Shown: positions 1-64,000 of the stretch, piece after piece
How positions within the stretch are numbered: position 1 is the stretch's first letter
Layout of the letters: every line of letters begins with the position of its first letter
Source of the DNA: a virus
Virus record (IMG/VR): IMGVR_UViG_3300035183_000096
Coordinates: 1-64,000 of that record
Direction: 5' to 3' (one strand)
DNA: 64,000 nucleotides
Made by a program: the position numbers and the translations under genes
Notes under the pieces: generated by a model
What the model saw: the letters and a program-made list of their open reading frames with translations, nothing else
Told to the model about the DNA's origin: nothing
Database searches by the model: none

Positions 1-9
1 GGAGGATTT

Positions 10-210
10 ATGTATGTTAAGTTTGCAAAGCCGGGTGAGCCGGTTTACTTAGTGATTAAACGCTGGGATATGCGACCGAAGGTTATCAAAGTTGACCAAA
101 ATAACCTTGCGGAAGCTACGAGAAACTTTTTCCTGAATAAATATACTTTCTGGCAAATTCCGAAACCTCTGTCTGAAGACGGAAACAACAAGGAAGAGCA
201 CGAGACTTGA
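10..210 (+). CDS. Small hypothetical phage protein
   Basis: A 66-residue basic/aromatic protein with no family I recognise. The start is supported by a strong GGAGGA ribosome binding site just upstream at the window edge. It ends six bases before the tRNA-Ser, so it probably shares the transcript that carries the tRNA cluster. No signal peptide, membrane segment or Cys/His cluster is visible. Function unknown. Confidence 0.6.
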   Translation: MYVKFAKPGEPVYLVIKRWDMRPKVIKVDQNNLAEATRNFFLNKYTFWQIPKPLSEDGNNKEEHET

Positions 211-215
211 ACAAC

Positions 216-304
216 GGAAGCCAGGTCAGATATTGGTTTGCTGCACCTGTTTTGAAAACAGGACCGCATAACACGCGGTAAGGGTTCGATTCCCTTGGCT
301 TCCG
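216..304 (+). tRNA. tRNA-Ser(UGA)
   Basis: The acceptor stem GGAAGCC pairs with GGCTTCC (297-303). The anticodon stem CCTGT/ACAGG encloses loop TTTGAAA, giving anticodon TGA. A long variable arm (CCGC...GCGG) is typical of tRNA-Ser, and the T arm is AGGG-TTCGATT-CCCT. The discriminator is G304 and no CCA is encoded, so the 3' end must be added after transcription. Confidence 0.93.
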
Positions 305-330
305 CTATGCCTAACGGCGGCTTTATCTTT

Positions 331-409
331 GACAACGGAGCTTAACTCCCTATGGCTGGGATGCGGTCTGCAAAACCGTAAGCAAGTGGTTCGACTCCAC
401 CCGTAGTCT
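331..409 (+). tRNA. tRNA-Cys(GCA)-like, irregular D arm
   Basis: The anticodon stem GCGGT/ACCGT with loop CTGCAAA gives anticodon GCA. The T arm is AGTGG-TTCGACT-CCACC with a mismatched end pair. GACAACG (331-337) can pair with CGTAGTC (402-408) apart from one A-A mismatch. The D-arm region is about six bases longer than normal and can fold in more than one way. It may be a working but divergent tRNA or a decaying one. No CCA is encoded. Confidence 0.6.
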
Positions 410-455
410 CTCGCCTAACGTTTGGTAGGACCACGTTTTTATGAAAGGGTAGGCT

Positions 456-617
456 ATGTTAGAGAGAGCGTCCGACTTTGTTCGTAAGCTAAAGGGCGAT
501 GAAAAGATTGAACTATTTAACTTTATGGTTGATGTTTTTGACTTAAAGGACCACACACTTATTCTTTTTGCTAAACTCTGTGATTTCCCTATTGCTGAAG
601 TGGATATTCATGGGTAG
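456..617 (+). CDS. Small hypothetical protein between tRNAs
   Basis: A 53-codon frame starts at ATG 456 after a weak GGGTAGG site and ends at TAG 615-617. The translation (MLERASDFVRKLKGDEK...) is a plausible amphipathic helix followed by a hydrophobic stretch (HTLILFAKLC). I recognise no family. It fills the gap between the tRNA-Cys-like gene and the tRNA-Lys; bases 618-690 downstream hold only short, unconvincing inverted repeats. Confidence 0.45.
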   Translation: MLERASDFVRKLKGDEKIELFNFMVDVFDLKDHTLILFAKLCDFPIAEVDIHG

Positions 618-690
618 TCTAATAGAGTCCTCAGTGAAGACTTAAGCCAGTGAGCGAAGGTTCCTTGCGAGTTGATGGACTGAGATAAAC

Positions 691-762
691 GGGGTGCAAG
701 CTTTAATAGTGAAGCATCTGCCTTTTAAGCAGAAGAAGTCGGGGCAGTACCGACGCACCCTA
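691..762 (+). tRNA. tRNA-Lys(UUU)
   Basis: The acceptor GGGGTGC pairs with GCACCCT (755-761) with one end G-U. The D stem is GCTT/AAGC. The anticodon stem TCTGC/GCAGA has loop CTTTTAA, giving anticodon TTT. The T stem GTCGG/CCGAC is intact, but its loop GGCAGTA departs from the usual TTC consensus. No CCA is encoded. Confidence 0.8.
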
Positions 763-782
763 TTGGTGGGAAACCACCTTAT

Positions 783-855
783 CGAGTACGTACTGCTGGG
801 GACAGTGGTGGGTCTTATATACCCGCTTAGCTGGGTTCGATTCCCAGGTACTCGA
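783..855 (+). tRNA. tRNA-Ile(UAU), copy 1
   Basis: The acceptor CGAGTAC pairs with GTACTCG (848-854), with discriminator A855. The D stem is ACTG/CAGT. The anticodon stem TGGGT/ACCCG encloses CTTATAT, giving anticodon TAT, which reads AUA. The T arm is CTGGG-TTCGATT-CCCAG. It is nearly identical to the copy at 1131-1204, and no CCA is encoded. AUA is common in this AT-rich genome, which fits the need for this tRNA. Confidence 0.9.
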
Positions 856-857
856 CT

Positions 858-989
858 TGTTCGTAGGCTCAGTTGGTAGAGCGAGTTAGGTGTAAGTCGT
901 AAGACAACAGAAAAAGTACAAAAGAGCTTGACTCCACAATGGTTTTCTGGTACACTTAACTAAGTCGCGGGTTCGAGTCCCGCCGAACA
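858..989 (+). ncRNA. tRNA-shaped RNA with ~60-nt insertion in anticodon arm
   Basis: The outer parts are textbook tRNA: acceptor TGTTCG (858-863) with CGAACA (983-988), D arm GCTC-AGTTGGTA-GAGC (867-882), and T arm GCGGG-TTCGAGT-CCCGC (967-983). The anticodon stem AGTTA/TAACT instead continues as an 11-bp helix (884-894 with 951-961, one G-U). This leads into an inserted domain with two further helices: GTC-GTAA-GAC (896-905) and CAGAAAA/TTTTCTG (908-914 with 943-949). If the insertion were an intron between positions 37 and 38, GTA (Tyr) could be the anticodon, but the register is not settled. It is too short for a group I intron. Confidence 0.6.
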
Positions 990-1063
990 TAACCATAGTG
1001 GTTAGCCCACTCTGTCCCCAAGGCAGTAATTAAACGGGGTATGCTTGGGTAATCCCGATGTAA

Positions 1064-1127
1064 GACTGGAAACAGGCCACCAGACTTGGCTTCTCTTGGT
1101 AACAAGAGATAAGTAGGATGTCCAGTC
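1064..1127 (+). ncRNA. Structured RNA element of unknown class
   Basis: GACTGGA (1064-1070) pairs perfectly with TCCAGTC (1121-1127). Between them lie two hairpins: GCCA/TGGC with a 7-nt loop, and a strong TCTCTTG-GTAA-CAAGAGA with a GNRA tetraloop. The result is a compact three-way junction ending three bases before the second tRNA-Ile. It has no T-arm consensus, so I do not call it a tRNA. Confidence 0.4.
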
Positions 1128-1130
1128 ATT

Positions 1131-1204
1131 CGAGTACGTACTGCTGGGGACAGTGGTAGGTCTTATACACCTGCTTAAGCTGGGTTCGATTCCCAGGTAC
1201 TCGA
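1131..1204 (+). tRNA. tRNA-Ile(UAU), copy 2
   Basis: The acceptor CGAGTAC pairs with GTACTCG (1197-1203). The D and T arms are the same as in copy 1. The anticodon stem TAGGT/ACCTG has loop CTTATAC, giving anticodon TAT. It differs from the copy at 783-855 at a few anticodon-arm and variable-loop positions, which points to a recent local duplication. No CCA is encoded. Confidence 0.9.
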
Positions 1205-1251
1205 CTTTAATGTATGTTGGTGTTCTTGTGTATTGAGTAAAGGAGAAAGTT

Positions 1252-1560
1252 ATGTTGGTTGATGTTGGCAATCGTAAGGTTGGTATTTGGATTCAGCATG
1301 ACCGTAGGGGCTTGTCTGGTAACTTCAATGAGGACCGTAAGCAAATTCAGCCTTGTACTAAGGCAACTGTCGAGATTGATGGCGTTAACTATCATGGCAT
1401 CGCTCGTCTTTCTTTTGCTGATAAGCAGTTTATCAAGCGTGAAGGTGTGAAGAGGGCGTTGAGACGGGCTTTGCAGAAGACCACACTAAACAAAGATGAA
1501 CGTAGTAGAATTTGGCGTAGGGTGTGGAATAACAAGTACGAACACTTCAACCCATGCTAG
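1252..1560 (+). CDS. Hypothetical basic protein in tRNA cluster
   Basis: A 102-residue protein with a good AAAGGAG site before ATG 1252. It has a beta-rich N-terminal half (GIWIQHDRRGLSGNF) and a basic helical C-terminal half (VKRALRRALQKTTL), so nucleic-acid binding is possible. I recognise no family. It is flanked by the second tRNA-Ile and the structured spacer before tRNA-Val. Confidence 0.7.
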   Translation: MLVDVGNRKVGIWIQHDRRGLSGNFNEDRKQIQPCTKATVEIDGVNYHGIARLSFADKQFIKREGVKRALRRALQKTTLNKDERSRIWRRVWNNKYEHFNPC

Positions 1561-1799
1561 GATGGGCTATTATTCAGTAATCGGGAACCTAAGCGCCCGA
1601 ATGTCAAAGGCGGTATGGCTGCGACACAGCTAGGCGTAATACCGAAATGCGGATAACCTGCTAAGTTAAAACCTTGGCGGTATGCCTAAGAAAACGAATC
1701 CGCCTATCTTTGTACAAAGTAGAACGCTGGATAGGACTACATTCCGATTGTGATTATATGTCTTATCTAACTACTTTCTACTTATCATACTGAAGATAT
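1561..1799 (+). other. Structured non-coding spacer in tRNA cluster
   Basis: No convincing ORF. The spacer holds several inverted repeats: CGGG/CCCG (about 1582-1599), CGGTAT/ATACCG enclosing GCTG/CAGC (about 1611-1643), GCGGAT/ATCCGC (about 1649-1703) and a palindrome CTTTGTACAAAG. No T arm or complete cloverleaf can be built. It may be a structured RNA or decayed tRNA genes. Confidence 0.35.
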
Positions 1800-1872
1800 G
1801 TCCCTTTAGCTCAATCAGGAGAGCGCTTGCTTTACACGCAAGAGGTAGTTGGAGCAAAACCAACAAGGGACA
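1800..1872 (+). tRNA. tRNA-Val(UAC)
   Basis: The acceptor GTCCCTT pairs with AAGGGAC (1865-1871). The D arm is AGCTC-AATCAGGA-GAGC. The anticodon stem CTTGC/GCAAG encloses TTTACAC, giving anticodon TAC. The T stem is GTTGG/CCAAC. The discriminator is A1872 and no CCA is encoded. Confidence 0.95.
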
Positions 1873-1897
1873 CTGTTGAGCAGCTAAGTTAGTATTC

Positions 1898-1968
1898 GCC
1901 CGCATAATATAGTGGAATTATGCAAAGTTTGTACCTTTGATACCTAGGTTCGATTCCTAGTGCGGGCT
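1898..1968 (+). tRNA. tRNA-Thr(UGU)
   Basis: The acceptor GCCCGCA pairs with TGCGGGC (1961-1967). The anticodon stem CAAAG/CTTTG encloses TTTGTAC, giving anticodon TGT. The T arm is CTAGG-TTCGATT-CCTAG. The D arm is AT-rich. No CCA is encoded. Confidence 0.93.
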
Positions 1969-1986
1969 TTATTTTGGCTCTGTTAG

Positions 1987-2057
1987 CGTCCCAAGGTGTT
2001 ACGGGAGCACGCTTCTCTGATACAGAAGGGGACCACGTTCAATTCGTGGTGGGACGA
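1987..2057 (+). tRNA. tRNA-Ile(GAU)
   Basis: The acceptor CGTCCCA pairs with TGGGACG (2050-2056). The D stem is GTGT/GCAC. The anticodon stem CTTCT/AGAAG encloses CTGATAC, giving anticodon GAT. The T arm is CCACG-TTCAATT-CGTGG. With the two UAU copies, the phage covers all three Ile codons. No CCA is encoded. Confidence 0.93.
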
Positions 2058-2094
2058 CTAGGTGAGTATTTCTTTTCACACGCACAGGTGCCTA

Positions 2095-2316
2095 ATGAAC
2101 GTCAAATTCCAAAACGCAATAGACGCAGGTTTGTGGGTTACGCCTAACTATCCAAAGGAAGATGATGGTATAGAGATTAAAGCTGGTACTCCTGAAACAA
2201 ATGAACCCACATTTTGTTCTTGCTCAACGGCACAAGTTGTGCATGGTGGGTGTAAATGCGGTTGGTTTCAAGTTGAACAGAAGCGAAAAAAGGAAGGGAC
2301 TAATTATGATGATTAA
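2095..2316 (+). CDS. Small Cys-containing hypothetical protein
   Basis: A 73-residue protein. I chose ATG 2095, preceded by AGGTG, over an upstream GTG at 2062 that almost touches the tRNA-Ile. The C-terminal half has a CSC...CKC cluster that could bind a metal, followed by a charged Lys-rich tail. No family recognised. Confidence 0.6.
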   Translation: MNVKFQNAIDAGLWVTPNYPKEDDGIEIKAGTPETNEPTFCSCSTAQVVHGGCKCGWFQVEQKRKKEGTNYDD

Positions 2317-2372
2317 TGAGTAGTGTATTCGACCGCCAGGGGTTTATTATGTGGATGTAAAAGGAGGTTGTA

Positions 2373-2777
2373 ATGGTTCCTATTCGTTATTTTGGTAATG
2401 GTAATTTGATGTCCGTGTTTGACGAATTTCTTAATATGGGCATGGATAACCGTGCTCCAGCAGTAAACATTGGTTATACAGACGACAGCTTTGTTGTAGA
2501 AGCGAAAGTTCCTGGTTATACAGCACAAGACCTAGATATTAAAGTGACTAGTGATAATGTGCTGGAAATCACAGGGAAAAATAAGCAAACACAGGAGAAT
2601 AAGTATGAGGATTGGGTGCACCAGGAGTGGACTTATAATGAGTTCACTAGACAAATTAAGCTACCAAGCGATATTGACGGTGAACCAGAAGCTAAACTTC
2701 ATAATGGTATCCTAATGCTTAATTGGCATCGAAACAGGGAAAAACAGAAAACCAAGAGAATAAGACTGCAAACGTGA
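2373..2777 (+). CDS. Hsp20-family small heat-shock protein
   Basis: The 134-residue protein matches the alpha-crystallin/Hsp20 layout: a short N-terminal arm (VFDEFLNMG), then a beta-sandwich domain at about residues 28-120 (VNIGYTDDSFVVEAKVPGY, LEITGK) that ends in the family's A-x-L-x-N-G-I-L signature (AKLHNGILML, about residues 107-116). Such ATP-independent holdases keep unfolding proteins soluble, and several lytic phages, including cyanophages, carry them, probably to protect virion or replication proteins. A strong AAAGGAGG site sets the start, and a terminator follows directly. Catalysis is not expected. Confidence 0.88.
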   Translation: MVPIRYFGNGNLMSVFDEFLNMGMDNRAPAVNIGYTDDSFVVEAKVPGYTAQDLDIKVTSDNVLEITGKNKQTQENKYEDWVHQEWTYNEFTRQIKLPSDIDGEPEAKLHNGILMLNWHRNREKQKTKRIRLQT

Positions 2778-2784
2778 TGTATTA

Positions 2785-2811
2785 GCCCGGCTCATACCGG
2801 GCGTTTTTTTT
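2785..2811 (+). terminator. Rho-independent terminator after hsp20
   Basis: GCCCGG pairs with CCGGGC around loop CTCATA, followed by a run of eight T. It closes the transcript of the small heat-shock gene and probably that of the tRNA cluster. Confidence 0.9.
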
Positions 2812-2843
2812 GTGGGCCGTCATGTGTCGTGGGGGCGAGTCTA

Positions 2844-3059
2844 ATGAAGCTCAAATTAGATAGGATTCAGGATAACTTAAAAAAGTTGGATAGACTTGAA
2901 GACAATTTAAGAGCGATTGGCGCCTCCGCCGGTGTCGTCGCCATACAAGAAGCAAAGGAATTAATAAACTTTCTAGTTGGTGTAAGATTTGAAAGCGCTT
3001 CACCCTATAAGAAGGTTGAAGAGATAGACATAGAACAAAATACACATCGGTCTGCTTAG
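2844..3059 (+). CDS. Small helical hypothetical protein
   Basis: A 71-residue protein. I chose ATG 2844, just after a G-rich site, over GTG 2829. The N-terminal 40 residues form a heptad-like charged helix (LDRIQDNLKKLDRLEDNLRA), suggesting a coiled coil, and a small Gly/Ala segment follows. No family recognised. Its last codons lie inside the terminator stem. Confidence 0.55.
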   Translation: MKLKLDRIQDNLKKLDRLEDNLRAIGASAGVVAIQEAKELINFLVGVRFESASPYKKVEEIDIEQNTHRSA

Positions 3060-3077
3060 CGGTGCCGATGTTTTTTT
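3044..3077 (+). terminator. Terminator overlapping the CDS end
   Basis: ACATCGG (3044-3050) pairs with CCGATGT (3065-3071), followed by TTTTTTT. The 5' arm of the stem lies in the last codons of the preceding gene. Confidence 0.8.
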
Positions 3078-3111
3078 ATGTAGAAAGGACTTATGGTAGG
3101 CCGGTGTAAGA

Positions 3112-3137
3112 TATAATAAGGGGTACAATCCTTATTA
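3112..3137 (+). promoter_or_regulatory. Possible -10 box and dyad upstream of cupin gene
   Basis: TATAAT at 3112-3117 is a perfect -10 hexamer, but there is no good -35 at the right distance. It overlaps an inverted repeat AATAAGG...CCTTATT (about 3115-3137) placed just before the cupin ribosome binding site. It could act as a 5'-UTR hairpin or an operator. Confidence 0.3.
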
Positions 3138-3149
3138 TAGGTGAAAGAT

Positions 3150-3542
3150 ATGCTTACTACAGGCAAACAGAAGTGGGTTAAAAAAATCTGGGGTTGGGAA
3201 TTGATTATTGAAAACAATCCTTATTATTGCTTAAAGATATTGCATATAGAGCATAATTTAGCGTTTAGTTGGCAGTTCCATATGAACAAGACGGAGACTT
3301 TCTTTATTAAATCTGGTAAAATCATTTTATATCATGGCGATACTCCTGACTTCAATAAAGCGAAAAAGCTCGTTTTGGTCGAAGGTGACAGTATTACTAT
3401 TTATCCTGGTGAGTGGCATCAGGCTTATGCTGATGATGGAGACGCGGAAGTTATTGAAACAAGTACGCATCATTCCGACGAAGATGTATATAGAACGGCT
3501 GAAGCATGGCATAAGTTCAAGCTAACACAATCGGATAAGTAA
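3150..3542 (+). CDS. Cupin-fold protein, sugar-isomerase-like
   Basis: A 130-residue single-domain cupin resembling the metal-binding domain of type II phosphomannose isomerases. Visible cupin elements are FHMNKTETFFIKSGK (about residues 45-60) and EGDSITIYPGEWHQ (about 80-95), with histidines placed to bind a metal. The long GDTPDF insertion between them is unusual. ATG 3150 is preferred because AGGTGA lies six bases upstream. With the many glycosyltransferases of this phage, a role in sugar nucleotide or glycan metabolism is plausible but not shown. Confidence 0.72.
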   Translation: MLTTGKQKWVKKIWGWELIIENNPYYCLKILHIEHNLAFSWQFHMNKTETFFIKSGKIILYHGDTPDFNKAKKLVLVEGDSITIYPGEWHQAYADDGDAEVIETSTHHSDEDVYRTAEAWHKFKLTQSDK

Positions 3543-3605
3543 TCGGAGATTTTTTATAGGTGTATTAGAACTTAGTACATTATATCTACCAAGGAGAATG
3601 AAAGT

Positions 3606-4151
3606 ATGCCTATTATCTCAACTGATTTACTATATAAGTTTAGTGTAAAAACTGGCTATGCTGGTAACTCAACAGCCGGTACTGCTGCTGGTTCACTAGG
3701 TAAATATATAAGCACAACACAAATTGCTGATAATACCCTAAACAATCTATTTGATGATGTTACTGGTGATGAAAATGCTGCTAGCGATGTTGAATATCGT
3801 TGCATATTCATACACAATGCTCATGATTCCTTGACCCTACAAAACGCGGTTGTGTGGTTACAGTCTGAAGTTAGCGGTGGAGCAAGCATAGCTATTGCTA
3901 TTGATAACATTGAGGCTTCTCTTATAGATTCTGAGTCTGACCAAGCTGATGAAATCGCTGACGAGAATACTGCTCCAGGCCCAGGCGTAGGCAGTTTTTC
4001 TTCTCCTACAAGTAAAAGTAGCGCTCTTTCTCTTGGTGATATAGCCGCTGGTCAATGTCGTGCTATATGGATAAGAAGGACTGCCGCTAATACTTCTCCT
4101 AAGAATAATGATGGTGTTACTCTTCGTGTTGAAGGCGATACCGCTGAATAA
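3606..4151 (+). CDS. Predicted virion structural protein
   Basis: A 181-residue Ser/Ala/Gly/Asp-rich protein with the low-charge, beta-rich composition of phage virion proteins. It has no signal peptide and no enzyme motif. The AAGGAG site lies upstream of ATG 3606. It starts a run of co-oriented structural genes to 7544. An exact role (tail, decoration or fibre) cannot be assigned. Confidence 0.6.
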   Translation: MPIISTDLLYKFSVKTGYAGNSTAGTAAGSLGKYISTTQIADNTLNNLFDDVTGDENAASDVEYRCIFIHNAHDSLTLQNAVVWLQSEVSGGASIAIAIDNIEASLIDSESDQADEIADENTAPGPGVGSFSSPTSKSSALSLGDIAAGQCRAIWIRRTAANTSPKNNDGVTLRVEGDTAE

Positions 4152-4163
4152 GGATGGTGATAA

Positions 4164-5729
4164 ATGGCTGACAATACAACGCTAAACACAATGACGGGCG
4201 GTGATGTTTACCGTTCTAAGGACCGTAGTGGTGTTAAAACAAGCATAATAGCCTTAGACTTAAACCCATCAGGCAGTGAGCAGTTACAAGAATCTGTTGC
4301 TCTTGGTGATGGAACCTCTAATCCTACACTTCCATCGTGGGGTGTGTTTATGCAGTTGTTTAACGGAACAACTTGGGATAGAGTAAGGGGGGATACGACT
4401 AATGGCCTTGATGTAGATGTTACTCGTTTACCTAGTTTACCCGCAGGTTCTAATGCAATAGGTAAGTTAGCAGCTAACGATGGTGTTGATATAGGCGATG
4501 TTACAATCAATAACCCTACACTAACAGTAGTTAATGCAGGCACATTTGTTGTTCAGGACAATCAGGTTTTAACGGATAATGCTCAATTCACCGATGGTTC
4601 AAATAAAGTATTTACAGCGGGTTATATTTACGATGAAGTAGCTGGCACCGCTCTAACTGAAAACGACGTTGCTGCTGCTAGAATAAATGCTAATAGGGCT
4701 ATTGTAGGTATTATTGAAGATGGTAGCACCCGTGCTAGATACGCCACAGTTACAGCATCTAACGCTCTAAAAGTAGATGGCTCTGCTGTTACACAACCAG
4801 TTTCTATAGCCGCCACCGTCACAGTGGATTCTGAATTACCTGCTGCTGCTGCTTTAGCTGATGCCGCTGCTAATCCAACAGCACCGCTTGTTGGTGACTG
4901 CTTACTTGTATATAACGGTAGCACTTGGGATAGAGCGAGAGAGGCTGTTGATGCCCTAGACTCAACTGGTACAGGTATTCTAAGTGCAGCTATGATAGCT
5001 CAGTTTGATAATGTTAGCCCAACACCTATTACTGAAAACCAATTCGGCAATGTAAGAATGTCAGCAAATAGGAGTTTGTTTGTTAACATTCGTGATGCTG
5101 CTGGTAACGAAAGAGGAGTAAACGTCAACGCATCTAATCAGATGAGCGTAAGCGTGGATAATACTGTAGCTGTTGGTAATGTAGCAACCATTGGTACATC
5201 TATAGTTCCAGGTACGGGTGCAACAAACTTAGGTAAGGCTGAAGATGCTGTTGCTATCACTGGTGATACCGGCGTATTTATCTTGGGTGTAAGACGCGAT
5301 ACTCCAGCAAGCAATTGTGCTAATGGTGACTATTGTGAAATACCAGTAAGTGGACAAGGCGCTGTGTGGGTAAGTATGACGCCTTCTACTGGTGGCGGTT
5401 GGTCAATAAGTAGAACTCTTTCTACTGCATCAACTAATGCAACTAGCATAAAAGCATCCGCAGGTATAGTTGGTGGGTGGTATATATTTAATACTAATAC
5501 ATCAAGAAGATATGTTAAGCTGTATAATAAGGCTTCATCACCTACGGTTGGTACTGATACACCAGCCATAACTATTCCGGTGCCAGCGGGCGGTGCTGTC
5601 AACGTAGAATTTACAAATGGTATAAATTTTGGAGCCGGAATTGCTATGGCTATGACGACCGGGGTTGCTGATAGTGATACCGGAGCTGTTGGTGCTAACG
5701 ACTTAATACTTAACCTCTTTTATAAGTAG
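4164..5729 (+). CDS. Large virion structural protein with repeated modules
   Basis: A 521-residue Ala/Thr/Val/Asn-rich protein. Two copies of a module with an NG(T/S)TWDR(V/A)R core occur near residues 66-74 and 251-259, and each follows a similar GD-x-N-P/LP lead-in, which suggests internal duplication. The C-terminal 170 residues (after about 345) look like a separate beta-sandwich ending FTNGINFGAGIAMAMTTG. Position and composition fit a tail fibre, appendage or other surface-exposed virion protein. Confidence 0.65.
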   Translation: MADNTTLNTMTGGDVYRSKDRSGVKTSIIALDLNPSGSEQLQESVALGDGTSNPTLPSWGVFMQLFNGTTWDRVRGDTTNGLDVDVTRLPSLPAGSNAIGKLAANDGVDIGDVTINNPTLTVVNAGTFVVQDNQVLTDNAQFTDGSNKVFTAGYIYDEVAGTALTENDVAAARINANRAIVGIIEDGSTRARYATVTASNALKVDGSAVTQPVSIAATVTVDSELPAAAALADAAANPTAPLVGDCLLVYNGSTWDRAREAVDALDSTGTGILSAAMIAQFDNVSPTPITENQFGNVRMSANRSLFVNIRDAAGNERGVNVNASNQMSVSVDNTVAVGNVATIGTSIVPGTGATNLGKAEDAVAITGDTGVFILGVRRDTPASNCANGDYCEIPVSGQGAVWVSMTPSTGGGWSISRTLSTASTNATSIKASAGIVGGWYIFNTNTSRRYVKLYNKASSPTVGTDTPAITIPVPAGGAVNVEFTNGINFGAGIAMAMTTGVADSDTGAVGANDLILNLFYK

Positions 5730-5737
5730 GATATGTC

Positions 5738-6463
5738 ATGGCTTTTGCAGTAGGGCGTAGTATTGCGTCAGCTAATCGTCAGGATGGAATATCAAATCCA
5801 TTCCCGCCAGAATGGGCATTTACCACTAGCGGTAACTTAAATGTGGGTGAGCTTGGCATACTTGTTCTTGCTGATGTTAATGATATAACATCCATAACGG
5901 ATGCCGCTGGAAATATATGGACAAAGATTGCTGAACACGCGAATTCTAATAACTCTGCTTACGCTGGTAGTATATGTTCAATATATTACACTATAGCCAG
6001 TAGCACATTACTATCCGGTGGTACTATTACTGTTATATATAATGGCAATGCTTCTGGTGGTAAAGCTGTCACTGGATTTGCTTTTACTCTAGCTAAAAGC
6101 ACTATAACTATCACTGGTATAAATACACTATCTGACGACGCCGCAGACCCTGGTTCTATAACATCTAATCCAAGTACAGGTAATGTAGAACACCTTTTTA
6201 TAAGAGGATGTGCTGGTGAGACAAATAGTACGATTTATACACCAAGCGCAAACTTTACTGCGTTTACACATACAAGTTCTCAATGTGCCGCTGATGTCGG
6301 CGGAACTGGACCAACAGCAGCTCGTGGTGAATATAGAATTGTAACAGCGTCTTCAAATAGTACAGACCCTAGTGCTGTGAGTGCAAATTGGGCAAGCATT
6401 ATGGTAGCTATAGATGAAGGAACAATAGTTAGAATGTTAGCATCTACAGGAGTAGGCAAGTAA
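5738..6463 (+). CDS. Virion/tail protein, beta-rich
   Basis: A 241-residue Ser/Thr/Gly/Asn-rich protein with no enzymatic motif. The layout (N-terminal AFAVGRSIAS, a middle VIYNGNASGGKAV, a C-terminal strand-rich IMVAIDEGT) resembles phage appendage proteins that carry a jelly-roll or Ig-like domain. It lies between the large structural protein and the repeat protein, and its TAA shares a base with the next ATG. Exact role unknown. Confidence 0.6.
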   Translation: MAFAVGRSIASANRQDGISNPFPPEWAFTTSGNLNVGELGILVLADVNDITSITDAAGNIWTKIAEHANSNNSAYAGSICSIYYTIASSTLLSGGTITVIYNGNASGGKAVTGFAFTLAKSTITITGINTLSDDAADPGSITSNPSTGNVEHLFIRGCAGETNSTIYTPSANFTAFTHTSSQCAADVGGTGPTAARGEYRIVTASSNSTDPSAVSANWASIMVAIDEGTIVRMLASTGVGK

Positions 6464-7266
6464 TGTTACTTCCTTATATTTCTGGTTCTATATCTACGCT
6501 TGCCCAAGTCAATAAAGATATTACGTTTCTATGGAACGTCCGCTCTCTTGTTAATAACGATTCCCAATTGATATGGAACACTAGAGCGGCTGTCGGTAAA
6601 AACGTAAGCTGTCTTTGGAACGTCTATTCTTTAGTTAATAAGGATAATACAATAGTATGGAATGTTAAAACGCTGGCAAACAAAGACGTGCAGACACTTT
6701 GGAATGTGTTAGCCAACATAGGTAAGAACAATTCTTATATTTGGAATGTTGGTCAAACAGTTGGTAAAAGCTCTCAATGGATTTGGAATGTAAGATGTTT
6801 AGGCAACAAGGACTTACAAGCACTATGGAATACGAAGGCGCTGGCTAATCAAACACGGCAACTTGTTTGGAATGTTAAAACCTGTGTAGGTGAAAATAGT
6901 CAACTTATATGGAATACAAGAAGTTTAGCAAACAAAAGTAATATATTTTTGTGGAACACTAGAGCATTAGCCGCCGATGATTTGGGCCTATTGTGGGATG
7001 TAAAATCAGTGGTTGGTAGAAATCGTACAGCTTTATGGAATGTGCTTACTTCAACCAGTAAAGACCTAATACTTCCTTGGAATACTAAGGCTTCCTCTGG
7101 TAAAAATCTAGTTATTCTATGGAGTATTAGAGATTATGAAATCATTGTACTTGACTGGGATTTATATATAACAACCATGTTTACCGACGACTTAACGCTT
7201 AAAATAAAGATTACTAAGTTAGTAGAGGAGGACTTATGGCTTCAAAAGTGCGTCTTGGTGACATAG
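6463..7266 (+). CDS. 14-residue tandem-repeat (LWNV) protein, probable tail component
   Basis: A 267-residue protein built almost wholly of about 15 consecutive 14-residue repeats, consensus (L/I)WN(V/T)(R/K)xLx(N/G)K(D/N)xx, from about residue 22 to 232. Each repeat has an invariant Trp, changed only in neighbouring residues (WD, WS) in the last units. Such regularity suggests a solenoid or fibrous fold. The C-terminal 35 residues are non-repetitive. The gene overlaps the next by 31 bases and sits among virion genes, so a tail or appendage role is likely. Confidence 0.65.
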   Translation: MLLPYISGSISTLAQVNKDITFLWNVRSLVNNDSQLIWNTRAAVGKNVSCLWNVYSLVNKDNTIVWNVKTLANKDVQTLWNVLANIGKNNSYIWNVGQTVGKSSQWIWNVRCLGNKDLQALWNTKALANQTRQLVWNVKTCVGENSQLIWNTRSLANKSNIFLWNTRALAADDLGLLWDVKSVVGRNRTALWNVLTSTSKDLILPWNTKASSGKNLVILWSIRDYEIIVLDWDLYITTMFTDDLTLKIKITKLVEEDLWLQKCVLVT

Positions 7267-7544
7267 GTGTGATTTTTAAGGTTAGAATAAGAAATGAAGA
7301 TGGTAATATAGAAAACTTAACTACTGCTAGTACAAAGCAACTCATTTTCAGGAAACCTGATGGCACTAGCGAAACAAAAAATGCTAGTTTTAGCACGGAT
7401 GGCTCTGATGGATATATCCAATATATATCCAAAGAGGGGGATTTGGACGTAAAAGGTATATGGAAGTTGCAGGCTTTTATTGTACTTGGCGGCAATGAAT
7501 GGCATACCACATTAAGTGAGTTTGAAGTCACGAAAATTCTGTAA
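7236..7544 (+). CDS. BppU-like baseplate/tail domain protein
   Basis: A 102-residue beta-sandwich protein. The pattern DIGVIFKVRIRNEDG...LTTASTKQLIFRKPDG...GIWKLQAFIVLGG resembles the N-terminal Ig-like domain of phage baseplate upper (BppU-type) proteins. The strong AGAGGAGG site lies inside the end of the repeat-protein gene. A role in joining receptor-binding proteins to the tail is an inference from the fold and neighbours. Confidence 0.6.
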   Translation: MASKVRLGDIGVIFKVRIRNEDGNIENLTTASTKQLIFRKPDGTSETKNASFSTDGSDGYIQYISKEGDLDVKGIWKLQAFIVLGGNEWHTTLSEFEVTKIL

Positions 7545-7551
7545 TTTCCTA

Positions 7552-7580
7552 TTGACAATGCCTACGACTTATGGTAAGAT
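7552..7580 (+). promoter_or_regulatory. Sigma-70-type promoter
   Basis: TTGACA (7552-7557), a 17-base spacer and TAAGAT (7575-7580). It lies between the structural operon and the gene at 7654. It is preceded by TTTCCTA, the same lead-in seen at two other promoters in this window. Confidence 0.85.
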
Positions 7581-7653
7581 TGGAAGGACAATAAGCTAAC
7601 TTTTGACTTTACAAAGACTGGACGATTATTTAATTATTTCTTGTAGGTGCAAC

Positions 7654-7932
7654 ATGCTTATAAAAGATATTCCTCTATATAGCTGGTTTACTGGTCCTCA
7701 ACGCAAAACACTATGGATGAAGACGGAAATTAAGTTTCCTGAGATTAAGTATGCTGATTACACTAACTTTCTATTGGTGAGTTTTCCAACACACACAGCA
7801 TTCTTTCTACCACAATCATTGATGAACATGGATGCACACCAATTAACGTATGTTGAAGCTATAGAATTCCTACGGTCTAATGTTCCAGCACCACCTATTC
7901 CTGTGATTAAGTCAAACGAAACGAATGGATAA
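7654..7932 (+). CDS. Hypothetical protein
   Basis: A 92-residue protein with no recognised family. ATG 7654 is chosen because GTAGGTG precedes it and it lies downstream of the promoter; an upstream TTG at 7603 has no such site. It has a mixed alpha/beta look with a Pro-rich end (VPAPPIPVIK). It overlaps the next small membrane gene by eight bases. Confidence 0.65.
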   Translation: MLIKDIPLYSWFTGPQRKTLWMKTEIKFPEIKYADYTNFLLVSFPTHTAFFLPQSLMNMDAHQLTYVEAIEFLRSNVPAPPIPVIKSNETNG

Positions 7933-8020
7933 GTTTTTGGATGAAGTTCCTAATATAGCTGGTGGAGTTTTTATCTTCACGTTTATCTTTCTAATAATAC
8001 TTGCTATCTTTTTAAGGTAG
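7925..8020 (+). CDS. 31-residue single-pass membrane peptide
   Basis: ATG 7925 overlaps the end of the previous gene, and the frame closes at TAG 8018-8020. After a charged start (MDKFLDEVPN) comes a continuous hydrophobic helix of about 18 residues ending in LR. Its place right before an exported protein suggests a small membrane protein. It is too short to assign a function. Confidence 0.5.
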   Translation: MDKFLDEVPNIAGGVFIFTFIFLIILAIFLR

Positions 8021-8057
8021 CATAAGACGCATTCGTCTATTTGGTAAGGAGCACGTT

Positions 8058-8747
8058 ATGTATGCTCTCATGCTTGCTATCCTCACATTCTCGAATAGTT
8101 CAATCCATAAAGATTTATGCTTAAAAGAACAATATGAAAAAGCTGTTGCCATAAGCAAATTTGTCAAACACGACAATGAGTATTGGTTCTGGCAAGCTGT
8201 AGCCAATTATAAGTTGGGCAACAAGAGTGAGGCCATTAGTGCAATCAATAACTTCTTACATCCTTTAGGTCAAAATCCGCCTAAGCAAGCAGAAAGGCAT
8301 ATCGTGTTGGCTGAGGGTATGCTTGCTCAACTCAACACATGGAAAGATAACGATTTGGCCGATATAAGCCGAGATATGGATAGGTCTGAAAGAAGACTTA
8401 GAATCGGAGCAGAACCCAAGAAAACTTTAGAGATTCAAAAAACTATCATAACTAAATTAGATAAGATGATAGAGGATATAGAAAAGCAATTACAACAAGC
8501 GTCTGCTGGTCAACAACCTAAACCTAATCAACAACCGCGTGGTGCAGAGGATTCTAATATCATAGGTGAAGTAGGCAAGGGATTGTCCGACAAGTGTAAG
8601 TTCATAAAGTCCTCAGAAACATGGGGTAAGATGCCAGAGAAAGAAAAGCTAAAAGCTATGGAAAGCATAAAGCGTGTTTTACCACCTCATTTACAAGAGG
8701 TTGGAGAGGGTTACAGAAATAACCTAAGAAAGATGGGAGGTAAGTAG
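8058..8747 (+). CDS. Planctomycete-like exported TPR/coiled-coil protein
   Basis: A 229-residue protein. An N-terminal hydrophobic stretch may act as an export signal, followed by a TPR-like pair of helices (EYWFWQAVANYKLGNKSEAI), a charged region, a coiled coil with a Gln-rich stretch (about residues 125-165) and a C-terminal WGKMPEKEK...LPPHLQEV...YRNNL segment. That tail and the DKMIEDIEKQ-Gln pattern are ones I associate with Planctomycetota chromosomal proteins, so the gene was probably taken from such a host. Its function in phage growth is unknown. Confidence 0.65.
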   Translation: MYALMLAILTFSNSSIHKDLCLKEQYEKAVAISKFVKHDNEYWFWQAVANYKLGNKSEAISAINNFLHPLGQNPPKQAERHIVLAEGMLAQLNTWKDNDLADISRDMDRSERRLRIGAEPKKTLEIQKTIITKLDKMIEDIEKQLQQASAGQQPKPNQQPRGAEDSNIIGEVGKGLSDKCKFIKSSETWGKMPEKEKLKAMESIKRVLPPHLQEVGEGYRNNLRKMGGK

Positions 8748-8749
8748 CT

Positions 8750-9031
8750 ATGCCAAGACCACATCGTTTACGCGGAAGTAAGCTAGTGGAATGGTATTTC
8801 AGACACCCAAGAACTACACAAGAAAAGAAGGCGTATTATGATGCCATCGAACAGGGGGTAAAGGTAAGAAGTAAAAGAAAACCACACCAATTACTTGATG
8901 TATATGATGATATTTATGTTTCGAGTTGGAAGGCACGTAGTAAAGCAAAGAAACAATGGGAGCGTACCGGTAATTATGTTATGGTATTTCGTAGTAAAAC
9001 GCTAAGCTTGGAAAGGATTAAACTTCGTTGA
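8750..9031 (+). CDS. Basic hypothetical protein
   Basis: A 93-residue, strongly basic protein (many Arg/Lys, e.g. KVRSKRKPHQ and KARSKAKKQW) that starts two bases after the previous stop, so the two are surely co-translated. The composition suggests RNA or DNA binding. No family recognised. Confidence 0.65.
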   Translation: MPRPHRLRGSKLVEWYFRHPRTTQEKKAYYDAIEQGVKVRSKRKPHQLLDVYDDIYVSSWKARSKAKKQWERTGNYVMVFRSKTLSLERIKLR

Positions 9032-9036
9032 GACAA

Positions 9037-9068
9037 AGTGTCCCGTCAACGTTTAAGACGGGACTTTC
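9037..9068 (+). terminator. Hairpin terminator
   Basis: GTCCCGTC (9040-9047) pairs with GACGGGAC (9057-9064), with a short T tract. A second dyad ATACCCC/GGGGTAT follows at about 9089-9121, so the 9032-9148 gap looks like a terminator region between operons. Confidence 0.65.
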
Positions 9069-9148
9069 ATTCTCAACTTGGGCCTTTTATACCCCGATTT
9101 TCCTATGACAATTGGGGTATTTAGTCGTGAGAAAGAGAGGTATGACAA

Positions 9149-9856
9149 ATGACAAAGCTTACTTGTGTAAGCGATTTACACGGACACCTTCCCCTCAATC
9201 TTAAGGGTGGAGATATCCTAATTATTGGTGGAGACATCTGTAGTGATGGAAATGAGTTCGTCCAGAGTAATTGGGTAAACTTTAAGTTATCAAGATGGTT
9301 GAAAGAACAGAAGAAGAAGTTTAAGCATATTGTAGCTGTATGGGGTAATCATGATTTTGTTGGGGAGCATGAGTATCTCCTAAACAAATCTGATTTACCA
9401 TGCCATTTCTTGAATAACTCCGTTGTTGAAATCGAAGGATTGAAAATCTACGGCAATCCATATAGCTTACCATATGGACGTTGGGCTTTCATGCTTCCAG
9501 ACAATAAATTGCGTTCAATGTATGAAAGCGTAAGTGGAGAGGTTGACATCATTGTTAGTCATGGTCCACCCTATGGCTTCAAGGACTTAGCCGCTAGGTA
9601 CTTTAATACAGAGGATGATACTAAATGGGTTGATGGAGAACACACGGGTTCAAAATCTCTAACCGAATTTATAATGAGAAAACATCCTAAACTTGTGGTT
9701 TGTGGACATATTCATGAAGCATATGGACAGGTTAAAATGCCTAATGACACTTTGGTTGTAAATGCCAGTCAAATGACATTATACTATAGACCTGACAATC
9801 TTCCTATAGAAGTTAATATGATACAAGAGGAGGCTAAGAATGACAGCAGCACTTAG
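9149..9856 (+). CDS. Calcineurin-like metallophosphoesterase
   Basis: A 235-residue two-metal phosphoesterase with the full motif series: DLHGH (about 9-13), GGD (27-29), GNHD (67-70), SHGPP (about 132) and GHIH (about 182). The length is normal for compact members that cleave phosphodiesters or phosphomonoesters, including some phage enzymes that remove 2',3'-cyclic phosphates or act on nucleotides. The substrate cannot be told from sequence. It leads a short operon with two small genes. Confidence 0.9.
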   Translation: MTKLTCVSDLHGHLPLNLKGGDILIIGGDICSDGNEFVQSNWVNFKLSRWLKEQKKKFKHIVAVWGNHDFVGEHEYLLNKSDLPCHFLNNSVVEIEGLKIYGNPYSLPYGRWAFMLPDNKLRSMYESVSGEVDIIVSHGPPYGFKDLAARYFNTEDDTKWVDGEHTGSKSLTEFIMRKHPKLVVCGHIHEAYGQVKMPNDTLVVNASQMTLYYRPDNLPIEVNMIQEEAKNDSST

Positions 9857-10049
9857 CTTTAATGATGATAATGATAAGGATAGGGAAAATAGGGGGAAGA
9901 AAAAAAGGCGTACAGACGTTACTCATGCGTGTGGTCACAAAATGAGTTATCCAAAAAAGACCGGCTTTGATTTTAACAAGAACTGTTGTATGTGTGAAGA
10001 ATGGGAAAACCCAACTTCACAAATGGATGAATACGGAACTTTAATATGA
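9840..10049 (+). CDS. Small Cys/His protein
   Basis: A 69-residue protein with an acidic then basic N terminus and a possible zinc site (ACGHKM ... NCCMCEEW). The GAGGAGG site lies inside the end of the phosphoesterase gene and the two genes overlap by 17 bases. Function unknown. Confidence 0.6.
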   Translation: MTAALSFNDDNDKDRENRGKKKRRTDVTHACGHKMSYPKKTGFDFNKNCCMCEEWENPTSQMDEYGTLI

Positions 10050-10324
10050 TAAACCACTATGTAAGATGTTACCCAGCCCGCCAATCTTTCTCATCACCTA
10101 CTGAAAGCACGTTATACATGCTGATAAAAGAAGGTGAATTGGTAACTGAGGCAACCATTATAGATAGATTTACCGTTTACTTAACCCAAAAACCCAACGA
10201 GGCACGGGATGTATGTCGCAACATCAAAGAAATCCCAGGCTACATAAAGGTTTTGCTACAAAAGGGTTATCTCAAGGAAATTCCGGCAAAATTTTTACAA
10301 AGGCTCGTAGAAAACATTAAGTAG
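10046..10324 (+). CDS. Hypothetical protein
   Basis: A 92-residue protein overlapping the previous stop by four bases (ATGA). It is mostly helical with no motif I recognise. It is the last gene of the short operon; a terminator hairpin follows directly. Confidence 0.6.
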   Translation: MINHYVRCYPARQSFSSPTESTLYMLIKEGELVTEATIIDRFTVYLTQKPNEARDVCRNIKEIPGYIKVLLQKGYLKEIPAKFLQRLVENIK

Positions 10325-10832
10325 AACAACCGCCACATGGCCCTGTCGAAGATGGTGGGGCCATTTTTAACTCAATCCTTGGCCATTTTTTCATAGGGCA
10401 ATCTTCCGTAGGCATCTCAGCCTTCTCCTTTGTGTAACATCCACACACAGCGCATCTACCGCGTCCAGAACCAGCTTCTCTAAAATGCTGCTCACATTTC
10501 TCACACTCTTTAAGTCTCTCACTTATTTGTGTATTGGTGAGTCCATGTCCACCAACAAATATAGAACGCAATTGAGCCATACTATATCTTTTCACTTGCT
10601 CAATCATACTAGGTACAGGCATATGCTTTGTTTGCATAAGTTTAACCATTGTAGATGTCATATCCTCAGCAGTTGGAGGCTTATCCTTCCATTCCCGTTT
10701 ACAAGCATCGCAAGGGTGCCCACTCCTAGAAGGTCCAGGAATATGTGGAACACCCTTAGATTTTAATATAGCACATTCAGCGACTAAATCGTTATATTGA
10801 TAGTAATGAGGACAAGTCATTTGCTGCAGCAT
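10317..10832 (-). CDS. Cys-rich zinc-finger-like protein
   Basis: A 171-residue protein with at least four Cys pairs: HPCDACKREW, KECEKCEQHF, RCAVCGCY and GPCGGCS. The spacing fits two or more zinc-binding knuckles. It is the last of three overlapping minus-strand genes and starts inside the end of the middle one. It could be a DNA-binding or virion accessory protein; no family is certain. Confidence 0.65.
   Translation of the reverse strand: MLQQMTCPHYYQYNDLVAECAILKSKGVPHIPGPSRSGHPCDACKREWKDKPPTAEDMTSTMVKLMQTKHMPVPSMIEQVKRYSMAQLRSIFVGGHGLTNTQISERLKECEKCEQHFREAGSGRGRCAVCGCYTKEKAEMPTEDCPMKKWPRIELKMAPPSSTGPCGGCST
10337..10368 (+). terminator. Terminator between convergent genes
   Basis: ATGGCCC (10337-10343) pairs with GGGCCAT (10358-10364), then TTTTT. 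It ends + strand transcription, yet lies inside the 3' end of the minus-strand gene 10317-10832. Confidence 0.7.
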
Positions 10833-11113
10833 CCTCTAAATATAGGTTGTGGTGGATGTATAGGAGCTTCAACGGGTTCCGATTCGGGTTTCGGGTCCGA
10901 ATAGACAAAGTTTCTGTGCCTCATGCCTATTGATATAAGCAAAGGAAAAGATAGGTCATGTTCTTCAGGATAGGATTCCCTATTCTTACAACATGACCGG
11001 CAGAAAATATCATCAACATCATTAACTACGCCCAAATTCGTTAGTATTTCACATACTACAGTTGGACGAGTCGATAATTGTTTACGGTTCGGGCATTGGG
11101 TATAGTCCATCAT
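10817..11113 (-). CDS. Small Cys-rich hypothetical protein
   Basis: A 98-residue protein whose start lies inside the end of the giant upstream gene and whose end overlaps the next gene. It has a CRSCC motif, an N-terminal YTQCPNR and a C-terminal GCCSK. The shared Cys richness with both neighbours suggests the three work together. Function unknown. Confidence 0.6.
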   Translation of the reverse strand: MMDYTQCPNRKQLSTRPTVVCEILTNLGVVNDVDDIFCRSCCKNRESYPEEHDLSFPLLISIGMRHRNFVYSDPKPESEPVEAPIHPPQPIFRGCCSK

Positions 11114-14100
11114 AATCTACTTGTTTCCATCTATTTTCATAAACATAGTTACCACGGTCATAACTATAGAAGTAAGTCTGCGCGTCTTGTTCGGATATAT
11201 CCAATTCTAAAACTTGCTTTAAGAATACTTTTGCAGATGTTGGGTCTATAAAACAATTTACTGAACGCGAGGTTGGTCCATCAACATAGTATCCATATTT
11301 TCCTATAGGCGGTTTTCTCGCTGATGCAACAGGATAAAGATTCCACCAATAGTAATAATATCCACCAATACCGCTCCAATAGTATTGATTGATAATTATA
11401 TTTTTGTCAATCTCATATGGGTCAAATGGAATTTTTACAGTCTCCCCTATCGGAAACCATGAATATCCTGATAGGTCATCATTTTTTACCCAATCTGTTA
11501 CGTTATAAGTAATATAGTTTTGAGGATGAGTCTTAGCTATAAACTTAGTTTTGTAGTAATTTCTATCTATCGCAGCAATTTCATCCACGTTTTCAGCCTT
11601 ATAAGCTCCCATATAAAAATCTCTACATGGGTCAAAACAATAACAATAATACGTCTTTTGTCCGGCTAAACACTCGGGTATATTAGATAAATCGTAACAC
11701 TCGCACTTAAGTATTGACTCATCATCATTTGCTTGAGTTATACTATCCCATCCTGGTGCATATATGATAGACTGTGGAGGTTGAGTATAGCTATAATTTC
11801 CTAACTCACGCTTGCTTATTATAATATCATAAAAATACTTTACAGAGTTTATATTAGTGTCTATCCTCTTAAAGTTGGTAGTGCCATCAGGATATACTCT
11901 TAACTCAGTTATTAACCTGAAAGGTTGTGCTTCTTCTGGACCATCAAAGTATTCGTGTCTATATGTATCATAATCATGTATATTAACATCTGTAACATAG
12001 GACTTCATAAACTTATTAGTAGCACGCTTATAGTTCACATCGCCGAACCACAAAAGTGGGGCTATTCTACCATACCATGAGTCAAGATTCGTATTATACG
12101 AATTTATATATTTTCCCCAACCAATCCACGGACCCCAACCATACCAAATGCCGTATGCCCAGGGTCCACGACTAAGTGTTGTGCGCAATCCATTTATACC
12201 ATTACTCTTATAAGGTAGGGCTGTGTAATAAAATGGTGTGTACCAATAATTCCAGTGAAACGGCAGAAGGCTTGGGCCAAAATACCGACCCCATACATCA
12301 TAACCAAGCCAATCGTTAAAATTATGTGCCCGAGTTGGATAATTAACACGGTCAAATGTAAGTTTTGGCATATATATTATTTTATAACCATTTCTATAAC
12401 ATTCTCTGTTAACTGTTCTACCACCTGGAATATAACTCTCAAGATATTTATAGTCCTGAATAGGAATGATGTTACTAGAATCCTTAGTATTTAGATAACC
12501 ATTCAAACAATGACGTGGGGGCATCCATTGATGACCAAGATTTACCCAACGCATAAAAGCTGGTTTTTTATAATCAGGATAATATGCTGAATACTTTAGC
12601 CCACCTTCTGACCACGGTTTATTATACTCTTTATCATCTTTCCTTTCTTCTTGCTTATAAATAACTTCATCCTGCCAGTGTCCAACACCATCGAAATTAA
12701 AGTAATAATATATATCAAGTTGTACTATTTGTTCTGTTTCAATAATGTTACCAAAACCATCTGGTAATTGACTCCATTGAGCTAATGTAATCTTTTCTGG
12801 ATAAAAATCTTTGATAGACCTTGTAGCTTTAAGAAACCGGATAAAGAGATTATCCTCACTAGAACAATCTTCGATTGCATAGGCGTCTGGTGTACGGTAT
12901 CCATACTTAAAGTCTTTAATACCACCGTCTAAAACAAGACCAATACATGGTTCAGCAAAGTTTAGATTACCACAAGCCGCTTGTACCGCGGCATTGATTT
13001 GAGAAACATAAGTTGTCCATTTATCTCCTGTATCAATAATCTGATTAGTCGGTGTCCCAGGTAAACTCAACTTTGCATCATACGCCTTATATGTGTTAGT
13101 GGCTGTTAATTTCTTAATCTCTTCAGGAGTTATGATGTAGGCATTAGCAGCCTTAATGTTAATCTTAAAATCCTTTATGTGAGAATTTCTACCAGCTCCC
13201 TTAACTATCTGCCAATTTTTACCTTCTACCCCATCAACCATATTAAATCTAATTTTATCAAAATCATACTTACCAAGAATGTTATATAGATGTGGGGATT
13301 GGACACCAACCTCACCACCAGCAATACCCTCAAACTTAATTTCCAAATCGTGTTCATCAGAATAAATCCTAAGAGAATATACTTTGGCTCCTCTTAAATG
13401 TATATTACTTGCGTTCTGACCATTCGCTATAACTTTAGGCATAGGTTCAATTAATAACTCAACATTATAATCTGTGGTCATAACTGACTGTAAAGTGTAC
13501 ATATAAAGTGTAACCTTCTCTGGCTCGTCATTTTCGTTTTTTCGTATAATAGTTGTTGTATGACTATAATTAAGCCTGTAATGAGCAAAGTTGTTTGGAC
13601 TACCAACGTATTTTTGTGCTGGGCCACCATTAGCAACAGTATATCTAAAGTTATCTATGATTTTTTCACTAAGGTCATCTATATTATCATTCTTAGCATA
13701 GCCATTTTCACAAAGAAAATGTAAATGTTTAGATGTCTCAAAAATAGAACCTTCTATTGTTGGCCTATTCATTCTCATTATTGTTTTGTAATACCTACCA
13801 AGTAGGCAGTTTCCAAAGTAATAATTTAATAAACCATTTTCGTCCGAACTGCCCCTTTTCCATATATTGTCCCATTTAGGGTTGTCAAGTTTTTCCTTGT
13901 AAGCATCGCCGTATAATACAGCAACATATTCCATATTGCGTAGATTAAGGCTTGGTGCCTTAGCAAAAACTTTAGTCATCATAGCTGTTATGCTAGGACT
14001 CATCATATCATGCAACTCACTTAAACCAACTTGTGGGTTTGTCACACATATAGTCTTAAGGTTGTTGGCTACTTTCTTTACTTCAACCATTAAATTCTTA

Positions 14101-14318
14101 TCATCTTGAACTTTTTTTATGTATTCTTTTGGCGGTTCAGTATTTTGACCTATTGGCTTCCATTCATCGTCTTTCCTATCAAACTCTTTCATATAATAAG
14201 CATATGGACCAAGAGAGACGGTCACAAGATACGCAGACTTTTCCAACGGGCAGGAGGAATTGTACACAGTCCAGCCAGGAATTGAACAACAACATGGATT
14301 ACATGGATTTAATTTCAT
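11082..14318 (-). CDS. Giant aromatic-rich protein, probable virion surface protein
   Basis: A 1078-residue protein. I start it at 14318 (MKLNPCNPCCC) because GAGGTGA lies seven bases upstream; a longer start at 14357 lacks a site. The N terminus is a Cys cluster, and residues about 640-770 are extremely rich in Tyr/Trp/Gly (e.g. WYGWGPWIGWGKY). There are no enzyme motifs. Size, composition and its own minus-strand promoter suggest a tail-tip, fibre or surface protein, perhaps disulfide- or metal-stabilised. Alternatives are open. Confidence 0.65.
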   Translation of the reverse strand: MKLNPCNPCCCSIPGWTVYNSSCPLEKSAYLVTVSLGPYAYYMKEFDRKDDEWKPIGQNTEPPKEYIKKVQDDKNLMVEVKKVANNLKTICVTNPQVGLSELHDMMSPSITAMMTKVFAKAPSLNLRNMEYVAVLYGDAYKEKLDNPKWDNIWKRGSSDENGLLNYYFGNCLLGRYYKTIMRMNRPTIEGSIFETSKHLHFLCENGYAKNDNIDDLSEKIIDNFRYTVANGGPAQKYVGSPNNFAHYRLNYSHTTTIIRKNENDEPEKVTLYMYTLQSVMTTDYNVELLIEPMPKVIANGQNASNIHLRGAKVYSLRIYSDEHDLEIKFEGIAGGEVGVQSPHLYNILGKYDFDKIRFNMVDGVEGKNWQIVKGAGRNSHIKDFKINIKAANAYIITPEEIKKLTATNTYKAYDAKLSLPGTPTNQIIDTGDKWTTYVSQINAAVQAACGNLNFAEPCIGLVLDGGIKDFKYGYRTPDAYAIEDCSSEDNLFIRFLKATRSIKDFYPEKITLAQWSQLPDGFGNIIETEQIVQLDIYYYFNFDGVGHWQDEVIYKQEERKDDKEYNKPWSEGGLKYSAYYPDYKKPAFMRWVNLGHQWMPPRHCLNGYLNTKDSSNIIPIQDYKYLESYIPGGRTVNRECYRNGYKIIYMPKLTFDRVNYPTRAHNFNDWLGYDVWGRYFGPSLLPFHWNYWYTPFYYTALPYKSNGINGLRTTLSRGPWAYGIWYGWGPWIGWGKYINSYNTNLDSWYGRIAPLLWFGDVNYKRATNKFMKSYVTDVNIHDYDTYRHEYFDGPEEAQPFRLITELRVYPDGTTNFKRIDTNINSVKYFYDIIISKRELGNYSYTQPPQSIIYAPGWDSITQANDDESILKCECYDLSNIPECLAGQKTYYCYCFDPCRDFYMGAYKAENVDEIAAIDRNYYKTKFIAKTHPQNYITYNVTDWVKNDDLSGYSWFPIGETVKIPFDPYEIDKNIIINQYYWSGIGGYYYYWWNLYPVASARKPPIGKYGYYVDGPTSRSVNCFIDPTSAKVFLKQVLELDISEQDAQTYFYSYDRGNYVYENRWKQVDYDGLYPMPEP

Positions 14319-14360
14319 CGGCAGTTCACCTCGATATTTTTTTGCGTCAAAATACATTCA

Positions 14361-14390
14361 ATTGTACGCACCTCTACATTAATAAATCAA
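14361..14390 (-). promoter_or_regulatory. Minus-strand promoter for the giant-protein operon
   Basis: Reading the minus strand: TTGATT (14390-14385), an 18-base spacer and TACAAT (14366-14361). It is placed 43 bases before the chosen start codon. Confidence 0.6.
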
Positions 14391-14398
14391 TTTAGTTC

Positions 14399-14426
14399 TT
14401 GACTTTTCGGCCTCTCCTTGTATATC
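14399..14426 (+). promoter_or_regulatory. Plus-strand divergent promoter
   Basis: TTGACT (14399-14404), a 16-base spacer and TATATC (14421-14426). It faces the gene at 14489 and is back-to-back with the minus-strand promoter, making a divergent control region. Confidence 0.5.
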
Positions 14427-14488
14427 CTTTAAGCAGAGGAAAAGGATGTATTTCACTTAAATCCTTTGTTTTTAGGTGGAGATTTATT

Positions 14489-14893
14489 ATGACTTTAAGT
14501 ATAGAACAACGACTTAGTAAACTAGAGAATCTATTTGATTTCGATGAACACAGTGCAACTTTCAAATTAGTTAGTCCAGACGGAAAAGTATCTATTAAGA
14601 TTTCTGCTACAAATGATATAGGTGGTATTTGGGCCGAAACTAATAATCATATAGTTGCTCTAGCTTCTATCAGTGACCAATGGGCCGGTGTATTTGGCTA
14701 TCATAAGAATACACTAGATAGCGGCGCATCTTTCGCATTAACTGTAGATAAACATGGTGGGTCTAATGCACAGGCGATGAACGGCAGTTCTGTGTTTGTT
14801 ACAAACTTTGGCCTAATGGTGGAAACATTCTATAGGGCTGAAGCTGCTGAAGAAGACAAGTCATCTTCAGGACATATAGCAAAAGTAAGATAA
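14489..14893 (+). CDS. Hypothetical beta-rich protein
   Basis: A 134-residue protein. ATG 14489 after AGGTGGAG is chosen; the same frame opens earlier at 14399 but that part overlaps the promoter. A short N-terminal coiled coil (EQRLSKLENLF) is followed by beta strands (TFKLVSPDGKVSIKIS) and a Gly/Ala-rich core. It looks like a small trimeric virion or fibre-associated protein, by composition only. Confidence 0.6.
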   Translation: MTLSIEQRLSKLENLFDFDEHSATFKLVSPDGKVSIKISATNDIGGIWAETNNHIVALASISDQWAGVFGYHKNTLDSGASFALTVDKHGGSNAQAMNGSSVFVTNFGLMVETFYRAEAAEEDKSSSGHIAKVR

Positions 14894-14983
14894 TAGATAT
14901 TTACGAAATATAGCCCGTCTTTCTTTGTGTGTAATCGGTGTAAGAAAATATGGCTCAACCGAAACAACGCAAGGGAAAAAACA

Positions 14984-15898
14984 ATGGACAAGTTCTGGGC
15001 TATATGTACATACTTTAACTACGCTGGTTTTAAGGCACCCTATAACAACTATTTCTTGTTTGCTCATCATCTCAAGCAACAAGGCGTAAATCTTCTTACC
15101 GTTGAACTAGCTTTTGGTAATGCTTCTTATCAAATCCCTTCGAGTGAGAACGTAGTTAGATTGCGCGCAGAATCCGTGTTATGGCAAAAAGAAAGAATGA
15201 TTAACTACGCCTTAAGCATACTTCCTTCCTCATGTGAGTATTTCGCATGGTTGGACTCAGACATTTTGTTTGCTCAGCCTAATTGGGTTGAAATGGCTTG
15301 TAAGGAATTAAAGAAAAATGAAATAGTTCAACTCTTCAAAAGGGTATATTATTTGCCGAAAGGAGATTTGTGGTATAAAGGTAAGCATAATCATATGTTC
15401 CAAGGAGTCATTTGGCAATACAAAACACATAAAAATTGGCTTGAGCGTAGAAGGTCTAAGGAGCTACCTTTCTCCTCTCCCGGCTTTGCGTGGGCTGCTA
15501 ACCGTAAATTCTTCCAAGATTTAGGTGGGCTTTATGATAGAAATATTATAGGGTCTGGAGACACCTTTATAGTTGACTGTATATTAAATTCTTTTGATAT
15601 TCACGGTTATGGTCCTAAGTTCAACACACACATGAAAAATCATATGATGGAATACTGTGGTAGATTTAGAGCAAAGAAACCTAATGTTTCCTACGTACCT
15701 GCCGACATCTATCATCTCTATCATGGTGAATTGAAGAATCGTAGATACATGGAAAGACATGATATTGTTCTCAAATGGGATTATGACCCATCTTACGATA
15801 TTGTATTAGCTAATCATGTGTATGAATGGGCTACACCTAAATATGATATGCACGAAGCGGTTAAGATGTACTTCGTAGATAGAAATGAAGATAGCTAA
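14984..15898 (+). CDS. GT-A-type glycosyltransferase
   Basis: A 304-residue enzyme. ATG 14984 is chosen because AAGGGA precedes it. It has an N-terminal Rossmann-like part, the metal-binding DSD motif (WLDSDILFA, about residue 90), and a later acceptor-side segment GFAWAANRKFFQDLGGLYD with GSGDT. The motifs fit a family-2-like GT-A transferase that moves a sugar from a nucleotide donor to glycan, DNA or protein. It is one of eight or nine glycosyltransferases in this window; donor and acceptor are unknown. Confidence 0.8.
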   Translation: MDKFWAICTYFNYAGFKAPYNNYFLFAHHLKQQGVNLLTVELAFGNASYQIPSSENVVRLRAESVLWQKERMINYALSILPSSCEYFAWLDSDILFAQPNWVEMACKELKKNEIVQLFKRVYYLPKGDLWYKGKHNHMFQGVIWQYKTHKNWLERRRSKELPFSSPGFAWAANRKFFQDLGGLYDRNIIGSGDTFIVDCILNSFDIHGYGPKFNTHMKNHMMEYCGRFRAKKPNVSYVPADIYHLYHGELKNRRYMERHDIVLKWDYDPSYDIVLANHVYEWATPKYDMHEAVKMYFVDRNEDS

Positions 15899-15925
15899 GA
15901 GCGGTTCCTTAAGGGGGACGCAAAT

Positions 15926-16369
15926 ATGACTATTAACAGCATCTATAATAAAGTTTTGGGTAAAGTCGTAGCAATAGAAAAGTTGGTATATGGTAATAAA
16001 GCGTGGACAATATCAAAGTTTAAGAGTTATTTGAGCGCTCAACATATATTGTGTAACTATTTAGAAGCAAAGAGTAAAGAAGTGATGGGTTATGTAATAG
16101 CTGAAGATACTGTAGATAATATAACTATACTTAATATGACTTGTAACCCAGACTATGAAGAAGAAATTGTTATAGGTGAGTTAATTGCGTTTCTTCAAAA
16201 GAAGTTGAAAAATTCGGACAGGTGTATTAGAATTACAGTGAGAGACACAAGTTTGGAATTACAAAAATTCCTTAAGGGTTTGGGCTTTAAGGGAAAACTA
16301 TTACCAAACTTTTTCAATGATGGACAGGATGGTATAACCTTTGTTTATAGGAGAGAGGAAGGTGTTTAA
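15926..16369 (+). CDS. GNAT-family N-acetyltransferase
   Basis: A 147-residue GNAT fold protein: VMGYVIAEDTVDNITILNMTCNPDYEEEIVIGELIAFLQKKL covers the central strands and acetyl-CoA loop, and the C-terminal GLGFKGKLLPNFF matches the last motif. The layout recalls RimI-like protein acetyltransferases. The pyrophosphate loop is weak (EEEIVIGE instead of Q/RxxGxG/A), so activity is uncertain. It precedes and overlaps the Cys-rich peptide. Confidence 0.75.
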   Translation: MTINSIYNKVLGKVVAIEKLVYGNKAWTISKFKSYLSAQHILCNYLEAKSKEVMGYVIAEDTVDNITILNMTCNPDYEEEIVIGELIAFLQKKLKNSDRCIRITVRDTSLELQKFLKGLGFKGKLLPNFFNDGQDGITFVYRREEGV

Positions 16370-16544
16370 GAAAAGTTTAGCGGTTTTTGCTATAGTATCT
16401 ATAGGTTTTGTGTTTGGTTTTGGAGCAGCCTCACTAAAGTCTGACCCAGTAGCTACTTCCGCTGTGCAAGCCGAAAAGTGCTGTTGTGGCTGCGTAGCTT
16501 CCGAATGTGAGTGCTGTCAAAGCTGTTGCTGCAAAAAGAAGTAA
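16362..16544 (+). CDS. Cys-rich exported/membrane peptide
   Basis: A 60-residue protein from GTG 16362, with GAGAGGAAG upstream. Residues 1-25 form a basic start plus a hydrophobic segment (signal peptide or anchor). The last 20 residues hold ten cysteines in clusters (CCCGC, CECC, CCC) before a Lys tail, similar to metallothionein-like metal clusters. It overlaps the acetyltransferase stop. A role in metal binding or envelope redox is a guess. Confidence 0.6.
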   Translation: MFKKSLAVFAIVSIGFVFGFGAASLKSDPVATSAVQAEKCCCGCVASECECCQSCCCKKK

Positions 16545-16587
16545 CTCCTTGTCCCCGTTGGGTTTACGATTAAATTGAGATTTTCTA

Positions 16588-16616
16588 TTGACAGAGCGAG
16601 TTTCTTCTGCTACAAT
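16588..16616 (+). promoter_or_regulatory. Strong sigma-70-type promoter of the Ro60 gene
   Basis: TTGACA (16588-16593), a 17-base spacer and TACAAT (16611-16616), preceded by TTTTCTA. The promoter lies 49 bases before the start codon of the TROVE gene. Confidence 0.9.
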
Positions 16617-16665
16617 GTGTATGCGTTGAAGGCATTCACCAGTTCGAGCAGAGGAAAGCGATAAC

Positions 16666-18255
16666 ATGGCTAACAAGACTATTTTCGCTAGTCGGTCCGG
16701 TCGTCCTAACACTGTAAACAACGCTGGTGGCAGAGCTTACTCGCTAGAGGATAAGCACGCCTTAGCTCAACTCGTTGTTACAGGCTGTCTAAACGACACA
16801 TACTACACTAACGCCACAGAGCAATTGGACACCATCCTTAAGTTGGCTGGTAAGTGTGATGTTCCGTTCGTAGCCAAGGCCGCAGTGTATGGGCGTGTTT
16901 TTGGTAAGATGAAGGACACGCCTGCCCTTTTGCTTGCTCATTTAACCTCCAGGGGTTATGAAGGTGTAGAGTACACTAAGAAGATTTTCAACAAAGTCAT
17001 TACCAACACCAAGATGTTGCGTAACTTTTTCCAAATTGTTCGTAGTGGTAAGGTAGGCCGTAAGAACTTTGGTACGGCTATCAGTAGGCTAATGGCCAAC
17101 TGGCTAAGTCGAAATACTATGGATGAGTTGTTTGATGGAAGTGTCGGTAATAACCCAACTCTTGGTGATGTTATTAAGTTGTCCCACGTTAAGCCTAACA
17201 ACAAGGCTCGTGAAAACTTCCATAACTACCTACTTGGTAGAAAGTTCAATATTGAAGAGCTACCAGAGCGTATTCGTAACTATGAAAACTTCAAGAAGGG
17301 TTTGACGGACGTTTTACCAAACGTGCCATTCGACTTCTTGACAAGCCTAAGAAGGCTGACTGATGAGCATTGGAAGGAAATTGCTCGTAATGCTCCATTC
17401 AATATGACTAGAATGAATCTAAATACGTTCGCTCGCCACGGTGTCTTCAAGGATGACGAGTTGACGAAGTTGATTACAGACAGACTACGTAGCAGAGAGA
17501 ATGTAGCAAAGTTTAATGTATTTCCATATAGTATAATGACTTCGCTGAACAACATTGAAGGAGGTGTGCCTTCTATTATCATTGATGCGTTGCAAGATGC
17601 TATTGATTATAGCATCGAAAATGTGCCTGAGTTTGATGAAGATGTGGCTGTGTGTCTTGACTGCTCTGGAAGCATGAGTAGTCCTATTACTGGCTATCGT
17701 AAAGGTTCCACATCTAAGGTGTCTTGTCTTGATGTTGCTTCTTTGATAGCCGCAAGCATTGCTCGTAAGAACAGAAACACAATCATTATTCCATTTGGTA
17801 CTAAAGTATGTCTTTGGCACATAGGGGAATTTAACCCAAGTGATAGCGTGTGGACCAACTCTAATAAGTTGCGTGCTATTCAGGGCGGTGGAACCAATTG
17901 CTCTTCAGCCTTGAGATATATCAACGAAGATATGGCAGGCAAGAAGCCTAACCTAGTCATCTATGTATCCGACAACGAAAGTTGGCTGGATAGCGGACAC
18001 TATGGAAGATTTGGTGGTAGTGTTACTGCTACCATGGAAGAGTTCAGAAAGCTACAGAGTAAGTCTAAGGATGCCAAGATGGTGTGTATCGACCTTACCC
18101 CAAATACTACAACACAAGCTAAGGAAAATAAGGACATCCTTAATGTCGGTGGGTGGTCGGATGCTTGCTGGGACGTAATTGGTAAGTGGGTAAAGGGCGG
18201 AAACGATTTTGTCAAGACGATTGAAGAAATTGACCTTGATAGTTGCCCGACATAA
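16666..18255 (+). CDS. rsr: Ro60/Rsr ortholog (TROVE-vWA ring protein)
   Basis: A 529-residue protein of normal bacterial Rsr length. Residues about 15-320 form the HEAT-repeat TROVE ring (GGRAYSLEDKHALAQLVVTG near the start). Residues about 325-510 are a von Willebrand A domain with an intact MIDAS (D332-C-S334-G-S336) and later TN and DN motifs. Known relatives bind Y RNAs on the outside of the ring and misfolded RNA in its hole, and in Deinococcus they link to polynucleotide phosphorylase. A YrlA-type RNA follows directly, so the phage carries a complete Ro60 RNP pair with its own strong promoter. Confidence 0.95.
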   Translation: MANKTIFASRSGRPNTVNNAGGRAYSLEDKHALAQLVVTGCLNDTYYTNATEQLDTILKLAGKCDVPFVAKAAVYGRVFGKMKDTPALLLAHLTSRGYEGVEYTKKIFNKVITNTKMLRNFFQIVRSGKVGRKNFGTAISRLMANWLSRNTMDELFDGSVGNNPTLGDVIKLSHVKPNNKARENFHNYLLGRKFNIEELPERIRNYENFKKGLTDVLPNVPFDFLTSLRRLTDEHWKEIARNAPFNMTRMNLNTFARHGVFKDDELTKLITDRLRSRENVAKFNVFPYSIMTSLNNIEGGVPSIIIDALQDAIDYSIENVPEFDEDVAVCLDCSGSMSSPITGYRKGSTSKVSCLDVASLIAASIARKNRNTIIIPFGTKVCLWHIGEFNPSDSVWTNSNKLRAIQGGGTNCSSALRYINEDMAGKKPNLVIYVSDNESWLDSGHYGRFGGSVTATMEEFRKLQSKSKDAKMVCIDLTPNTTTQAKENKDILNVGGWSDACWDVIGKWVKGGNDFVKTIEEIDLDSCPT

Positions 18256-18272
18256 ACCGAAATAAATATATA

Positions 18273-18412
18273 GGGAAACGCTTCGGCAGGATTACATTCC
18301 ATATGAAGGAAGAGGTCCGGGTGCAAATCCCGGTACTGGTACTTTAAGTTAAACTATATACCAGTATAGCTTAAGAGTAGAGCGCTAAAACATCTTGCCA
18401 CCTTCTTTTCCC
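18273..18412 (+). ncRNA. YrlA-type Y RNA with permuted tRNA-like domain
   Basis: It lies 18 bases after the Ro60 stop. The base stem pairs GGGAAA (18273-18278) with TTTCCC (18407-18412) and GGCAGGAT (18285-18292) with ATCTTGCC (18392-18399). Inside is a tRNA-like domain in permuted order: T arm CCGGG-TGCAAAT-CCCGG (18317-18333), 3' acceptor strand TACTGGTA (18334-18341), a 17-nt closing loop, 5' acceptor strand TACCAGTA (18359-18366), then D arm GCTT-AAGAGTA-GAGC (18369-18383). The two acceptor strands are exact complements. A small hairpin TTCC/GGAA precedes the T arm. This is the design described for bacterial and phage YrlA RNAs, which mimic tRNA. Confidence 0.85.
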
Positions 18413-18431
18413 TTTAACAAACATCAAAACA

Positions 18432-18460
18432 ACCCCTCTGGTAATAGAGGGGTTTTTTTT
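18432..18460 (+). terminator. Terminator of the Ro60-Y RNA unit
   Basis: ACCCCTCT (18432-18439) pairs with AGAGGGGT (18446-18453) around GGTAAT, followed by a run of eight T. It probably defines the 3' end of the primary Y RNA transcript. Confidence 0.93.
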
Positions 18461-18506
18461 GTGTATTATATGGATATGCTACATTTTTCATTATGGAGAT
18501 AATACT

Positions 18507-18857
18507 ATGGCTTTCATACTAAGCGCTACAGTTAATGGTCAGGAGTTTCCTGTTATACCTAGAGATGTAGATAGAGATATGGGTTCATTAATATTTGACC
18601 CAGACATTACCTTCTGGATTCACAACCCAGGGCCAAATACAGTAAAAATAAAACAAATAAAGGTTATGTCATCACCATATGAAAATGTTTATGTTAATCC
18701 CGAATATAATGTAATCAATCGTGATTTATCGCCGTTTACAGCAACAAGGTTTGTATTATCCTTCCGTAAATATGGTTATTCTGAATTTACCCTAGTTATC
18801 AAGACAGACGACGACGAATACTACTACAGGTTTAGAGGCGTCTTTGTACAGTATTAA
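18507..18857 (+). CDS. Hypothetical beta-sandwich protein
   Basis: A 116-residue protein. ATG 18507 follows a GGAG site; an upstream in-frame ATG overlaps the terminator region. The pattern VNGQEFPVIPR, WIHNPGPNTVKIKQIKV and FTLVIKTDDDEYYYRFRG suggests an Ig-like fold such as is common in phage virion and secreted proteins. Function unknown. Confidence 0.6.
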   Translation: MAFILSATVNGQEFPVIPRDVDRDMGSLIFDPDITFWIHNPGPNTVKIKQIKVMSSPYENVYVNPEYNVINRDLSPFTATRFVLSFRKYGYSEFTLVIKTDDDEYYYRFRGVFVQY

Positions 18858-18860
18858 CCT

Positions 18861-19109
18861 ATGAAAGTAACTATAGCCGAACTTACCGACCAATTTATCA
18901 ATAGAATAGTTTGGGTGGAAGGCGGCTTTGGGCACGGACGCATAAGAAATGTTATTTTTGGTGTTGACTTACGACCGAAAATTGCTATAATTGAGTGTAG
19001 TGGTAGTCCGTATCTCAAGGTCCGGATTGAAGAAAACACTCACGGATTATGTGTTTTTATCCCTATAGAGGTATTAAGGGTAACACCATGCTTGACTACA
19101 TCTTCATGA
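18861..19109 (+). CDS. Small hypothetical protein
   Basis: An 82-residue beta-rich protein that begins three bases after the previous stop and overlaps the next gene by 22 bases. The core IVWVEGGFGHGRIRNVIFG with IAIIECSG suggests a small SH3-like barrel. No assigned function. Confidence 0.55.
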   Translation: MKVTIAELTDQFINRIVWVEGGFGHGRIRNVIFGVDLRPKIAIIECSGSPYLKVRIEENTHGLCVFIPIEVLRVTPCLTTSS

Positions 19110-19642
19110 TTGCTTTTCTTTTGCTCACTTCTAGCAATCCACCTATGGAGTTTGCTACCACTGATAATTTCCCATCACTTAGGTGGGCAGTTGCTTCTAC
19201 GGCTTTAGAATTAGAAGTATTAGACCCGCGTGAACTTGGATATGTGTTTTTTCGCGAGGAGGAGTTCAAAAAAGATATAGAAATGGTTAGGCGTAGAATA
19301 GAAGAAATTGGTGATGCCCCTCCATTGAATGACTGTTATCGTTTTCCAGATAGACCGATAGTAAATGAGATGTTGGGGTTTAATAGAGCATTCAAGAAAT
19401 ATCTGGAAGAAAGGCTAATATTAGAACAAGTTCGCGAGGCTGAGTTGCGGGTAGTAATGAAAGAGACAGATAAGTTATATCAAATCTGGGATGCTGTACT
19501 AGACGCTCGTTCCGAATATTACTATGTTACAGTTAGAAGAAAAGCCCTTAAGAGATTGCAAGAATTAATTGGTGAACGTAACTATTTCTATGGCAGACTC
19601 CCACCCCACGTTCCTTTGTGGAGATTTGAGGCTATACCTTAA
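19088..19642 (+). CDS. Exported helical protein, planctomycete-like
   Basis: A 184-residue protein. ATG 19088 with AAGGGT upstream is chosen, giving a hydrophobic N terminus (LDYIFMIAFLLLTSS) that should act as a signal peptide. The rest is helical: LRWAVASTALELEVLDPRELGYVF, then a charged coiled region and WDAVLDARSEYYYVTVRRKAL. The pattern resembles conserved planctomycete proteins, so it may be host-derived and act in the envelope. Confidence 0.6.
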   Translation: MLDYIFMIAFLLLTSSNPPMEFATTDNFPSLRWAVASTALELEVLDPRELGYVFFREEEFKKDIEMVRRRIEEIGDAPPLNDCYRFPDRPIVNEMLGFNRAFKKYLEERLILEQVREAELRVVMKETDKLYQIWDAVLDARSEYYYVTVRRKALKRLQELIGERNYFYGRLPPHVPLWRFEAIP

Positions 19643-19654
19643 AGGAGGATGATT

Positions 19655-19918
19655 ATGTTTGCATTTTTAATGAGTGTATGTTTATTTATGTTTGGTGGAG
19701 ACGGTCCTAAGCAAGGGCCGGTTATGGTTAATAACCAGAGAAACTATCATTATCGCCCAGCGATATTCTATGGTTTAGTTATTCCTGTTAGTTATCGGTC
19801 TAGCTATACAATAAACTACATTGGCAACATAGCTGTTATCAATGAATACAGGGTTGGTTACAATATGTATGGCGTACCTGTAGTAAATTACTATTATGTT
19901 CACTATAGATATAGGTGA
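19655..19918 (+). CDS. Secreted Tyr-rich peptide
   Basis: An 87-residue protein. ATG 19655 is preferred because GGAGG is then six bases away; ATG 19649 abuts it. Residues 1-15 form a hydrophobic signal (FAFLMSVCLFMFGG). The mature part is Tyr/Asn/Val-rich (INYIGNIAVINEYRVGYNMYG). It follows the exported gene at 19088 within an operon. Function unknown. Confidence 0.55.
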   Translation: MFAFLMSVCLFMFGGDGPKQGPVMVNNQRNYHYRPAIFYGLVIPVSYRSSYTINYIGNIAVINEYRVGYNMYGVPVVNYYYVHYRYR

Positions 19919-20643
19919 TAAATAGCAACAAAAAAACATGGGGTATTCAATTGGAAACGAAGCTATACCGAGTTGGTGGTGCTGTTAGAGACGCTCTTAT
20001 GGGTTTGAAGTCTAAAGATATTGACTTCGCGGTTGAGGCCGACAGCTATGAAACCATGAAAGCGTACATTCTTTCTAATGGTGGCACCATTTTTCTTGAA
20101 AAACCAGAATACTTTACGATTAGGGCGAAGTTGAACAAACAAGATGCCGACTTCGTTCTGTGTCGTAGGCCGGACTCTGTTCAAGTTGGCACCATCCTTG
20201 ATGACTTGGCTCGTCGTGACTTCACGATGAATGCTATTGCAATAAGAGAAAATGATTCTGAAGTCATTGACCCATTTAACGGTCTAAATGACATTAAGGA
20301 GCGGGTCATTCGTTGTGTTGGCAATCCATTCCATAGGTTTAGTGAAGACTCTTTACGTCTATTAAGGGCGTTACGCTTTGCTCTGACCAAGGGCTTTGCT
20401 TTAGACGCCTCTGTAGCACAATGTATGTGGAGTCCAGCATTGGTTATGGCTTTAGCGAATGTGTCGAAGGAACGTATTCGTGAAGAGTTGTATAAGTGTT
20501 TTAAGCACAATACTCTGCAAACCCTAACCATGTTGGAATCCTATCCTATGGTTCGTGATATGGTTTTTGACTCTAACATCATTTGGCTCAAACCTACGAT
20601 GGAGGATAATGGACATGAGCAAGAAAGAAGTGATGGTCGTTAG
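19915..20643 (+). CDS. cca: tRNA nucleotidyltransferase (CCA-adding type), head domain only
   Basis: A 242-residue class II polymerase-beta-type nucleotidyltransferase. Visible motifs are GGAVRD (21-26), the catalytic D35-x-D37, RRDFTMNAIA (100-109) and the neck motif EDSLRLLRALRFA (about 143-155). Family members are usually near 400 residues, so the C-terminal body and tail are missing or very short. None of the tRNAs in this window encodes CCA, which gives the enzyme a clear job. The GTG start overlaps the previous stop; a TTG at 19951 is another option. Confidence 0.85.
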   Translation: MINSNKKTWGIQLETKLYRVGGAVRDALMGLKSKDIDFAVEADSYETMKAYILSNGGTIFLEKPEYFTIRAKLNKQDADFVLCRRPDSVQVGTILDDLARRDFTMNAIAIRENDSEVIDPFNGLNDIKERVIRCVGNPFHRFSEDSLRLLRALRFALTKGFALDASVAQCMWSPALVMALANVSKERIREELYKCFKHNTLQTLTMLESYPMVRDMVFDSNIIWLKPTMEDNGHEQERSDGR

Positions 20644-20836
20644 GCGTTCTGGCGATATTAAGAGTTCTATCGGTCCTTTTATGGATTTGGTTGATTGTGC
20701 TAATGGCAATAAACTATGTAGCATACCAATGGATTCTTGTTTTATTGGTTTAGAATACAAGAACATTTCTGAAGTACCCGAAGAACACATTGTTAAACTA
20801 ATACTTGGTCGTCGTGGCTATACGTTAAGAAAATAG
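20615..20836 (+). CDS. Hypothetical protein
   Basis: A 73-residue protein overlapping the CCA-enzyme end by 29 bases. GGAGG (20601-20605) fits ATG 20615 better than ATG 20609. It has a small alpha/beta look (SGDIKSSIGPFMDLVDCANG) and no recognised family. It is not the missing C-terminal part of the CCA enzyme. Confidence 0.6.
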   Translation: MSKKEVMVVRRSGDIKSSIGPFMDLVDCANGNKLCSIPMDSCFIGLEYKNISEVPEEHIVKLILGRRGYTLRK

Positions 20837-20908
20837 GGCCGATAAATCGTTTTTAATTCGCATGACTGGTGTAATCTATTACTATGAGAATTTACATAGG
20901 AGTAGATT

Positions 20909-21445
20909 ATGCCAGCAAAACTAGGAAAAGATGAAATAAAACGAAGAATTGAAGTTGTCGGTTTTCGTGTTGTTAGTATTGAAGGAACCACACATGGAAA
21001 ATGTTGTGTTAGATGTGTTGAATGTGGTAATGAGTTTATTACAACACCGCAAAAACTAATATCTAAACACACTAAATCTTGCGGTTGTGTTGCTAAAGGG
21101 AAAAGGAAGGGAACTGATATTGTGTCGGGGGATTACTTCAGGATTATGAAAGAGGGTGCAAAGCGTAGGAAACTTCAATTTGACATCACTATAGAGTACA
21201 TTTCAAATTTACTTAAAAGTCAAAAATTCAAGTGCAAACTAAGTGGTCTTGATATAACTACATCTTACAATAGAAAGGTTAAAGAACAAACCGCTTCACT
21301 TGATAGAATAGATAATAGTAAGGGATATATAGAAGGTAATGTACAATGGGTTCATCGTGATGTTAATTGGATGAAACAGGATTTTCAAGAAGAATACTTT
21401 TTTGATTTATGTAAGAGGATAATTGAAAATGCAAGATTCGGTTAA
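20909..21445 (+). CDS. HNH homing-endonuclease-like protein
   Basis: A 178-residue protein with an N-terminal Cys4 finger (CVECGNEF ... SCGCV, about residues 37-60) and an HNH nuclease core: CKLSG (about 107), ASLDRIDNSKGYIEGNVQWVH (about 124-144). This layout is typical of free-standing phage homing endonucleases that sit between genes. It lies between the CCA operon and a glycosyltransferase, overlapping the latter by 17 bases, consistent with insertion of a mobile element. Confidence 0.85.
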   Translation: MPAKLGKDEIKRRIEVVGFRVVSIEGTTHGKCCVRCVECGNEFITTPQKLISKHTKSCGCVAKGKRKGTDIVSGDYFRIMKEGAKRRKLQFDITIEYISNLLKSQKFKCKLSGLDITTSYNRKVKEQTASLDRIDNSKGYIEGNVQWVHRDVNWMKQDFQEEYFFDLCKRIIENARFG

Positions 21446-22508
21446 TCTAGCTGGACCTATCAATCAATTAGGGTATGGCGTTGCGTGTTTGAATATAGTG
21501 AAGTTTTCTGAAATGTCAGGTAAGCAACTAGCTTGGCAACCGATTGGTAGTCCAGACATCAAAGATTATGATATGCCCTGGATAATTCCTGCTCTCCAAA
21601 GAGGACGATTTTTTAATCCTAAGCTACCATCGGTTCGTATGTATCATCAATTCGATTTAGCCCTACATTGCGGCAATCCTCGTATTGGATACCCTATATT
21701 TGAGTTGGATACATTTGATGAAACCGAACAACATCATTTATCCAACCAAGACCAACTTTTCGTTTGCTCAAAATGGGCACAGACTATCTTGGAGAAGAAT
21801 AGGATTAAAACACCAAGCGTAGTTGTACCTCTTGGTGTTGACCGCTCTATCTTTCATGAAAAAATTCCTACTAATAGGACAAGTGAGGCTACCGTCTTCT
21901 TTAACGTAGGAAAGTGGGAAATTAGGAAGGGCCACGATGTTATTATTGATGCTTTTGAGAAAGCGTTCACAACAAAAGACAATGTTAGGTTGGTGATGTG
22001 TTGTGTTAATCCTTTCCTTGATAGTCATATTCAGGATGAATGGGTTTCTAGGTATAAGAATAGTGTATTAGGTAACAAAATTGATGTATTAACTCAGAGA
22101 TTGGCTACTCAACATCAATTGGCCCAACTAATAGCTCATGCTGATGTAGGTTTATTCCCGGCTCGTGCTGAAGGTTGGAATCTTGACTTGCTTGAGGCTA
22201 TGTCTTGTGGTAAGCATGTTATTACCACCAATGCAACTGCACACACAGAGTTTGTAAACTCAGAAAATGCAGCTTTAATTAGTGTATCAGATTTAGAGCC
22301 TGCTTTTGACCACAAATGGTTTCGCGGTCAAGGCAACTGGTTTTCATTAGGAGAGAGTCAAATAGAGCAGATGGTCACACACATGAGACATTATCATCAA
22401 CTTAAACAAGAAGGTAAACTTGGGCTTAATGTGGCTGGTTTAGCTACTGCCAATAAATTTACTTGGTATAATACAGTTTCTACATTTTGGAGTAACTTAG
22501 GTGGGTAA
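21429..22508 (+). CDS. GT4-type glycosyltransferase
   Basis: A 359-residue GT-B transferase. ATG 21429 is preferred to TTG 21423. The C-terminal donor domain has FFNVGKWEIRKGHDVIIDAF (about 155-175) and the E-x7-E type segment RAEGWNLDLLEAMSCGKHVI (about 240-260), the usual glycosyltransferase 1/4 signature. It would transfer a sugar from a nucleotide donor to an unknown acceptor. It is followed by two overlapping genes, including another glycosyltransferase. Confidence 0.85.
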   Translation: MQDSVNLAGPINQLGYGVACLNIVKFSEMSGKQLAWQPIGSPDIKDYDMPWIIPALQRGRFFNPKLPSVRMYHQFDLALHCGNPRIGYPIFELDTFDETEQHHLSNQDQLFVCSKWAQTILEKNRIKTPSVVVPLGVDRSIFHEKIPTNRTSEATVFFNVGKWEIRKGHDVIIDAFEKAFTTKDNVRLVMCCVNPFLDSHIQDEWVSRYKNSVLGNKIDVLTQRLATQHQLAQLIAHADVGLFPARAEGWNLDLLEAMSCGKHVITTNATAHTEFVNSENAALISVSDLEPAFDHKWFRGQGNWFSLGESQIEQMVTHMRHYHQLKQEGKLGLNVAGLATANKFTWYNTVSTFWSNLGG

Positions 22509-22689
22509 GACATTTCGTAGGGATAATCAACACGGCAACTTCAGTAAGTATAAAAAAGGCAGGATGAAGTGTCGAGACAAAAGGTATGAAAAAGATAAAA
22601 GGAACAAAAGTAAGATTCTTGTTCCTAGAAACAACGAAACACATAGGTATCCTACAGATGAAGATTCAGACGATAATTACATGCGTTAA
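22501..22689 (+). CDS. Small highly basic protein
   Basis: A 62-residue protein, about one-third Lys/Arg, from GTG 22501 overlapping the glycosyltransferase stop by eight bases. It overlaps the next gene by 32 bases in another frame. The composition suggests nucleic-acid binding. No family recognised, and it could still be a chance frame. Confidence 0.5.
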   Translation: MGKTFRRDNQHGNFSKYKKGRMKCRDKRYEKDKRNKSKILVPRNNETHRYPTDEDSDDNYMR

Positions 22690-23371
22690 TTACTCTGATT
22701 ACTTATCCGAAACATTACCGTTTAATAAACGCCATTTCGATGAGTTAATTATTGTTACTACTCCAGAAGACGTGGAAACTCAAAAGGTGTGTGCCAACCT
22801 AAAAGTTCCATTTGTAACAACAAACTCTTTTTATGACAACGGAGCAAGTTTTAATAAGGGTCGTGGTATAAACTTCGGTATTCAATGGCTACAAAATCCA
22901 GATTGGATTTTACATATGGATGCTGATATTGTCTTACCACCTATGACGAGAGCGGTATTGGACAAAGCTCAGTTGAATGAACAGCATATTTATGGTATAG
23001 ATAGGATGAATTGTCCTACGTTTGCGGAGTGGAGGAAATACTTACAAGAAACATATGCACAACACGAAAACTCCATCTATATACATCCTGGTCCTTGGGG
23101 AATAGGCACAAGGATGATGTATCTGGAGTATGGTGGTTATGTACCTTTAGGATTCTTCCAACTCTTTAATGCTAATTCCCATGTGGTAGCCACTACCGGT
23201 TATTATCCTGAAGAATATCATGCTGCCGATTACTCTGATATAAAGTTTAGTCTCAAATGGGCAAGAACTCATAGACATTTATTGCCTGAGATTGTTGGTA
23301 TTCATTTGATGACCGAGGATTCATATTGTGGGGTAAACTGGCGAGGCAGACGTTCTCAGAGATTTGCATAG
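22658..23371 (+). CDS. GT-A-type glycosyltransferase
   Basis: A 237-residue transferase. I start at ATG 22658 (MKIQTIITCVNYSDYL), where the conserved fold begins; the longer frame lacks a ribosome site. It has the donor-binding N terminus, the DxD motif (WILHMDADIVLPP, about residue 80) and a GxG segment PWGIGTRMMYLEYGGY. It resembles family-2-like transferases. The acceptor is unknown. Confidence 0.78.
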   Translation: MKIQTIITCVNYSDYLSETLPFNKRHFDELIIVTTPEDVETQKVCANLKVPFVTTNSFYDNGASFNKGRGINFGIQWLQNPDWILHMDADIVLPPMTRAVLDKAQLNEQHIYGIDRMNCPTFAEWRKYLQETYAQHENSIYIHPGPWGIGTRMMYLEYGGYVPLGFFQLFNANSHVVATTGYYPEEYHAADYSDIKFSLKWARTHRHLLPEIVGIHLMTEDSYCGVNWRGRRSQRFA

Positions 23372-23379
23372 GAGGACAT

Positions 23380-23898
23380 ATGAGCTTTGTTAGCGATATA
23401 CGACTTGGTAAAAGTGGGGAGGCGTATGTTATAGACTTATTTAATTCTGGTGGCGTGTCTATTCAGGCTAACGAGGATAAGAAGAAGTTTTCATATTATG
23501 ATGCTATCTTTTCTTTAGATGGAAGCATATATACCGCTGAAATTAAGTATGATATATACGCTTACAAGTCAGGTAATATAGCTATTGAGTTTTACAACCC
23601 AAAATCCAACAAACCAAGTGGTATATCAATTACCAAGTCAGATTTTTGGATTGAAGTGCTAACCAATCCTCTTAGAGCATATATTACTCGTACAGACCAC
23701 TTGAAACACCTTATAGAGCACCATCCGCCAAAACGTATTATACATAAAGCTGGTGATGGCAACGCAAGTTTATATCTATACGAAACATCGTTTCTAACTC
23801 AAAACATATTAGTGGAACTTAAGCAAGAGGATTTGAAGGATTTATTAAAGGTGATGGTAAATGGATACATTCCCTGTAAAGATTTGCTTAATAGTTAG
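23380..23898 (+). CDS. PD-(D/E)XK nuclease-like protein
   Basis: A 172-residue protein; the AGGAGG site supports ATG 23380. GKSGEAYVIDLF (about 10-21), YYDAIFSLDG and TAEIKYD (about 54-60) form the E...D...E-x-K core of the restriction-endonuclease-like fold. Phages use such enzymes for DNA repair, recombination or host DNA breakdown. The target is not evident. It overlaps the next gene by 38 bases. Confidence 0.65.
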   Translation: MSFVSDIRLGKSGEAYVIDLFNSGGVSIQANEDKKKFSYYDAIFSLDGSIYTAEIKYDIYAYKSGNIAIEFYNPKSNKPSGISITKSDFWIEVLTNPLRAYITRTDHLKHLIEHHPPKRIIHKAGDGNASLYLYETSFLTQNILVELKQEDLKDLLKVMVNGYIPCKDLLNS

Positions 23899-24283
23899 TG
23901 CCCAAAGCTATCAGAAGAGAACTATCCTCTTTTTGATGGAAAGATTGGAGAAGGGGTACCGACTGCCGAGTAAGCCATTAAGCAAAGGAAAAAGTCCTGT
24001 TGGTATTGCTGCCGAATTATTGAAAGACTGTGTTGGAATAGAATATAATGAAGATGACGATGAGGGTAATTGGATAATTTTGTCGCCACAAGATATAAAA
24101 TTTGACAGGGACGAAAACTGTGTCATAATTGTATATGCGTGCGTAATACCTGAGTCTAGTGAGCCTAATGAACATATTGATTGGTTGACTGTCGATAAGA
24201 TTATGCCTATTGAGAGTAGTATATCACAAATCGACAAAACTATTTTACGCACTTTTGGAATGGGTGGAGGTATCAATGCTTAA
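23861..24283 (+). CDS. Possible Nudix-like protein, degenerate box
   Basis: A 140-residue alpha/beta protein. GKSPVGIAAELLKDCVGIEY (about 43-62) sits where a Nudix box would be, and the flanking strands and DWLTVDKI (about 112-119) also fit that fold. The glutamates of the REUxEExGU core are largely replaced, so catalysis is doubtful. It may bind a nucleotide or have another role. Confidence 0.4.
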   Translation: MDTFPVKICLIVSAQSYQKRTILFLMERLEKGYRLPSKPLSKGKSPVGIAAELLKDCVGIEYNEDDDEGNWIILSPQDIKFDRDENCVIIVYACVIPESSEPNEHIDWLTVDKIMPIESSISQIDKTILRTFGMGGGINA

Positions 24284-24662
24284 AGCACTAAAGAGATGGT
24301 GGTCTAAAAAGAAGACGCCGAAAATAGTGATTACTATGCTTAATAAGGAAATCACTAAAATTGAGGTACAATGGCCTCATATAGATTATAAAGATAATCC
24401 AGACCTTAGAGCTTCTTTGATTATGACTATGGCTAGAACGATATTTACTATTGAACAGGGCATATTAACTCCATTTATTATAAACAGTATAGCTGTAGAG
24501 TCTAGTAAAATTGGTGATGAAGATTTTAGTGTTGGAGTACAGAACGCTCTAGCTAACTTACATCTAAATATAAACACCAAAAAGAATGTTTCGTCCGGCC
24601 CGATTGTTAAGCCAAATGAAGTATTCGACCTTCGTAGGATTGTGATGAAAGATGAGTATTAA
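24276..24662 (+). CDS. Hypothetical protein
   Basis: A 128-residue protein with a strongly basic N terminus (LKALKRWWSKKKTPK). ATG 24276 lies after GGTGGAGG and overlaps the previous gene by eight bases; the end overlaps the ThyX fusion by 11. No family recognised. Confidence 0.6.
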   Translation: MLKALKRWWSKKKTPKIVITMLNKEITKIEVQWPHIDYKDNPDLRASLIMTMARTIFTIEQGILTPFIINSIAVESSKIGDEDFSVGVQNALANLHLNINTKKNVSSGPIVKPNEVFDLRRIVMKDEY

Positions 24663-25860
24663 AAGAAGCCCTAAGAGAAGAAAAGCCTTACTTGATAAAC
24701 TATATGGAAATCAAAATGGTAAATGTTATTGGTGTCGAGTTGCTTTATGCACAGAAACTAGAGATAATGACAAGATAAAGGACAATACTGCAACATTTGA
24801 CCATAAAGTACCGAAAGCGTCCGGAGGTTCAGAAAAGGAAAGTAACATCGTATTGGCGTGTTACAAATGCAACAATCAGCGCGGTAATACATTAGCACCA
24901 CCACGCTTTAGAGAAAAAAACTATACTTCCCGAAGAATCAATGAAGCTGGCGAAGAGTTGTTAGACCTTTATTTTCCTGTTCTGGACTATGGATTTATCG
25001 CCTTGAAAGATTATATGGGCACAGATGCCTGTATAGAAGATGCTGCTAGAACTTCATATGGACATGGCACCAAGAAAAAATCAAGTACGTTTGGCCTTAT
25101 TCGCTACTTGATGCGTCATGAACATATGAGTCCATTTGAAATGGCCGAAGTTAAGTTTCATATAGGTATGCCTATCTTTGTCGCAAGACAGTGGGTAAGG
25201 CATAGAATGGCGAGCTTAAATGAATATAGTGGTAGATATAGCGTTATGCCACTTATGTTTTACACACCAGATAAACTAACTAGGCAGTCAAGTGGTAATA
25301 AGCAAGGAAGAAATGATAATGTTGCTGAACATCAAACCTATTTTCATTGGCAATTAGAGCGTAATCGTAAGCGCGGTGCAGGTCTTTATAATCTAATGAT
25401 TAACAATGATGTTAGTCGTGAATTGGCGAGGATAGACTTACCGTTATCTACTTACACATTTTGGTATTGGAAATGCGATATTCGTAATCTATTACACTTT
25501 ATAGGTTTGCGTTCAGATTCTCATGCACAAAAAGAGATTAGGGTGTATTCTGACATTATAGCGGCTATGATACAAAAGATGTTTCCATATACATTCTCAG
25601 CCTTTATTGATTATCATTTTGTGTCCACAACTTTTACAATTGAGGAAATGCGTCTAATGAGAAGTATAGTTTCAGGGAATCTAAATGATAAACAAATCGA
25701 CGCTTTACTATCTCACAGCGGCTTAGGAGAAGGAGAGAGAAGGGAGTTTAAGGAAAAACTGAATGTTAAAACTAGACCTACGTTCAACCTAGATTTTTCT
25801 CTTGCTAAAACCCCTGAGTATTTTGAGCATCTTATTCAAGAGTATGTTAGGGAGGCATAG
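24652..25860 (+). CDS. thyX: HNH nuclease-ThyX fusion (flavin-dependent thymidylate synthase)
   Basis: A 402-residue two-domain protein. Residues about 20-85 are an HNH module with zinc knuckles C25/C28 and C70/C73, DH at 50-51 and N65. Residues about 105-400 are a complete ThyX with RHR-x7-S at 183-193 (RHRMASLNEYS) and the surrounding RxxxRYS block. ThyX makes dTMP from dUMP using FAD and methylenetetrahydrofolate. Free-standing ThyX proteins are about 210-330 residues, so the HNH part is an addition. A frameshift does not explain it, since one frame runs through. Phage NrdJ, dUTPase and dNMP kinase feed the same pathway. Confidence 0.92.
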   Translation: MSIKRSPKRRKALLDKLYGNQNGKCYWCRVALCTETRDNDKIKDNTATFDHKVPKASGGSEKESNIVLACYKCNNQRGNTLAPPRFREKNYTSRRINEAGEELLDLYFPVLDYGFIALKDYMGTDACIEDAARTSYGHGTKKKSSTFGLIRYLMRHEHMSPFEMAEVKFHIGMPIFVARQWVRHRMASLNEYSGRYSVMPLMFYTPDKLTRQSSGNKQGRNDNVAEHQTYFHWQLERNRKRGAGLYNLMINNDVSRELARIDLPLSTYTFWYWKCDIRNLLHFIGLRSDSHAQKEIRVYSDIIAAMIQKMFPYTFSAFIDYHFVSTTFTIEEMRLMRSIVSGNLNDKQIDALLSHSGLGEGERREFKEKLNVKTRPTFNLDFSLAKTPEYFEHLIQEYVREA

Positions 25861-25862
25861 AT

Positions 25863-26516
25863 ATGGACCGTAAAATAGTATGGGAGAAATGGTATGACCC
25901 GCTACAGTCTGCTATAGATGATTATAAATCATTACTTGAAGATAGTTTTCAGGAGCATTTTCATATGGGGCATATGCCGGATGAAATGTTGCTTGATAGG
26001 CCATTTCCCATTAGGGGGCCTGTAGTAGTTACTAATATGGGCATGGTGCCAATTCATGAAGATAATACTCCTGCTAAGATATTCAACTTTTGGATTGGTC
26101 ATACTAATTTCGATATAGATGAACAAGTTAGTAAGAAAATATGTGAAACTCCTGGTGTAGAAGTATTTAATGTATGGACTAGGTATAGATTTAGGCTTGG
26201 AATTGGTAAGGTATTTCAAGATAGGGAAGTTATGGCTGATATAGACAGAATGCTTACCAATAGACGATTTGGTATTAACCAACAAAGGCTAATCAATATG
26301 GTTGCTGACTCATTGAAGAAGCGGCATCGCCAGTTCTACTTAACTAAGGATGATAAGGGCAACATCCAGTATTCACCAACAAAGACGGAGGCGGAACTAA
26401 TATATGAGTGGAATCCGAAGGAAAAAGTCACAAAAGAGGGAAGTAACCAACGAGGAATTACGGGCGGCAATGAGGAACAAAGACAACTTAGGAATAATAA
26501 AAAGCGTAACAAATAA
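25863..26516 (+). CDS. Hypothetical protein overlapping the sigma gene
   Basis: A 217-residue protein starting two bases after the ThyX stop. It has a compact alpha/beta body and a hydrophilic, Asn/Gln/Lys-rich C terminus from about residue 170. The last 113 bases overlap the sigma-factor gene in another frame. No family recognised. Confidence 0.65.
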   Translation: MDRKIVWEKWYDPLQSAIDDYKSLLEDSFQEHFHMGHMPDEMLLDRPFPIRGPVVVTNMGMVPIHEDNTPAKIFNFWIGHTNFDIDEQVSKKICETPGVEVFNVWTRYRFRLGIGKVFQDREVMADIDRMLTNRRFGINQQRLINMVADSLKKRHRQFYLTKDDKGNIQYSPTKTEAELIYEWNPKEKVTKEGSNQRGITGGNEEQRQLRNNKKRNK

Positions 26517-26931
26517 GTATATAAAATCTATAAGGAAGGATGAATTATATAGATGTGGTTTGCATGGATTATGGAGAGTTTTACAGTATCATAGAGATGG
26601 TATGGGTCAAAAATTCACTACTAGCTTATACAAATTTGTTGATTGGGAGTGTAAGAAGAGGCTTAAGGAAAGAAAAAGAGAGAAGCGACAAATACCTATT
26701 GATACATTAGCTATTGATATAGCTGACAAAACAAAAGATGAGTCAATAAGTCATCTTCTTGAATGTATGACCATGTTACCAAAACCTTATTATGATATAT
26801 TAGATATGTATTATTTTCAGGATATGACATTAGAGGAAATAGGGAATAGGTTAGGATTCACTAAAGAGGCTGCTCGTCAAAATATTAATAAAGCAGAAGA
26901 AAAACTTCATAGAATTTACACTAAGCATTAG
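26404..26931 (+). CDS. Phage sigma factor, ECF-like
   Basis: A 175-residue protein with a sigma region-2-like half (about 35-95, including LYRCGLHGLWRVLQYHRDGMG and KFTTSLYKFVDWECKKRLKER) and a clear region 4 helix-turn-helix (about 125-170, YYDILDMYYFQDMTLEEIGNRLGFTKEAARQNINKAEEKL). It would direct host RNA polymerase to a phage promoter class. GGAGG sits eight bases before ATG 26404, so the long overlap with the previous gene seems real. The promoters visible in this window look like host housekeeping ones. Confidence 0.8.
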   Translation: MSGIRRKKSQKREVTNEELRAAMRNKDNLGIIKSVTNKYIKSIRKDELYRCGLHGLWRVLQYHRDGMGQKFTTSLYKFVDWECKKRLKERKREKRQIPIDTLAIDIADKTKDESISHLLECMTMLPKPYYDILDMYYFQDMTLEEIGNRLGFTKEAARQNINKAEEKLHRIYTKH

Positions 26932-26949
26932 CTTGGTGTATTTCTTTTT
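26918..26949 (+). terminator. Terminator after the sigma gene
   Basis: ACACTAAGC (26918-26926) pairs with GCTTGGTGT (26931-26939) around ATTA, followed by TTTCTTTTT. The stem starts in the last codons of the sigma gene. Confidence 0.85.
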
Positions 26950-26988
26950 AAGGTTACATCTTTACCTACTTATTATGAGGTTTACGAA

Positions 26989-27546
26989 ATGGCAATAACA
27001 ACTAAGCCCGTTAGCAGTGCTTCTATTAAGAACGATGGTGGTACTGTGGTTATGGGCGGAAATAAAGCGGCAAATAGTAGAATAACCAATGCTCCACACT
27101 CACAAATAGTGGCTTTTCCTATCATAGGTCAAGCCATTGGTAGCAAGATTACTACTGCTAGCAACATATTAAAGAAGGCTCTATCATCTGGTAATTTAGC
27201 TACGATGACAGCCGGTAAATATGTTATGACATGGTTAAGTAATACATTAGCTGGCGTTCCAACTACACAGTTGAAAAGCCCATCTAATCGTAATATCAAC
27301 AATCTTCGCTCTATACATAAGATTGAGTCCATTTGGACAACCCGTTCTGTTCTAGCTGGTTGGAGCTATAAGGGTAAATATCTAACCGCTCCAACAGTAG
27401 CAGAAGACGTATTCAAGGCTCTTGATGGTAATACAAACAACATTGATAATGCAGCTAACCCAACTAGGGCACTTCCTGGTGAGCTTGTCTTCCGTGACGG
27501 CTCTGCTGAACCAAAGAAGCTTGATTATAATGAAAGAACTGACTAA
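26989..27546 (+). CDS. Predicted virion structural protein
   Basis: A 185-residue Ser/Thr/Ala/Asn-rich protein with no signal peptide or enzyme motif (MAITTKPVSSASIKNDGGTVVMGG...). The low-complexity composition and even charge resemble phage minor virion proteins. It is the first gene after a terminator, in a cassette with a membrane protein, secreted proteins and a protease. Confidence 0.55.
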   Translation: MAITTKPVSSASIKNDGGTVVMGGNKAANSRITNAPHSQIVAFPIIGQAIGSKITTASNILKKALSSGNLATMTAGKYVMTWLSNTLAGVPTTQLKSPSNRNINNLRSIHKIESIWTTRSVLAGWSYKGKYLTAPTVAEDVFKALDGNTNNIDNAANPTRALPGELVFRDGSAEPKKLDYNERTD

Positions 27547-27564
27547 TTAAGGAGGATGGGTTAA

Positions 27565-27978
27565 GTGTCTGATAATATCAATGGTAGGCTAAATCATCAT
27601 GACGTACAGTTAGCTCATCTGACGGCCAAAATTGATACTCTTCACGAAACCATAAGTAGTACCTTCAGACACCTAACTCGTACCTTAGATAAGTTGGATG
27701 GAACTATGCAAAAAATGCAGGATTCCATTTATGGTGGTAGTGGAGAAGTAAGGCCGGTTATATTAAGGATGGCTATATTAGAGAAACAAAGTAGATTCCA
27801 CAATAAAACTATATCGCTTTTATTAAAGCAAAATGAGGGCCTGATACTAGAAGATAAAAAGCAGCGTTGGAAATTTTTTATGATGCTATATGGCTCAATA
27901 GTATCGGTTACAATGCTAGGTTTAGCATATCTGATGGACAAACAATGGCCGACTTGGTTGTGGAAACTGTTCGGCTAA
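27565..27978 (+). CDS. Coiled-coil protein with C-terminal membrane anchor
   Basis: A 137-residue protein from GTG 27565, with GGAGGATGGG upstream. Residues about 10-55 are a heptad-rich coiled coil, and residues about 105-125 form one transmembrane helix (MMLYGSIVSVTMLGLAYLM) with a Trp-rich end. The layout recalls XhlA-type proteins that help holins in lysis modules, but a membrane tether for other proteins is equally possible. Confidence 0.6.
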   Translation: MSDNINGRLNHHDVQLAHLTAKIDTLHETISSTFRHLTRTLDKLDGTMQKMQDSIYGGSGEVRPVILRMAILEKQSRFHNKTISLLLKQNEGLILEDKKQRWKFFMMLYGSIVSVTMLGLAYLMDKQWPTWLWKLFG

Positions 27979-27992
27979 GATAAAAATGACAG

Positions 27993-28026
27993 CCCTGTGT
28001 GTATTATATACATACAGGGTTTTTTA
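27993..28026 (+). terminator. Terminator in the protease cassette
   Basis: CCCTGTGTGTAT (27993-28004) pairs with ATACATACAGGG (28008-28019, one G-U) and is followed by TTTTTTT. It separates the membrane-protein gene from the secreted-protein gene. Confidence 0.85.
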
Positions 28027-28045
28027 GTGCCCAAGAGGTGTTCAA

Positions 28046-28882
28046 ATGAAGAACATGTTCATATTCATATTAGGATTCTTACTTATGGCATCACCAGGAT
28101 TCGCTCAGGATAGCAACAAGTTTGTTATACCAAAGCAAGACATCGTTGGTATAGAGGAACCGGTTCCTACTGGTGATATTGTAATTCTTAGGGTTTCTCC
28201 AATCCAAGATAAGGTGGAGTATCTAAAGAGCGTAGAGTATCGTTGGATTATAATTAGAGACGGTAAGATTGTTACAAGGTTTATCGCAATGAATGATAGT
28301 ATAGTATTTGGCGCTGGTAGTGACCCGAACGTTGATATAAAGGTATTTCTTATAAGAGCTTATAACTACGAGATTACCGAAGAACTCACTACAAAAGACG
28401 ACAAGAAAGTAAAAGTCGTTAAGGAGTCAGGTATGCGTTTAGCAGACCCAATCATAGCTCAGGTTAAGTTGAGAGGCCCAAATCCTCCTGTACCACCACC
28501 TAATCCAGTGGACCCTGACCCTATATTTCCAATAGGAAGGTTTGATTTAGCAAAAGTAAGTTATAATGCTGTAAAGCAGGTTACAGCCCTAGATAGTGCT
28601 AGAAGAGTACAAGCGGCTAGAGCATTAGCTAGGTCATATAGTTCTATTGCAAGCTCAATAAGGGCTGGGGCTATTACTAATCCTAAGAAGGCTTTAGAAG
28701 AAACCAAAGCTGCTAATGACATTGCTTTAAGGGATTTAGGTATCCGTGGTGAATTTGAGCCTTGGGACCAAGCCTTAAAATCTGTACTTGTTAATCTAAA
28801 CTCATCTGGAAAACTTAAGACAATGGATGACTTTGCTACTGCGTGGGATGAAATCGCCCAAGGTTTGAATGCCGCAAAGTAA
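28046..28882 (+). CDS. Secreted protein with Pro-rich linker
   Basis: A 278-residue protein with a classic signal peptide (MKNMFIFILGFLLMASPGFA, cleavage after about 20). Residues about 30-145 are beta-rich (an Ig-like look), then comes a Pro/Asp linker (NPPVPPPNPVDPDP, about 149-162) and a helical C-terminal domain (about 170-278). The overall layout is frequent in planctomycete secreted proteins. It adjoins the protease gene, which could process it. Confidence 0.65.
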   Translation: MKNMFIFILGFLLMASPGFAQDSNKFVIPKQDIVGIEEPVPTGDIVILRVSPIQDKVEYLKSVEYRWIIIRDGKIVTRFIAMNDSIVFGAGSDPNVDIKVFLIRAYNYEITEELTTKDDKKVKVVKESGMRLADPIIAQVKLRGPNPPVPPPNPVDPDPIFPIGRFDLAKVSYNAVKQVTALDSARRVQAARALARSYSSIASSIRAGAITNPKKALEETKAANDIALRDLGIRGEFEPWDQALKSVLVNLNSSGKLKTMDDFATAWDEIAQGLNAAK

Positions 28883-28895
28883 GGAGTTATAAAGC

Positions 28896-29855
28896 ATGAG
28901 CTTTCTACAAGATAGTGATTTTGATTTGATTGATTCAGATAATGTGCAACAGTTCTGCGGTTGGGCGGGCGAAGAGTTGGCTGCCGAAGAGTTTGATTTA
29001 ATAAAAGATAAGTTTGTAGAATTTAGAATCGTAGGGGCATCTCCGTTTAAGGCTGAAAGACGTATGATGTTGTATGATGTCGTCCGTAAGGTATTAGGTA
29101 AGGATACGCCAAACTATCCTCAGCAAATAGGAGATTGCGTGAGTTTTGGAGCAAAGAACGCCATTGAGTATCTACAATGTTGTGAAATACTAATTAATGG
29201 CGACAACGAAAGGTTTAGGCCTATCTATCCTCCATACTTATATGGTACTGGTAGAGTTTTTGTTGGCCGTGGACAATTAGATAGGAGTGGAGATGGAAGT
29301 CTAGGTAGCTGGATGGCAAAGGCTGTTATTGATTATGGAGCAATAGCTTCTGATGAAAATAATCTGCCTCAATACTCTGGTAGTGTAGCTAAGAAATGGG
29401 GCAATAGTCCTGGGCCACCTAAAGAATTTGTTGATATAGGCAAACAACATTTAGTTAAATCAGCCGCCCAAATTAGAAGTTGGGATGATTTAGTACAGGC
29501 TATTTGTAACGGCTATCCATGTACGGTTGCATCTAATCAAGGATTCACCATGCGTGCCGACAGTAATGGTTTTCATAATCCAGAAGGAAATTGGGGACAC
29601 CAGATGTGTATTATAGGAGTAGATGACGAATACTCTGACCCTTATGCTATCATTCTTAATAGCTGGGGTGATTCTCATGGAGTGTTAAAGGATTTCAAGA
29701 CGGGAGAAAATCTGCCCGTTGGTTGTATTCGCGCTCGTAAAAGAGTAATTGAGTCTATGATTAGAGCCGGTGAAACTTTCGCTTATAGTAACTTCGTTGG
29801 TTTCCCAGGTCAAAACGATATTATTGATGCAAGATTGTTCGATTTAATAAGTTAG
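28896..29855 (+). CDS. Papain-like (C1-family) cysteine protease
   Basis: A 319-residue protein with all four papain-fold active-site elements: oxyanion Gln (Q77) and nucleophile C81 in PQQIGDCVSF, H235 in WGHQMCII, and N255 in ILNSWGD. No signal peptide is visible and there is an N-terminal extension of about 70 residues, possibly a propeptide. Papain-like enzymes are rare in phages. Here it lies between two secreted proteins, suggesting a role in lysis, processing of virion or envelope proteins, or defence. The substrate is unknown. Confidence 0.82.
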   Translation: MSFLQDSDFDLIDSDNVQQFCGWAGEELAAEEFDLIKDKFVEFRIVGASPFKAERRMMLYDVVRKVLGKDTPNYPQQIGDCVSFGAKNAIEYLQCCEILINGDNERFRPIYPPYLYGTGRVFVGRGQLDRSGDGSLGSWMAKAVIDYGAIASDENNLPQYSGSVAKKWGNSPGPPKEFVDIGKQHLVKSAAQIRSWDDLVQAICNGYPCTVASNQGFTMRADSNGFHNPEGNWGHQMCIIGVDDEYSDPYAIILNSWGDSHGVLKDFKTGENLPVGCIRARKRVIESMIRAGETFAYSNFVGFPGQNDIIDARLFDLIS

Positions 29856-29863
29856 AGGTATAT

Positions 29864-30319
29864 ATGAAAACATTAGCAGTGATAGCTTGGCTTTTACTGT
29901 CCACACAATTTTCTTTTGCTCAAGATACTGAACTTAGAGATGAAGACTTCAGTATGATAAGTAAGGCTAAAGTGGTTGTGGTGGCATATGGTATGGATTA
30001 CGACAAAGCTATTGATTTAGCCAGGCGTACTGGTAAGATAATACTTGTCAGTAAAGGTGTTGATAAAGAAAAAGCCGCAAATGATGCTAGGCAAAACGGT
30101 TACATATATGTAAATGCCGATGGTGATAGTAGATTCTTTAATGGTATAAGTAAAATAAAGTTTGTAGATGGTAAAGCTATGTATATTCAACTACCATACA
30201 CGCAGGAGGTTAGGGAACATATAATGAGGATTAGTCGTCCAGTACAACAATCTCAGCCGGTTGTAATTAGACAACAACCTCCACGCATAATGATGGGCGG
30301 CGGCTCTTGTGTTGGCTGA
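29864..30319 (+). CDS. Secreted protein, thioredoxin-fold-like
   Basis: A 151-residue protein with a signal peptide (MKTLAVIAWLLLSTQFSFA). The body has a thioredoxin-like beginning (YDKAIDLARRTGKIILVSKGV) but no CxxC, and a C-terminal Gln/Pro/Arg tail ending in GGGSCVG. It is probably not a redox enzyme. It may act in the envelope with the neighbouring protease and secreted protein. Confidence 0.55.
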   Translation: MKTLAVIAWLLLSTQFSFAQDTELRDEDFSMISKAKVVVVAYGMDYDKAIDLARRTGKIILVSKGVDKEKAANDARQNGYIYVNADGDSRFFNGISKIKFVDGKAMYIQLPYTQEVREHIMRISRPVQQSQPVVIRQQPPRIMMGGGSCVG

Positions 30320-30357
30320 CGTTAATTTATATGCCGCAGTTGCGGCAAGGAAAACAT

Positions 30358-30690
30358 ATGACTTTAGCACAGAAAGTAATGAACAATATAAAAGTGGACC
30401 CAAAATCTCCAGCTTTAGCTATTGACCCAGCAAGTCTTCTTATTCTTATTGAAAGTGTAATGAAGATAGTGTTTAGCTTAGTTGATAGGTGTAAGCAGCC
30501 TATTGAAAAGGTGGCCAATAATCCTGATTTCTTCCAACTATGGAAGTTGAAAAATATTATTAGCCAGGTTACTAACGACCCTAGAACTGCCGAAGAAGTA
30601 AGAAAGGCGTTAATATCAACTGGTAAGGTGGCCACAAAAGATGAGCTGGAAGCTGAGAGACTTAGACTTAGCTTTGACATGATTAGTTAA
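30358..30690 (+). CDS. Hypothetical helical protein
   Basis: A 110-residue all-helical protein from ATG 30358 (AAGG upstream). A short hairpin GCCGC-AGTT-GCGGC (30333-30346) sits before the ribosome site and might control its access. A weakly hydrophobic helix (PASLLILIESVMKIVFSLVD) could touch membrane. Last gene before a terminator. Confidence 0.55.
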   Translation: MTLAQKVMNNIKVDPKSPALAIDPASLLILIESVMKIVFSLVDRCKQPIEKVANNPDFFQLWKLKNIISQVTNDPRTAEEVRKALISTGKVATKDELEAERLRLSFDMIS

Positions 30691-30695
30691 TTTAT

Positions 30696-30726
30696 GGCGG
30701 CGGTGTCAAAAAACGCCGCCGCTTTT
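30696..30726 (+). terminator. Terminator before the NrdJ promoter
   Basis: GGCGGCG (30696-30702) pairs with CGCCGCC (30714-30720), followed by GCTTTTC. It runs directly into the next promoter, so the end of one operon and the start of the next are packed together. Confidence 0.8.
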
Positions 30727-30729
30727 CTA

Positions 30730-30758
30730 TTGACATTCCTTCTTTTGAGTGATAAAAT
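30730..30758 (+). promoter_or_regulatory. Sigma-70-type promoter of the NrdJ gene
   Basis: TTGACA (30730-30735), a 17-base spacer and TAAAAT (30753-30758), preceded by TTTTCTA as at 16582. It faces the ribonucleotide reductase gene 90 bases downstream. Confidence 0.9.
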
Positions 30759-30847
30759 ACCTAATCGCGACAATTCTAAACTCTCTGGTATAGAATGGGA
30801 ACACCATCATGAAATGCCGCGGAAATTGGAGTGTGGAGGAATGAAGA

Positions 30848-33370
30848 ATGCCCTACAAGTATAATGATGCTCTAAAAGCAAGTAAAACCTATTTTGGTGG
30901 GGAAGATTTGCCTGCGAGAGTGTTTTTAGACAAGTATGCTTTAAGGAATACTGATAACGAATTACTAGAGTGTGTTCCAACACAAATGCACGAAAGAATA
31001 GCTAAAGAGTTCCATAGGATAGAAAAAATCAAGTTTAAGAATCCTATGTCGTATGAAGAGATTCTTGGTTACATCAACGATTTTGGTTCGATTATCCCGC
31101 AGGGCGGACCAATGTTTGGTATAGGCAACAAGTATCAATTTGCAACCCTGTCAAACTGCTATGTTCTTGACACACCTGAAGATAGTTACGGTGGCATCCT
31201 TCACACGGACCAACAGCTCGTCCAGATAGCTAAACGTCGCGGTGGTAATGGCCTAGACCTAAGTAATCTTAGACCAGTACAATCAGCAACAAAAAACTCA
31301 TCTAGGACAAGCACAGGTATTGTTCCTTTTGCTAAACGCTATTCCAATTCCACTCGCGAAGTTGGGCAGGGTGGAAGGCGTGGCGCTCTTATGATTACAT
31401 TGAGTGTTCATCATCCACAGATTCTTGATTTCGTTACAATGAAGCATGACTTAACTCAAGTTACTGGAGCTAACATTTCAGTTAAGCTAAGTGATGAATT
31501 TTTAGAAGCCCTTGAAAATAATGAAGACTTTGAGCTTAGATGGCCTGTAAGCAAAGAAAAAGGTGATGGTGAGGAAGGTTATTACTATGATGGTCAATAT
31601 AACGACAAGCCCAAGATTAGTATAAAGACATCTGCCGCTAAGGTGTGGGATGCTATTATTCATAGCGCTTGGTTGACAGCCGAGCCGGGTATTTTGTTCT
31701 GGGATAGTATTCTCAAGGAAAGTCCTGCTGATTGTTACGCTAGCCTTGGCTTTAGAACTGTAAGCACAAATCCTTGCGGTGAAATTCCACTATGCGTACT
31801 TGATAGTTGCAGATTATTAGTAGTTAACCTACTCAAGTGTGTTCGTAATCCATTTACAAAGGATGCCTACTTTGATTATGAGTTGCTCTATAAGTTGGCC
31901 CAAGTTGCCCAACGCTTTATGGATAACATAATTGACCTTGAACTTGAATGTATTGACCGTATAATCAAGAAGATTAATAATGACCCGGAGCCTGATTATA
32001 TTAAAGCCCCCGAGCTTGCAACTTGGAAACGTATTCGTGAAAAGTGCAAGAAGGGTCGTAGGACTGGTACTGGCATTACAGCGTTAGCTGATGCTATGGC
32101 CGCTGTAAATGTCAAATATGGTAGCGAAGAAAGTGTGGTATTCACAGACAAAGTTTATCAAACGCTTAAGTTAGGTTGTTACAGGTCAAGCGTTGATATG
32201 GCTAAGGAACTTGGTCCCTTTCCTATTTGGGATAAAGCTCTCGAAAAACACAACCCGTTCTTGCTTAGAATTAAGAGTGAGGACGCCGAACTCTATGCTG
32301 ATATGCAAAAGTATGGTAGGCGTAATATAGCTTTGTTGACTACCGCTCCTACTGGTAGCACCAGTTTAGTTACACAGGTTTTCAAAGATAAAGAAATACG
32401 CTTATATGGCACTAGCTCAGGTATTGAGCCTTGTTATAAGATGTTACATAAGCGTCGTAAAAAAATTAATCCTAGTGAGGAAAACATTGGTAGTATTCAA
32501 GTTGCTTTTACTGATGAAAATGGAGATAAGTGGGAGGAGTTTATAGTTTATCATCCTGCTATAAAGTATTGGATGAAGGTGACTGGTGCTGAAGACGCCA
32601 CAGAATCCCCTTATGCTGGAGCGTGCGCAGAAGATATAGATTGGACAATGAGAGTGAAGATACAAGCGGCGGCTCAGCGTCATATAGACCATTCTATTAG
32701 TAGTACGGTAAATTTACCTAATAATGTGACAGTAGATGAAGTGAAGAAGATTTATGTAGCTGCATGGAAAGCGGGTTGTAAAGGTATGACTGTCTATCGT
32801 GATGGATGTCGTAGCGGCATACTTGTTGAGGCTAAACAAAATGAGTCAATCAAGAAAAATGATGCCGTAAAACGTCCTAGAAAGTTATTCTGTGAATTGC
32901 ATAAAATTAGCGTATCGCATAAAAGGTATATGATAATCGTTGGCTTAATGAATAGGGAGCCTTATGAGGTTTTTGTATTACCTATGGATAAGTTGGATAA
33001 AGAAACATTTATAGAATCTGGTTTCTTGCATAAGGTTAAGAGAGGGCATTATAGTTTGGTTTCTGACAAAGGCAACATAATCTATGATAACGTAGCTGAT
33101 TATTGCTCCGATGAACAGGAATCATTAGCTAGGTTGACGAGTGCAAGTCTTCGTCATGGCGTTCGTGTAAACTTTGTTGTAGAACAATTGGAGCGTACTA
33201 AGGGAAACATACTATCCTTTAGTAAGGCTGTAGCTAGAGCTTTGAAGAAGTATATACCTGATGGTACCAAAGTAACTGGCGACGAATGTCCTAGTTGTAA
33301 AAGTGATAACCTTGTTCGTTCCGAGGGTTGCAAGATTTGTAAAGACTGTTCATGGAGTGCGTGTAGTTAA
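30848..33370 (+). CDS. nrdJ: Class II (B12-dependent) ribonucleotide reductase
   Basis: An 840-residue adenosylcobalamin-dependent reductase that makes dNDPs or dNTPs without oxygen. The redox Cys C104 (LSNCYV), the N308-P-C310-G-E312 active-site motif with the thiyl cysteine, and the second disulfide Cys C321 are present, as is TTAPTGSTSLV near residue 500. Residues 814-840 form a Zn-ribbon tail (CPSC...CKIC...C) usual in NrdJ. No separate small subunit is needed. It depends on host cobalamin. It has its own strong promoter. Confidence 0.95.
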   Translation: MPYKYNDALKASKTYFGGEDLPARVFLDKYALRNTDNELLECVPTQMHERIAKEFHRIEKIKFKNPMSYEEILGYINDFGSIIPQGGPMFGIGNKYQFATLSNCYVLDTPEDSYGGILHTDQQLVQIAKRRGGNGLDLSNLRPVQSATKNSSRTSTGIVPFAKRYSNSTREVGQGGRRGALMITLSVHHPQILDFVTMKHDLTQVTGANISVKLSDEFLEALENNEDFELRWPVSKEKGDGEEGYYYDGQYNDKPKISIKTSAAKVWDAIIHSAWLTAEPGILFWDSILKESPADCYASLGFRTVSTNPCGEIPLCVLDSCRLLVVNLLKCVRNPFTKDAYFDYELLYKLAQVAQRFMDNIIDLELECIDRIIKKINNDPEPDYIKAPELATWKRIREKCKKGRRTGTGITALADAMAAVNVKYGSEESVVFTDKVYQTLKLGCYRSSVDMAKELGPFPIWDKALEKHNPFLLRIKSEDAELYADMQKYGRRNIALLTTAPTGSTSLVTQVFKDKEIRLYGTSSGIEPCYKMLHKRRKKINPSEENIGSIQVAFTDENGDKWEEFIVYHPAIKYWMKVTGAEDATESPYAGACAEDIDWTMRVKIQAAAQRHIDHSISSTVNLPNNVTVDEVKKIYVAAWKAGCKGMTVYRDGCRSGILVEAKQNESIKKNDAVKRPRKLFCELHKISVSHKRYMIIVGLMNREPYEVFVLPMDKLDKETFIESGFLHKVKRGHYSLVSDKGNIIYDNVADYCSDEQESLARLTSASLRHGVRVNFVVEQLERTKGNILSFSKAVARALKKYIPDGTKVTGDECPSCKSDNLVRSEGCKICKDCSWSACS

Positions 33371-33380
33371 CGAGATGTTC

Positions 33381-33409
33381 TTGACACACAGTAAAAAATG
33401 TGGTAAAAT
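33381..33409 (+). promoter_or_regulatory. Sigma-70-type promoter, likely giving a leaderless mRNA
   Basis: TTGACA (33381-33386), a 17-base spacer and TAAAAT (33404-33409). The ATG of the next gene is at 33416, seven bases after the -10 box, where transcription would normally start. Confidence 0.9.
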
Positions 33410-33415
33410 TCAACA

Positions 33416-33904
33416 ATGAAACCTTGCCTAATTCTAAACAAAGATTATCGTGTGTTAAGGGTAGCACCCTGGAAAGACGCTGTATGTCTTGAATATCAGG
33501 GAAAGGGTTTAGTCCTAGAAAGGTATCCTGAGCATGTTAAGACTGTAAAGGGCTACTACCAGTTACCTGCTGTTATTGTAATTAAAGATAGATTCGTTAA
33601 GTTTGTCCGTAGAAAAGTGAAGATGAGGAAGAAGAATATCTTTATTAGGGATAAGTTTAAATGTGCTTACTGTGGTCAAACATTCGATAGGGAAAAACTA
33701 ACCGTTGACCATGTTTATCCTAAGTCTAAGGGTGGTAAGTCCACTTGGGATAATTTGGTTACCGCATGTATCTTGTGTAATCGCATAAAGGGAGACACCG
33801 ACAAAATGAAACCGTTATGGAAGCCATATGAGCCAAAAGCTCATCAGGTCTTTATAGTTGGCAAGATACAACCTGAGTGGAGAAACTACATTGTTGAAGA
33901 CTAA
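33416..33904 (+). CDS. HNH nuclease
   Basis: A 162-residue HNH protein of the type found widely in bacterial and phage genomes. An N-terminal region (CLILNKDYRVLRVAPWKDAV) precedes the nuclease core: CAYCG (about 83), DHVYPKSKGG (about 97-107), N113 and CILCNRIKG (about 119-127). Such proteins are usually not homing enzymes but cut or nick DNA in replication, packaging or repair. Its mRNA probably begins at or next to its start codon. Confidence 0.85.
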   Translation: MKPCLILNKDYRVLRVAPWKDAVCLEYQGKGLVLERYPEHVKTVKGYYQLPAVIVIKDRFVKFVRRKVKMRKKNIFIRDKFKCAYCGQTFDREKLTVDHVYPKSKGGKSTWDNLVTACILCNRIKGDTDKMKPLWKPYEPKAHQVFIVGKIQPEWRNYIVED

Positions 33905-33972
33905 GGAAAAAGGGGTATATTATTAGTAGTGACTGGAATATAATGTAAAAAGCTGCTTACGAGTTATAACAT

Positions 33973-34386
33973 ATGCCAATATATCAATTTCGCTGCTCTG
34001 CGTGTGGTAATGAATTCGACCATTTTCAAACATTTACTGAGTTCGATAAGGGGGAGTTGCCTAATTGTACTTGTGGACATCAAGCTCAAAGAGAGGTAAC
34101 CGCTCCCCTATTTGTATTTGACTCAACCCCAAAAACAGTAGGCTCTTTGGCTGAACGCAACACCCATAAGTTTGGTTCATATTATCGTGAAAAAATGGAG
34201 CGTGAACATGAAGAATCTGCTAAGAAAGCTAGAAAGGCTTTATCGCCCAATTCGAGCGGTGTGGTGAATAACAAAAGCAAGTTTAAGAGATATTGGCCTA
34301 AGATGTCTAATAAAGCACTTAAAAAGATGAGTAAAAAACAGTTAAGGGATTATGTTACATCAGATACAGAACCAAAGGAAATGTAA
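33973..34386 (+). CDS. FmdB-type zinc-ribbon protein
   Basis: A 137-residue protein. The first 45 residues match the FmdB-family zinc ribbon: MPIYQFRCSACGNEFDHFQ then NCTCGHQA, with Cys pairs C8/C11 and C32/C34. A basic tail of about 80 residues follows (KARKALSPN, KRYWPKMSNKALKKMSKKQL). It probably binds DNA or RNA or acts as a regulator. The stop overlaps the next ATG (TAATG). Confidence 0.75.
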   Translation: MPIYQFRCSACGNEFDHFQTFTEFDKGELPNCTCGHQAQREVTAPLFVFDSTPKTVGSLAERNTHKFGSYYREKMEREHEESAKKARKALSPNSSGVVNNKSKFKRYWPKMSNKALKKMSKKQLRDYVTSDTEPKEM

Positions 34387-34613
34387 TGAGTCATCCACAC
34401 GCACCACATAATGTGACATTGGTTTTAAGAATAGGAACTCACGAACAAAGAGCGGTAGGTGATTTTGTATCAATAGAACCAGAACAACAATATCTGTTTT
34501 CCCTACCTTGCAGGAATCTACAAGAGGCTCAAAGAGCCAAGAAGGAATTAGTAGAGGTTATACAACAATGCTTAAAGCAAAAAAGATTAGAAATGTCTCC
34601 GACAAAGCAATAA
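34386..34613 (+). CDS. Small hypothetical protein
   Basis: A 75-residue protein in a tightly packed operon. It has a beta-rich start (VTLVLRIGTHEQRAVGDFVSI) and a helical end. No family recognised. It overlaps both neighbours. Confidence 0.55.
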   Translation: MSHPHAPHNVTLVLRIGTHEQRAVGDFVSIEPEQQYLFSLPCRNLQEAQRAKKELVEVIQQCLKQKRLEMSPTKQ

Positions 34614-34921
34614 TTAGCGATGGTGGTGAAGTCATACTTAGTTGCAGCAATAGCGATTGTAAGCAACCATTAGTTAGACTTTGGATAACTAGACCAGACG
34701 CTAGATACACGTGGAAAGTAAAAGCCACTTGTCCATATTGCGATGGCGAAAGTGAGACAGAAGAAGTGTGTGGTATGTTTCATCAAGCTCCGTACTCATA
34801 TGACTTCAATGAAGAAACATTAGAAGACGAAGGTGAATTGTACATCAACGGAATGCGTGAAGAAGATAATGTTGTTGTACTAATTATTAAGAGGCACGAA
34901 AATGGCAGAAAAGAAGATTAA
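34568..34921 (+). CDS. Zinc-ribbon hypothetical protein
   Basis: A 117-residue protein. ATG 34568 has an AGAGG site 10 bases upstream and overlaps the previous gene by 46 bases. Two Cys pairs, CSNSDC (about 26-31) and CPYC (about 54-57), suggest a zinc ribbon; an acidic region follows. Possible nucleic-acid role, family unknown. Confidence 0.6.
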   Translation: MLKAKKIRNVSDKAIISDGGEVILSCSNSDCKQPLVRLWITRPDARYTWKVKATCPYCDGESETEEVCGMFHQAPYSYDFNEETLEDEGELYINGMREEDNVVVLIIKRHENGRKED

Positions 34922-35255
34922 GTTAAGACAAGAACCAAATATAGAAATAGAAATAGGTTATGCGATGGGTGGTCAGATTATTGATTCTGATGAACCAGAA
35001 TCGTTGGCAAAAGTAGTTCATGTCGGCAAAAACATACAATACTATGTTAAGTATGCCACATATGGTGGAGATGCTGGACATATGGTAAATCCAAATGGCT
35101 TAAACCATAATAAGAGTGATTTTACAGCAATTGATAGATATGGTCGCGAGAAATATACTTACCGTAAGGTAAGAAAAGAAGTATTTGATTTGTATAAGAA
35201 ATTTTTAGAAACGAGGAATATAGCATGGCTAAGACAAGCAGAAAGAGTGATATAA
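34902..35255 (+). CDS. Hypothetical protein
   Basis: A 117-residue protein overlapping both neighbours (20 and 31 bases). Its N-terminal half is beta-rich (IEIEIGYAMGGQIIDSDEPE) and the C-terminal helix is basic. Nothing more can be assigned. Confidence 0.6.
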   Translation: MAEKKIKLRQEPNIEIEIGYAMGGQIIDSDEPESLAKVVHVGKNIQYYVKYATYGGDAGHMVNPNGLNHNKSDFTAIDRYGREKYTYRKVRKEVFDLYKKFLETRNIAWLRQAERVI

Positions 35256-35599
35256 AGCAAAAGATAGACAGTGTTGCTTCTTCTCCTGAAAATAAACAGC
35301 CCGTTACTGATGATAAGCCTTTTAATGAAATTGAACAGGCATACATTCTGTCAAACATTAAAAATAAGCAACTTAGTGTAATTGCTGAAGAGCTTAAAAC
35401 GACCAAAGACAAGATTAAGGCTTTCATTCGCAGTTTAAGACGCGGTAAGGGGCTGTCCCAAAGACTGTTCGGTAGGCACAAATCTGGTGGAGTAGTGATT
35501 GCAAGCCAAGAGGCTTCCCAAAGAGCGGACGAATATAACAAAAGAATAAATAAAAATGATTATTATAACTTAAGTGATTATATATTTAGGCCAAAGTAA
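35225..35599 (+). CDS. Putative helix-turn-helix protein
   Basis: A 124-residue basic protein. Residues about 40-70 (EQAYILSNIKNKQLSVIAEELKTTKDKIKAFI) look like a helix-turn-helix of the kind in sigma region 4 or small repressors. The C terminus is Lys/Arg/Asn-rich. DNA binding is likely but no target is visible. Confidence 0.55.
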   Translation: MAKTSRKSDIKQKIDSVASSPENKQPVTDDKPFNEIEQAYILSNIKNKQLSVIAEELKTTKDKIKAFIRSLRRGKGLSQRLFGRHKSGGVVIASQEASQRADEYNKRINKNDYYNLSDYIFRPK

Positions 35600-35607
35600 G
35601 ACTAATC

Positions 35608-36087
35608 ATGATATGTACCAAATTCGATGAATACTTCGAGTGGCTCGGTCTTATTAAAAGAGAAGCTCCGTGGGTTGTCGAATTGAGTAATGGAGAGGTG
35701 GTATATCAAGACGATTATCGTGGCGAATACTTACTTTTTAAGGGAGAGTATGGTCACGATAATCGTCGCTCTTGGGATATATTGAAAGATTACATTTCTG
35801 CTAACAATCTATACATTCATAAGATGTATCTCAAAAACTACAATAATATAGTTGAGCCGTTACCATTAGATGCCGATGGATACTTCTTTAAGAAAGGGGC
35901 ACTAGGTAAGTTATTTAGTAGTACAACTCGCCAATATGCCATCATAGGATATTATGATAAGGCAACTAAAAAAACAAAGACATTCAAATATGCACTACCA
36001 GACTTACTATTGGTAGAGTTTGATGAGAGAATTGTGGATATAAATACACCATCTCTAATACTAAGGAAAGAATATAACTCGGTATAG
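35608..36087 (+). CDS. Hypothetical protein
   Basis: A 159-residue alpha/beta protein rich in Tyr and Asp. No Cys/His cluster, membrane helix or signal peptide. It sits between the helix-turn-helix protein and the recombination genes. Function unknown. Confidence 0.6.
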   Translation: MICTKFDEYFEWLGLIKREAPWVVELSNGEVVYQDDYRGEYLLFKGEYGHDNRRSWDILKDYISANNLYIHKMYLKNYNNIVEPLPLDADGYFFKKGALGKLFSSTTRQYAIIGYYDKATKKTKTFKYALPDLLLVEFDERIVDINTPSLILRKEYNSV

Positions 36088-36099
36088 AAAGAGGTTTGC

Positions 36100-36537
36100 A
36101 TGAAACAAGTTTATACATCCAGATATACCGATAGAAAGATAACTGCCGCTCAACGTATAGCTGAAATAGTATGTGAAAAACTAGCCGACAAAGAAAAGAA
36201 AGTTTTAACTGATAAGTTCTGGAATAAACCAGAATGGGAAAAGGTTTACAAACAACAACTTTATCTTGCTAACTCTTTGTTGAAATTATATTCAGCAGAG
36301 GCTATCATTGCAGCGCTTAGAGACAAAAGAGCTTATGACGTATATTCGCTGGGTGCTGATTTTGTCTTAGATAAGATATTTCAAGAGGAACAAGCTAAAA
36401 TTGATAATAGAGAGGCTAATATGATTGCCCCGCCAGAACAGGAACTTGTGAAAGAATTGCCTCGTCAGCCAGTAAAGAAAAAATCAATCTATTCTAAGTT
36501 AATGAGGTTAGACGACGATGGCAATAGTATCAGGTAA
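36100..36537 (+). CDS. Hypothetical helical protein upstream of RecA
   Basis: A 145-residue, mostly helical protein with a basic N terminus and a Pro-containing C-terminal linker ending in KKKSIYSKLMRLDDD. It overlaps the RecA gene by 20 bases, so the two are probably co-translated. The helical body followed by a short tail recalls phage helicase-loader or recombination-mediator proteins, but there is no clear motif. Confidence 0.6.
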   Translation: MKQVYTSRYTDRKITAAQRIAEIVCEKLADKEKKVLTDKFWNKPEWEKVYKQQLYLANSLLKLYSAEAIIAALRDKRAYDVYSLGADFVLDKIFQEEQAKIDNREANMIAPPEQELVKELPRQPVKKKSIYSKLMRLDDDGNSIR

Positions 36538-37567
36538 TAATGTAATTAAGGATTACATTAAGAAGAATTATGGTAATGATATTTTTAAGTCATCAAAAGA
36601 CATAATAGAACGTAAATGGGATATTCTTAGAGTTAGTCCTGCTATTAACGCCATGTTGGGAGGTGGAATACCAACGGGTTCGTGGGTTAATCTTGGCGGA
36701 AAACCAAAGTGTGGTAAAACAACTACTGTGTTGTGGATATGTTATAAAGCTCAAAAACTCCTTAAGATGCCTATATACTATTTGAATGTAGAACATAGAC
36801 TTAAGCCAATGAATTTTGAGGGTTTAGACATAGACCATGCTAATTTTCATATGATTCAATCTTCCGAAGATAAGATTTTATCTGCACAAGACTTTCTAAC
36901 AATAGCAGAACAAATTTTATTGAATAATAGTAAGATAGTTATGGTTATTGATAGCTTAGCTGCTTTAACGCACGAAAAGGAGTTGACTGAAGGTATCGGT
37001 GCTTCTACTCGTGGCGGTAGTGCTGCATTAGTTGCTCAATTTACAAGGCAAATGAGCGCTGTAGTACCTATTAAGAACCATATCATTCTTACAATTCAGC
37101 AGATACAAGCAAACACAAGCGGGTATGGCTCATCAACCGTGCTTAAGGGTGGTTATGCTATAGGTTATCAAGGCGATATTATTCTTCGCGAGCGAGGTGT
37201 AACCGATTGGATAGTTGGTGACAAACAGGTTGGACAAAAGGTGACGTGGGAAGCTGATTGTACAGCTTTGGGTGGAATGCCAGGAAGTAGATGCGAGTCT
37301 TCATTGCGTTATGGTGGTGGTATAGATGAAATTAACGAGCTTATTACACTTGGTAAAGGGTTTGGATTGATTAGTGGTTCATCATGGTTACTATTAGACT
37401 TTATTGAAGACCATTTAGCAGAGTTTGGTGAAAAGGTATGGGATGAAGCAACCAAGAGTAAGTATAAGACACACGGAGTCGAAAAAATGGCTGTGTTTCT
37501 AAAGGAAAATCCTAAAATTGCTGACACTCTTGAATCAGACATAATCAAACTCATAATGGGAAAATAA
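36518..37567 (+). CDS. RecA/UvsX-type recombinase
   Basis: A 349-residue RecA-family ATPase: Walker A GGKPKCGKTTT (60-70), a glutamate in NVEH (about 90) and Walker B KIVMVIDSLAAL (about 139-150). The L2-like region around QQIQANTSGYGS follows. It resembles phage UvsX and distant RecA proteins rather than bacterial RecA, and would form filaments on single-stranded DNA for strand exchange and replication restart. It is followed by a nuclease and a possible mediator protein. Confidence 0.9.
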   Translation: MAIVSGNNVIKDYIKKNYGNDIFKSSKDIIERKWDILRVSPAINAMLGGGIPTGSWVNLGGKPKCGKTTTVLWICYKAQKLLKMPIYYLNVEHRLKPMNFEGLDIDHANFHMIQSSEDKILSAQDFLTIAEQILLNNSKIVMVIDSLAALTHEKELTEGIGASTRGGSAALVAQFTRQMSAVVPIKNHIILTIQQIQANTSGYGSSTVLKGGYAIGYQGDIILRERGVTDWIVGDKQVGQKVTWEADCTALGGMPGSRCESSLRYGGGIDEINELITLGKGFGLISGSSWLLLDFIEDHLAEFGEKVWDEATKSKYKTHGVEKMAVFLKENPKIADTLESDIIKLIMGK

Positions 37568-37568
37568 T

Positions 37569-37979
37569 ATGAAAGTAACAGGACTTGACAACAGGACATA
37601 CACATTAGACTTAAGGGTTAAGGAAATATCAAGAGAAAATAAGTCTAAGTACCATTTGCTTGCTCGTCAAGTTATCTCGGAAGTTTTTCCATTGATTAGA
37701 ACGGTAGAGGAAGTTCATATACCTGGATGCGGCAACTCTGTGTATATAGATTTCTTTCTACCTATCATGAAGATTGCGGTGGAAGTACAAGGTGAACAAC
37801 ATTATAAGTTTATCTCTCATTTTCATCGCAATAAACTTTCCTTTGCTAAAGCGCGTACAAGAGATAAGCAAAAGAAAGAATGGTGTGAGTTAAACGACAT
37901 TGTATTGATTGAGTTTGTCTTTAATGAACCATATGATATTTGGAAGGAGAAATTGGCCAATGCCTACAGAGAAGACTAG
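37569..37979 (+). CDS. PD-(D/E)XK/Vsr-like endonuclease
   Basis: A 136-residue nuclease with IDFFLPIMKIAVEVQGEQHY (about residues 59-78), giving the D...E-x-Q/E-x-Q-H pattern of DUF559/Vsr-like enzymes, and a late LNDIVLIEF strand. It starts one base after the RecA stop and overlaps the next gene by 20 bases, which points to DNA repair or recombination rather than homing. Confidence 0.7.
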   Translation: MKVTGLDNRTYTLDLRVKEISRENKSKYHLLARQVISEVFPLIRTVEEVHIPGCGNSVYIDFFLPIMKIAVEVQGEQHYKFISHFHRNKLSFAKARTRDKQKKEWCELNDIVLIEFVFNEPYDIWKEKLANAYRED

Positions 37980-38466
37980 CCAAGAAAATTCTATTGATAA
38001 ACTAATGGAATCATTAGATAGGTTCCTTGATGATAGACACATTTTTAGTGTTAATGTTGATAATAATTTAGAGGATTTGTTGGATGTAGATAGAGATGCT
38101 TTGAAAACTATGAGCTTTGAGGAATGCGGTGAGAATGCTGTGCTTTTGGCTAAATATGCTTACTATATACAGAGACTTGTTAATAAGGAAACAGCAGCTA
38201 TTCACTTAATAGAAGCATCTCTTGATAGTATAGTTGGTAAGTATTTTGGTAGCTACAAGGGAAGCAAGTGGGTAAGTAAGGATGAGGTTAGATTGAGAAT
38301 CATATCAGATAATGATGCAGCCAAGGAATATAACAGACTTCGCGTGTTAGCCCAGGCTAGAATAGATGAATTATCATACTTAGCCAATCGAGTACAATTT
38401 ATGTCTCAAACATTTTTAGATTTACAGCAAAGTAAACGTGCGGCAACTTTTAGAGGTAAAAACTAA
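37960..38466 (+). CDS. Possible recombination mediator (UvsY-like)
   Basis: A 168-residue helical protein. AAGGAGA supports ATG 37960. Features: an N-terminal acidic helix, a middle helix-rich part, then KWVSKDEVRLRIISDN and a long C-terminal helix (RLRVLAQARIDELSYLANRVQFMSQTFLD). Size, helix content and position next to the UvsX-type recombinase resemble UvsY-type mediators, but I see no diagnostic motif; this is inference. Confidence 0.5.
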   Translation: MPTEKTSQENSIDKLMESLDRFLDDRHIFSVNVDNNLEDLLDVDRDALKTMSFEECGENAVLLAKYAYYIQRLVNKETAAIHLIEASLDSIVGKYFGSYKGSKWVSKDEVRLRIISDNDAAKEYNRLRVLAQARIDELSYLANRVQFMSQTFLDLQQSKRAATFRGKN

Positions 38467-38960
38467 TGAGTATAATAAGCAATATGTCTAAAATGAAAGA
38501 AGCTATTCTAAAAAACCCAACTCCAGAATTGTTAAGAGCTTACGAGGATATATTTGGCGAAAAATTGGAAGCGGAGTTGCCAAACCCCAATTCCGATGAT
38601 AAAATCGAAGTGCCGGCTAGTAAACCAATCACGCCAACAACTCATCATGAGAATGTTGGTAGAAAACATCGCAGTAAAAAGCATGCTAATAGAAGGTTTG
38701 ATAAAATTGGCAAAAGACCAATGAGGATGGAGCCATATACTCCTCCTAGTAAACTGAATTTCTTTGAAAGTAAGGAAGTTGGTAAGGAGGAGTTGGATGC
38801 TAAGTTTCCTATCCCTAGAAGTCCGCGAATCAAGCCTAAACATCGCAAAATTAAAGTGATGTGTCGTAAGTGTGGGGCAAAAGAAAGAATCTCAGAGAAC
38901 TTCCCTCTTGTCGATATAAGACGATATGTATGTAACGAATGTTCAATCAGAGGAGCATAG
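38466..38960 (+). CDS. Basic protein with C-terminal zinc finger
   Basis: A 164-residue protein with a short helical start, a long basic disordered middle (RKHRSKKHANRRFDKIGKRP) and a C-terminal Cys4 finger (MCRKCGAKERI ... YVCNECS). It ends just before the helicase start. It may load or tether replication proteins to DNA; the sequence shows only DNA-binding character. Confidence 0.65.
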   Translation: MSIISNMSKMKEAILKNPTPELLRAYEDIFGEKLEAELPNPNSDDKIEVPASKPITPTTHHENVGRKHRSKKHANRRFDKIGKRPMRMEPYTPPSKLNFFESKEVGKEELDAKFPIPRSPRIKPKHRKIKVMCRKCGAKERISENFPLVDIRRYVCNECSIRGA

Positions 38961-38961
38961 G

Positions 38962-40428
38962 ATGAACGAAAGGCTAATAGAGGCTGGGTCTGAAAGAGCT
39001 TTGTTAGCTGGCGTATTTAATCATGGACATAAAGCGTTTGTTGAAATCAATGAAATAGTAAATGCTGGTTCTTTCAATGCTGATGTGACAAACCAAATAC
39101 TATGGAAATGCTTTCAACATTTCTACGACAATACCAGTGACCCAGAAGCTAAACCGGATATAGCTTCCATTTATGCTTCTGCTAAAGCAATAGGTCATGG
39201 CGGTCATTTTGATAAGGCGGAAGAGCAGAAGTATCTACGGAGCCTATCTAATTACCCAATACATTTTGATAGTCTCCGTAGATTAGCTGTTCGTCTTCGT
39301 AAATTTCAAGTCGCCAGAGAATTAAATGCGGAACTCTCGCTTGCTCAAGAAGAATTAAATAGTATAACTGGCGATGAGAGTCTTCATAAGATGTTATCTG
39401 TAGTTGAATCCAGAATACTTGATTTTGGTATTAAATTAGCAACAGACGGTGAAGAGGTTTCCTCAATCATAGGCGAAGGTATTGATGAATACTTACAGAA
39501 CATCTTTGATAATCCGAAACAGTGTGTTGGTATTTCGAGCGGATACCCTCTTTATGACAAATGTATAGGCGGCGGTCTTAGACGTGGCTCTGTAAATATC
39601 ATAGGTGCCCGTCCCAAGATTGGTAAGACTACGGTTGGTATCAATATAGGATTGCATGTTGCCTCCCTTGGAATACCAGTGCTTTATTGTGATATGGAAA
39701 TGGATAAAGAGGATTTTTGGGCAAAGATGTTGGCCAACTTAGCCAATGTTGAAATAAGCAAGATAGAAGAGGGCAGACTTGACGCAGCCGAGCGTAAAAG
39801 ATTAGTGATTGCTAAAGAGACTATCAAATCCCTACCTTTTTATTATGTGAACATAGCAGGCAAATCATTTGAAGAAACTATAGCTATAGTTAAGAGGTTA
39901 GTTCTAAAAAAAATAGGTCGTAACACCGATGGCCAAATCAAAGACTGTTTGATGATTTACGATTATTTCCGCCTTAACAATATTGAGAGCATAAGCAACG
40001 ATATCAAAGAGTATCAAGCTCTTGGCTTTCAAATTATTGCTTTGAAAATCTTTGCTAAGCGTATGGATATTCCAATTCTTAGTTTTATTCAACTTAACAG
40101 AGATGGCATCAATAAAGAAGATGCAGGTGTTGCTTCTGGTTCCGATAGAATTATTTGGTTGTGTAACAACTTTACAATCTTTAAGAAGAAGACTGAAGAA
40201 GAAAACGCTGATGATATAGCTAATAACAGGAGGGTTGCACTTCGTAAACTTGTTCCTATTGTGGCTCGTCACGGTGAAGGTCTTTCAGAAGGCGACTATA
40301 TTAACATATTCTTTGATGGTAAGTTTGCTAGGGTGAAAGAGGGCAAGACAAAAAGCCAATATAACAAACAGCCCAAGAATGATGGATTTGTGATGGAAAA
40401 AGACGATGACACGATTAGATTTGAATAA
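38962..40428 (+). CDS. Replicative DNA helicase (DnaB-like)
   Basis: A 488-residue helicase: N-terminal helical domain (about 1-120), linker, and a RecA-like core with Walker A GARPKIGKTT (215-224), a CDMEMD segment (about 242-247), Walker B CLMIYDYF and the late SFIQLNRDG motif. AGGAG sets ATG 38962. It would unwind the fork as a hexamer with the primase, whose gene overlaps it by 23 bases. No intein is present. Confidence 0.9.
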   Translation: MNERLIEAGSERALLAGVFNHGHKAFVEINEIVNAGSFNADVTNQILWKCFQHFYDNTSDPEAKPDIASIYASAKAIGHGGHFDKAEEQKYLRSLSNYPIHFDSLRRLAVRLRKFQVARELNAELSLAQEELNSITGDESLHKMLSVVESRILDFGIKLATDGEEVSSIIGEGIDEYLQNIFDNPKQCVGISSGYPLYDKCIGGGLRRGSVNIIGARPKIGKTTVGINIGLHVASLGIPVLYCDMEMDKEDFWAKMLANLANVEISKIEEGRLDAAERKRLVIAKETIKSLPFYYVNIAGKSFEETIAIVKRLVLKKIGRNTDGQIKDCLMIYDYFRLNNIESISNDIKEYQALGFQIIALKIFAKRMDIPILSFIQLNRDGINKEDAGVASGSDRIIWLCNNFTIFKKKTEEENADDIANNRRVALRKLVPIVARHGEGLSEGDYINIFFDGKFARVKEGKTKSQYNKQPKNDGFVMEKDDDTIRFE

Positions 40429-41554
40429 ACTAGACCAAGATACTTTGAAGGCTATCAATGATGCTGTATGCTTGAAGATTGATGGCCTTCTTAGTGTTTT
40501 GGGTTTAGAATTTAATAAGCGTGGTAGATATTATATTGGAACATGCCCAATACATATGGGAGATAATACAACCGCCCTTAATCTTTATCCTGAAGGCTAT
40601 AAAATGAATGGATATTGGAGATGTAACACCAAGCATTGTGAAAAGCATTTTGCTCAAAACATCATAGGTTTTACTAGAGGGGTTCTGTCTAATCGTAGAT
40701 GTAGGTGGACGAGTTCAGGCGGACAGAAATACTCCTTTGTAAAGACTGTGCAATTTTTACTTGATTTTATAGGAGATGAGCTTAGTATAGATTATTCAGC
40801 TATAGACCGTAAAAGGTTTATTAGTGAAGTAGAAACTATAACTAAGACCGCAAGTGTACAGAGTAAAGGCATACATAGGCTGACTGTTAGAAAAGCGTTG
40901 AAAATACCAGCAGAGTATTATATCAAACGTGGATACAGCACAGATGTGCTTGATAGATATGATGTTGGCCTATGCGACAAGGAAGGTAAAGAGATGTTCA
41001 ATAGGATTGTCGTGCCAGTTTACGATAACAAACTTATGATGGTTGGATGTCAGGGTCGCTCTATTCATAAAGAGTGTCCAGAATGCGAGTATCATCATCC
41101 TAGTGGTTGGGCGTGCCCAGAAACAAGAGAAGAGAAGATTAATTGTGCAAAATGGAAAAATAGCAACAATTTCAACGTTGGTCAACATCTATATAACTTT
41201 TGGAACGCCAAACCTTTTATTGAGGACAGTAAAACGGTTATAGTTGTAGAGGGTCCAGGTGATGTATGGAGATTGGAGGAAGCTGGTATTCATAATTCTG
41301 TAGCCATGTTTGGTACAGCTTTTACCGAACAACAAGAAATACTACTTGAAACAAGTGGTGCTACCAGTATTATTATAATGACAGACAACGATGAGGCCGG
41401 GGAAGAGGCTGAAAAAAGAATAAGAAAAAAATGTCAACGTCTCTATAATCTATCAAGACCAAGGTTTGATAAACATGATGTTGGTGAAATGTCTATAACT
41501 GAAATAAGAAATGAGTTATTGCCCATATTTAAGGCGGCTGAACGGAGATTTTAG
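40406..41554 (+). CDS. DnaG-type DNA primase
   Basis: A 382-residue primase. Zinc-binding C47/H50/C73/C78 (CPIH ... CNTKHC) start the protein, and a TOPRIM core follows with VVEGPGDVWRL (about 280) and TDNDEAG (about 332). A second Cys/His group (CPECEYHH ... CPET, about 223-237) is unusual. It makes RNA primers for the phage fork. It overlaps the helicase gene and lacks the usual C-terminal DnaB-binding domain. Confidence 0.88.
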   Translation: MTRLDLNKLDQDTLKAINDAVCLKIDGLLSVLGLEFNKRGRYYIGTCPIHMGDNTTALNLYPEGYKMNGYWRCNTKHCEKHFAQNIIGFTRGVLSNRRCRWTSSGGQKYSFVKTVQFLLDFIGDELSIDYSAIDRKRFISEVETITKTASVQSKGIHRLTVRKALKIPAEYYIKRGYSTDVLDRYDVGLCDKEGKEMFNRIVVPVYDNKLMMVGCQGRSIHKECPECEYHHPSGWACPETREEKINCAKWKNSNNFNVGQHLYNFWNAKPFIEDSKTVIVVEGPGDVWRLEEAGIHNSVAMFGTAFTEQQEILLETSGATSIIIMTDNDEAGEEAEKRIRKKCQRLYNLSRPRFDKHDVGEMSITEIRNELLPIFKAAERRF

Positions 41555-41555
41555 G

Positions 41556-42329
41556 ATGTCAAAAATTATCGCTTTTTCAGGAAAGAAACAGTCTGGTAAA
41601 AATACAATGGCTAATTATTTAGCTGGCGAAATCTTAGTGCAAAAAGGGGTCATAAGCAAATATGCTATATCTGATAAGGGTGAGTTGTTGGTTCCGGCCC
41701 AAACATCGTATGGAGTAGTGATGGGTAATCTGGATTTGCTTAGACAAGATTCATCTTTTGTTGATTATGCTAGTAAATTAGTCTGGCCTCATGTTAAACT
41801 ATATAGTTTCGCTGAGCCAATCAAAGAAATATGCATGGACCTGTTTGACTTCACTTTTGAGGATGTTTATGGTACAGATGCTCAAAAAGATTCTAAGAGC
41901 AAGTTAAAGTGGGAAAATATGCCTAATTATATGGAGATGAAAATATCTAATAAATCAAAGGCTCCGAAAGGTTTTATGACTAATCGTGAGGTTATGCAAC
42001 ATATAGGTACAGAAATATTTGGGCGTATGTATCCTGATGTATGGGCTAAACATTTAATAAAGCGAGTAAGAAGAGATAGTCCATCCGTAGCTATGATATG
42101 TGATTGTCGTTTCCATAATGAAGTAGCTGTAATACAAGATGCTGGTGGTAAGGTTGTCCGTCTTACTCGTAAAGTTTATGATGACAAACACCTGAGCGAA
42201 ACCTCTTTGGATAAAGATGTGTTTGATTGGTCTAAATTCGACTTGATAGTAGATAATGAAAACCAAACTAAGTTTCAGACCTATCAAGCTATTAAACCTA
42301 AACTTATTGAGTGGGGTATTCTTGCCTAA
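41556..42329 (+). CDS. Deoxynucleoside monophosphate kinase
   Basis: A 257-residue P-loop kinase with GKKQSGKNT (9-17), an Arg-rich LID-like region (FMTNREVMQHIGTEIFGRMYPDVW) and a CDCRFHNE segment near residue 184. These match the T4 gp1-type dNMP kinases, which phosphorylate dTMP, dGMP and modified dNMPs. ATG 41556 lies right after the primase stop. It works with ThyX, dUTPase and NrdJ. Confidence 0.8.
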   Translation: MSKIIAFSGKKQSGKNTMANYLAGEILVQKGVISKYAISDKGELLVPAQTSYGVVMGNLDLLRQDSSFVDYASKLVWPHVKLYSFAEPIKEICMDLFDFTFEDVYGTDAQKDSKSKLKWENMPNYMEMKISNKSKAPKGFMTNREVMQHIGTEIFGRMYPDVWAKHLIKRVRRDSPSVAMICDCRFHNEVAVIQDAGGKVVRLTRKVYDDKHLSETSLDKDVFDWSKFDLIVDNENQTKFQTYQAIKPKLIEWGILA

Positions 42330-43325
42330 ATGATTACAACCTATTTACGGTCCTCTAGTTATTCAGCTTATGATTTTTGCCCACATAAGTATTATTTACA
42401 ATATGTATTAGGGTTATTTGAGCCATCTAACAAGAAGGCAGATAAAGGTAATATAGTGCATAAAGCGCTAGAACTTTTAGCAAAAAGAAGAATAGCTGAG
42501 TTGAGAAATGAAGAAAGGGTAAGCGATATAGAAGTGTTTGGTGAAGATAGCATTCCTGCAAAAAGTATTAGTCCTGAATTTGCTTTAGAAAAAGCGTGGG
42601 CACACTGCACAAGTAAGTTTACTAATCATCAGTGGGAGATTGCTGACTTTAATTGGTGTGAGAAAGCTATCAATATAGTTTTAGATTTTAATAAAGGAAT
42701 GTTCTCGCCACTTAATATGAATGTGTTGGCTGCTGAACAAAGATTCGATTTTGAAATCATTAAACCTTGGTCGCATTATAAATGGGGCGATATTGAAGGA
42801 TACTTAGGTCTTAAGGGTACTATTGACCTTATAGTTCAACCTTACGAAAACGTAATAGAGATTGTGGATTGGAAAACCGGCCAACGTAAAGACTGGAATA
42901 CAAATGAAGAGAAGACAATAGTTAAATTAGAGGATGACCCGCAACTTCGCATTTATTACTATGCTGCTCGCCAGCTTTATCCAGATATTCAGGATGTTTT
43001 TATTACAATCTTCTATATAATGGACGGTGGACCTTTCTCTATATGCTTTAGTGGTAACGAGTTAGAAAGAACGGAAGAGATGATTAAAGAGCGATTCGAG
43101 AAAATCAAATCCACACAACGTCCTAAGCTCATCTATCCGGATTGGAAATGCACAAAGTTATGTCATTTTGGTAAGGTAAAGATTGGGCCAAATGAAGATG
43201 ATAAAACGATATGTATGCACCATAAAGATGAGATTATTCAATTAGGTATAGATAGAGCGACTAAAAAATATGCAGATATGAATAAACTAACTAAGTATGG
43301 TGCTGGAGGAGGCAAGTATGAATGA
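42330..43325 (+). CDS. RecB/Cas4-like PD-(D/E)XK exonuclease
   Basis: A 331-residue nuclease. An N-terminal SxxxxCP-x-K-Y motif (SYSAYDFCPHKYYLQYV), GNIVHKALE (about 45), IEIVDWKTGQ (about 172-181) and QLRIYYYAARQLYP (about 202-215) are the RecB/AddB/Cas4 nuclease signature. C-terminal C270, C274 and C290 with the N-terminal Cys could bind an iron-sulfur cluster. It probably resects DNA ends for recombination. There are no cas1/cas2 genes nearby. Confidence 0.85.
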   Translation: MITTYLRSSSYSAYDFCPHKYYLQYVLGLFEPSNKKADKGNIVHKALELLAKRRIAELRNEERVSDIEVFGEDSIPAKSISPEFALEKAWAHCTSKFTNHQWEIADFNWCEKAINIVLDFNKGMFSPLNMNVLAAEQRFDFEIIKPWSHYKWGDIEGYLGLKGTIDLIVQPYENVIEIVDWKTGQRKDWNTNEEKTIVKLEDDPQLRIYYYAARQLYPDIQDVFITIFYIMDGGPFSICFSGNELERTEEMIKERFEKIKSTQRPKLIYPDWKCTKLCHFGKVKIGPNEDDKTICMHHKDEIIQLGIDRATKKYADMNKLTKYGAGGGKYE

Positions 43326-43815
43326 AATTAAGATAAGTATAGATGAGTTAAGAGCATTATTGTTTCCGCCCGTAAAGATTAGAGTTCTACGAACAGCGGA
43401 AAACGCTAAAATTCCAGTGCGTGCGACATCCGGTAGTTCTGGTTATGATTTGTATGCTATTAAGCCAATTACTATTTATCCAGCACCAGGAAATCATCTC
43501 GTTATTCCGACCGGCCTAGAAGTAGCTATACCTTATGGATATGAATTACAAATTCGGGCAAAAAGCGGTTTAGCCGCAAAAGCCGCCTTGACAACGGCTA
43601 ATGGGATTGGTACAATAGATTCGGACTACCGTGGAAGTTTAGGTGTGATTATGATTAACCTTGGACAACATGAATATGAATTTAATGTAGGTGATAAGGT
43701 GGCTCAAGTAGTTTGTTGCAAGGTAGAGGAGATTGATTGGGAGGAGGTTAAGTCTAAAGATGAACTTGGAAACACATCAAGAGGCTCTGGAGGCTATGGT
43801 TCCACTGGTAAATGA
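43318..43815 (+). CDS. dut: dUTPase
   Basis: A 165-residue trimeric-type dUTPase. GGAGGAGG supports ATG 43318. The five motifs are visible: SSGYDLYA (about 40), IRAKSGLA (about 80), NGIGTIDSDYRG (about 95-107), GDKVAQVV (about 125) and the C-terminal RGSGGYGSTG. It hydrolyses dUTP to dUMP, feeding ThyX and keeping uracil out of DNA, alongside the uracil-DNA glycosylase. Confidence 0.95.
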   Translation: MNEIKISIDELRALLFPPVKIRVLRTAENAKIPVRATSGSSGYDLYAIKPITIYPAPGNHLVIPTGLEVAIPYGYELQIRAKSGLAAKAALTTANGIGTIDSDYRGSLGVIMINLGQHEYEFNVGDKVAQVVCCKVEEIDWEEVKSKDELGNTSRGSGGYGSTGK

Positions 43816-43831
43816 GGAGTGAAAGAAAATC

Positions 43832-44023
43832 ATGGATAACCAAGAACATACACCCATAGTTATGTCTCCACCTATAGATATGGCATATTTAAGGGCCGCA
43901 TCCCGCTTAATAGTTAAACAGCTTAATAGTGAAATCAATAAGCGTAGGAAGGCAGAACACGATAAGCGTAAAGCAAAGAGGAAGTTCGCTAGGGCTAGTC
44001 GCAAAAGAAACAGGAGAAAGTAA
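43832..44023 (+). CDS. Small basic protein upstream of polymerase
   Basis: A 63-residue protein with a Lys/Arg-rich C terminus (RRKAEHDKRKAKRKFARASRKRNRRK). Its last base overlaps the polymerase ATG (TAATG). It could be a DNA-binding helper of the replisome; no family. Confidence 0.55.
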   Translation: MDNQEHTPIVMSPPIDMAYLRAASRLIVKQLNSEINKRRKAEHDKRKAKRKFARASRKRNRRK

Positions 44024-45981
44024 TGCCAGAATTTGTGCCTCTTCATGTACATGACCACTATTCTTTGCTTGACGGATTATCTAAGCCAGAACAGATTGCT
44101 AAGAGATGTCATAAATTAGGCTACAAGGCTTGTGCTATAACCAACCACGGTTCTATTAGCGGGGCGGTTGATTTTATTAAGGCTATGGAGAAAAAGACAA
44201 AAGAAGGCCAATCTATTAAATGGATATTGGGTAATGAGTTTTATCTTGCTGATAAGTCTCCAAGCATAAAAACAAAAGAAAATAGAAACAAGCATCATCT
44301 CTGTGTTCTTGCAAAGAATAAAGACGGCTGGAAATCTTTAGTTAAAGCTACCAGTGAGTCCAACAAACCTGATAACTTTTACTATCGCCCAAGACTGGAT
44401 TTAGATACACTGTCTAAGTTTACTGGTAATTTAATTGCCTTTAGCGGGCATCCAGGTTCTCAACTAGCTAATGTTCTATTCAAGAACCCTAAGATTGGCT
44501 ATAACGCTAAGACTACTACAGAAGCTAGAATGGTCCTTAAAGATAATTGGCGTGATGAAGCTATAGCTATAGCTGGCAAGCATCAAGATATTTTTGGCAA
44601 AGGCAACTTCTATATTGAGATACAGCTAGTTGATAAAACTAACTTACCATCTACCATAGTAATTGCTGAATGTCTAAGAGAGGTTTCAAGAATAACAGGT
44701 ATTCCATGTGTTGCTACACCAGACGCTCATTATCCATCCCGCAAGGATGCTGCTGACCAAAGGGTATTATTGGTTACAGCCTTACAAACAACATTAAGTT
44801 CGATTCATCATAAGATAGAGATAGAAGAAGAATTTGGGCTTGGTGGATTTTTCAAATCTAATAACTACCATATACCATCATTAGATGAGATGTTAGACTT
44901 GCATAGTGGATATGAACACGAAATACAAAATGCGGCAAACATTGCGGAGCAGTGTGAGACTTACAATTTAGCTGGTAAACCAAGCCTACCGCACTTTGAT
45001 TGTCCAAATGGTATGAATGAGGCGGAATATCTACGCCATCTATGTAGAGAAGGTTGGAAATATAAAATTGCACCTAAAATACCCAAGGACCAACAACAAG
45101 TATATGTTGATAGAATTAAGAAAGAAATGGAGGTTATTAACGGTGCTGGATTACCAGGATATTTTCTTATTGTTCAAGATTTTATTAAATACGCTAAAGA
45201 CCAAGGTTGGCTTGTTGGACCAGGAAGAGGTTCTGCTGCCGGATGCTTAATTTCTTACTTAATTGGTATTACAAGCATCGACCCTATTCCTTACGACCTA
45301 CTCTTTGAAAGATTTTATAACGCCGGTAGAAATACAGCTACTCACATTAGCTTTCCAGATATTGATTCTGACTTTCCAATAAGCAAAAGAGAAAGTGTAA
45401 TTGAGTATGTGATGAATAAGTATGGTAAAGAATATGTTTCTCAAATTGTCACTTTTGGTAGAATGCGGGGTCGTGGTGCAATCAAAGATGTGTTTAGGGC
45501 ACATGAAGCATGTAGCTTTGATACTATGAATAGGATAACAGAGTTTATTCCTGATGAGGCCAGGATTGCGGATGAACTTCAGGAAATGAAAGATGCCGGT
45601 GAAAATCCAAGTATTATCACATGGGCTTTGCGTAATAACTCAGACCAGCTTAAAGAATGGTGCTATCTTGACAAGGAAGGTAAATGTGATGGTCCTATGG
45701 CCCGTTTGTTTGAACAAGCTATTAGGTTGGAAGGAACCTTGCGTAACATGGGTAAACACGCGGCTGGCGTTGTAATTTCTACAGTTCCACTTGCCGAAGT
45801 CTGCCCTATGGTATATGATAATCATAGCAAGACGGTAAATGCCGGAATGGAATACGAAGGATTGGAATGGTTTGGCATACCAAAGTTTGATATTCTAGGC
45901 GTGGCATCTCTTGATAAAATCATGGGTGTCATTTCTATTCTTGAGAAAGGAAGTATTAGAGGAGAAAAAAATGCCAATTGA
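44023..45981 (+). CDS. dnaE: DNA polymerase III alpha, N-terminal fragment (PHP + palm)
   Basis: 652 residues covering the PHP domain (HVHDHYSLLDG, 8-18; ITNHGSISGA) and the palm with PGRGSAAG (about 407) and FPDIDSDF, giving catalytic D446 and D448. The third catalytic Asp is D623 in KFDILG. All three catalytic residues are therefore in this piece. The protein stops 29 residues later, where fingers would begin in a normal DnaE of about 1160 residues. The rest is encoded at 47544. No intein N-part is present at its C terminus, so the pieces must join non-covalently. Confidence 0.93.
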   Translation: MPEFVPLHVHDHYSLLDGLSKPEQIAKRCHKLGYKACAITNHGSISGAVDFIKAMEKKTKEGQSIKWILGNEFYLADKSPSIKTKENRNKHHLCVLAKNKDGWKSLVKATSESNKPDNFYYRPRLDLDTLSKFTGNLIAFSGHPGSQLANVLFKNPKIGYNAKTTTEARMVLKDNWRDEAIAIAGKHQDIFGKGNFYIEIQLVDKTNLPSTIVIAECLREVSRITGIPCVATPDAHYPSRKDAADQRVLLVTALQTTLSSIHHKIEIEEEFGLGGFFKSNNYHIPSLDEMLDLHSGYEHEIQNAANIAEQCETYNLAGKPSLPHFDCPNGMNEAEYLRHLCREGWKYKIAPKIPKDQQQVYVDRIKKEMEVINGAGLPGYFLIVQDFIKYAKDQGWLVGPGRGSAAGCLISYLIGITSIDPIPYDLLFERFYNAGRNTATHISFPDIDSDFPISKRESVIEYVMNKYGKEYVSQIVTFGRMRGRGAIKDVFRAHEACSFDTMNRITEFIPDEARIADELQEMKDAGENPSIITWALRNNSDQLKEWCYLDKEGKCDGPMARLFEQAIRLEGTLRNMGKHAAGVVISTVPLAEVCPMVYDNHSKTVNAGMEYEGLEWFGIPKFDILGVASLDKIMGVISILEKGSIRGEKNAN

Positions 45982-46531
45982 TTTTAACAGCATGAGTGCT
46001 TGTACTATTTGCCCTATAAGGAGTGGTTGTAAACAAGTTGTTGTTGGATTCGGTAATACAAACAGCAAGTTAGTTTTTGTGGGAGAGGCTCCTGGGGCCG
46101 ATGAAGATATTATCGGTAGGCCGTTTGTCGGTCGCGGCGGTCAACTACTAAGTAAATTGTTAAAAGAAGCGGGTATTGACCGTAAAGATGTCTATATTAC
46201 AAATGCTGTTAAGTGTCGCCCACCCAACAACAGAACACCAACCGCTAATGAATTATCACAATGTAAAAGGTGGTTATGGTATGAACTTAAGACCATACAA
46301 CCAAAAGCTGTTGTTACTCTTGGACGAACGCCTACTTTTCTTTTGCTTACTCTTAAACCAAATGATAGTATGAGTAAGCATGTCGGTTATCCACATACAG
46401 TAAACTATATGGCAGCTAAGATTTATCCTTGGTATCATCCAAGTTTCCTACTTAGGAAGGGTGGAAATTTTGATAAAAAAACAGTTGCCCTTTTTGAGGA
46501 GATTAAAAATGGGATTCTTTTGGAAAGATAA
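45971..46531 (+). CDS. Family 4/5-type uracil-DNA glycosylase (4Fe-4S)
   Basis: A 186-residue enzyme with iron-sulfur cysteines C11/C14 and a distal pair (CRPPNN...SQC, 16 residues apart). It has the active-site motif GEAPGADEDIIGRPFVGRGG (about 39-58) and the late YHPSFLL loop (about 156-162). It removes uracil from DNA. The start (AGAGGAG, ATG 45971) overlaps the polymerase end by 11 bases, so this repair gene sits between the two halves of the polymerase. Confidence 0.92.
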   Translation: MPIDFNSMSACTICPIRSGCKQVVVGFGNTNSKLVFVGEAPGADEDIIGRPFVGRGGQLLSKLLKEAGIDRKDVYITNAVKCRPPNNRTPTANELSQCKRWLWYELKTIQPKAVVTLGRTPTFLLLTLKPNDSMSKHVGYPHTVNYMAAKIYPWYHPSFLLRKGGNFDKKTVALFEEIKNGILLER

Positions 46532-46868
46532 AAAAGAAAATCGTGAGGCTGAAAAACTTGCATTATTACTTACTCGTTCGAGACAGAAGTATAAGCAATT
46601 AAAGCGTAATGCTTTAGCAGAAATACGCAAGTATCAAATTGCTAATGCCGAATTGGTTAAGGCTGTTACTACTCTTGTTGTTAAGGCTGGCGGCGAAGTC
46701 TTAGTCGAGAAGGATTTGCTTGATGCGGTAAAAGACTTGGATAGCAAATTTAGATTAGATATTATAGAGGTTAAGGATACTCCTGGTGACTTAAAGTTCC
46801 GCGTAGTTCAAGTTGGCCCAAACAATCCGGTTGAAGAATTTGAGGAAGAAAAGGATGAGCAACAATAA
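46509..46868 (+). CDS. Coiled-coil hypothetical protein
   Basis: A 119-residue protein from ATG 46509 (GAGGAG upstream). Residues about 15-50 are a charged coiled coil (REAEKLALLLTRSRQKYKQLKRNAL), and the C terminus is acidic (EEFEEEKDEQQ). It overlaps both neighbours. It could be a structural partner of the split polymerase, but this is only from context. Confidence 0.6.
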   Translation: MGFFWKDKKENREAEKLALLLTRSRQKYKQLKRNALAEIRKYQIANAELVKAVTTLVVKAGGEVLVEKDLLDAVKDLDSKFRLDIIEVKDTPGDLKFRVVQVGPNNPVEEFEEEKDEQQ

Positions 46869-47547
46869 TATATTGGTGTTAGATTTTGAAACAGTTGGAT
46901 ACGCTCCTAAAGAGTCTATGAATCCTAATGTTTGTGACCCAGTACAAATTGCCGTCGTGCCTATTGATGGTAAGACTATGCAAGTAAAATATGATAAGTC
47001 TTTCTCTTCTATGATTAAGCCAAGTAAAAGTGTGGACCTTATAGATAAGGAAACCTTACAATGGCATTCAGAGAAGTTAAAAAAGTCTCCAGAGGAACTA
47101 AAAAAGGCCTGGAATGAAGCTCCGGTTTTAAGCGTTGTATGGAACTCTTTATTGTCTTATATAGACACGCATCGTACTAGTAAGACATCCTGGGGTTTGC
47201 CAATTCTGGCTGGACACAACATTAGAAGGTTTGATTGTATCATATTGGAACGCATACAACGAGAGCTTGGCCCGAAGGACAAGGCAATATTCCACGAACG
47301 TGAATTTATCGACACGATGAATTATTTATGGTTCTGGCTTGAAGATGATACTCGTGTAAAGTCGTATTCTCTTGATAATTTAAGAAAGTTTTTTGGAATG
47401 TCAGAAGATGGTGGGCATGAGGCTTTACAAGACTGTAAGGATTGTGCGGCTATATTTGCCAGATTTATGCGTCATCAACGCAATCAAGCTAAAAAGGTGA
47501 ATTTTGCCAATCAGTTTAAGGACTGGAAGGATAAGGGGCTAGAATGA
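46855..47547 (+). CDS. DnaQ-like 3'-5' exonuclease
   Basis: A 230-residue DEDDh exonuclease: VLDFETVG (8-15; D10, E12), AGHNIRRFD (about 118-126) and a late HEALQDCKD (about 193-201; His and Asp). It probably proofreads for the split polymerase, since its end overlaps the start of the second polymerase gene by four bases. Confidence 0.9.
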   Translation: MSNNNILVLDFETVGYAPKESMNPNVCDPVQIAVVPIDGKTMQVKYDKSFSSMIKPSKSVDLIDKETLQWHSEKLKKSPEELKKAWNEAPVLSVVWNSLLSYIDTHRTSKTSWGLPILAGHNIRRFDCIILERIQRELGPKDKAIFHEREFIDTMNYLWFWLEDDTRVKSYSLDNLRKFFGMSEDGGHEALQDCKDCAAIFARFMRHQRNQAKKVNFANQFKDWKDKGLE

Positions 47548-49715
47548 AACTTTATACGATGGATTGCGGATGTCAGTTTGAGGTTATAGAGGATAGAGGG
47601 GTTAACAAGACCCCAAGAATTAAGATAAATGTAGCAACCATCTATGATGAACTAAGACTTGAATGCCCAAGAACCATATCCCTTTTAGCTAGTGGATTAA
47701 CAAAGGGGGTATTTCAACTAGAAAGCCAACTTGGTCGTAATTGGGTTAAGAAACTAAAACCTGAAAATCTTGAGCATATGGCGGCTCTTGTTGCATTGTT
47801 AAGGCCTGGTTGTATATCAGGTGATACTCTTATATCAGTTAAGATGTATGATGGAGATTGGAAGAAGTTTACTATTAAAGAACTTTATGAGAAATGGCGA
47901 CGTGGGCATCTCAATTCTGAACATGGTATTGTATCATTAGATGAATCAAGTTGCTTGTTATTTAATAATAGAATTAAAAATATAATATATAGTGGACAAA
48001 AAAGAGTGTACAAAGTCAATATCAAGAATAGGAAAGAGGAACGTGTTAATGATAAGTTTTATACTCTTGAATGTACATATGACCATAAACTACTAACATT
48101 TGACAGAGGATGGATTCCTTTGTCAAAATTAAGACTTGGGGATAGAATAGCGGTTATAAGCAAAAGTAAGTATGTAAAAAATTTCAGAGACTTGTATAAG
48201 TACGAGAATTATACACAATGGGCCGAGTATGATGGATGTATTGATATTGGTGTCAAGGATACATATGATATAACTGTAAATGGTCCAAATCATAACTTTA
48301 TTGCTGGAAATGTTGTTGTGCATAACTGCCTTGAAGCTAAAGACGAGAATGGCGTGTCGATGACAGAACACTATTGTCGTAGGAAAAACTTCCAAGAAGA
48401 AACGACCGTGTTTCATAAAGCCATTGAGCCTATCCTTGCTCCAACTTATCAGGTTTTAACTTATCAAGAACAGGCTATGATTATAGCGGCTCGTGTTGCC
48501 GGGTTCAATCTTATGCAAGCCGATAACCTTCGTAAAGCCATGGGCAAGAAGTTACCGGAAGAGATGGCTAAAGTGAAAGTTATGTTTGTTGAAGGAGCCG
48601 CTAAACTTGGAGCATTAACTACAGAGGAAGCCGCCGAAATCTTTAGTTGGATTGAGAAGGCTCAGCGTTATTCTTTTAATAAACCGCACGCTATATGTTA
48701 TGGTAAGATTGGTCTTGTGACCGCGTACTTAAAGTCTCACTTTCCTATAGAGTTCTTCACATCATGGCTTACTTATGCTATGTATAAACAAAATCCGCAT
48801 GATGAAGTTAAGGAACTTGTTGAAGACGCTAAATTATTTGATGTGACCGTATTACCACCCGAAATTACAAGAATGGATATAGATTTTGCAACAGACCAAG
48901 AAAGTAAGATTTGGTTTGGGCTTGGTAATATTAAGGGTGTAGGACAATCGCAGATAAGCAAATTGAAAGATGTGGTTAGTGCCGCTGAAAATAAGCTAGG
49001 ACGTAAATTTTCTGAAATGAAGTGGTTTGAGATTATGAGTCATATCTTGGATAATCTTAACAGTGCTGCTTCTGAAATATTTATACTATCAGGTGCTTTG
49101 TCCGGCGTAGTCTTTCTGCAAAGAAGACGTATGTTAGAGGAATGGAAGGCCTGGTCTTTGCTGACTGATAAAGAACGTGAATGGATTAAGGCTAGAGAGT
49201 TTAATGATTTAAGTGAGGCTTTAAGTGCTGTTGGTAGAACAAAGAAGGAAGGTGGGGGTGCAGCTAATTTTAAGAGAGTAGAAATTATACAAGGCACAAA
49301 GAAAATTTTGGATAATCCAGCTACGCCTCTAGTAGATGATTCTCGTTGGCTTGTCTGGCACGAAACTAATTTGCTTGGCATACCTTTAACTGCTAGCGTG
49401 TTAGATGGTAAGGATACAGAGTATGCTACAAATGCCACTTGCAAAGATGTACTTAATGGAAAGAAGGGTCCAATTACATTAGCCGCCGAAGTACGTTCTT
49501 GTAGAGAAATAAAGATTAAGAATGGCAAAAACATTGGTCGTAAGATGGCGTTTGTTAGTTTGGCTGACCCTACTTGCGTGATAGATAGTGTGGTTATGTG
49601 GTGTAACGAGTATGAAACACAAGGCGGATTACTTGTTGAGGGTAACACACTGATAGTCCACGGTGAAGCGGATAAAAAAGGAACTTTCGCTATACGAAAA
49701 GCGGTTCAAATTTGA
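47544..49715 (+). CDS. dnaE: DNA polymerase III alpha, C-terminal fragment with intein
   Basis: 723 residues as encoded, 551 after splicing. Residues 1-89 begin at the fingers (GVFQLES, 56-62; ALVALLRPG, 81-89). Residues 90-261 are an intein, and the polymerase resumes at C262 with YQEQAMIIAARVAGF, RKAMGKKLPEEMAK and SFNKPHAICYG. Then come a helix-hairpin-helix-like part (LGNIKGVGQSQISKL) and a C-terminal OB-type domain. With the N fragment (652) the sum is close to a normal DnaE. It overlaps the exonuclease gene. Confidence 0.93.
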   Translation: MKLYTMDCGCQFEVIEDRGVNKTPRIKINVATIYDELRLECPRTISLLASGLTKGVFQLESQLGRNWVKKLKPENLEHMAALVALLRPGCISGDTLISVKMYDGDWKKFTIKELYEKWRRGHLNSEHGIVSLDESSCLLFNNRIKNIIYSGQKRVYKVNIKNRKEERVNDKFYTLECTYDHKLLTFDRGWIPLSKLRLGDRIAVISKSKYVKNFRDLYKYENYTQWAEYDGCIDIGVKDTYDITVNGPNHNFIAGNVVVHNCLEAKDENGVSMTEHYCRRKNFQEETTVFHKAIEPILAPTYQVLTYQEQAMIIAARVAGFNLMQADNLRKAMGKKLPEEMAKVKVMFVEGAAKLGALTTEEAAEIFSWIEKAQRYSFNKPHAICYGKIGLVTAYLKSHFPIEFFTSWLTYAMYKQNPHDEVKELVEDAKLFDVTVLPPEITRMDIDFATDQESKIWFGLGNIKGVGQSQISKLKDVVSAAENKLGRKFSEMKWFEIMSHILDNLNSAASEIFILSGALSGVVFLQRRRMLEEWKAWSLLTDKEREWIKAREFNDLSEALSAVGRTKKEGGGAANFKRVEIIQGTKKILDNPATPLVDDSRWLVWHETNLLGIPLTASVLDGKDTEYATNATCKDVLNGKKGPITLAAEVRSCREIKIKNGKNIGRKMAFVSLADPTCVIDSVVMWCNEYETQGGLLVEGNTLIVHGEADKKGTFAIRKAVQI
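47811..48326 (+). other. Mini-intein inside polymerase fragment 2
   Basis: 172 residues from Cys90 to Asn261, followed by Cys262 as the +1 nucleophile. Block A is CISGDTLISV, block B is TLECTYDHKLL (T178-x-x-H181), and blocks F/G are DTYDITVNGPNHNFIAGNVVVHN. All self-splicing residues (Cys1, Thr-x-x-His, penultimate His, terminal Asn, +1 Cys) are there. No homing endonuclease (LAGLIDADG or HNH) is present. The site, right after ALVALLRPG, differs from the cyanobacterial split-DnaE site, which lies at the FNKxH motif. Confidence 0.95.
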
Positions 49716-49722
49716 AATGTAC

Positions 49723-49752
49723 TTGACAAACTATCCGGATTGAGGGCATAAT
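49723..49752 (+). promoter_or_regulatory. Sigma-70-type promoter of the SSB operon
   Basis: TTGACA (49723-49728), an 18-base spacer and CATAAT (49747-49752). It lies 38 bases before the SSB start and probably drives the glycosyltransferase genes downstream as well. Confidence 0.75.
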
Positions 49753-49790
49753 TAACTAGGAAGTTTGAATAATAACTGAGGAGAATATAC

Positions 49791-50153
49791 ATGAACATAT
49801 GCATATTTGATGGAAGACTAGCACACGACCCAGAATTGACAAATCTAAGTAATGGTAATACTGTATGCAACTTTACGGTTATTGCTCGCAGTTCCAGACG
49901 CACTAAAAGCGGTGACATCATTAACGAATCCGCTTATCTTGATTGCGAAGCGTGGGATACTGCTGCTAAATTGATTGCTAGCACATATAAGAAGGGTGAT
50001 GCTATCCTTGTGAATGCTTCTGCTAAAACAGATAAATGGGATAGTAAGGTTGATGGTCAAAAAAGAAGTAAGATTAAGTTTAGGGTAAATAGTTTTCAAC
50101 CTATAAAGTATCTATCTAAGACTACAGATAAGGTTGATGAAGTTGTAATGTGA
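49791..50153 (+). CDS. ssb: Single-stranded DNA-binding protein
   Basis: A 120-residue OB-fold SSB: MNICIFDGRLAHDPEL, NTVCNFTVIARSS, YLDCEAWDTAAKLIASTYKKGDAILV follow the bacterial SSB pattern. The C terminus ends DKVDEVVM and lacks the acidic DDDxPF tip through which SSBs usually recruit partners. It coats single-stranded DNA at the fork. GTG of the next gene overlaps its stop. Confidence 0.92.
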   Translation: MNICIFDGRLAHDPELTNLSNGNTVCNFTVIARSSRRTKSGDIINESAYLDCEAWDTAAKLIASTYKKGDAILVNASAKTDKWDSKVDGQKRSKIKFRVNSFQPIKYLSKTTDKVDEVVM

Positions 50154-50389
50154 GTTGGATTATTAAAGGCTTACAGTACAACAACTGTGAGCCTTTTGTT
50201 AATCTGGAAGCTAAAACTCAATCACAACTCTTTATACATCCAGATTGGGGTAAATATGTATCCCATAAGGCTGAGAGAATTATCAGTAGGCACATACAGT
50301 TCCCAATAGTAGAATGTAAGCTAAAAATTAAGTATGAGGCATTTGATGTTGAATGGATTGGGTATAATGCTTCTAGCAAAGATAAATAG
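50150..50389 (+). CDS. Small hypothetical protein
   Basis: A 79-residue protein from GTG 50150, overlapping the SSB stop (GTGA). Beta-rich with a basic centre (HKAERIISRHIQF). Probably co-translated with SSB; no family recognised. Confidence 0.5.
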   Translation: MSWIIKGLQYNNCEPFVNLEAKTQSQLFIHPDWGKYVSHKAERIISRHIQFPIVECKLKIKYEAFDVEWIGYNASSKDK

Positions 50390-50390
50390 T

Positions 50391-50600
50391 ATGAGTGGGA
50401 AGGAATTATTTGATTGTGAGGCAAGACCTTATCCTACGATAAAAGATGGTGGTAAAGAAGTACCTAAAATAATTTTCAAAGAAAACTATAGTTGTGTTAA
50501 TAAAAACCGAATGAAAGAAAGACTAGCTATATGGAGTATGAGTTCAGTAACACTAACAGGAAATTTACCACAAAACAATTGGCTTATGTGTTCTGAATAG
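50391..50600 (+). CDS. Small hypothetical protein
   Basis: A 69-residue protein beginning one base after the previous stop, without a strong ribosome site, so reinitiation is likely. Contains two isolated Cys and an Asn-rich end. Function unknown. Confidence 0.45.
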   Translation: MSGKELFDCEARPYPTIKDGGKEVPKIIFKENYSCVNKNRMKERLAIWSMSSVTLTGNLPQNNWLMCSE

Positions 50601-50609
50601 GATGTAAAA

Positions 50610-52268
50610 ATGGATAGAAAACTAAGAATACTAATGTGTAATGAAGCTAGTTATCTAAGCACTGGTTATGGAACCTACGGTAAAGAAGTTCTAAGTCGTT
50701 TACATAACACTGGAAAATATGAGTTGGCTGAGTTCGCCACCTATGGAACAAGTGCTGACCCACGCAGCAGAAGCATACCTTGGAAATGGTATCCTAACCT
50801 ACCTAACCAGGGCGATGAAGACGCACAACGTATTTATGAATCTAAAACCACCAACCAGTTTGGCGAATGGAAGTTTGAAGAAACATGCCTAGCTTTTAAG
50901 CCCGACATTGTTTTTGACATTCGTGACCACTGGATGTTTCAATATCAAGTCTATTCACCATATAGACCATACTATTATCATATACTTATGCCAACTGTCG
51001 ATGCTTACCCACAAGAAGACATTTGGATTAACGACTTCATGCAGGCCGACAACATTCTAACCTATACTGATTTTGGCCTCCAAACTTTGAAAAAACAAGC
51101 TGGGCATAAAATCAAACTTGTTAAAAGCGCCCCACCCGGAGCTAACTTAAGTGTGTTGTCACCTATGCCTGATAAACATCAACATAAAAAGAATATGGGT
51201 TTGGGAGAGGACTCTCTAGTTATCGGCACTGTTATGCGTAATCAAAAGCGTAAGCTATACCCAGACCTATTTCTTGCTTTTGCTAAGTTTTTGGAAACAG
51301 TCCCGAAGGATTTGGCTAGGAGAGTATTACTATACTGCCATACATCCTTCCCTGATGTTGGCTGGGATATACCTTTACTTTTGCGTGAAAGCGGTGTTTC
51401 TCACAAGGTTTACTTTACTTACATATGTAAACATTGTGGCTATGTTACGGCAAGTAAGTATATGGACATCAATGTTCCGTGCCGTAAGTGTGGTCTAAAC
51501 TCTATGACTTTTCCAAGTCCACAGCATGGCGTAACAATTGAAACTCTTTCTCGTATATACAACCTATTTGATGTTTACGTTCAGTACGCTATTTGTGAAG
51601 GTGCTGGTATGCCTCAAATTGAGGCAGCCGCTTGCGGTGTTCCAATAATGTCTGTAAATTATAGTGGTATGGAAGACGTAGTTAAGAAGTTAGGTGGTAC
51701 TCCAATTGATGTAGAGCGATGGTTTAGAGAGGCTGAAACCCATAGGATTATGGCCTTGCCTAGTAATAACGACTTTATAAACAAAGTTAAGCAATTCTTA
51801 CTTAAACCTAGTCCAGTTAGAGAGAGTATGGGGAGAAAGGCTCGTGAGTTATGTGAGAAACATTATAATTGGGATAATACTGCAAAAGTTTGGGAAGATG
51901 TATTTGATAGTTATAAACCAAGACCGATAGAAGAAACTTGGCATTCTGCTCCACGAATATTTAATCCAGAACATCCAGATAGATGCCCGCCAAACTTAAG
52001 CAATGAGGAATTTGTGCGTTGGCTTATAATACATATGGCTAGAGAGCCTAGACTTATCAATACCTACTTAGAACAAAAACTTGTTAGAGACTTAAACTTT
52101 GGCCAAACATATGATTATATGGGGGTTCCATATTTTAGTGATTTGTCTGCCCTTGGTGTTCGTGCTAAGTTGAGAAACTTTAATCGTGGAGATTGCGTTA
52201 AGGAGCTACTTAAGTTTATAGATAATCGTAATTTATGGGAAAAGCGTAGGATGGAGGCTGTGAAATGA
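50610..52268 (+). CDS. GT-B glycosyltransferase with inserted zinc ribbon
   Basis: A 552-residue GT4-like enzyme. The N-terminal domain starts LRILMCNEASYLSTGYGTYG. The donor domain has VIGTVMRNQKRKLYPDLFLAF (about 207-227) and EGAGMPQIEAAACGVPI (about 332-348). Between these lies an unusual Cys4 ribbon (C273, C276, C291, C294) in the middle of the donor domain. The C-terminal 100 residues are an added helical domain. It is the first of a series of sugar transferases; the acceptor is unknown. Confidence 0.85.
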   Translation: MDRKLRILMCNEASYLSTGYGTYGKEVLSRLHNTGKYELAEFATYGTSADPRSRSIPWKWYPNLPNQGDEDAQRIYESKTTNQFGEWKFEETCLAFKPDIVFDIRDHWMFQYQVYSPYRPYYYHILMPTVDAYPQEDIWINDFMQADNILTYTDFGLQTLKKQAGHKIKLVKSAPPGANLSVLSPMPDKHQHKKNMGLGEDSLVIGTVMRNQKRKLYPDLFLAFAKFLETVPKDLARRVLLYCHTSFPDVGWDIPLLLRESGVSHKVYFTYICKHCGYVTASKYMDINVPCRKCGLNSMTFPSPQHGVTIETLSRIYNLFDVYVQYAICEGAGMPQIEAAACGVPIMSVNYSGMEDVVKKLGGTPIDVERWFREAETHRIMALPSNNDFINKVKQFLLKPSPVRESMGRKARELCEKHYNWDNTAKVWEDVFDSYKPRPIEETWHSAPRIFNPEHPDRCPPNLSNEEFVRWLIIHMAREPRLINTYLEQKLVRDLNFGQTYDYMGVPYFSDLSALGVRAKLRNFNRGDCVKELLKFIDNRNLWEKRRMEAVK

Positions 52269-53386
52269 AAGTATTATATGTGGCTCCATATAGAACTGGA
52301 ACAGACTATTCTGACGCTGCTATTAACTATATTCTTGCTCTTGATAAAGTTGGTATTGAAGTAGTGCCTAGATGTATATTGGATGCACACATAGATGTTC
52401 CATTGCGAATAAAAGAGTTAGAAAAAAGAAGTCCACTTGGTTGTGATAGACTTGTCTTACATACTCCACCACTTTACTTTGAGTATGATAGTAGTTTCAA
52501 AAGGTGTATAGGTATAACCAATGTGGAGACTAACTCTTTGGTTAATACTACATGGGCACATAGAATGAAACTAATGGATAAGATTGTGATAGCTAATCCA
52601 ATTGCAATGAAGGCTTGTGAAGATGCTGGGCTTAGCAATATAATACAAGTTCCATATGCCGCGAATTTAGAAGAATATAGTCGCAGTTATTCTAGGTTGA
52701 CGGATATAGAAAATGTAACTCAAGGTAACTTTATATTCTATATGATAGCCAGGTCGGATATGCGTAAGAACTTAATTGAGGTACTAAGAGCATTTCATAC
52801 AGAATTTAAGCCTGACGAACCAGTAAGTATAGTTGTTAAAACTGGCACGGCTAATATGCCCCCAAAAATAACTAGGGATAAGATGGAGAAATTATGTGCT
52901 AATCTAAAAATGTCTCTTAGGATATATGCTAATCTTGATGCTTATAAAGAAGAGTTGATAGTAACAGAATGGTTAACAAGAGAAGAATTATGTTCCTTAC
53001 ATAGCACAGGAAACTGTTTCATTAATGTAAGCTCAAATGAAAACTGGAGTATGCCCACGTTTGATGCTATGGCTTTTGGTAAAACTCCTATAGCATTGAA
53101 TTGGGCTGGCCCTTCAGTATATTTAACCAATAAAAATTCTTTTAATCAGGTTCGATATGAGTTAGAGCCATGTTTCAGCTACACCGGTAACAGTGAGGCG
53201 TTTACATCAGATGAGGATTGGGCTAAGCCAAGCATACGTTCATTACAAAAAATTATGAGAAAGGCATATCAAGTTCATACAGAACAACCAAAGTTATTAG
53301 AACAAATGGCGGATGAAGGTTTAGATACGGCATACAACTACTCCCTTGACAATATAGGTAATAAACTAAAGGAAGTATTAGAATGA
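52265..53386 (+). CDS. GT-B glycosyltransferase
   Basis: A 373-residue GT4-type transferase: LYVAPYRTGTDYSDAAINYI at the N terminus, NFIFYMIARSDMRKNLIEVLRAF (about 154-176) and SSNENWSMPTFDAMAFGKTPI (about 256-276) as the donor-binding region. It overlaps the previous and next genes by four bases each (ATGA), so translation is coupled. Confidence 0.82.
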   Translation: MKVLYVAPYRTGTDYSDAAINYILALDKVGIEVVPRCILDAHIDVPLRIKELEKRSPLGCDRLVLHTPPLYFEYDSSFKRCIGITNVETNSLVNTTWAHRMKLMDKIVIANPIAMKACEDAGLSNIIQVPYAANLEEYSRSYSRLTDIENVTQGNFIFYMIARSDMRKNLIEVLRAFHTEFKPDEPVSIVVKTGTANMPPKITRDKMEKLCANLKMSLRIYANLDAYKEELIVTEWLTREELCSLHSTGNCFINVSSNENWSMPTFDAMAFGKTPIALNWAGPSVYLTNKNSFNQVRYELEPCFSYTGNSEAFTSDEDWAKPSIRSLQKIMRKAYQVHTEQPKLLEQMADEGLDTAYNYSLDNIGNKLKEVLE

Positions 53387-54120
53387 GCAATAAGAAAAGG
53401 TGTAGCGGTAAAACGGGTGGGGCCAAAAGGTGTCGTAAACAGCTTGAAATGCAACCACCAATAGAAGAGGCAAAAGAAGAGTTTGCGACCAAAACACCGA
53501 GTCAGGAAAAATATGTAGAGATTATAAAAAACAATCATATTATTTTTGCTGATGGCGCAGCCGGTTGTGGTAAGACTTTTGTGGCTACAGCCGTAGGATT
53601 ACAAATGCTGTTGGGCGGTGAGTATGAAAGATTGATTATAACAAGGCCGGTAATGGAAGCTGGAGAAAGTTTAGGTTTTTTGCCCGGTAAGGTTAATGAG
53701 AAATTCAAACCTTATATACAGCCAGTTATGGATGCTCTACATAAGTTTTTGACGCCATATGAGGTTGCTCAATTTATACAAAGAGGAAAAATCGAAATAG
53801 CTCCGATTGCTTACATGAGAGGACGCACTTTCGATGATTCGTTTATCATAGTAGATGAGGCTCAAAATTGTAGTATGAAACAGCTTAAGCTGGCTGTAAC
53901 CCGCCTAGGGAAAAATTCAAAGATTGTGGTAAATGGTGACGTTACCCAAGCTGATATTGCTTGTCATAGCTCATATGGTAATGCGTTAAGCAAACACATT
54001 AGAGAGTTTACTAACAACAAAAAAGAAGGTATAGCTGTCTTTAAGTTTGATGTTAATGATATTATCAGAAACAAAATACTTATAGACTATTTGGATGTAA
54101 TATATGAGGATTATTGCTAA
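53383..54120 (+). CDS. phoH: PhoH-like ATPase
   Basis: A 245-residue PhoH-family P-loop ATPase: Walker A GAAGCGKT (58-65), ITRPVMEAGESLGFLPG (about 85-101) and Walker B FIIVDEAQN (about 153-161), followed by the GDVTQ motif (about 185). It is widespread in phages, where its role (RNA or phosphate metabolism) is not settled. It has a short basic Cys-containing N-terminal extension. It is set amid glycosyltransferases. Confidence 0.92.
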   Translation: MSNKKRCSGKTGGAKRCRKQLEMQPPIEEAKEEFATKTPSQEKYVEIIKNNHIIFADGAAGCGKTFVATAVGLQMLLGGEYERLIITRPVMEAGESLGFLPGKVNEKFKPYIQPVMDALHKFLTPYEVAQFIQRGKIEIAPIAYMRGRTFDDSFIIVDEAQNCSMKQLKLAVTRLGKNSKIVVNGDVTQADIACHSSYGNALSKHIREFTNNKKEGIAVFKFDVNDIIRNKILIDYLDVIYEDYC

Positions 54121-55163
54121 TGCCTACTCCTGTAAGTTCATTGATTAGACAAACAAAATCTAATGACAAACTTAATATATTAACTTTCTGTTATGAAGAA
54201 AAGCATGAAGCGGCTATATGTCGTACAGGCCATAACTTCTACGCAATAACAGTGCCGGGTATGTTCTACAAATGGAATCCCGACATCATGATGAAGCCGA
54301 GCAACTATACGTTGTTTGATATAAAAATGGAGCAGGACTTATTGGAGTCATTGCCCCCACATTTAGACTTTGACCTAATCTTAGTACATGAACGCCCATA
54401 TCAATTTCAGATTGGTAAGAATGCATCTAGGATTTTGTCAATACCGTTGGTAGCCATGACAGATAACTTTCCTATTGCTATAGCCTCCGATTTCGATATC
54501 CATAGTTTTGCGGATATGAAAGCACATGCCAACATTTTTGGTAACTTAGGACTTAAAAGCTTTTGGCAAATAGAAGATAGTGTGGTTATACATCCGGGTG
54601 TGGATACCGAAAGATTTACGGTTCGTAATGATGTTATCCGTAAGAAGAACATTATGACGTTGGTCCATAGATTTGCTCAACGTGATGAAGAAACACAATT
54701 TAGCTCTTGGAGACAGATTATCGAGGGTTTTGAATATACGTTGGTCGGTCATAATCCCGGCCTACCATCTGAGTTCTTGGCCTATAGCTTGTTACCTAAG
54801 CGTTATCAAGAATCAAGAGTTTATCTTAATACTGTAACTGGTGGCGTATTTCCAATTGAAGTTATTGAGGCTATGGCTTCTGGCTGTGTAGTTGTTACCT
54901 ATCCTTATCCCGGCATAACAGACTTTGTAAAGGATGGTGAGAATGGGTTTATTTGTAAGGATGTTGATACAGCTAAGCGTACTATACGAAGACTAATTGA
55001 GGATGATGACTTGGCTAATAAAATGAGTGTAGCAGCTAGGCAATTTGCTGTTGATAACTTAAACATTGACCAATATACAAAAGAACTAAATAAAGTATTT
55101 GATAAGGTTGTAAAGAACCATAAGGAGATAGGATATGAAGATAAACCTACTTATAAATGGTAA
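54120..55163 (+). CDS. GT-B glycosyltransferase
   Basis: A 347-residue enzyme; ATG 54120 overlaps the PhoH stop by one base and is preferred to TTG 54114. The C-terminal half has VIHPGVDTERFTVRN and GGVFPIEVIEAMASGCVVVTYPYPG, the GT4 donor signature. The N terminus is less conserved. It overlaps the next gene by 29 bases. Confidence 0.8.
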   Translation: MPTPVSSLIRQTKSNDKLNILTFCYEEKHEAAICRTGHNFYAITVPGMFYKWNPDIMMKPSNYTLFDIKMEQDLLESLPPHLDFDLILVHERPYQFQIGKNASRILSIPLVAMTDNFPIAIASDFDIHSFADMKAHANIFGNLGLKSFWQIEDSVVIHPGVDTERFTVRNDVIRKKNIMTLVHRFAQRDEETQFSSWRQIIEGFEYTLVGHNPGLPSEFLAYSLLPKRYQESRVYLNTVTGGVFPIEVIEAMASGCVVVTYPYPGITDFVKDGENGFICKDVDTAKRTIRRLIEDDDLANKMSVAARQFAVDNLNIDQYTKELNKVFDKVVKNHKEIGYEDKPTYKW

Positions 55164-55605
55164 GCATATTTTAGCAGGCTATATTAACATAGACCCATTA
55201 GCTGTTGATGGCGATGGAAAGATTGCTGCTGACATATCCAATTTAGATGCTACCATAGATGATGGAGAGGCGGACGAGATAATTGCAGACTCAATTTTAG
55301 ATTATTTTCCATATCGCAATACTGCATCAATAGTTGGCAATTGGGTAAAGAAGCTAAGAAAGGGTGGCAAACTTATTTTGGTATGCCCAAACATCTATGA
55401 GGTTGCTAGGCAACTAATGCGTCGTGAGATAACTGAAACACAAGCCAACGAACTCATATACGATGGACGTGGTGAAGATTGGCAGCTTAAGAAAAACCTA
55501 TATAGTGTAACAACCATGGAAGAAATGTTGAAATCTATGGGTATGAAAACGATTAGTAAAAAACTCGTCAATCATAAGCATATGTTGACAGCGGAGAAAG
55601 TATAA
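55135..55605 (+). CDS. Methyltransferase-like protein
   Basis: A 156-residue protein resembling the second half of class I SAM methyltransferases of the type found in glycan clusters: INIDPLAVDGDGKIAADISNLD, then DYFPYRNTASIVGNWVKKLRKGGKLILVCPN (about 58-88), then a late MGMKTISK. The first SAM-binding loop (GxGxG) is missing, so it may be inactive or act as a partner. It may methylate or shape glycans. Confidence 0.6.
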   Translation: MKINLLINGKHILAGYINIDPLAVDGDGKIAADISNLDATIDDGEADEIIADSILDYFPYRNTASIVGNWVKKLRKGGKLILVCPNIYEVARQLMRREITETQANELIYDGRGEDWQLKKNLYSVTTMEEMLKSMGMKTISKKLVNHKHMLTAEKV

Positions 55606-56450
55606 TGGATAATGTTGAAAATACCAACCCTTTATCTGATGCTAGACTAATAGTACCATGCAAACCTTGTGTATTTGCACAGTGGGATGGGAAAACTCAG
55701 ATTGGTTGTCGCGCTGGTATGCTAGACAAGTTGAAAGATAATGGTGCAGAAATTATCGAAGTTTATGACACTGAAACAGAGTCATATGTTATTAAAAACC
55801 GCGTATGTATGATGCGTAGGTTATCTGGTTGGAGAGAGAGATGGGCCGATAAGGATATTGATGCTTTATTGGAAATCGCCGACAAGGAAGTTTATAGAGC
55901 AATAACAACGGAGTTGCTTGTGTATGTTGGTCCAAATTGGTCAGAACATGAAGTGGCTAAAGGACTTACAATTACACTCGACAGTGTTGTTAAAGAAGAA
56001 GTTAAGCCGATAAGAATAACCTTCATTACCAATAACTCAATGAGAATATCAAAGATGGTACGTGCTGTCAAAAAGTATGAGTTAATGACACCACAAGGTA
56101 GTAAACTTCCACCCTGGTTCGTAGAATACATCACAGATAGAACAGACGACGACCAAATGATTCAGGATAGGGCGGCTATAGATATTTTCGCAAAGACGAA
56201 GTGTATTGCGCCATACTATATAATTGCAGAGTGTGGCAAGCCAGTTCGCCAAAACATCTTTTCCTATATTAAGGAGAAGGTTATTAGAGAAATGAAAATG
56301 GTTTTGTGTGAAAGAGGCGACGACGATGGATTACATAATGAAATAGTTCATGTTGGAGTGCATATGTATCTTAGGGGCAATTGGGAAATCAATGTTTGTG
56401 ATAAGATAGAGTCAATGCTTAGGATGGGTACAAAAAATGAACAAACCTAA
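55605..56450 (+). CDS. Hypothetical Cys-containing protein in glycan cluster
   Basis: A 281-residue protein. Cysteines C19, C22, C35 and C68 (CKPCVF ... GCRAG ... NRVCMMRR) near the N terminus could bind zinc or an iron-sulfur cluster. The C-terminal domain is alpha/beta (IRITFITNNSMRISKMVRAVKKY) and resembles a degenerate GT-A fold. It lies in an unbroken run of glycosyltransferases. No family is certain. Confidence 0.55.
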   Translation: MDNVENTNPLSDARLIVPCKPCVFAQWDGKTQIGCRAGMLDKLKDNGAEIIEVYDTETESYVIKNRVCMMRRLSGWRERWADKDIDALLEIADKEVYRAITTELLVYVGPNWSEHEVAKGLTITLDSVVKEEVKPIRITFITNNSMRISKMVRAVKKYELMTPQGSKLPPWFVEYITDRTDDDQMIQDRAAIDIFAKTKCIAPYYIIAECGKPVRQNIFSYIKEKVIREMKMVLCERGDDDGLHNEIVHVGVHMYLRGNWEINVCDKIESMLRMGTKNEQT

Positions 56451-57195
56451 TGTATGTATTATCGTTACTTGTTACAATAAAGAGAAAACGATAGTAAATG
56501 CTATTAAGAGCGCTGCCAATCAAAGTTATGACCCAAAGGCTATAATAGTTGTAGATGATGGTTCTACAGATAAAAGCTGGCAAGCTATCAAGAGTTGTTT
56601 TAAGAGTAAGACAAGGTATGAGCCAGAAATAATAGTTGGCACAGGTGAACATAACGTAACATTGTACGCCATAAAAAACAAACATAGATGCGGTCCAGGT
56701 ATTGCAAAGAACAAAGCTATGGCTATGGCGTTTAACGTAAGTGACTTGTTCCTATTCTTAGAGGGCGATGATGAGTTGGCGACATTAAAGACACAAATAA
56801 TGGTAAATAAGTTTCTTGAAGACCCAAGGGCTATTGGCCTTATATATAGTGACCAGATGATACGAAATCATATTGAAGACTATGAAGTAACTGGATATAT
56901 GCCACCATTCAATAGAAGTTTGTTAGAGAATGTAAATTATGTTGAACCTAACTATATGGTAAGCAAAAAAGCTGTGTTTACTGCAGGTAAGTTTGATGAA
57001 CAAATACCATTTCCAGACCACGATTTTGTTCTTAGAATAACAGAGAAGTTTGTTGGTATCCATATACCGGAGGTTCTATCTACTCATAACATCTTACCAG
57101 ATGGTTACACGCTTAATTATCAGGGCGACCTAAACAAAAGCACAGAAATCACAATCAAGAAAGCTATACAGAGAGTGAGGATTGCGGAAGAATGA
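56437..57195 (+). CDS. Family 2 glycosyltransferase
   Basis: A 252-residue GT-A enzyme: CIIVTCYNKEKTIVNAIKSA, the VVDDGSTD nucleotide-binding motif (38-45) and LEGDDE (about 108-113) in the DxD position, then a late acceptor segment FPDHDFVLRIT. It is a clear GT2. It overlaps the genes on both sides. Confidence 0.92.
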   Translation: MNKPNVCIIVTCYNKEKTIVNAIKSAANQSYDPKAIIVVDDGSTDKSWQAIKSCFKSKTRYEPEIIVGTGEHNVTLYAIKNKHRCGPGIAKNKAMAMAFNVSDLFLFLEGDDELATLKTQIMVNKFLEDPRAIGLIYSDQMIRNHIEDYEVTGYMPPFNRSLLENVNYVEPNYMVSKKAVFTAGKFDEQIPFPDHDFVLRITEKFVGIHIPEVLSTHNILPDGYTLNYQGDLNKSTEITIKKAIQRVRIAEE

Positions 57196-58115
57196 ACATT
57201 CTAGTACAAGTTGGATATAATGCCGACCAAGAAATGACTGGTGTTGTAAACGCACTTAGAGACGCCGGACAGGATGTAGTCACTTGGTCCGAAAAAGATA
57301 TACCGGCTTTCAATATATTTGAAGACATAAAGCCCGGCGTGTTTATTGGGTCCGCTAAATTAGCTAGTAGAGCCATTAAGAAATGCTTAATCAAGTATAA
57401 ACCAAAGGCCGCTATATATGTTGATAGTACGAAACCTGAAGATTACGAAAATCTAAAACCCGACTTACTCTTCAGTGAAGTAGATAAAATTATAAGTGAC
57501 GAACTCATGCCAGATGTTCGGCGCCTATCTATATATCCATCTATCAATATGAGTGTGTCTATGAACCCGGTAGCAAATACTAAACTCAACACAGATGTTG
57601 TATTCGTTGGTAGCTATCATCCAACAAACCGGCATAACATACACAAATACATCTTTCCACTTGCTGAAAGTAAATTATGTAGTTTTAGAATCTATGGTCA
57701 CGGGGAGTGGCCAATGCCCAATGCTCTTGGCATACTTGAATATGCTAATATCAAGAATGTTATGTATAATGCTAAGCTCTATCTATATCTTACTCCCAAT
57801 GATACGGACTTCACATGGAATCCTTTGTTGTCTGTGTCTGTAGGCACTCAAGTTCTAACGAATAGTAAGAAGACGTATGAAACACTTGGTAGTGATTATA
57901 TAAAACTAATTGGAGACAATTACCTTGAGCAAGTAAAAGATTTGTTGGTAAATTATAATGACGATAGTAAGCAGGCTAGACTTAGACTAGGTAAGGATAT
58001 CATCTATGGAAGTTACACTAATTATCACTTGGCTCAGTCTATTATGTCATCACTTGATATAAACCTAGAAACCAAACTACAGAATGCTTTAGTTAAGAGG
58101 ATTAAGAATGATTAA
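57192..58115 (+). CDS. CgeB-like glycosyltransferase
   Basis: A 307-residue GT-B-like enzyme: NILVQVGYNADQEMTGVVNALRDAG at the start, DVVFVGSYHPTNRHNIHKYIFP (about 135-156), YGHGEWP and LSVSVGTQVLTNS (about 213-225) as in the CgeB/DUF3880 group of spore and phage glycan enzymes. It overlaps its neighbours by four and eight bases. Confidence 0.72.
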   Translation: MNILVQVGYNADQEMTGVVNALRDAGQDVVTWSEKDIPAFNIFEDIKPGVFIGSAKLASRAIKKCLIKYKPKAAIYVDSTKPEDYENLKPDLLFSEVDKIISDELMPDVRRLSIYPSINMSVSMNPVANTKLNTDVVFVGSYHPTNRHNIHKYIFPLAESKLCSFRIYGHGEWPMPNALGILEYANIKNVMYNAKLYLYLTPNDTDFTWNPLLSVSVGTQVLTNSKKTYETLGSDYIKLIGDNYLEQVKDLLVNYNDDSKQARLRLGKDIIYGSYTNYHLAQSIMSSLDINLETKLQNALVKRIKND

Positions 58116-58584
58116 GAAAATAGGTATAATGATGGATAGCTTACGCTCTAGTCAGATGGCTTACTACGCCATTCGTAATGTTAATAATTACTTAGTTAAC
58201 AATTATTTAACAAACTTCAATTTCTTCGTAAAGGCTGTCTATGCCCCATGTATTGAGCCGAAATGCGGGGTTATGAGATGGGAAGAGTTGTGGGGGTTTC
58301 AAGGTAAACTTATTACTACTAACATTGAAAGTACCCGTAGGGTTATGAAGTTACCAGCCACCTTTGACCATTATTACTATGTTTATGATTTAGACTGGTT
58401 GAGAATTGGAACTAAACCCTGGAGATTTGAAGAATTGTCGGAGTTTTACCAAAACCCAAGCATTAAGTTGCTTACAAGAACTAAGAGGAATGCTGAACTC
58501 ATCAAAAACATATGGGGTACATCAGCGGGTGTAGTTGAAGATTTCAATATCAATCAGTTGCTCACAAACATAGAGGTAGATTAG
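58108..58584 (+). CDS. Hypothetical protein, possible partial glycosyltransferase
   Basis: A 158-residue protein. It begins like a GT-B N terminus (MIKKIGIMMDSLRSSQMAYYAIRNV), with VYDLDWLR and TRTKRNAELIKNIWG resembling the end of an N-terminal domain. It has no donor domain, so it is either a split partner of the gene at 57192, which ends within it, or an accessory protein. Confidence 0.5.
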   Translation: MIKKIGIMMDSLRSSQMAYYAIRNVNNYLVNNYLTNFNFFVKAVYAPCIEPKCGVMRWEELWGFQGKLITTNIESTRRVMKLPATFDHYYYVYDLDWLRIGTKPWRFEELSEFYQNPSIKLLTRTKRNAELIKNIWGTSAGVVEDFNINQLLTNIEVD

Positions 58585-58585
58585 G

Positions 58586-59365
58586 ATGGATAAATTAATA
58601 TTAGATAAAGATTACATTGATGAACATTACTGGAAGCAAGAAAAGAGTATTCATCAAATAGCCGAGGAGTTAGGCACTTATCCTAATAAGGTTCGCAGGG
58701 CTATACTACAACATTATAGTAAACTTAGAGACAAGTCTAAGGCTCAAAGTCTAGCTCTATCACAAGGAAGACACAAGCACCCAACACGCGGCACTAATCG
58801 TAGTCAAGAAACAAAGGATAAGATTAGTTTATCTGTGGCTAGTAAATGGAAGGGTATTTCTGAAGATGAAAGACAACGCCGCGTGAATTTAGCAAAGGAA
58901 AGATGGGCTAGTATGCCAGACGATGGGCGAGCGGAAATGTCAAAAAAAGCTATTGATGCTTTTAGGAAAGCCGCCAAAGAAGGTTCAAGACTTGAGAAGT
59001 TTCTACTTGACGAATTGAGGCGGGCGGGATATAGTGTGATGTTTCACACAGAAGCAATTGCTGAAAGCGAAAAAATGCACGTTGACCTTATAGTACCAGA
59101 GTTACAGGCAGCTATAGAGGTCGATGGGCCAAGCCACTTCTTTCCTATATGGGGAGAAGAGTCTTTAAGACAACACATCCAGTGGGATAATGAAAAAAAC
59201 GGCCTTCTAATCAACGCGGGTTATACAGTCATACGAATCAAAGTTTATGTTAATACAGTATCAAGGCGAGTTGAGCTTGAGGTACTCGATAAACTATTGT
59301 TTCATTTGAAGAAGCTGAAGGACGAAGGATTAACTAAACAATATATAGAAATTGAGGTGAAATAA
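58586..59365 (+). CDS. Vsr-like endonuclease with NUMOD domain (homing-type)
   Basis: A 259-residue protein. Residues about 1-45 form a helix-turn-helix (IHQIAEELGTYPNKVRRAIL). Residues about 65-125 have NUMOD3-like repeats (SQETKDKISLSVASKWKG; EDERQRRVNLAKERW). Residues about 135-250 are a Vsr/DUF559 nuclease core (HVDLIVPELQAAIEVDGPSHF). This layout fits free-standing Vsr-fold homing endonucleases known from phages. It sits between the glycan cluster and recombination genes. Confidence 0.8.
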   Translation: MDKLILDKDYIDEHYWKQEKSIHQIAEELGTYPNKVRRAILQHYSKLRDKSKAQSLALSQGRHKHPTRGTNRSQETKDKISLSVASKWKGISEDERQRRVNLAKERWASMPDDGRAEMSKKAIDAFRKAAKEGSRLEKFLLDELRRAGYSVMFHTEAIAESEKMHVDLIVPELQAAIEVDGPSHFFPIWGEESLRQHIQWDNEKNGLLINAGYTVIRIKVYVNTVSRRVELEVLDKLLFHLKKLKDEGLTKQYIEIEVK

Positions 59366-60165
59366 TGGCTAGACCCAAGAAAACTAATAATTTTGGCAAT
59401 CCTGCTGATAGTAACGATACTGGAGATTTTGTAGTGAATACAGATAGTGGAATTAAGTTGGAAGAGATTGCTGCAAGCAAATTGGAGCACCCACTACCAA
59501 CTGACCCTGCATGGCATGATTATGTCATGATGCAATTTGATGAAGCTGAGGTAGATAACAATGGTTATCCTAAAGTAAGCGGGTTGCGCAGAGTTACAGA
59601 ACAACTGTTGGGTGAAATTGTATATTCTGCACCGACACCAGTTAGCGATAGTGCTGATAGGTCATGTGTCATACATACCATTAAAATAAGATTTCCATAT
59701 GAAAATGAACCTAGGGTTTTTGCCGAAATAGCAGATGCCACACCAGATAATATCAAAGGTAATGAAACAAGTAAAGTAGTATCTAAGCACTTACCGGCAA
59801 CAGCTAGTTCAAGAGCCGAAGCTAGAGCTTTAAGAAAGGCGCTTCGTCTCCGTGTTATGTCGGCGGAAGAGGCTACAACATCTTCTGCTGATAAGGTTAC
59901 AAACGACACCGGCTATATTGAACCAGCACAGATTACATTTATTGATATTATGTGTAGGAGAAATAAGATTGATGTTTGGCGATATATAAATAGTCGCGGA
60001 TTTTTGCCAGATGATGGCACTAAATATACTAACATAGAAAAAGTGCCTTATGATAAGGCTATAAAAATGGCTAGGGCTTTAACTAAGATTCAAAATGGAA
60101 CATTACAAATTCCAGAGGATTTAGTGGGATATGACCCGAATTGGCGTAATAAAGGAGAACTATAA
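59365..60165 (+). CDS. Possible single-strand annealing/recombination protein
   Basis: A 266-residue protein. The segment VSKHLPATASSRAEARALRKALRLRVM (about 139-165) resembles the helix after the core beta sheet in Erf/Rad52-type phage annealing proteins, preceded by a beta-rich region (CVIHTIKIRFPYENEPRVFAEIAD). The C-terminal half is helical. Near the Zn-ribbon DNA-binding gene, an annealing or replication role is likely but unproven. Confidence 0.5.
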   Translation: MARPKKTNNFGNPADSNDTGDFVVNTDSGIKLEEIAASKLEHPLPTDPAWHDYVMMQFDEAEVDNNGYPKVSGLRRVTEQLLGEIVYSAPTPVSDSADRSCVIHTIKIRFPYENEPRVFAEIADATPDNIKGNETSKVVSKHLPATASSRAEARALRKALRLRVMSAEEATTSSADKVTNDTGYIEPAQITFIDIMCRRNKIDVWRYINSRGFLPDDGTKYTNIEKVPYDKAIKMARALTKIQNGTLQIPEDLVGYDPNWRNKGEL

Positions 60166-60473
60166 TGAATTTTCCACCACAAAGTGTGATGATGATGGTG
60201 CCACAAGCTAAACCATCGAAACTTAAGGCTGTAGCTGGTGTTCTTAATCCAGAAACATTGATTGACGTATGGACAGACACTTCTTTTATAGACAAAGATG
60301 TTGTCAAACTTAACCGCTTAACCATTCTTGCTTACAAAGAAATAGAAATGCCAGAAACAAAAATATACAAACTATGGACCAGTGGTGGGTTTGAGTTCTT
60401 CACCAATAATGATAAGTTTAAGAGTGACGACGATGAAAAAGAAAATAAGGATTTGGAAGCTGGGAAATCTTGA
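60165..60473 (+). CDS. Hypothetical protein
   Basis: A 102-residue protein overlapping the previous stop by one base (TAATG). A Met/Pro-rich start (MNFPPQSVMMMVPQAKP) is followed by an alpha/beta part and an acidic, Lys-containing tail. No family. Confidence 0.55.
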   Translation: MNFPPQSVMMMVPQAKPSKLKAVAGVLNPETLIDVWTDTSFIDKDVVKLNRLTILAYKEIEMPETKIYKLWTSGGFEFFTNNDKFKSDDDEKENKDLEAGKS

Positions 60474-60705
60474 ACATAAGATAATGCCAACCACAAAGAC
60501 GTTTGAGAAGTTTACGCAGTTATTACTAGCAGCTTATGAGCATAATGGTGATACTGACATAATGTGGACGCCTGACATAGAAATGTTTGAGGTAGAGTTA
60601 GATAAAGATGACAACTTTCTGTTAAGTGGGGATATAATAACAAGTTCACAAGAATTACAAGAGTTTATCAAGAAGAAGAGAGGTGGTAACAATGAAGGCA
60701 ATTAG
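60433..60705 (+). CDS. Hypothetical protein
   Basis: A 90-residue protein from ATG 60433, overlapping the previous gene by 41 bases in another frame. Basic N terminus, acidic middle (EVELDKDDN), Lys/Gly end. It overlaps the start of the Zn-ribbon gene. Function unknown. Confidence 0.55.
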   Translation: MKKKIRIWKLGNLEHKIMPTTKTFEKFTQLLLAAYEHNGDTDIMWTPDIEMFEVELDKDDNFLLSGDIITSSQELQEFIKKKRGGNNEGN

Positions 60706-61108
60706 ACAAATAGGTAATGGTTTGCAATTTGAGGCAGAAGCAGATAGTCAACTTGGTCTATTTAAGGCTCTTGCCGACATCGACAAAACCTATCAGGAAG
60801 TATTCGGCGAAAAACAATGTGGTTGCTGCCAGTCTAATAACATCTTTTTCAATGAAAGAAATGTAGAGAAAGAAGACGCAAAGACAAAGAAAGTTAAGAA
60901 GTACCAATACTTTGAAATGAAGTGTCGTGACTGTTGGGCTACTTTGTCGTTTGGCCAACACCAAGAAGGTGACACACTGTTCCCTAAGCGTAAACTTGAG
61001 AATGGTGAGTTTGATAAAGAACATAGGGGCTGGAAGAGATGGAAGAAGACAGAACAACCTGCTAAGAGTTCAGCAAAGAAAAATGAAGATGATGATGCCC
61101 CATTCTAA
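60692..61108 (+). CDS. Zn-ribbon DNA-binding protein with SSB-like acidic tail
   Basis: A 138-residue protein of a phage family I recognise by its central pattern: CGCCQSNNIFF ... FEMKCRDCWATLSFGQHQEGDTLFPKR (about 43-110), a Cys4 ribbon followed by a GQH-x-x-G segment. The last residues are a Lys-rich linker and EDDDAPF, nearly the DDDIPF tip that bacterial SSBs use to recruit partners. The OB-fold SSB of this phage lacks such a tip. It probably binds ssDNA or joins SSB partners. Confidence 0.72.
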   Translation: MKAIRQIGNGLQFEAEADSQLGLFKALADIDKTYQEVFGEKQCGCCQSNNIFFNERNVEKEDAKTKKVKKYQYFEMKCRDCWATLSFGQHQEGDTLFPKRKLENGEFDKEHRGWKRWKKTEQPAKSSAKKNEDDDAPF

Positions 61109-61122
61109 TTCATAAAAAAAAA

Positions 61123-61154
61123 GACGGGAGGGAACTTAACCCTACCCGTCTTTT
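61123..61154. terminator. Bidirectional terminator
   Basis: GACGGG (61123-61128) pairs with CCCGTC (61145-61150), extended inside by GGG/CCC. It has a run of A upstream and TTTTCTTT downstream, so it can end transcription from both sides between convergent operons. Confidence 0.9.
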
Positions 61155-61156
61155 CT

Positions 61157-61462
61157 TTATCTTTTAATCATATCAAAGTCTAGTTTATCTTTATCTTTGG
61201 GGTCATCAGAATGAGCATTAAGCCATTTAGTTACCCAATTCTTACCAAAAGTTATTAAAGCAACAATCAACGGAGTGGCCCAAGTCATATCTTTGAAATC
61301 AATTGTAGATATTTGCGTGCCTAAGTATGTTAGAGCAGCACCTATACCGGTAACTATACTAACCACAGCCACATCTGTCCATTGCTTACCACTTTTAACA
61401 GTGGTCCATCCAGCACTACCAAAGTTTTTTGTACCTTTTGCTATTTTTCCGAATATATTCAT
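61157..61462 (-). CDS. Holin-like small membrane protein
   Basis: A 101-residue protein. GAGGAAG supports the start at 61462. Two hydrophobic helices (VAVVSIVTGIGAALTYLG and ATPLIVALITFG) are separated by a short polar stretch, and the C terminus is charged (DDPKDKDKLDF). This is the layout of phage holins, but no endolysin is seen next to it, so the role is tentative. Confidence 0.5.
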   Translation of the reverse strand: MNIFGKIAKGTKNFGSAGWTTVKSGKQWTDVAVVSIVTGIGAALTYLGTQISTIDFKDMTWATPLIVALITFGKNWVTKWLNAHSDDPKDKDKLDFDMIKR

Positions 61463-61546
61463 GATAAGGCTTCCTCTCGTGACCATTGTGCTATTGTTTT
61501 TGTTTCTCCAACTTAGTTGTGCGATTAAGCCAACCTTTTTTGTACA

Positions 61547-62206
61547 TTACATATATTCCAAACTTGCATAAAGCCCAAATTTATCTTTACTACCAATACT
61601 TGTTGGTGTTGCAGACATAGCCAAGAACCAATCGTGAATAGTGTCGCCCGTACCACCATTGATTGGGTTTGACCATGAACCAAAGCCACCCATTCCTGGA
61701 TTAGGAGTTAGACTTAAGGTTACAGCACTTCCATAAATCTCAATCCAACCACTATCACCCTTACCTGAGCTAGTAGCACTTACACCAGATGCGCCAGATG
61801 GCTTAATAATTTCAGCTAAGAAGCAACGTACACCGCTTGGAGGATTATCAATGTTGCTTCTATCGAAAATTCTAACCACAACGTTATCTACTTCAACAGC
61901 AGAACTGTGTGAGAATCTAATTTTGCAAGTAGCTTCTTCATTATATAGGTACAATAAAGGAATGGTGCCTGTACCACGATTGTTGTTAATTACGTTAGAA
62001 CTCGATAATGGAACCGCTCTATTATTATTAAGAGCGCCACCGTTAGCAGTACCAACACTGTTTGTAATATAAGTAGTACCTTGAAACTCATTGACTTTTA
62101 CACTAGCGCCAAAGCCGGCGTCACCATAAAAACCAATACCAGAGCCACCTAAATCGGTTAAGGTAGAACCACCTCCACCTATACCATAAAATGTAATTGC
62201 AGCCAT
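61547..62206 (-). CDS. Predicted virion structural protein
   Basis: A 219-residue Gly/Ser/Asn-rich beta protein with no signal or enzyme motif (FYGIGGGGSTLTDLGGSGIGFYG at the start, DWFLAMSATPTSIGSKDKFGLYASLEYM at the end). It resembles tail or fibre proteins. AGGATA precedes the start. It belongs to the minus-strand structural block. Confidence 0.6.
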   Translation of the reverse strand: MAAITFYGIGGGGSTLTDLGGSGIGFYGDAGFGASVKVNEFQGTTYITNSVGTANGGALNNNRAVPLSSSNVINNNRGTGTIPLLYLYNEEATCKIRFSHSSAVEVDNVVVRIFDRSNIDNPPSGVRCFLAEIIKPSGASGVSATSSGKGDSGWIEIYGSAVTLSLTPNPGMGGFGSWSNPINGGTGDTIHDWFLAMSATPTSIGSKDKFGLYASLEYM

Positions 62207-62275
62207 ACAGTATTATCCTCATGTAAATAAGCGAATTACTACACCTAATTTAATACACTAATGTAATGCACACCT

Positions 62276-64000
62276 TTAGCAATTAGCTGCAATTACTACG
62301 AACTTATTAGCCTGTGGTAGATAGCCACACAAAACTTTTGTTTTCTCACTTATAACAGCACTAGACCAGTTGTAAACTTCCATTGTTCCATCCAAACCTA
62401 TACTATTGCTTAATTTCTTATCATCTAAGCCTAACAGCCGTATCTTAGCTTTTGGCCATTTATCCTTTTTATATACTCTTGGGTCTGAGTCACATGCGTC
62501 TAAGTCTTCGAGCAAATACCCATAAACTGTACCGTGTGGTGTCCATACGCCACGCATATCATCCCAAAGTAAATCAACTGGTCCTGTTCTATATTTCATA
62601 ATATCGCGTCTATCTTCTTCGTTTAGATAGTCTCTAGCAACTTCCCAATCGCCATTATTTTTTACAGTATCTTGAGCAGAACGACAATATATGTTAAAAC
62701 CATATCCACTTACAATTAGCGGTCCCTTAAGACCAATAGCCCTTACATTATCACCAGTTTTTGATTGTCTTGAATACGTTATTGTCTTAGTTTTATAGTT
62801 ATAATCAAAACTCTTCATATCTTTATTGAAGGTTGTGCCTCTTGAATAAACTATAATATCATTATCTTGCCTAAATGGATTTAGCGTTTGGCAAGTCATT
62901 TTACGGTCATCATTTTTAAGCTGAAGAATAGGCTCAATAAACGCTGGCATATACTCATCATCTTTCTTTGTGGAATATGGACGAAGTAAGCCGTTAATAG
63001 ACATCATAGCTGTTTGTTGAAAATGAGAATTATCCCTTGGGTTAATTGATGCTAAAGCATCGCCTGGAGTCATTGCAGCAACTTCAGAGTAACCCTTGTC
63101 AGTTATGTTATAATGTGTAGCAAACAAAATAGCATGTGGGCTTTTAGTATTTATTGCTGAGTGCATACCGTCACGATAGGCTTGATAAATAGTAATAACA
63201 TTATCATAGAACTTATGAAAGGCTTCACGGGCACGTGCCCTAACCGTCTGTATGCCTCTTCCTATCCTAGCCAACCTTTCTTCCTGTTTTTTGCTTAGAC
63301 TGCCTAGAAATCTATAGTCAAATGTCTTGAGCTTATAAGATGTTACCGCTCCCTGTTGACCTATACTTACGTCTATACCTGTAATATTAGAACCAGCAGC
63401 CACCAAGTTGTCTCCTAAACTAAACGCTGGCAAACCAGCAACTCTTACATCGCCCGCTTCACTTACCAGTAAGTTTGTAGCACTAGAGAATAACTTAGAT
63501 ACGGCTGCCAAATGCATACCAGCATATCCACCAAAATTCCAAGGGGCTAAATTAGTGTCTTGTTCAAATTCGGAGCGTCCGATAGCGCCGTTTAAGAACC
63601 AAAAACCAACGCCCGCAGGTCCACCACCATAGGTTATCAAATTATTACGAATAGGTACAGCAATAGCTGCCGGCATTAAGCATTTAGCCGGAATGCCTAT
63701 ACCATTAGTTGGAACCATATTTGTACTTAAGAATTTTAATGTTGGTGCTGTGTTGAAACCATTACCAAAAATTGCGGGAATAGATTCTTCTATGTTATAA
63801 GGATATTTATATACTGCTGTTATTGTCTGAGATAGATTTACTATTACATGGGGAAATGGCGAGTATTTTATGCCGCCATCTATAGAAGCCTGAACATAAG
63901 CCCCATTAGACTGTAACACGCTACTCCTACTAACGGCTGACATTGCATCAATACGTTTATCATTAAAATAGGCGAAACTACCTAATCTAAAACTAGACTG
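62276..64000 (-). CDS. Large virion protein, 5' end beyond window
   Basis: At least 574 residues. An in-frame ATG exists at 63943, but the frame stays open for 19 more codons to the window edge and reads as protein (SFRLGSFAYFNDKRIDAM), so the gene very likely starts beyond 64000. Composition and beta-rich N terminus suggest a tail or appendage protein. A basic helical stretch (KKQEERLARIGRGIQTVRARAREAFHKFYD) lies in the middle. Family unknown. Confidence 0.65.
   Translation of the reverse strand, partial: QSSFRLGSFAYFNDKRIDAMSAVSRSSVLQSNGAYVQASIDGGIKYSPFPHVIVNLSQTITAVYKYPYNIEESIPAIFGNGFNTAPTLKFLSTNMVPTNGIGIPAKCLMPAAIAVPIRNNLITYGGGPAGVGFWFLNGAIGRSEFEQDTNLAPWNFGGYAGMHLAAVSKLFSSATNLLVSEAGDVRVAGLPAFSLGDNLVAAGSNITGIDVSIGQQGAVTSYKLKTFDYRFLGSLSKKQEERLARIGRGIQTVRARAREAFHKFYDNVITIYQAYRDGMHSAINTKSPHAILFATHYNITDKGYSEVAAMTPGDALASINPRDNSHFQQTAMMSINGLLRPYSTKKDDEYMPAFIEPILQLKNDDRKMTCQTLNPFRQDNDIIVYSRGTTFNKDMKSFDYNYKTKTITYSRQSKTGDNVRAIGLKGPLIVSGYGFNIYCRSAQDTVKNNGDWEVARDYLNEEDRRDIMKYRTGPVDLLWDDMRGVWTPHGTVYGYLLEDLDACDSDPRVYKKDKWPKAKIRLLGLDDKKLSNSIGLDGTMEVYNWSSAVISEKTKVLCGYLPQANKFVVIAANC

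Follow-up and report, generated by a model that had tools for sequence, protein, structure and literature searches.

A phage-borne Ro60 (Rsr)-YrlA pair with G55 and A18 at the elbow of its tRNA-like RNA

Chen and colleagues are said to have described, in 2014, Rsr/YrlA pairs in bacteria and phages. A mechanism has been described for Deinococcus, where Rsr holds the stem of a Y RNA whose tRNA-like module recruits PNPase for the decay of structured RNA (PMC8394870, PMC8058203), a link between Rsr, Y RNA and PNPase that is also drawn in PMC7790460. TROVE proteins occur in jumbo phages too (PMC7824862), and a phage Ro60 with a solved structure is available from the Thermus phage phiLo (PDB 9L5Y). 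Such pairs are already published from both bacteria and phages; the one analysed here is a distant phage branch, and the Rsr/YrlA family gains that branch. It lies in the window, the first 64 kb of a virus record of 126,592 bases (126.6 kb).

The rsr-YrlA unit and its protein

The record is that of a tailed phage, encoding the terminase large subunit, portal, tape measure, DnaB, RecA and SSB. Together with protein and RNA homology, the terminase, portal and tape measure genes bear out the original prediction of a phage carrying Rsr and a permuted YrlA-type RNA. Read from the sequence, a promoter, rsr, the YrlA gene and a terminator are a single operon-like unit, a phage-borne Ro60 (Rsr)-YrlA pair:

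16588-16616, + strand: sigma-70-like promoter before rsr, TTGACA, 17 nt, TACAAT, with a TG-extended -10 (consensus match only)
16666-18255, + strand: rsr, Ro60/TROVE protein of 529 aa, helical-repeat ring and vWA domain with intact MIDAS residues
18272-18415, + strand: YrlA-type Y RNA gene, from model R1 built without the window and from covariation
18431-18461, + strand: strong intrinsic terminator after the YrlA gene, closing the unit

The consensus promoter that had been assigned to rsr itself, 50 bases upstream of the gene, is plausible as a consensus match: the window has nine sites that match at 11 of 12 positions, every one of them on the + strand, against 3.35 expected with both strands summed. 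A T4-late-like promoter was also considered before YrlA, where AATAAATATA lies at 18261; the same sequence occurs once more, at 136, and there is no case for such a promoter.

The rsr ORF matches PHROG 850 (2e-35, residues 15-505) and passes the cut-off of Pfam vWA_Ro60 (PF25045), and phmmer is in agreement; the Pfam TROVE model PF05731 stays below significance on this ORF, unlike vWA_Ro60, PHROG 850 and the fold. The MIDAS residues of the DxSxS...T...D pattern (D332, S334, S336, T410 and D436) are invariant across 26 Rsr proteins including this one. An AlphaFold model (26 sequences; pLDDT 82.9, pTM 0.82) finds only Ro60 structures as its best PDB matches (TM 0.59-0.75), among them 1yvp, 9nep, 2i91, 9kop, 2nvo from Deinococcus radiodurans, and 9l5y from phage phiLo, the last at 19% structural identity. 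With its modelled ring and vWA fold and its metal site, the protein is a Ro60/TROVE (Rsr) protein, and it is predicted to bind a Y RNA.

Identity to other phage and bacterial Rsr proteins is about 41-51%. The closest annotated phage protein is the TROVE protein of Myxococcus phage Mx1 (OR576727), at 43.5% identity over 99% of the length by tblastn. In the Rsr tree the window protein groups with that of phage L013 (support 90, no starred set; a weak grouping) and apart from planctomycete Rsr. The planctomycete host once proposed for this phage therefore falls away: a planctomycete origin of Rsr finds no support in the tree, and no gene tested points to Planctomycetota. Relatives in viral contigs were found neither by a single-protein scan nor by a scan with the phage DNA polymerase, and no phage matched the first 25 kb by megablast.

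Anatomy and comparative support of the YrlA-type RNA

The RNA begins 16-17 nt past the rsr stop codon. Its parts, all on the + strand, are laid out as had been described, with T arm, acceptor stem and D arm in permuted order, exactly complementary acceptor strands and a 17-nt loop:

18272-18277, + strand: base stem, 5' strand AGGGAA (R1, covariation)
18285-18292, + strand: second Y stem, 5' strand GGCAGGAU, then a conserved UACAU motif
18317-18333, + strand: T arm, loop UGCAAAU (G at position 55)
18334-18341, + strand: acceptor stem 3' half UACUGGUA, ahead of the 5' half
18342-18358, + strand: 17-nt loop closing the permuted acceptor stem
18359-18366, + strand: acceptor stem 5' half UACCAGUA, exact 8-bp complement of the 3' half
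18369-18383, + strand: D arm, loop AAGAGUA (A at position 18, G at 19)
18392-18399, + strand: second Y stem, 3' strand AUCUUGCC
18408-18413, + strand: base stem, 3' strand UUCCCU (R1, covariation)

The order of T arm, acceptor 3' half, loop, acceptor 5' half and D arm matches that of permuted tRNA genes. On such a reading the window RNA would be circularised and cut within its 17-nt loop to give a real tRNA, and 13 of 151 YrlAs do have CCA directly after the discriminator position. We nevertheless regard a functional permuted tRNA gene as extremely improbable here: there is no anticodon arm with a 7-nt loop, a long Y stem made by the RNA ends is conserved in 49 sequences, and the window copy encodes no CCA (its loop starts ACTT). 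The acceptor loop is long beside the 3 nt of the Rfam model; by our own measure, 19 of 151 YrlAs have loops of at least 17 nt, which rules out loop length as a novelty.

Folding of the single sequence sustains one part of this anatomy and not the other. RNAfold gives the T arm, base stem and second stem pair probabilities of 0.94-0.997, but the acceptor and D arms only ~0.13 and ~0.11. In that acceptor/D region it prefers an alternative fold, with a minimum free energy of -40.4 kcal/mol against -38.8 for the best fold that keeps the cloverleaf, a gap of 1.6 in energies that leave tertiary contacts out. Support for the acceptor and D arms is comparative, coming from aligned sequences and not from single-sequence folding.

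A YrlA covariance model had been proposed as a check on the locus; that of Rfam, RF02553 (threshold 69 bits), leaves 18273-18412 unmatched, as it does most relatives tested. A covariance test was therefore built anew. An alignment-based scan found 55 phage loci with Rsr. Next to many of these the module was picked up by a scanner for the permuted-tRNA pattern, whose background was five matches in 1.49 Mb of shuffled sequence. An exact T-arm pattern scan was discarded, its matches on nine contigs including none with a convincing acceptor partner. R1 is a covariance model from 19 YrlA RNAs of other phages, the window excluded; RNAalifold on these 19 yields 23 pairs, 20 of them with compensatory change. 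Run over the 64 kb, R1 ranks 18272-18415 first (63.6 bits, E=5e-13). Its best two matches in the right half of the genome overlap tRNAs, and the third is too weak (E=0.35).

Covariation of the base and acceptor stems in homologous loci, on which the prediction had been made to stand or fall beforehand, proves strong. Across 49 aligned YrlAs, 97.9% of structure cells are paired, and sliding the partners lowers this to 38-67%; the same control takes the covariation score from 0.79 down to 0.09-0.16. Compensatory changes occur in 20 of 22 pairs. All six base-stem pairs show changes on both sides, with 96.9% of cells paired, and the T arm, acceptor and D arm helices, in their permuted order, are 95.9-100% paired. 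This alignment was fitted to R1, which favours the structure; alignment A2, made without R1, agrees.

The reach of R1 extends well beyond this phage. It detects the enterobacterial (Salmonella-type) YrlA (L004 954-1069, E=1e-11), YrlAs beside bacterial Rsr in many phyla, and full-length YrlAs (E <=1e-5, at least 100 nt) at 21 of the 55 phage Rsr loci within the stretch examined. In ten Rsr loci RF02553 passes only three RNAs where R1 reports ~20; some R1 matches are RNAs that RF02553 or the YrlB model RF02565 recognises. Among the YrlAs that Rfam misses is an unannotated one in Mx1 (OR576727.2 45170-45295, L177 5170-5295; E=4e-13), which may permit a laboratory test; it lies ~11 kb before the protein gene, whereas the window YrlA directly follows rsr. 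Taken together, identification of the locus as Ro60/Rsr-YrlA is, on sequence evidence, close to certain.

Salmonella-type rsr-yrlBA-rtcBA is one of the nearest known systems. Both systems run from rsr to Y RNAs, both have the permuted T-acceptor-D module and the base stem, and R1 finds both. Unlike the Salmonella-type operon, the window unit has no adjoining rtcBA, and its probable mini Y RNA is ~15 kb away. Two records labelled as clones of Escherichia and Salmonella phages (L004 and L005; OR845705 and OR851267) carry rsr, Y RNA and an rtcB-like ORF arranged as on enterobacterial chromosomes, and are therefore probably host contamination.

The 55/18 elbow in YrlA and phage tRNAs

At the tRNA elbow U55, as Psi55, touches G18, and reviews term Psi55 universally conserved (PMC7912444, PMC4810234). 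Salmonella-type YrlA has U55/G18; the window YrlA has G55 and A18 in their place. Serving as a TruB substrate through U55 is a reported property of YrlA rather than a defining one, and the window RNA, with G at position 55, does not share it: its pseudouridine-55 site reads as removed.

The two positions change together. Among 141 YrlAs with a clear core, eight have G55, seven of these with A18, while A18 occurs in 2 of 133 with U55 (Fisher p=1.5e-9, a value that does not allow for kinship of the sequences). Mapped on the Rsr tree, the G55 label changes six times, with only two independent pairs on starred branches. The 55/18 double change separates two sister phages, L022 and L055, whose arms are otherwise alike. 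The covariation of positions 55 and 18 provides independent evolutionary evidence that the T loop and D loop of YrlA form a tRNA elbow.

A paired elbow change also bears on whether rsr and YrlA are functionless remnants in this phage. The R1 score of the window YrlA, in the lower part of a range that reaches 124.7 bits, would fit such a relic. Yet the 529-aa ORF is intact with its MIDAS residues, the 8-bp acceptor complement is exact and the elbow change is paired, and promoter and terminator are both in place, making the relic reading very unlikely.

The same double change appears in tRNAs of this phage: Lys-UUU (691-762), Val-UAC (1800-1872) and Leu-UAA (~102.67 kb; L076 18667-18739), three of the six that a strict tRNA scanner accepts. 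ARAGORN misses the Lys and Val genes. With the same scanner, G55 is found in 5 of 102 tRNAs from the other phage Rsr loci and in 2 of 78 from bacterial Rsr loci, with none in 1.6 Mb of shuffled sequence. Eight of the ten G55 tRNAs from phage and bacterial Rsr loci pair G55 with A18. Because G55 tracks A18 across YrlAs and tRNAs, the 55:18 contact in YrlA appears to be under selection, and this phage has what reads as an alternative 55:18 pair in its mimic and some of its tRNAs. As far as a non-exhaustive search goes, the joint occurrence of G55 and A18 at the elbow of YrlA and of phage tRNAs is new.

Another Rsr phage with a G55 YrlA, L019, has three G55 tRNAs (2791-2861, 5119-5193 and 6142-6214, anticodons TCC, TGG and TTG). 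Coupling of G55 YrlA to G55 tRNAs nonetheless fails as a rule: the L055 phage has a G55 YrlA with 16 U55 tRNAs and no G55 tRNA. In the 20 kb of Mx1 examined, there are 22 U55 tRNA models and none with G55.

It is doubtful, though conceivable, that the elbow has been re-coded jointly in the tRNA mimic and part of the phage tRNA set, from U55:G18 to G55:A18, with loss of the Psi55 and G18-methylation sites. If the change is selected, YrlA and the phage tRNAs could evade host factors for which the elbow is a recognition or modification site; alternatively, a phage-specific elbow-reading effector could be loaded onto the Ro60 particle. G55/A18 in any case poses a testable question, namely how important Psi55 and Gm18 are for YrlA and phage tRNAs.

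Possible roles of the particle and neighbouring RNA genes

The phage brings further RNA genes of its own. Both the tRNA set and the CCA enzyme that had been suggested as company for the particle are real, the genome holding about a dozen tRNAs, and a probable second Y RNA lies within the tRNA cluster:

1718-1784, + strand: probable mini Y RNA without the tRNA-like module (R1 19.3 bits, E=0.011)
19915-20643, + strand: tRNA nucleotidyltransferase (CCA-adding/polyA polymerase head), possible partner (PF01743 7e-24; phrog_2244 2e-48)

The probable mini Y RNA forms a long stem (fold z -3.0; none of 200 shuffles equally stable) and carries the conserved GGACUACAU motif. Mini Y RNAs also adjoin many other Rsr genes, and at four phage Rsr loci (L030, L061, L033 and L055) several Y RNAs, both full-length and mini, stand in arrays. 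An RNA ligase gene lies at 105.6-106.6 kb of the record, and an AAA_33 P-loop kinase-like protein is also encoded.

By analogy with studied relatives, Rsr very probably forms a complex with YrlA in this phage. The best overall explanation of the locus, a phage-borne Ro60 (Rsr)-YrlA pair, is held with similarly high confidence. The particle is predicted to act as a tether for a tRNA-recognising effector: the Rsr ring would grip the Y stem while the tRNA-like module holds the effector. Of the candidates an exoribonuclease is our first choice, tentatively put forward, with host PNPase as an example, following the Deinococcus particle (RYPER) that serves as the mechanistic model; PNPase binding by the phage RNA is a prediction, and no phage-encoded PNPase was found among the ORFs scanned, part of the total. 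During infection such a particle may steer the decay or quality control of structured RNA, including tRNA fragments, and could act alongside the tRNAs, CCA enzyme and RNA ligase that the phage itself encodes.

Those same genes, with the P-loop kinase-like protein, can also be read as a tRNA decoy or repair platform, our next choice and a rather unlikely one. Here Rsr would be the scaffold, and the module would either compete for host tRNA-cleaving antiphage nucleases or deliver damaged tRNAs to the ligase and the CCA enzyme of the phage. Precedents exist: Salmonella rsr-yrlBA sits with rtcBA and is induced by tRNA fragments, and its YrlA has been proposed as a competitive inhibitor of an anticodon nuclease, tRNA decay being the other role proposed (PMC7790460), while the TROVE proteins of jumbo phages have been read as RNA-repair partners (PMC7824862). 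However, the module has no anticodon loop, so a decoy is possible only for enzymes that recognise the elbow or the acceptor, and the RNA ligase lies ~87 kb off, outside the rsr-YrlA unit.

Several other features of the genome stand apart from these readings. A near-identical tRNA gene pair (783-856 and 1131-1205) is called Ile with anticodon TAT. At 857-991 (+ strand of the window) lies a tRNA-like RNA that keeps the normal succession of acceptor, D arm and T arm; its anticodon arm consists of an 11-bp stem and a loop of 56 nt. Its fold has a z of -3.3, and the Rfam tRNA model scores it at 37 bits with an insertion of 68 nt. It may be an intron-like insertion or a regulatory tRNA-like RNA; the Rsr loci examined hold no second tRNA with such an expanded anticodon arm. 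A match to the type-P5 twister ribozyme of Rfam lies at L076 14927-15004 (40.6 bits, threshold 37.6). The ribonucleotide reductase of the record resembles those annotated as B12-dependent. DNA polymerase III alpha is divided, its second part (window 47544-49715) containing an intein splicing domain, and a single ORF at 24652-25860 joins an HNH endonuclease to a ThyX (Thy1) domain, possibly a homing-type insertion or a fusion.
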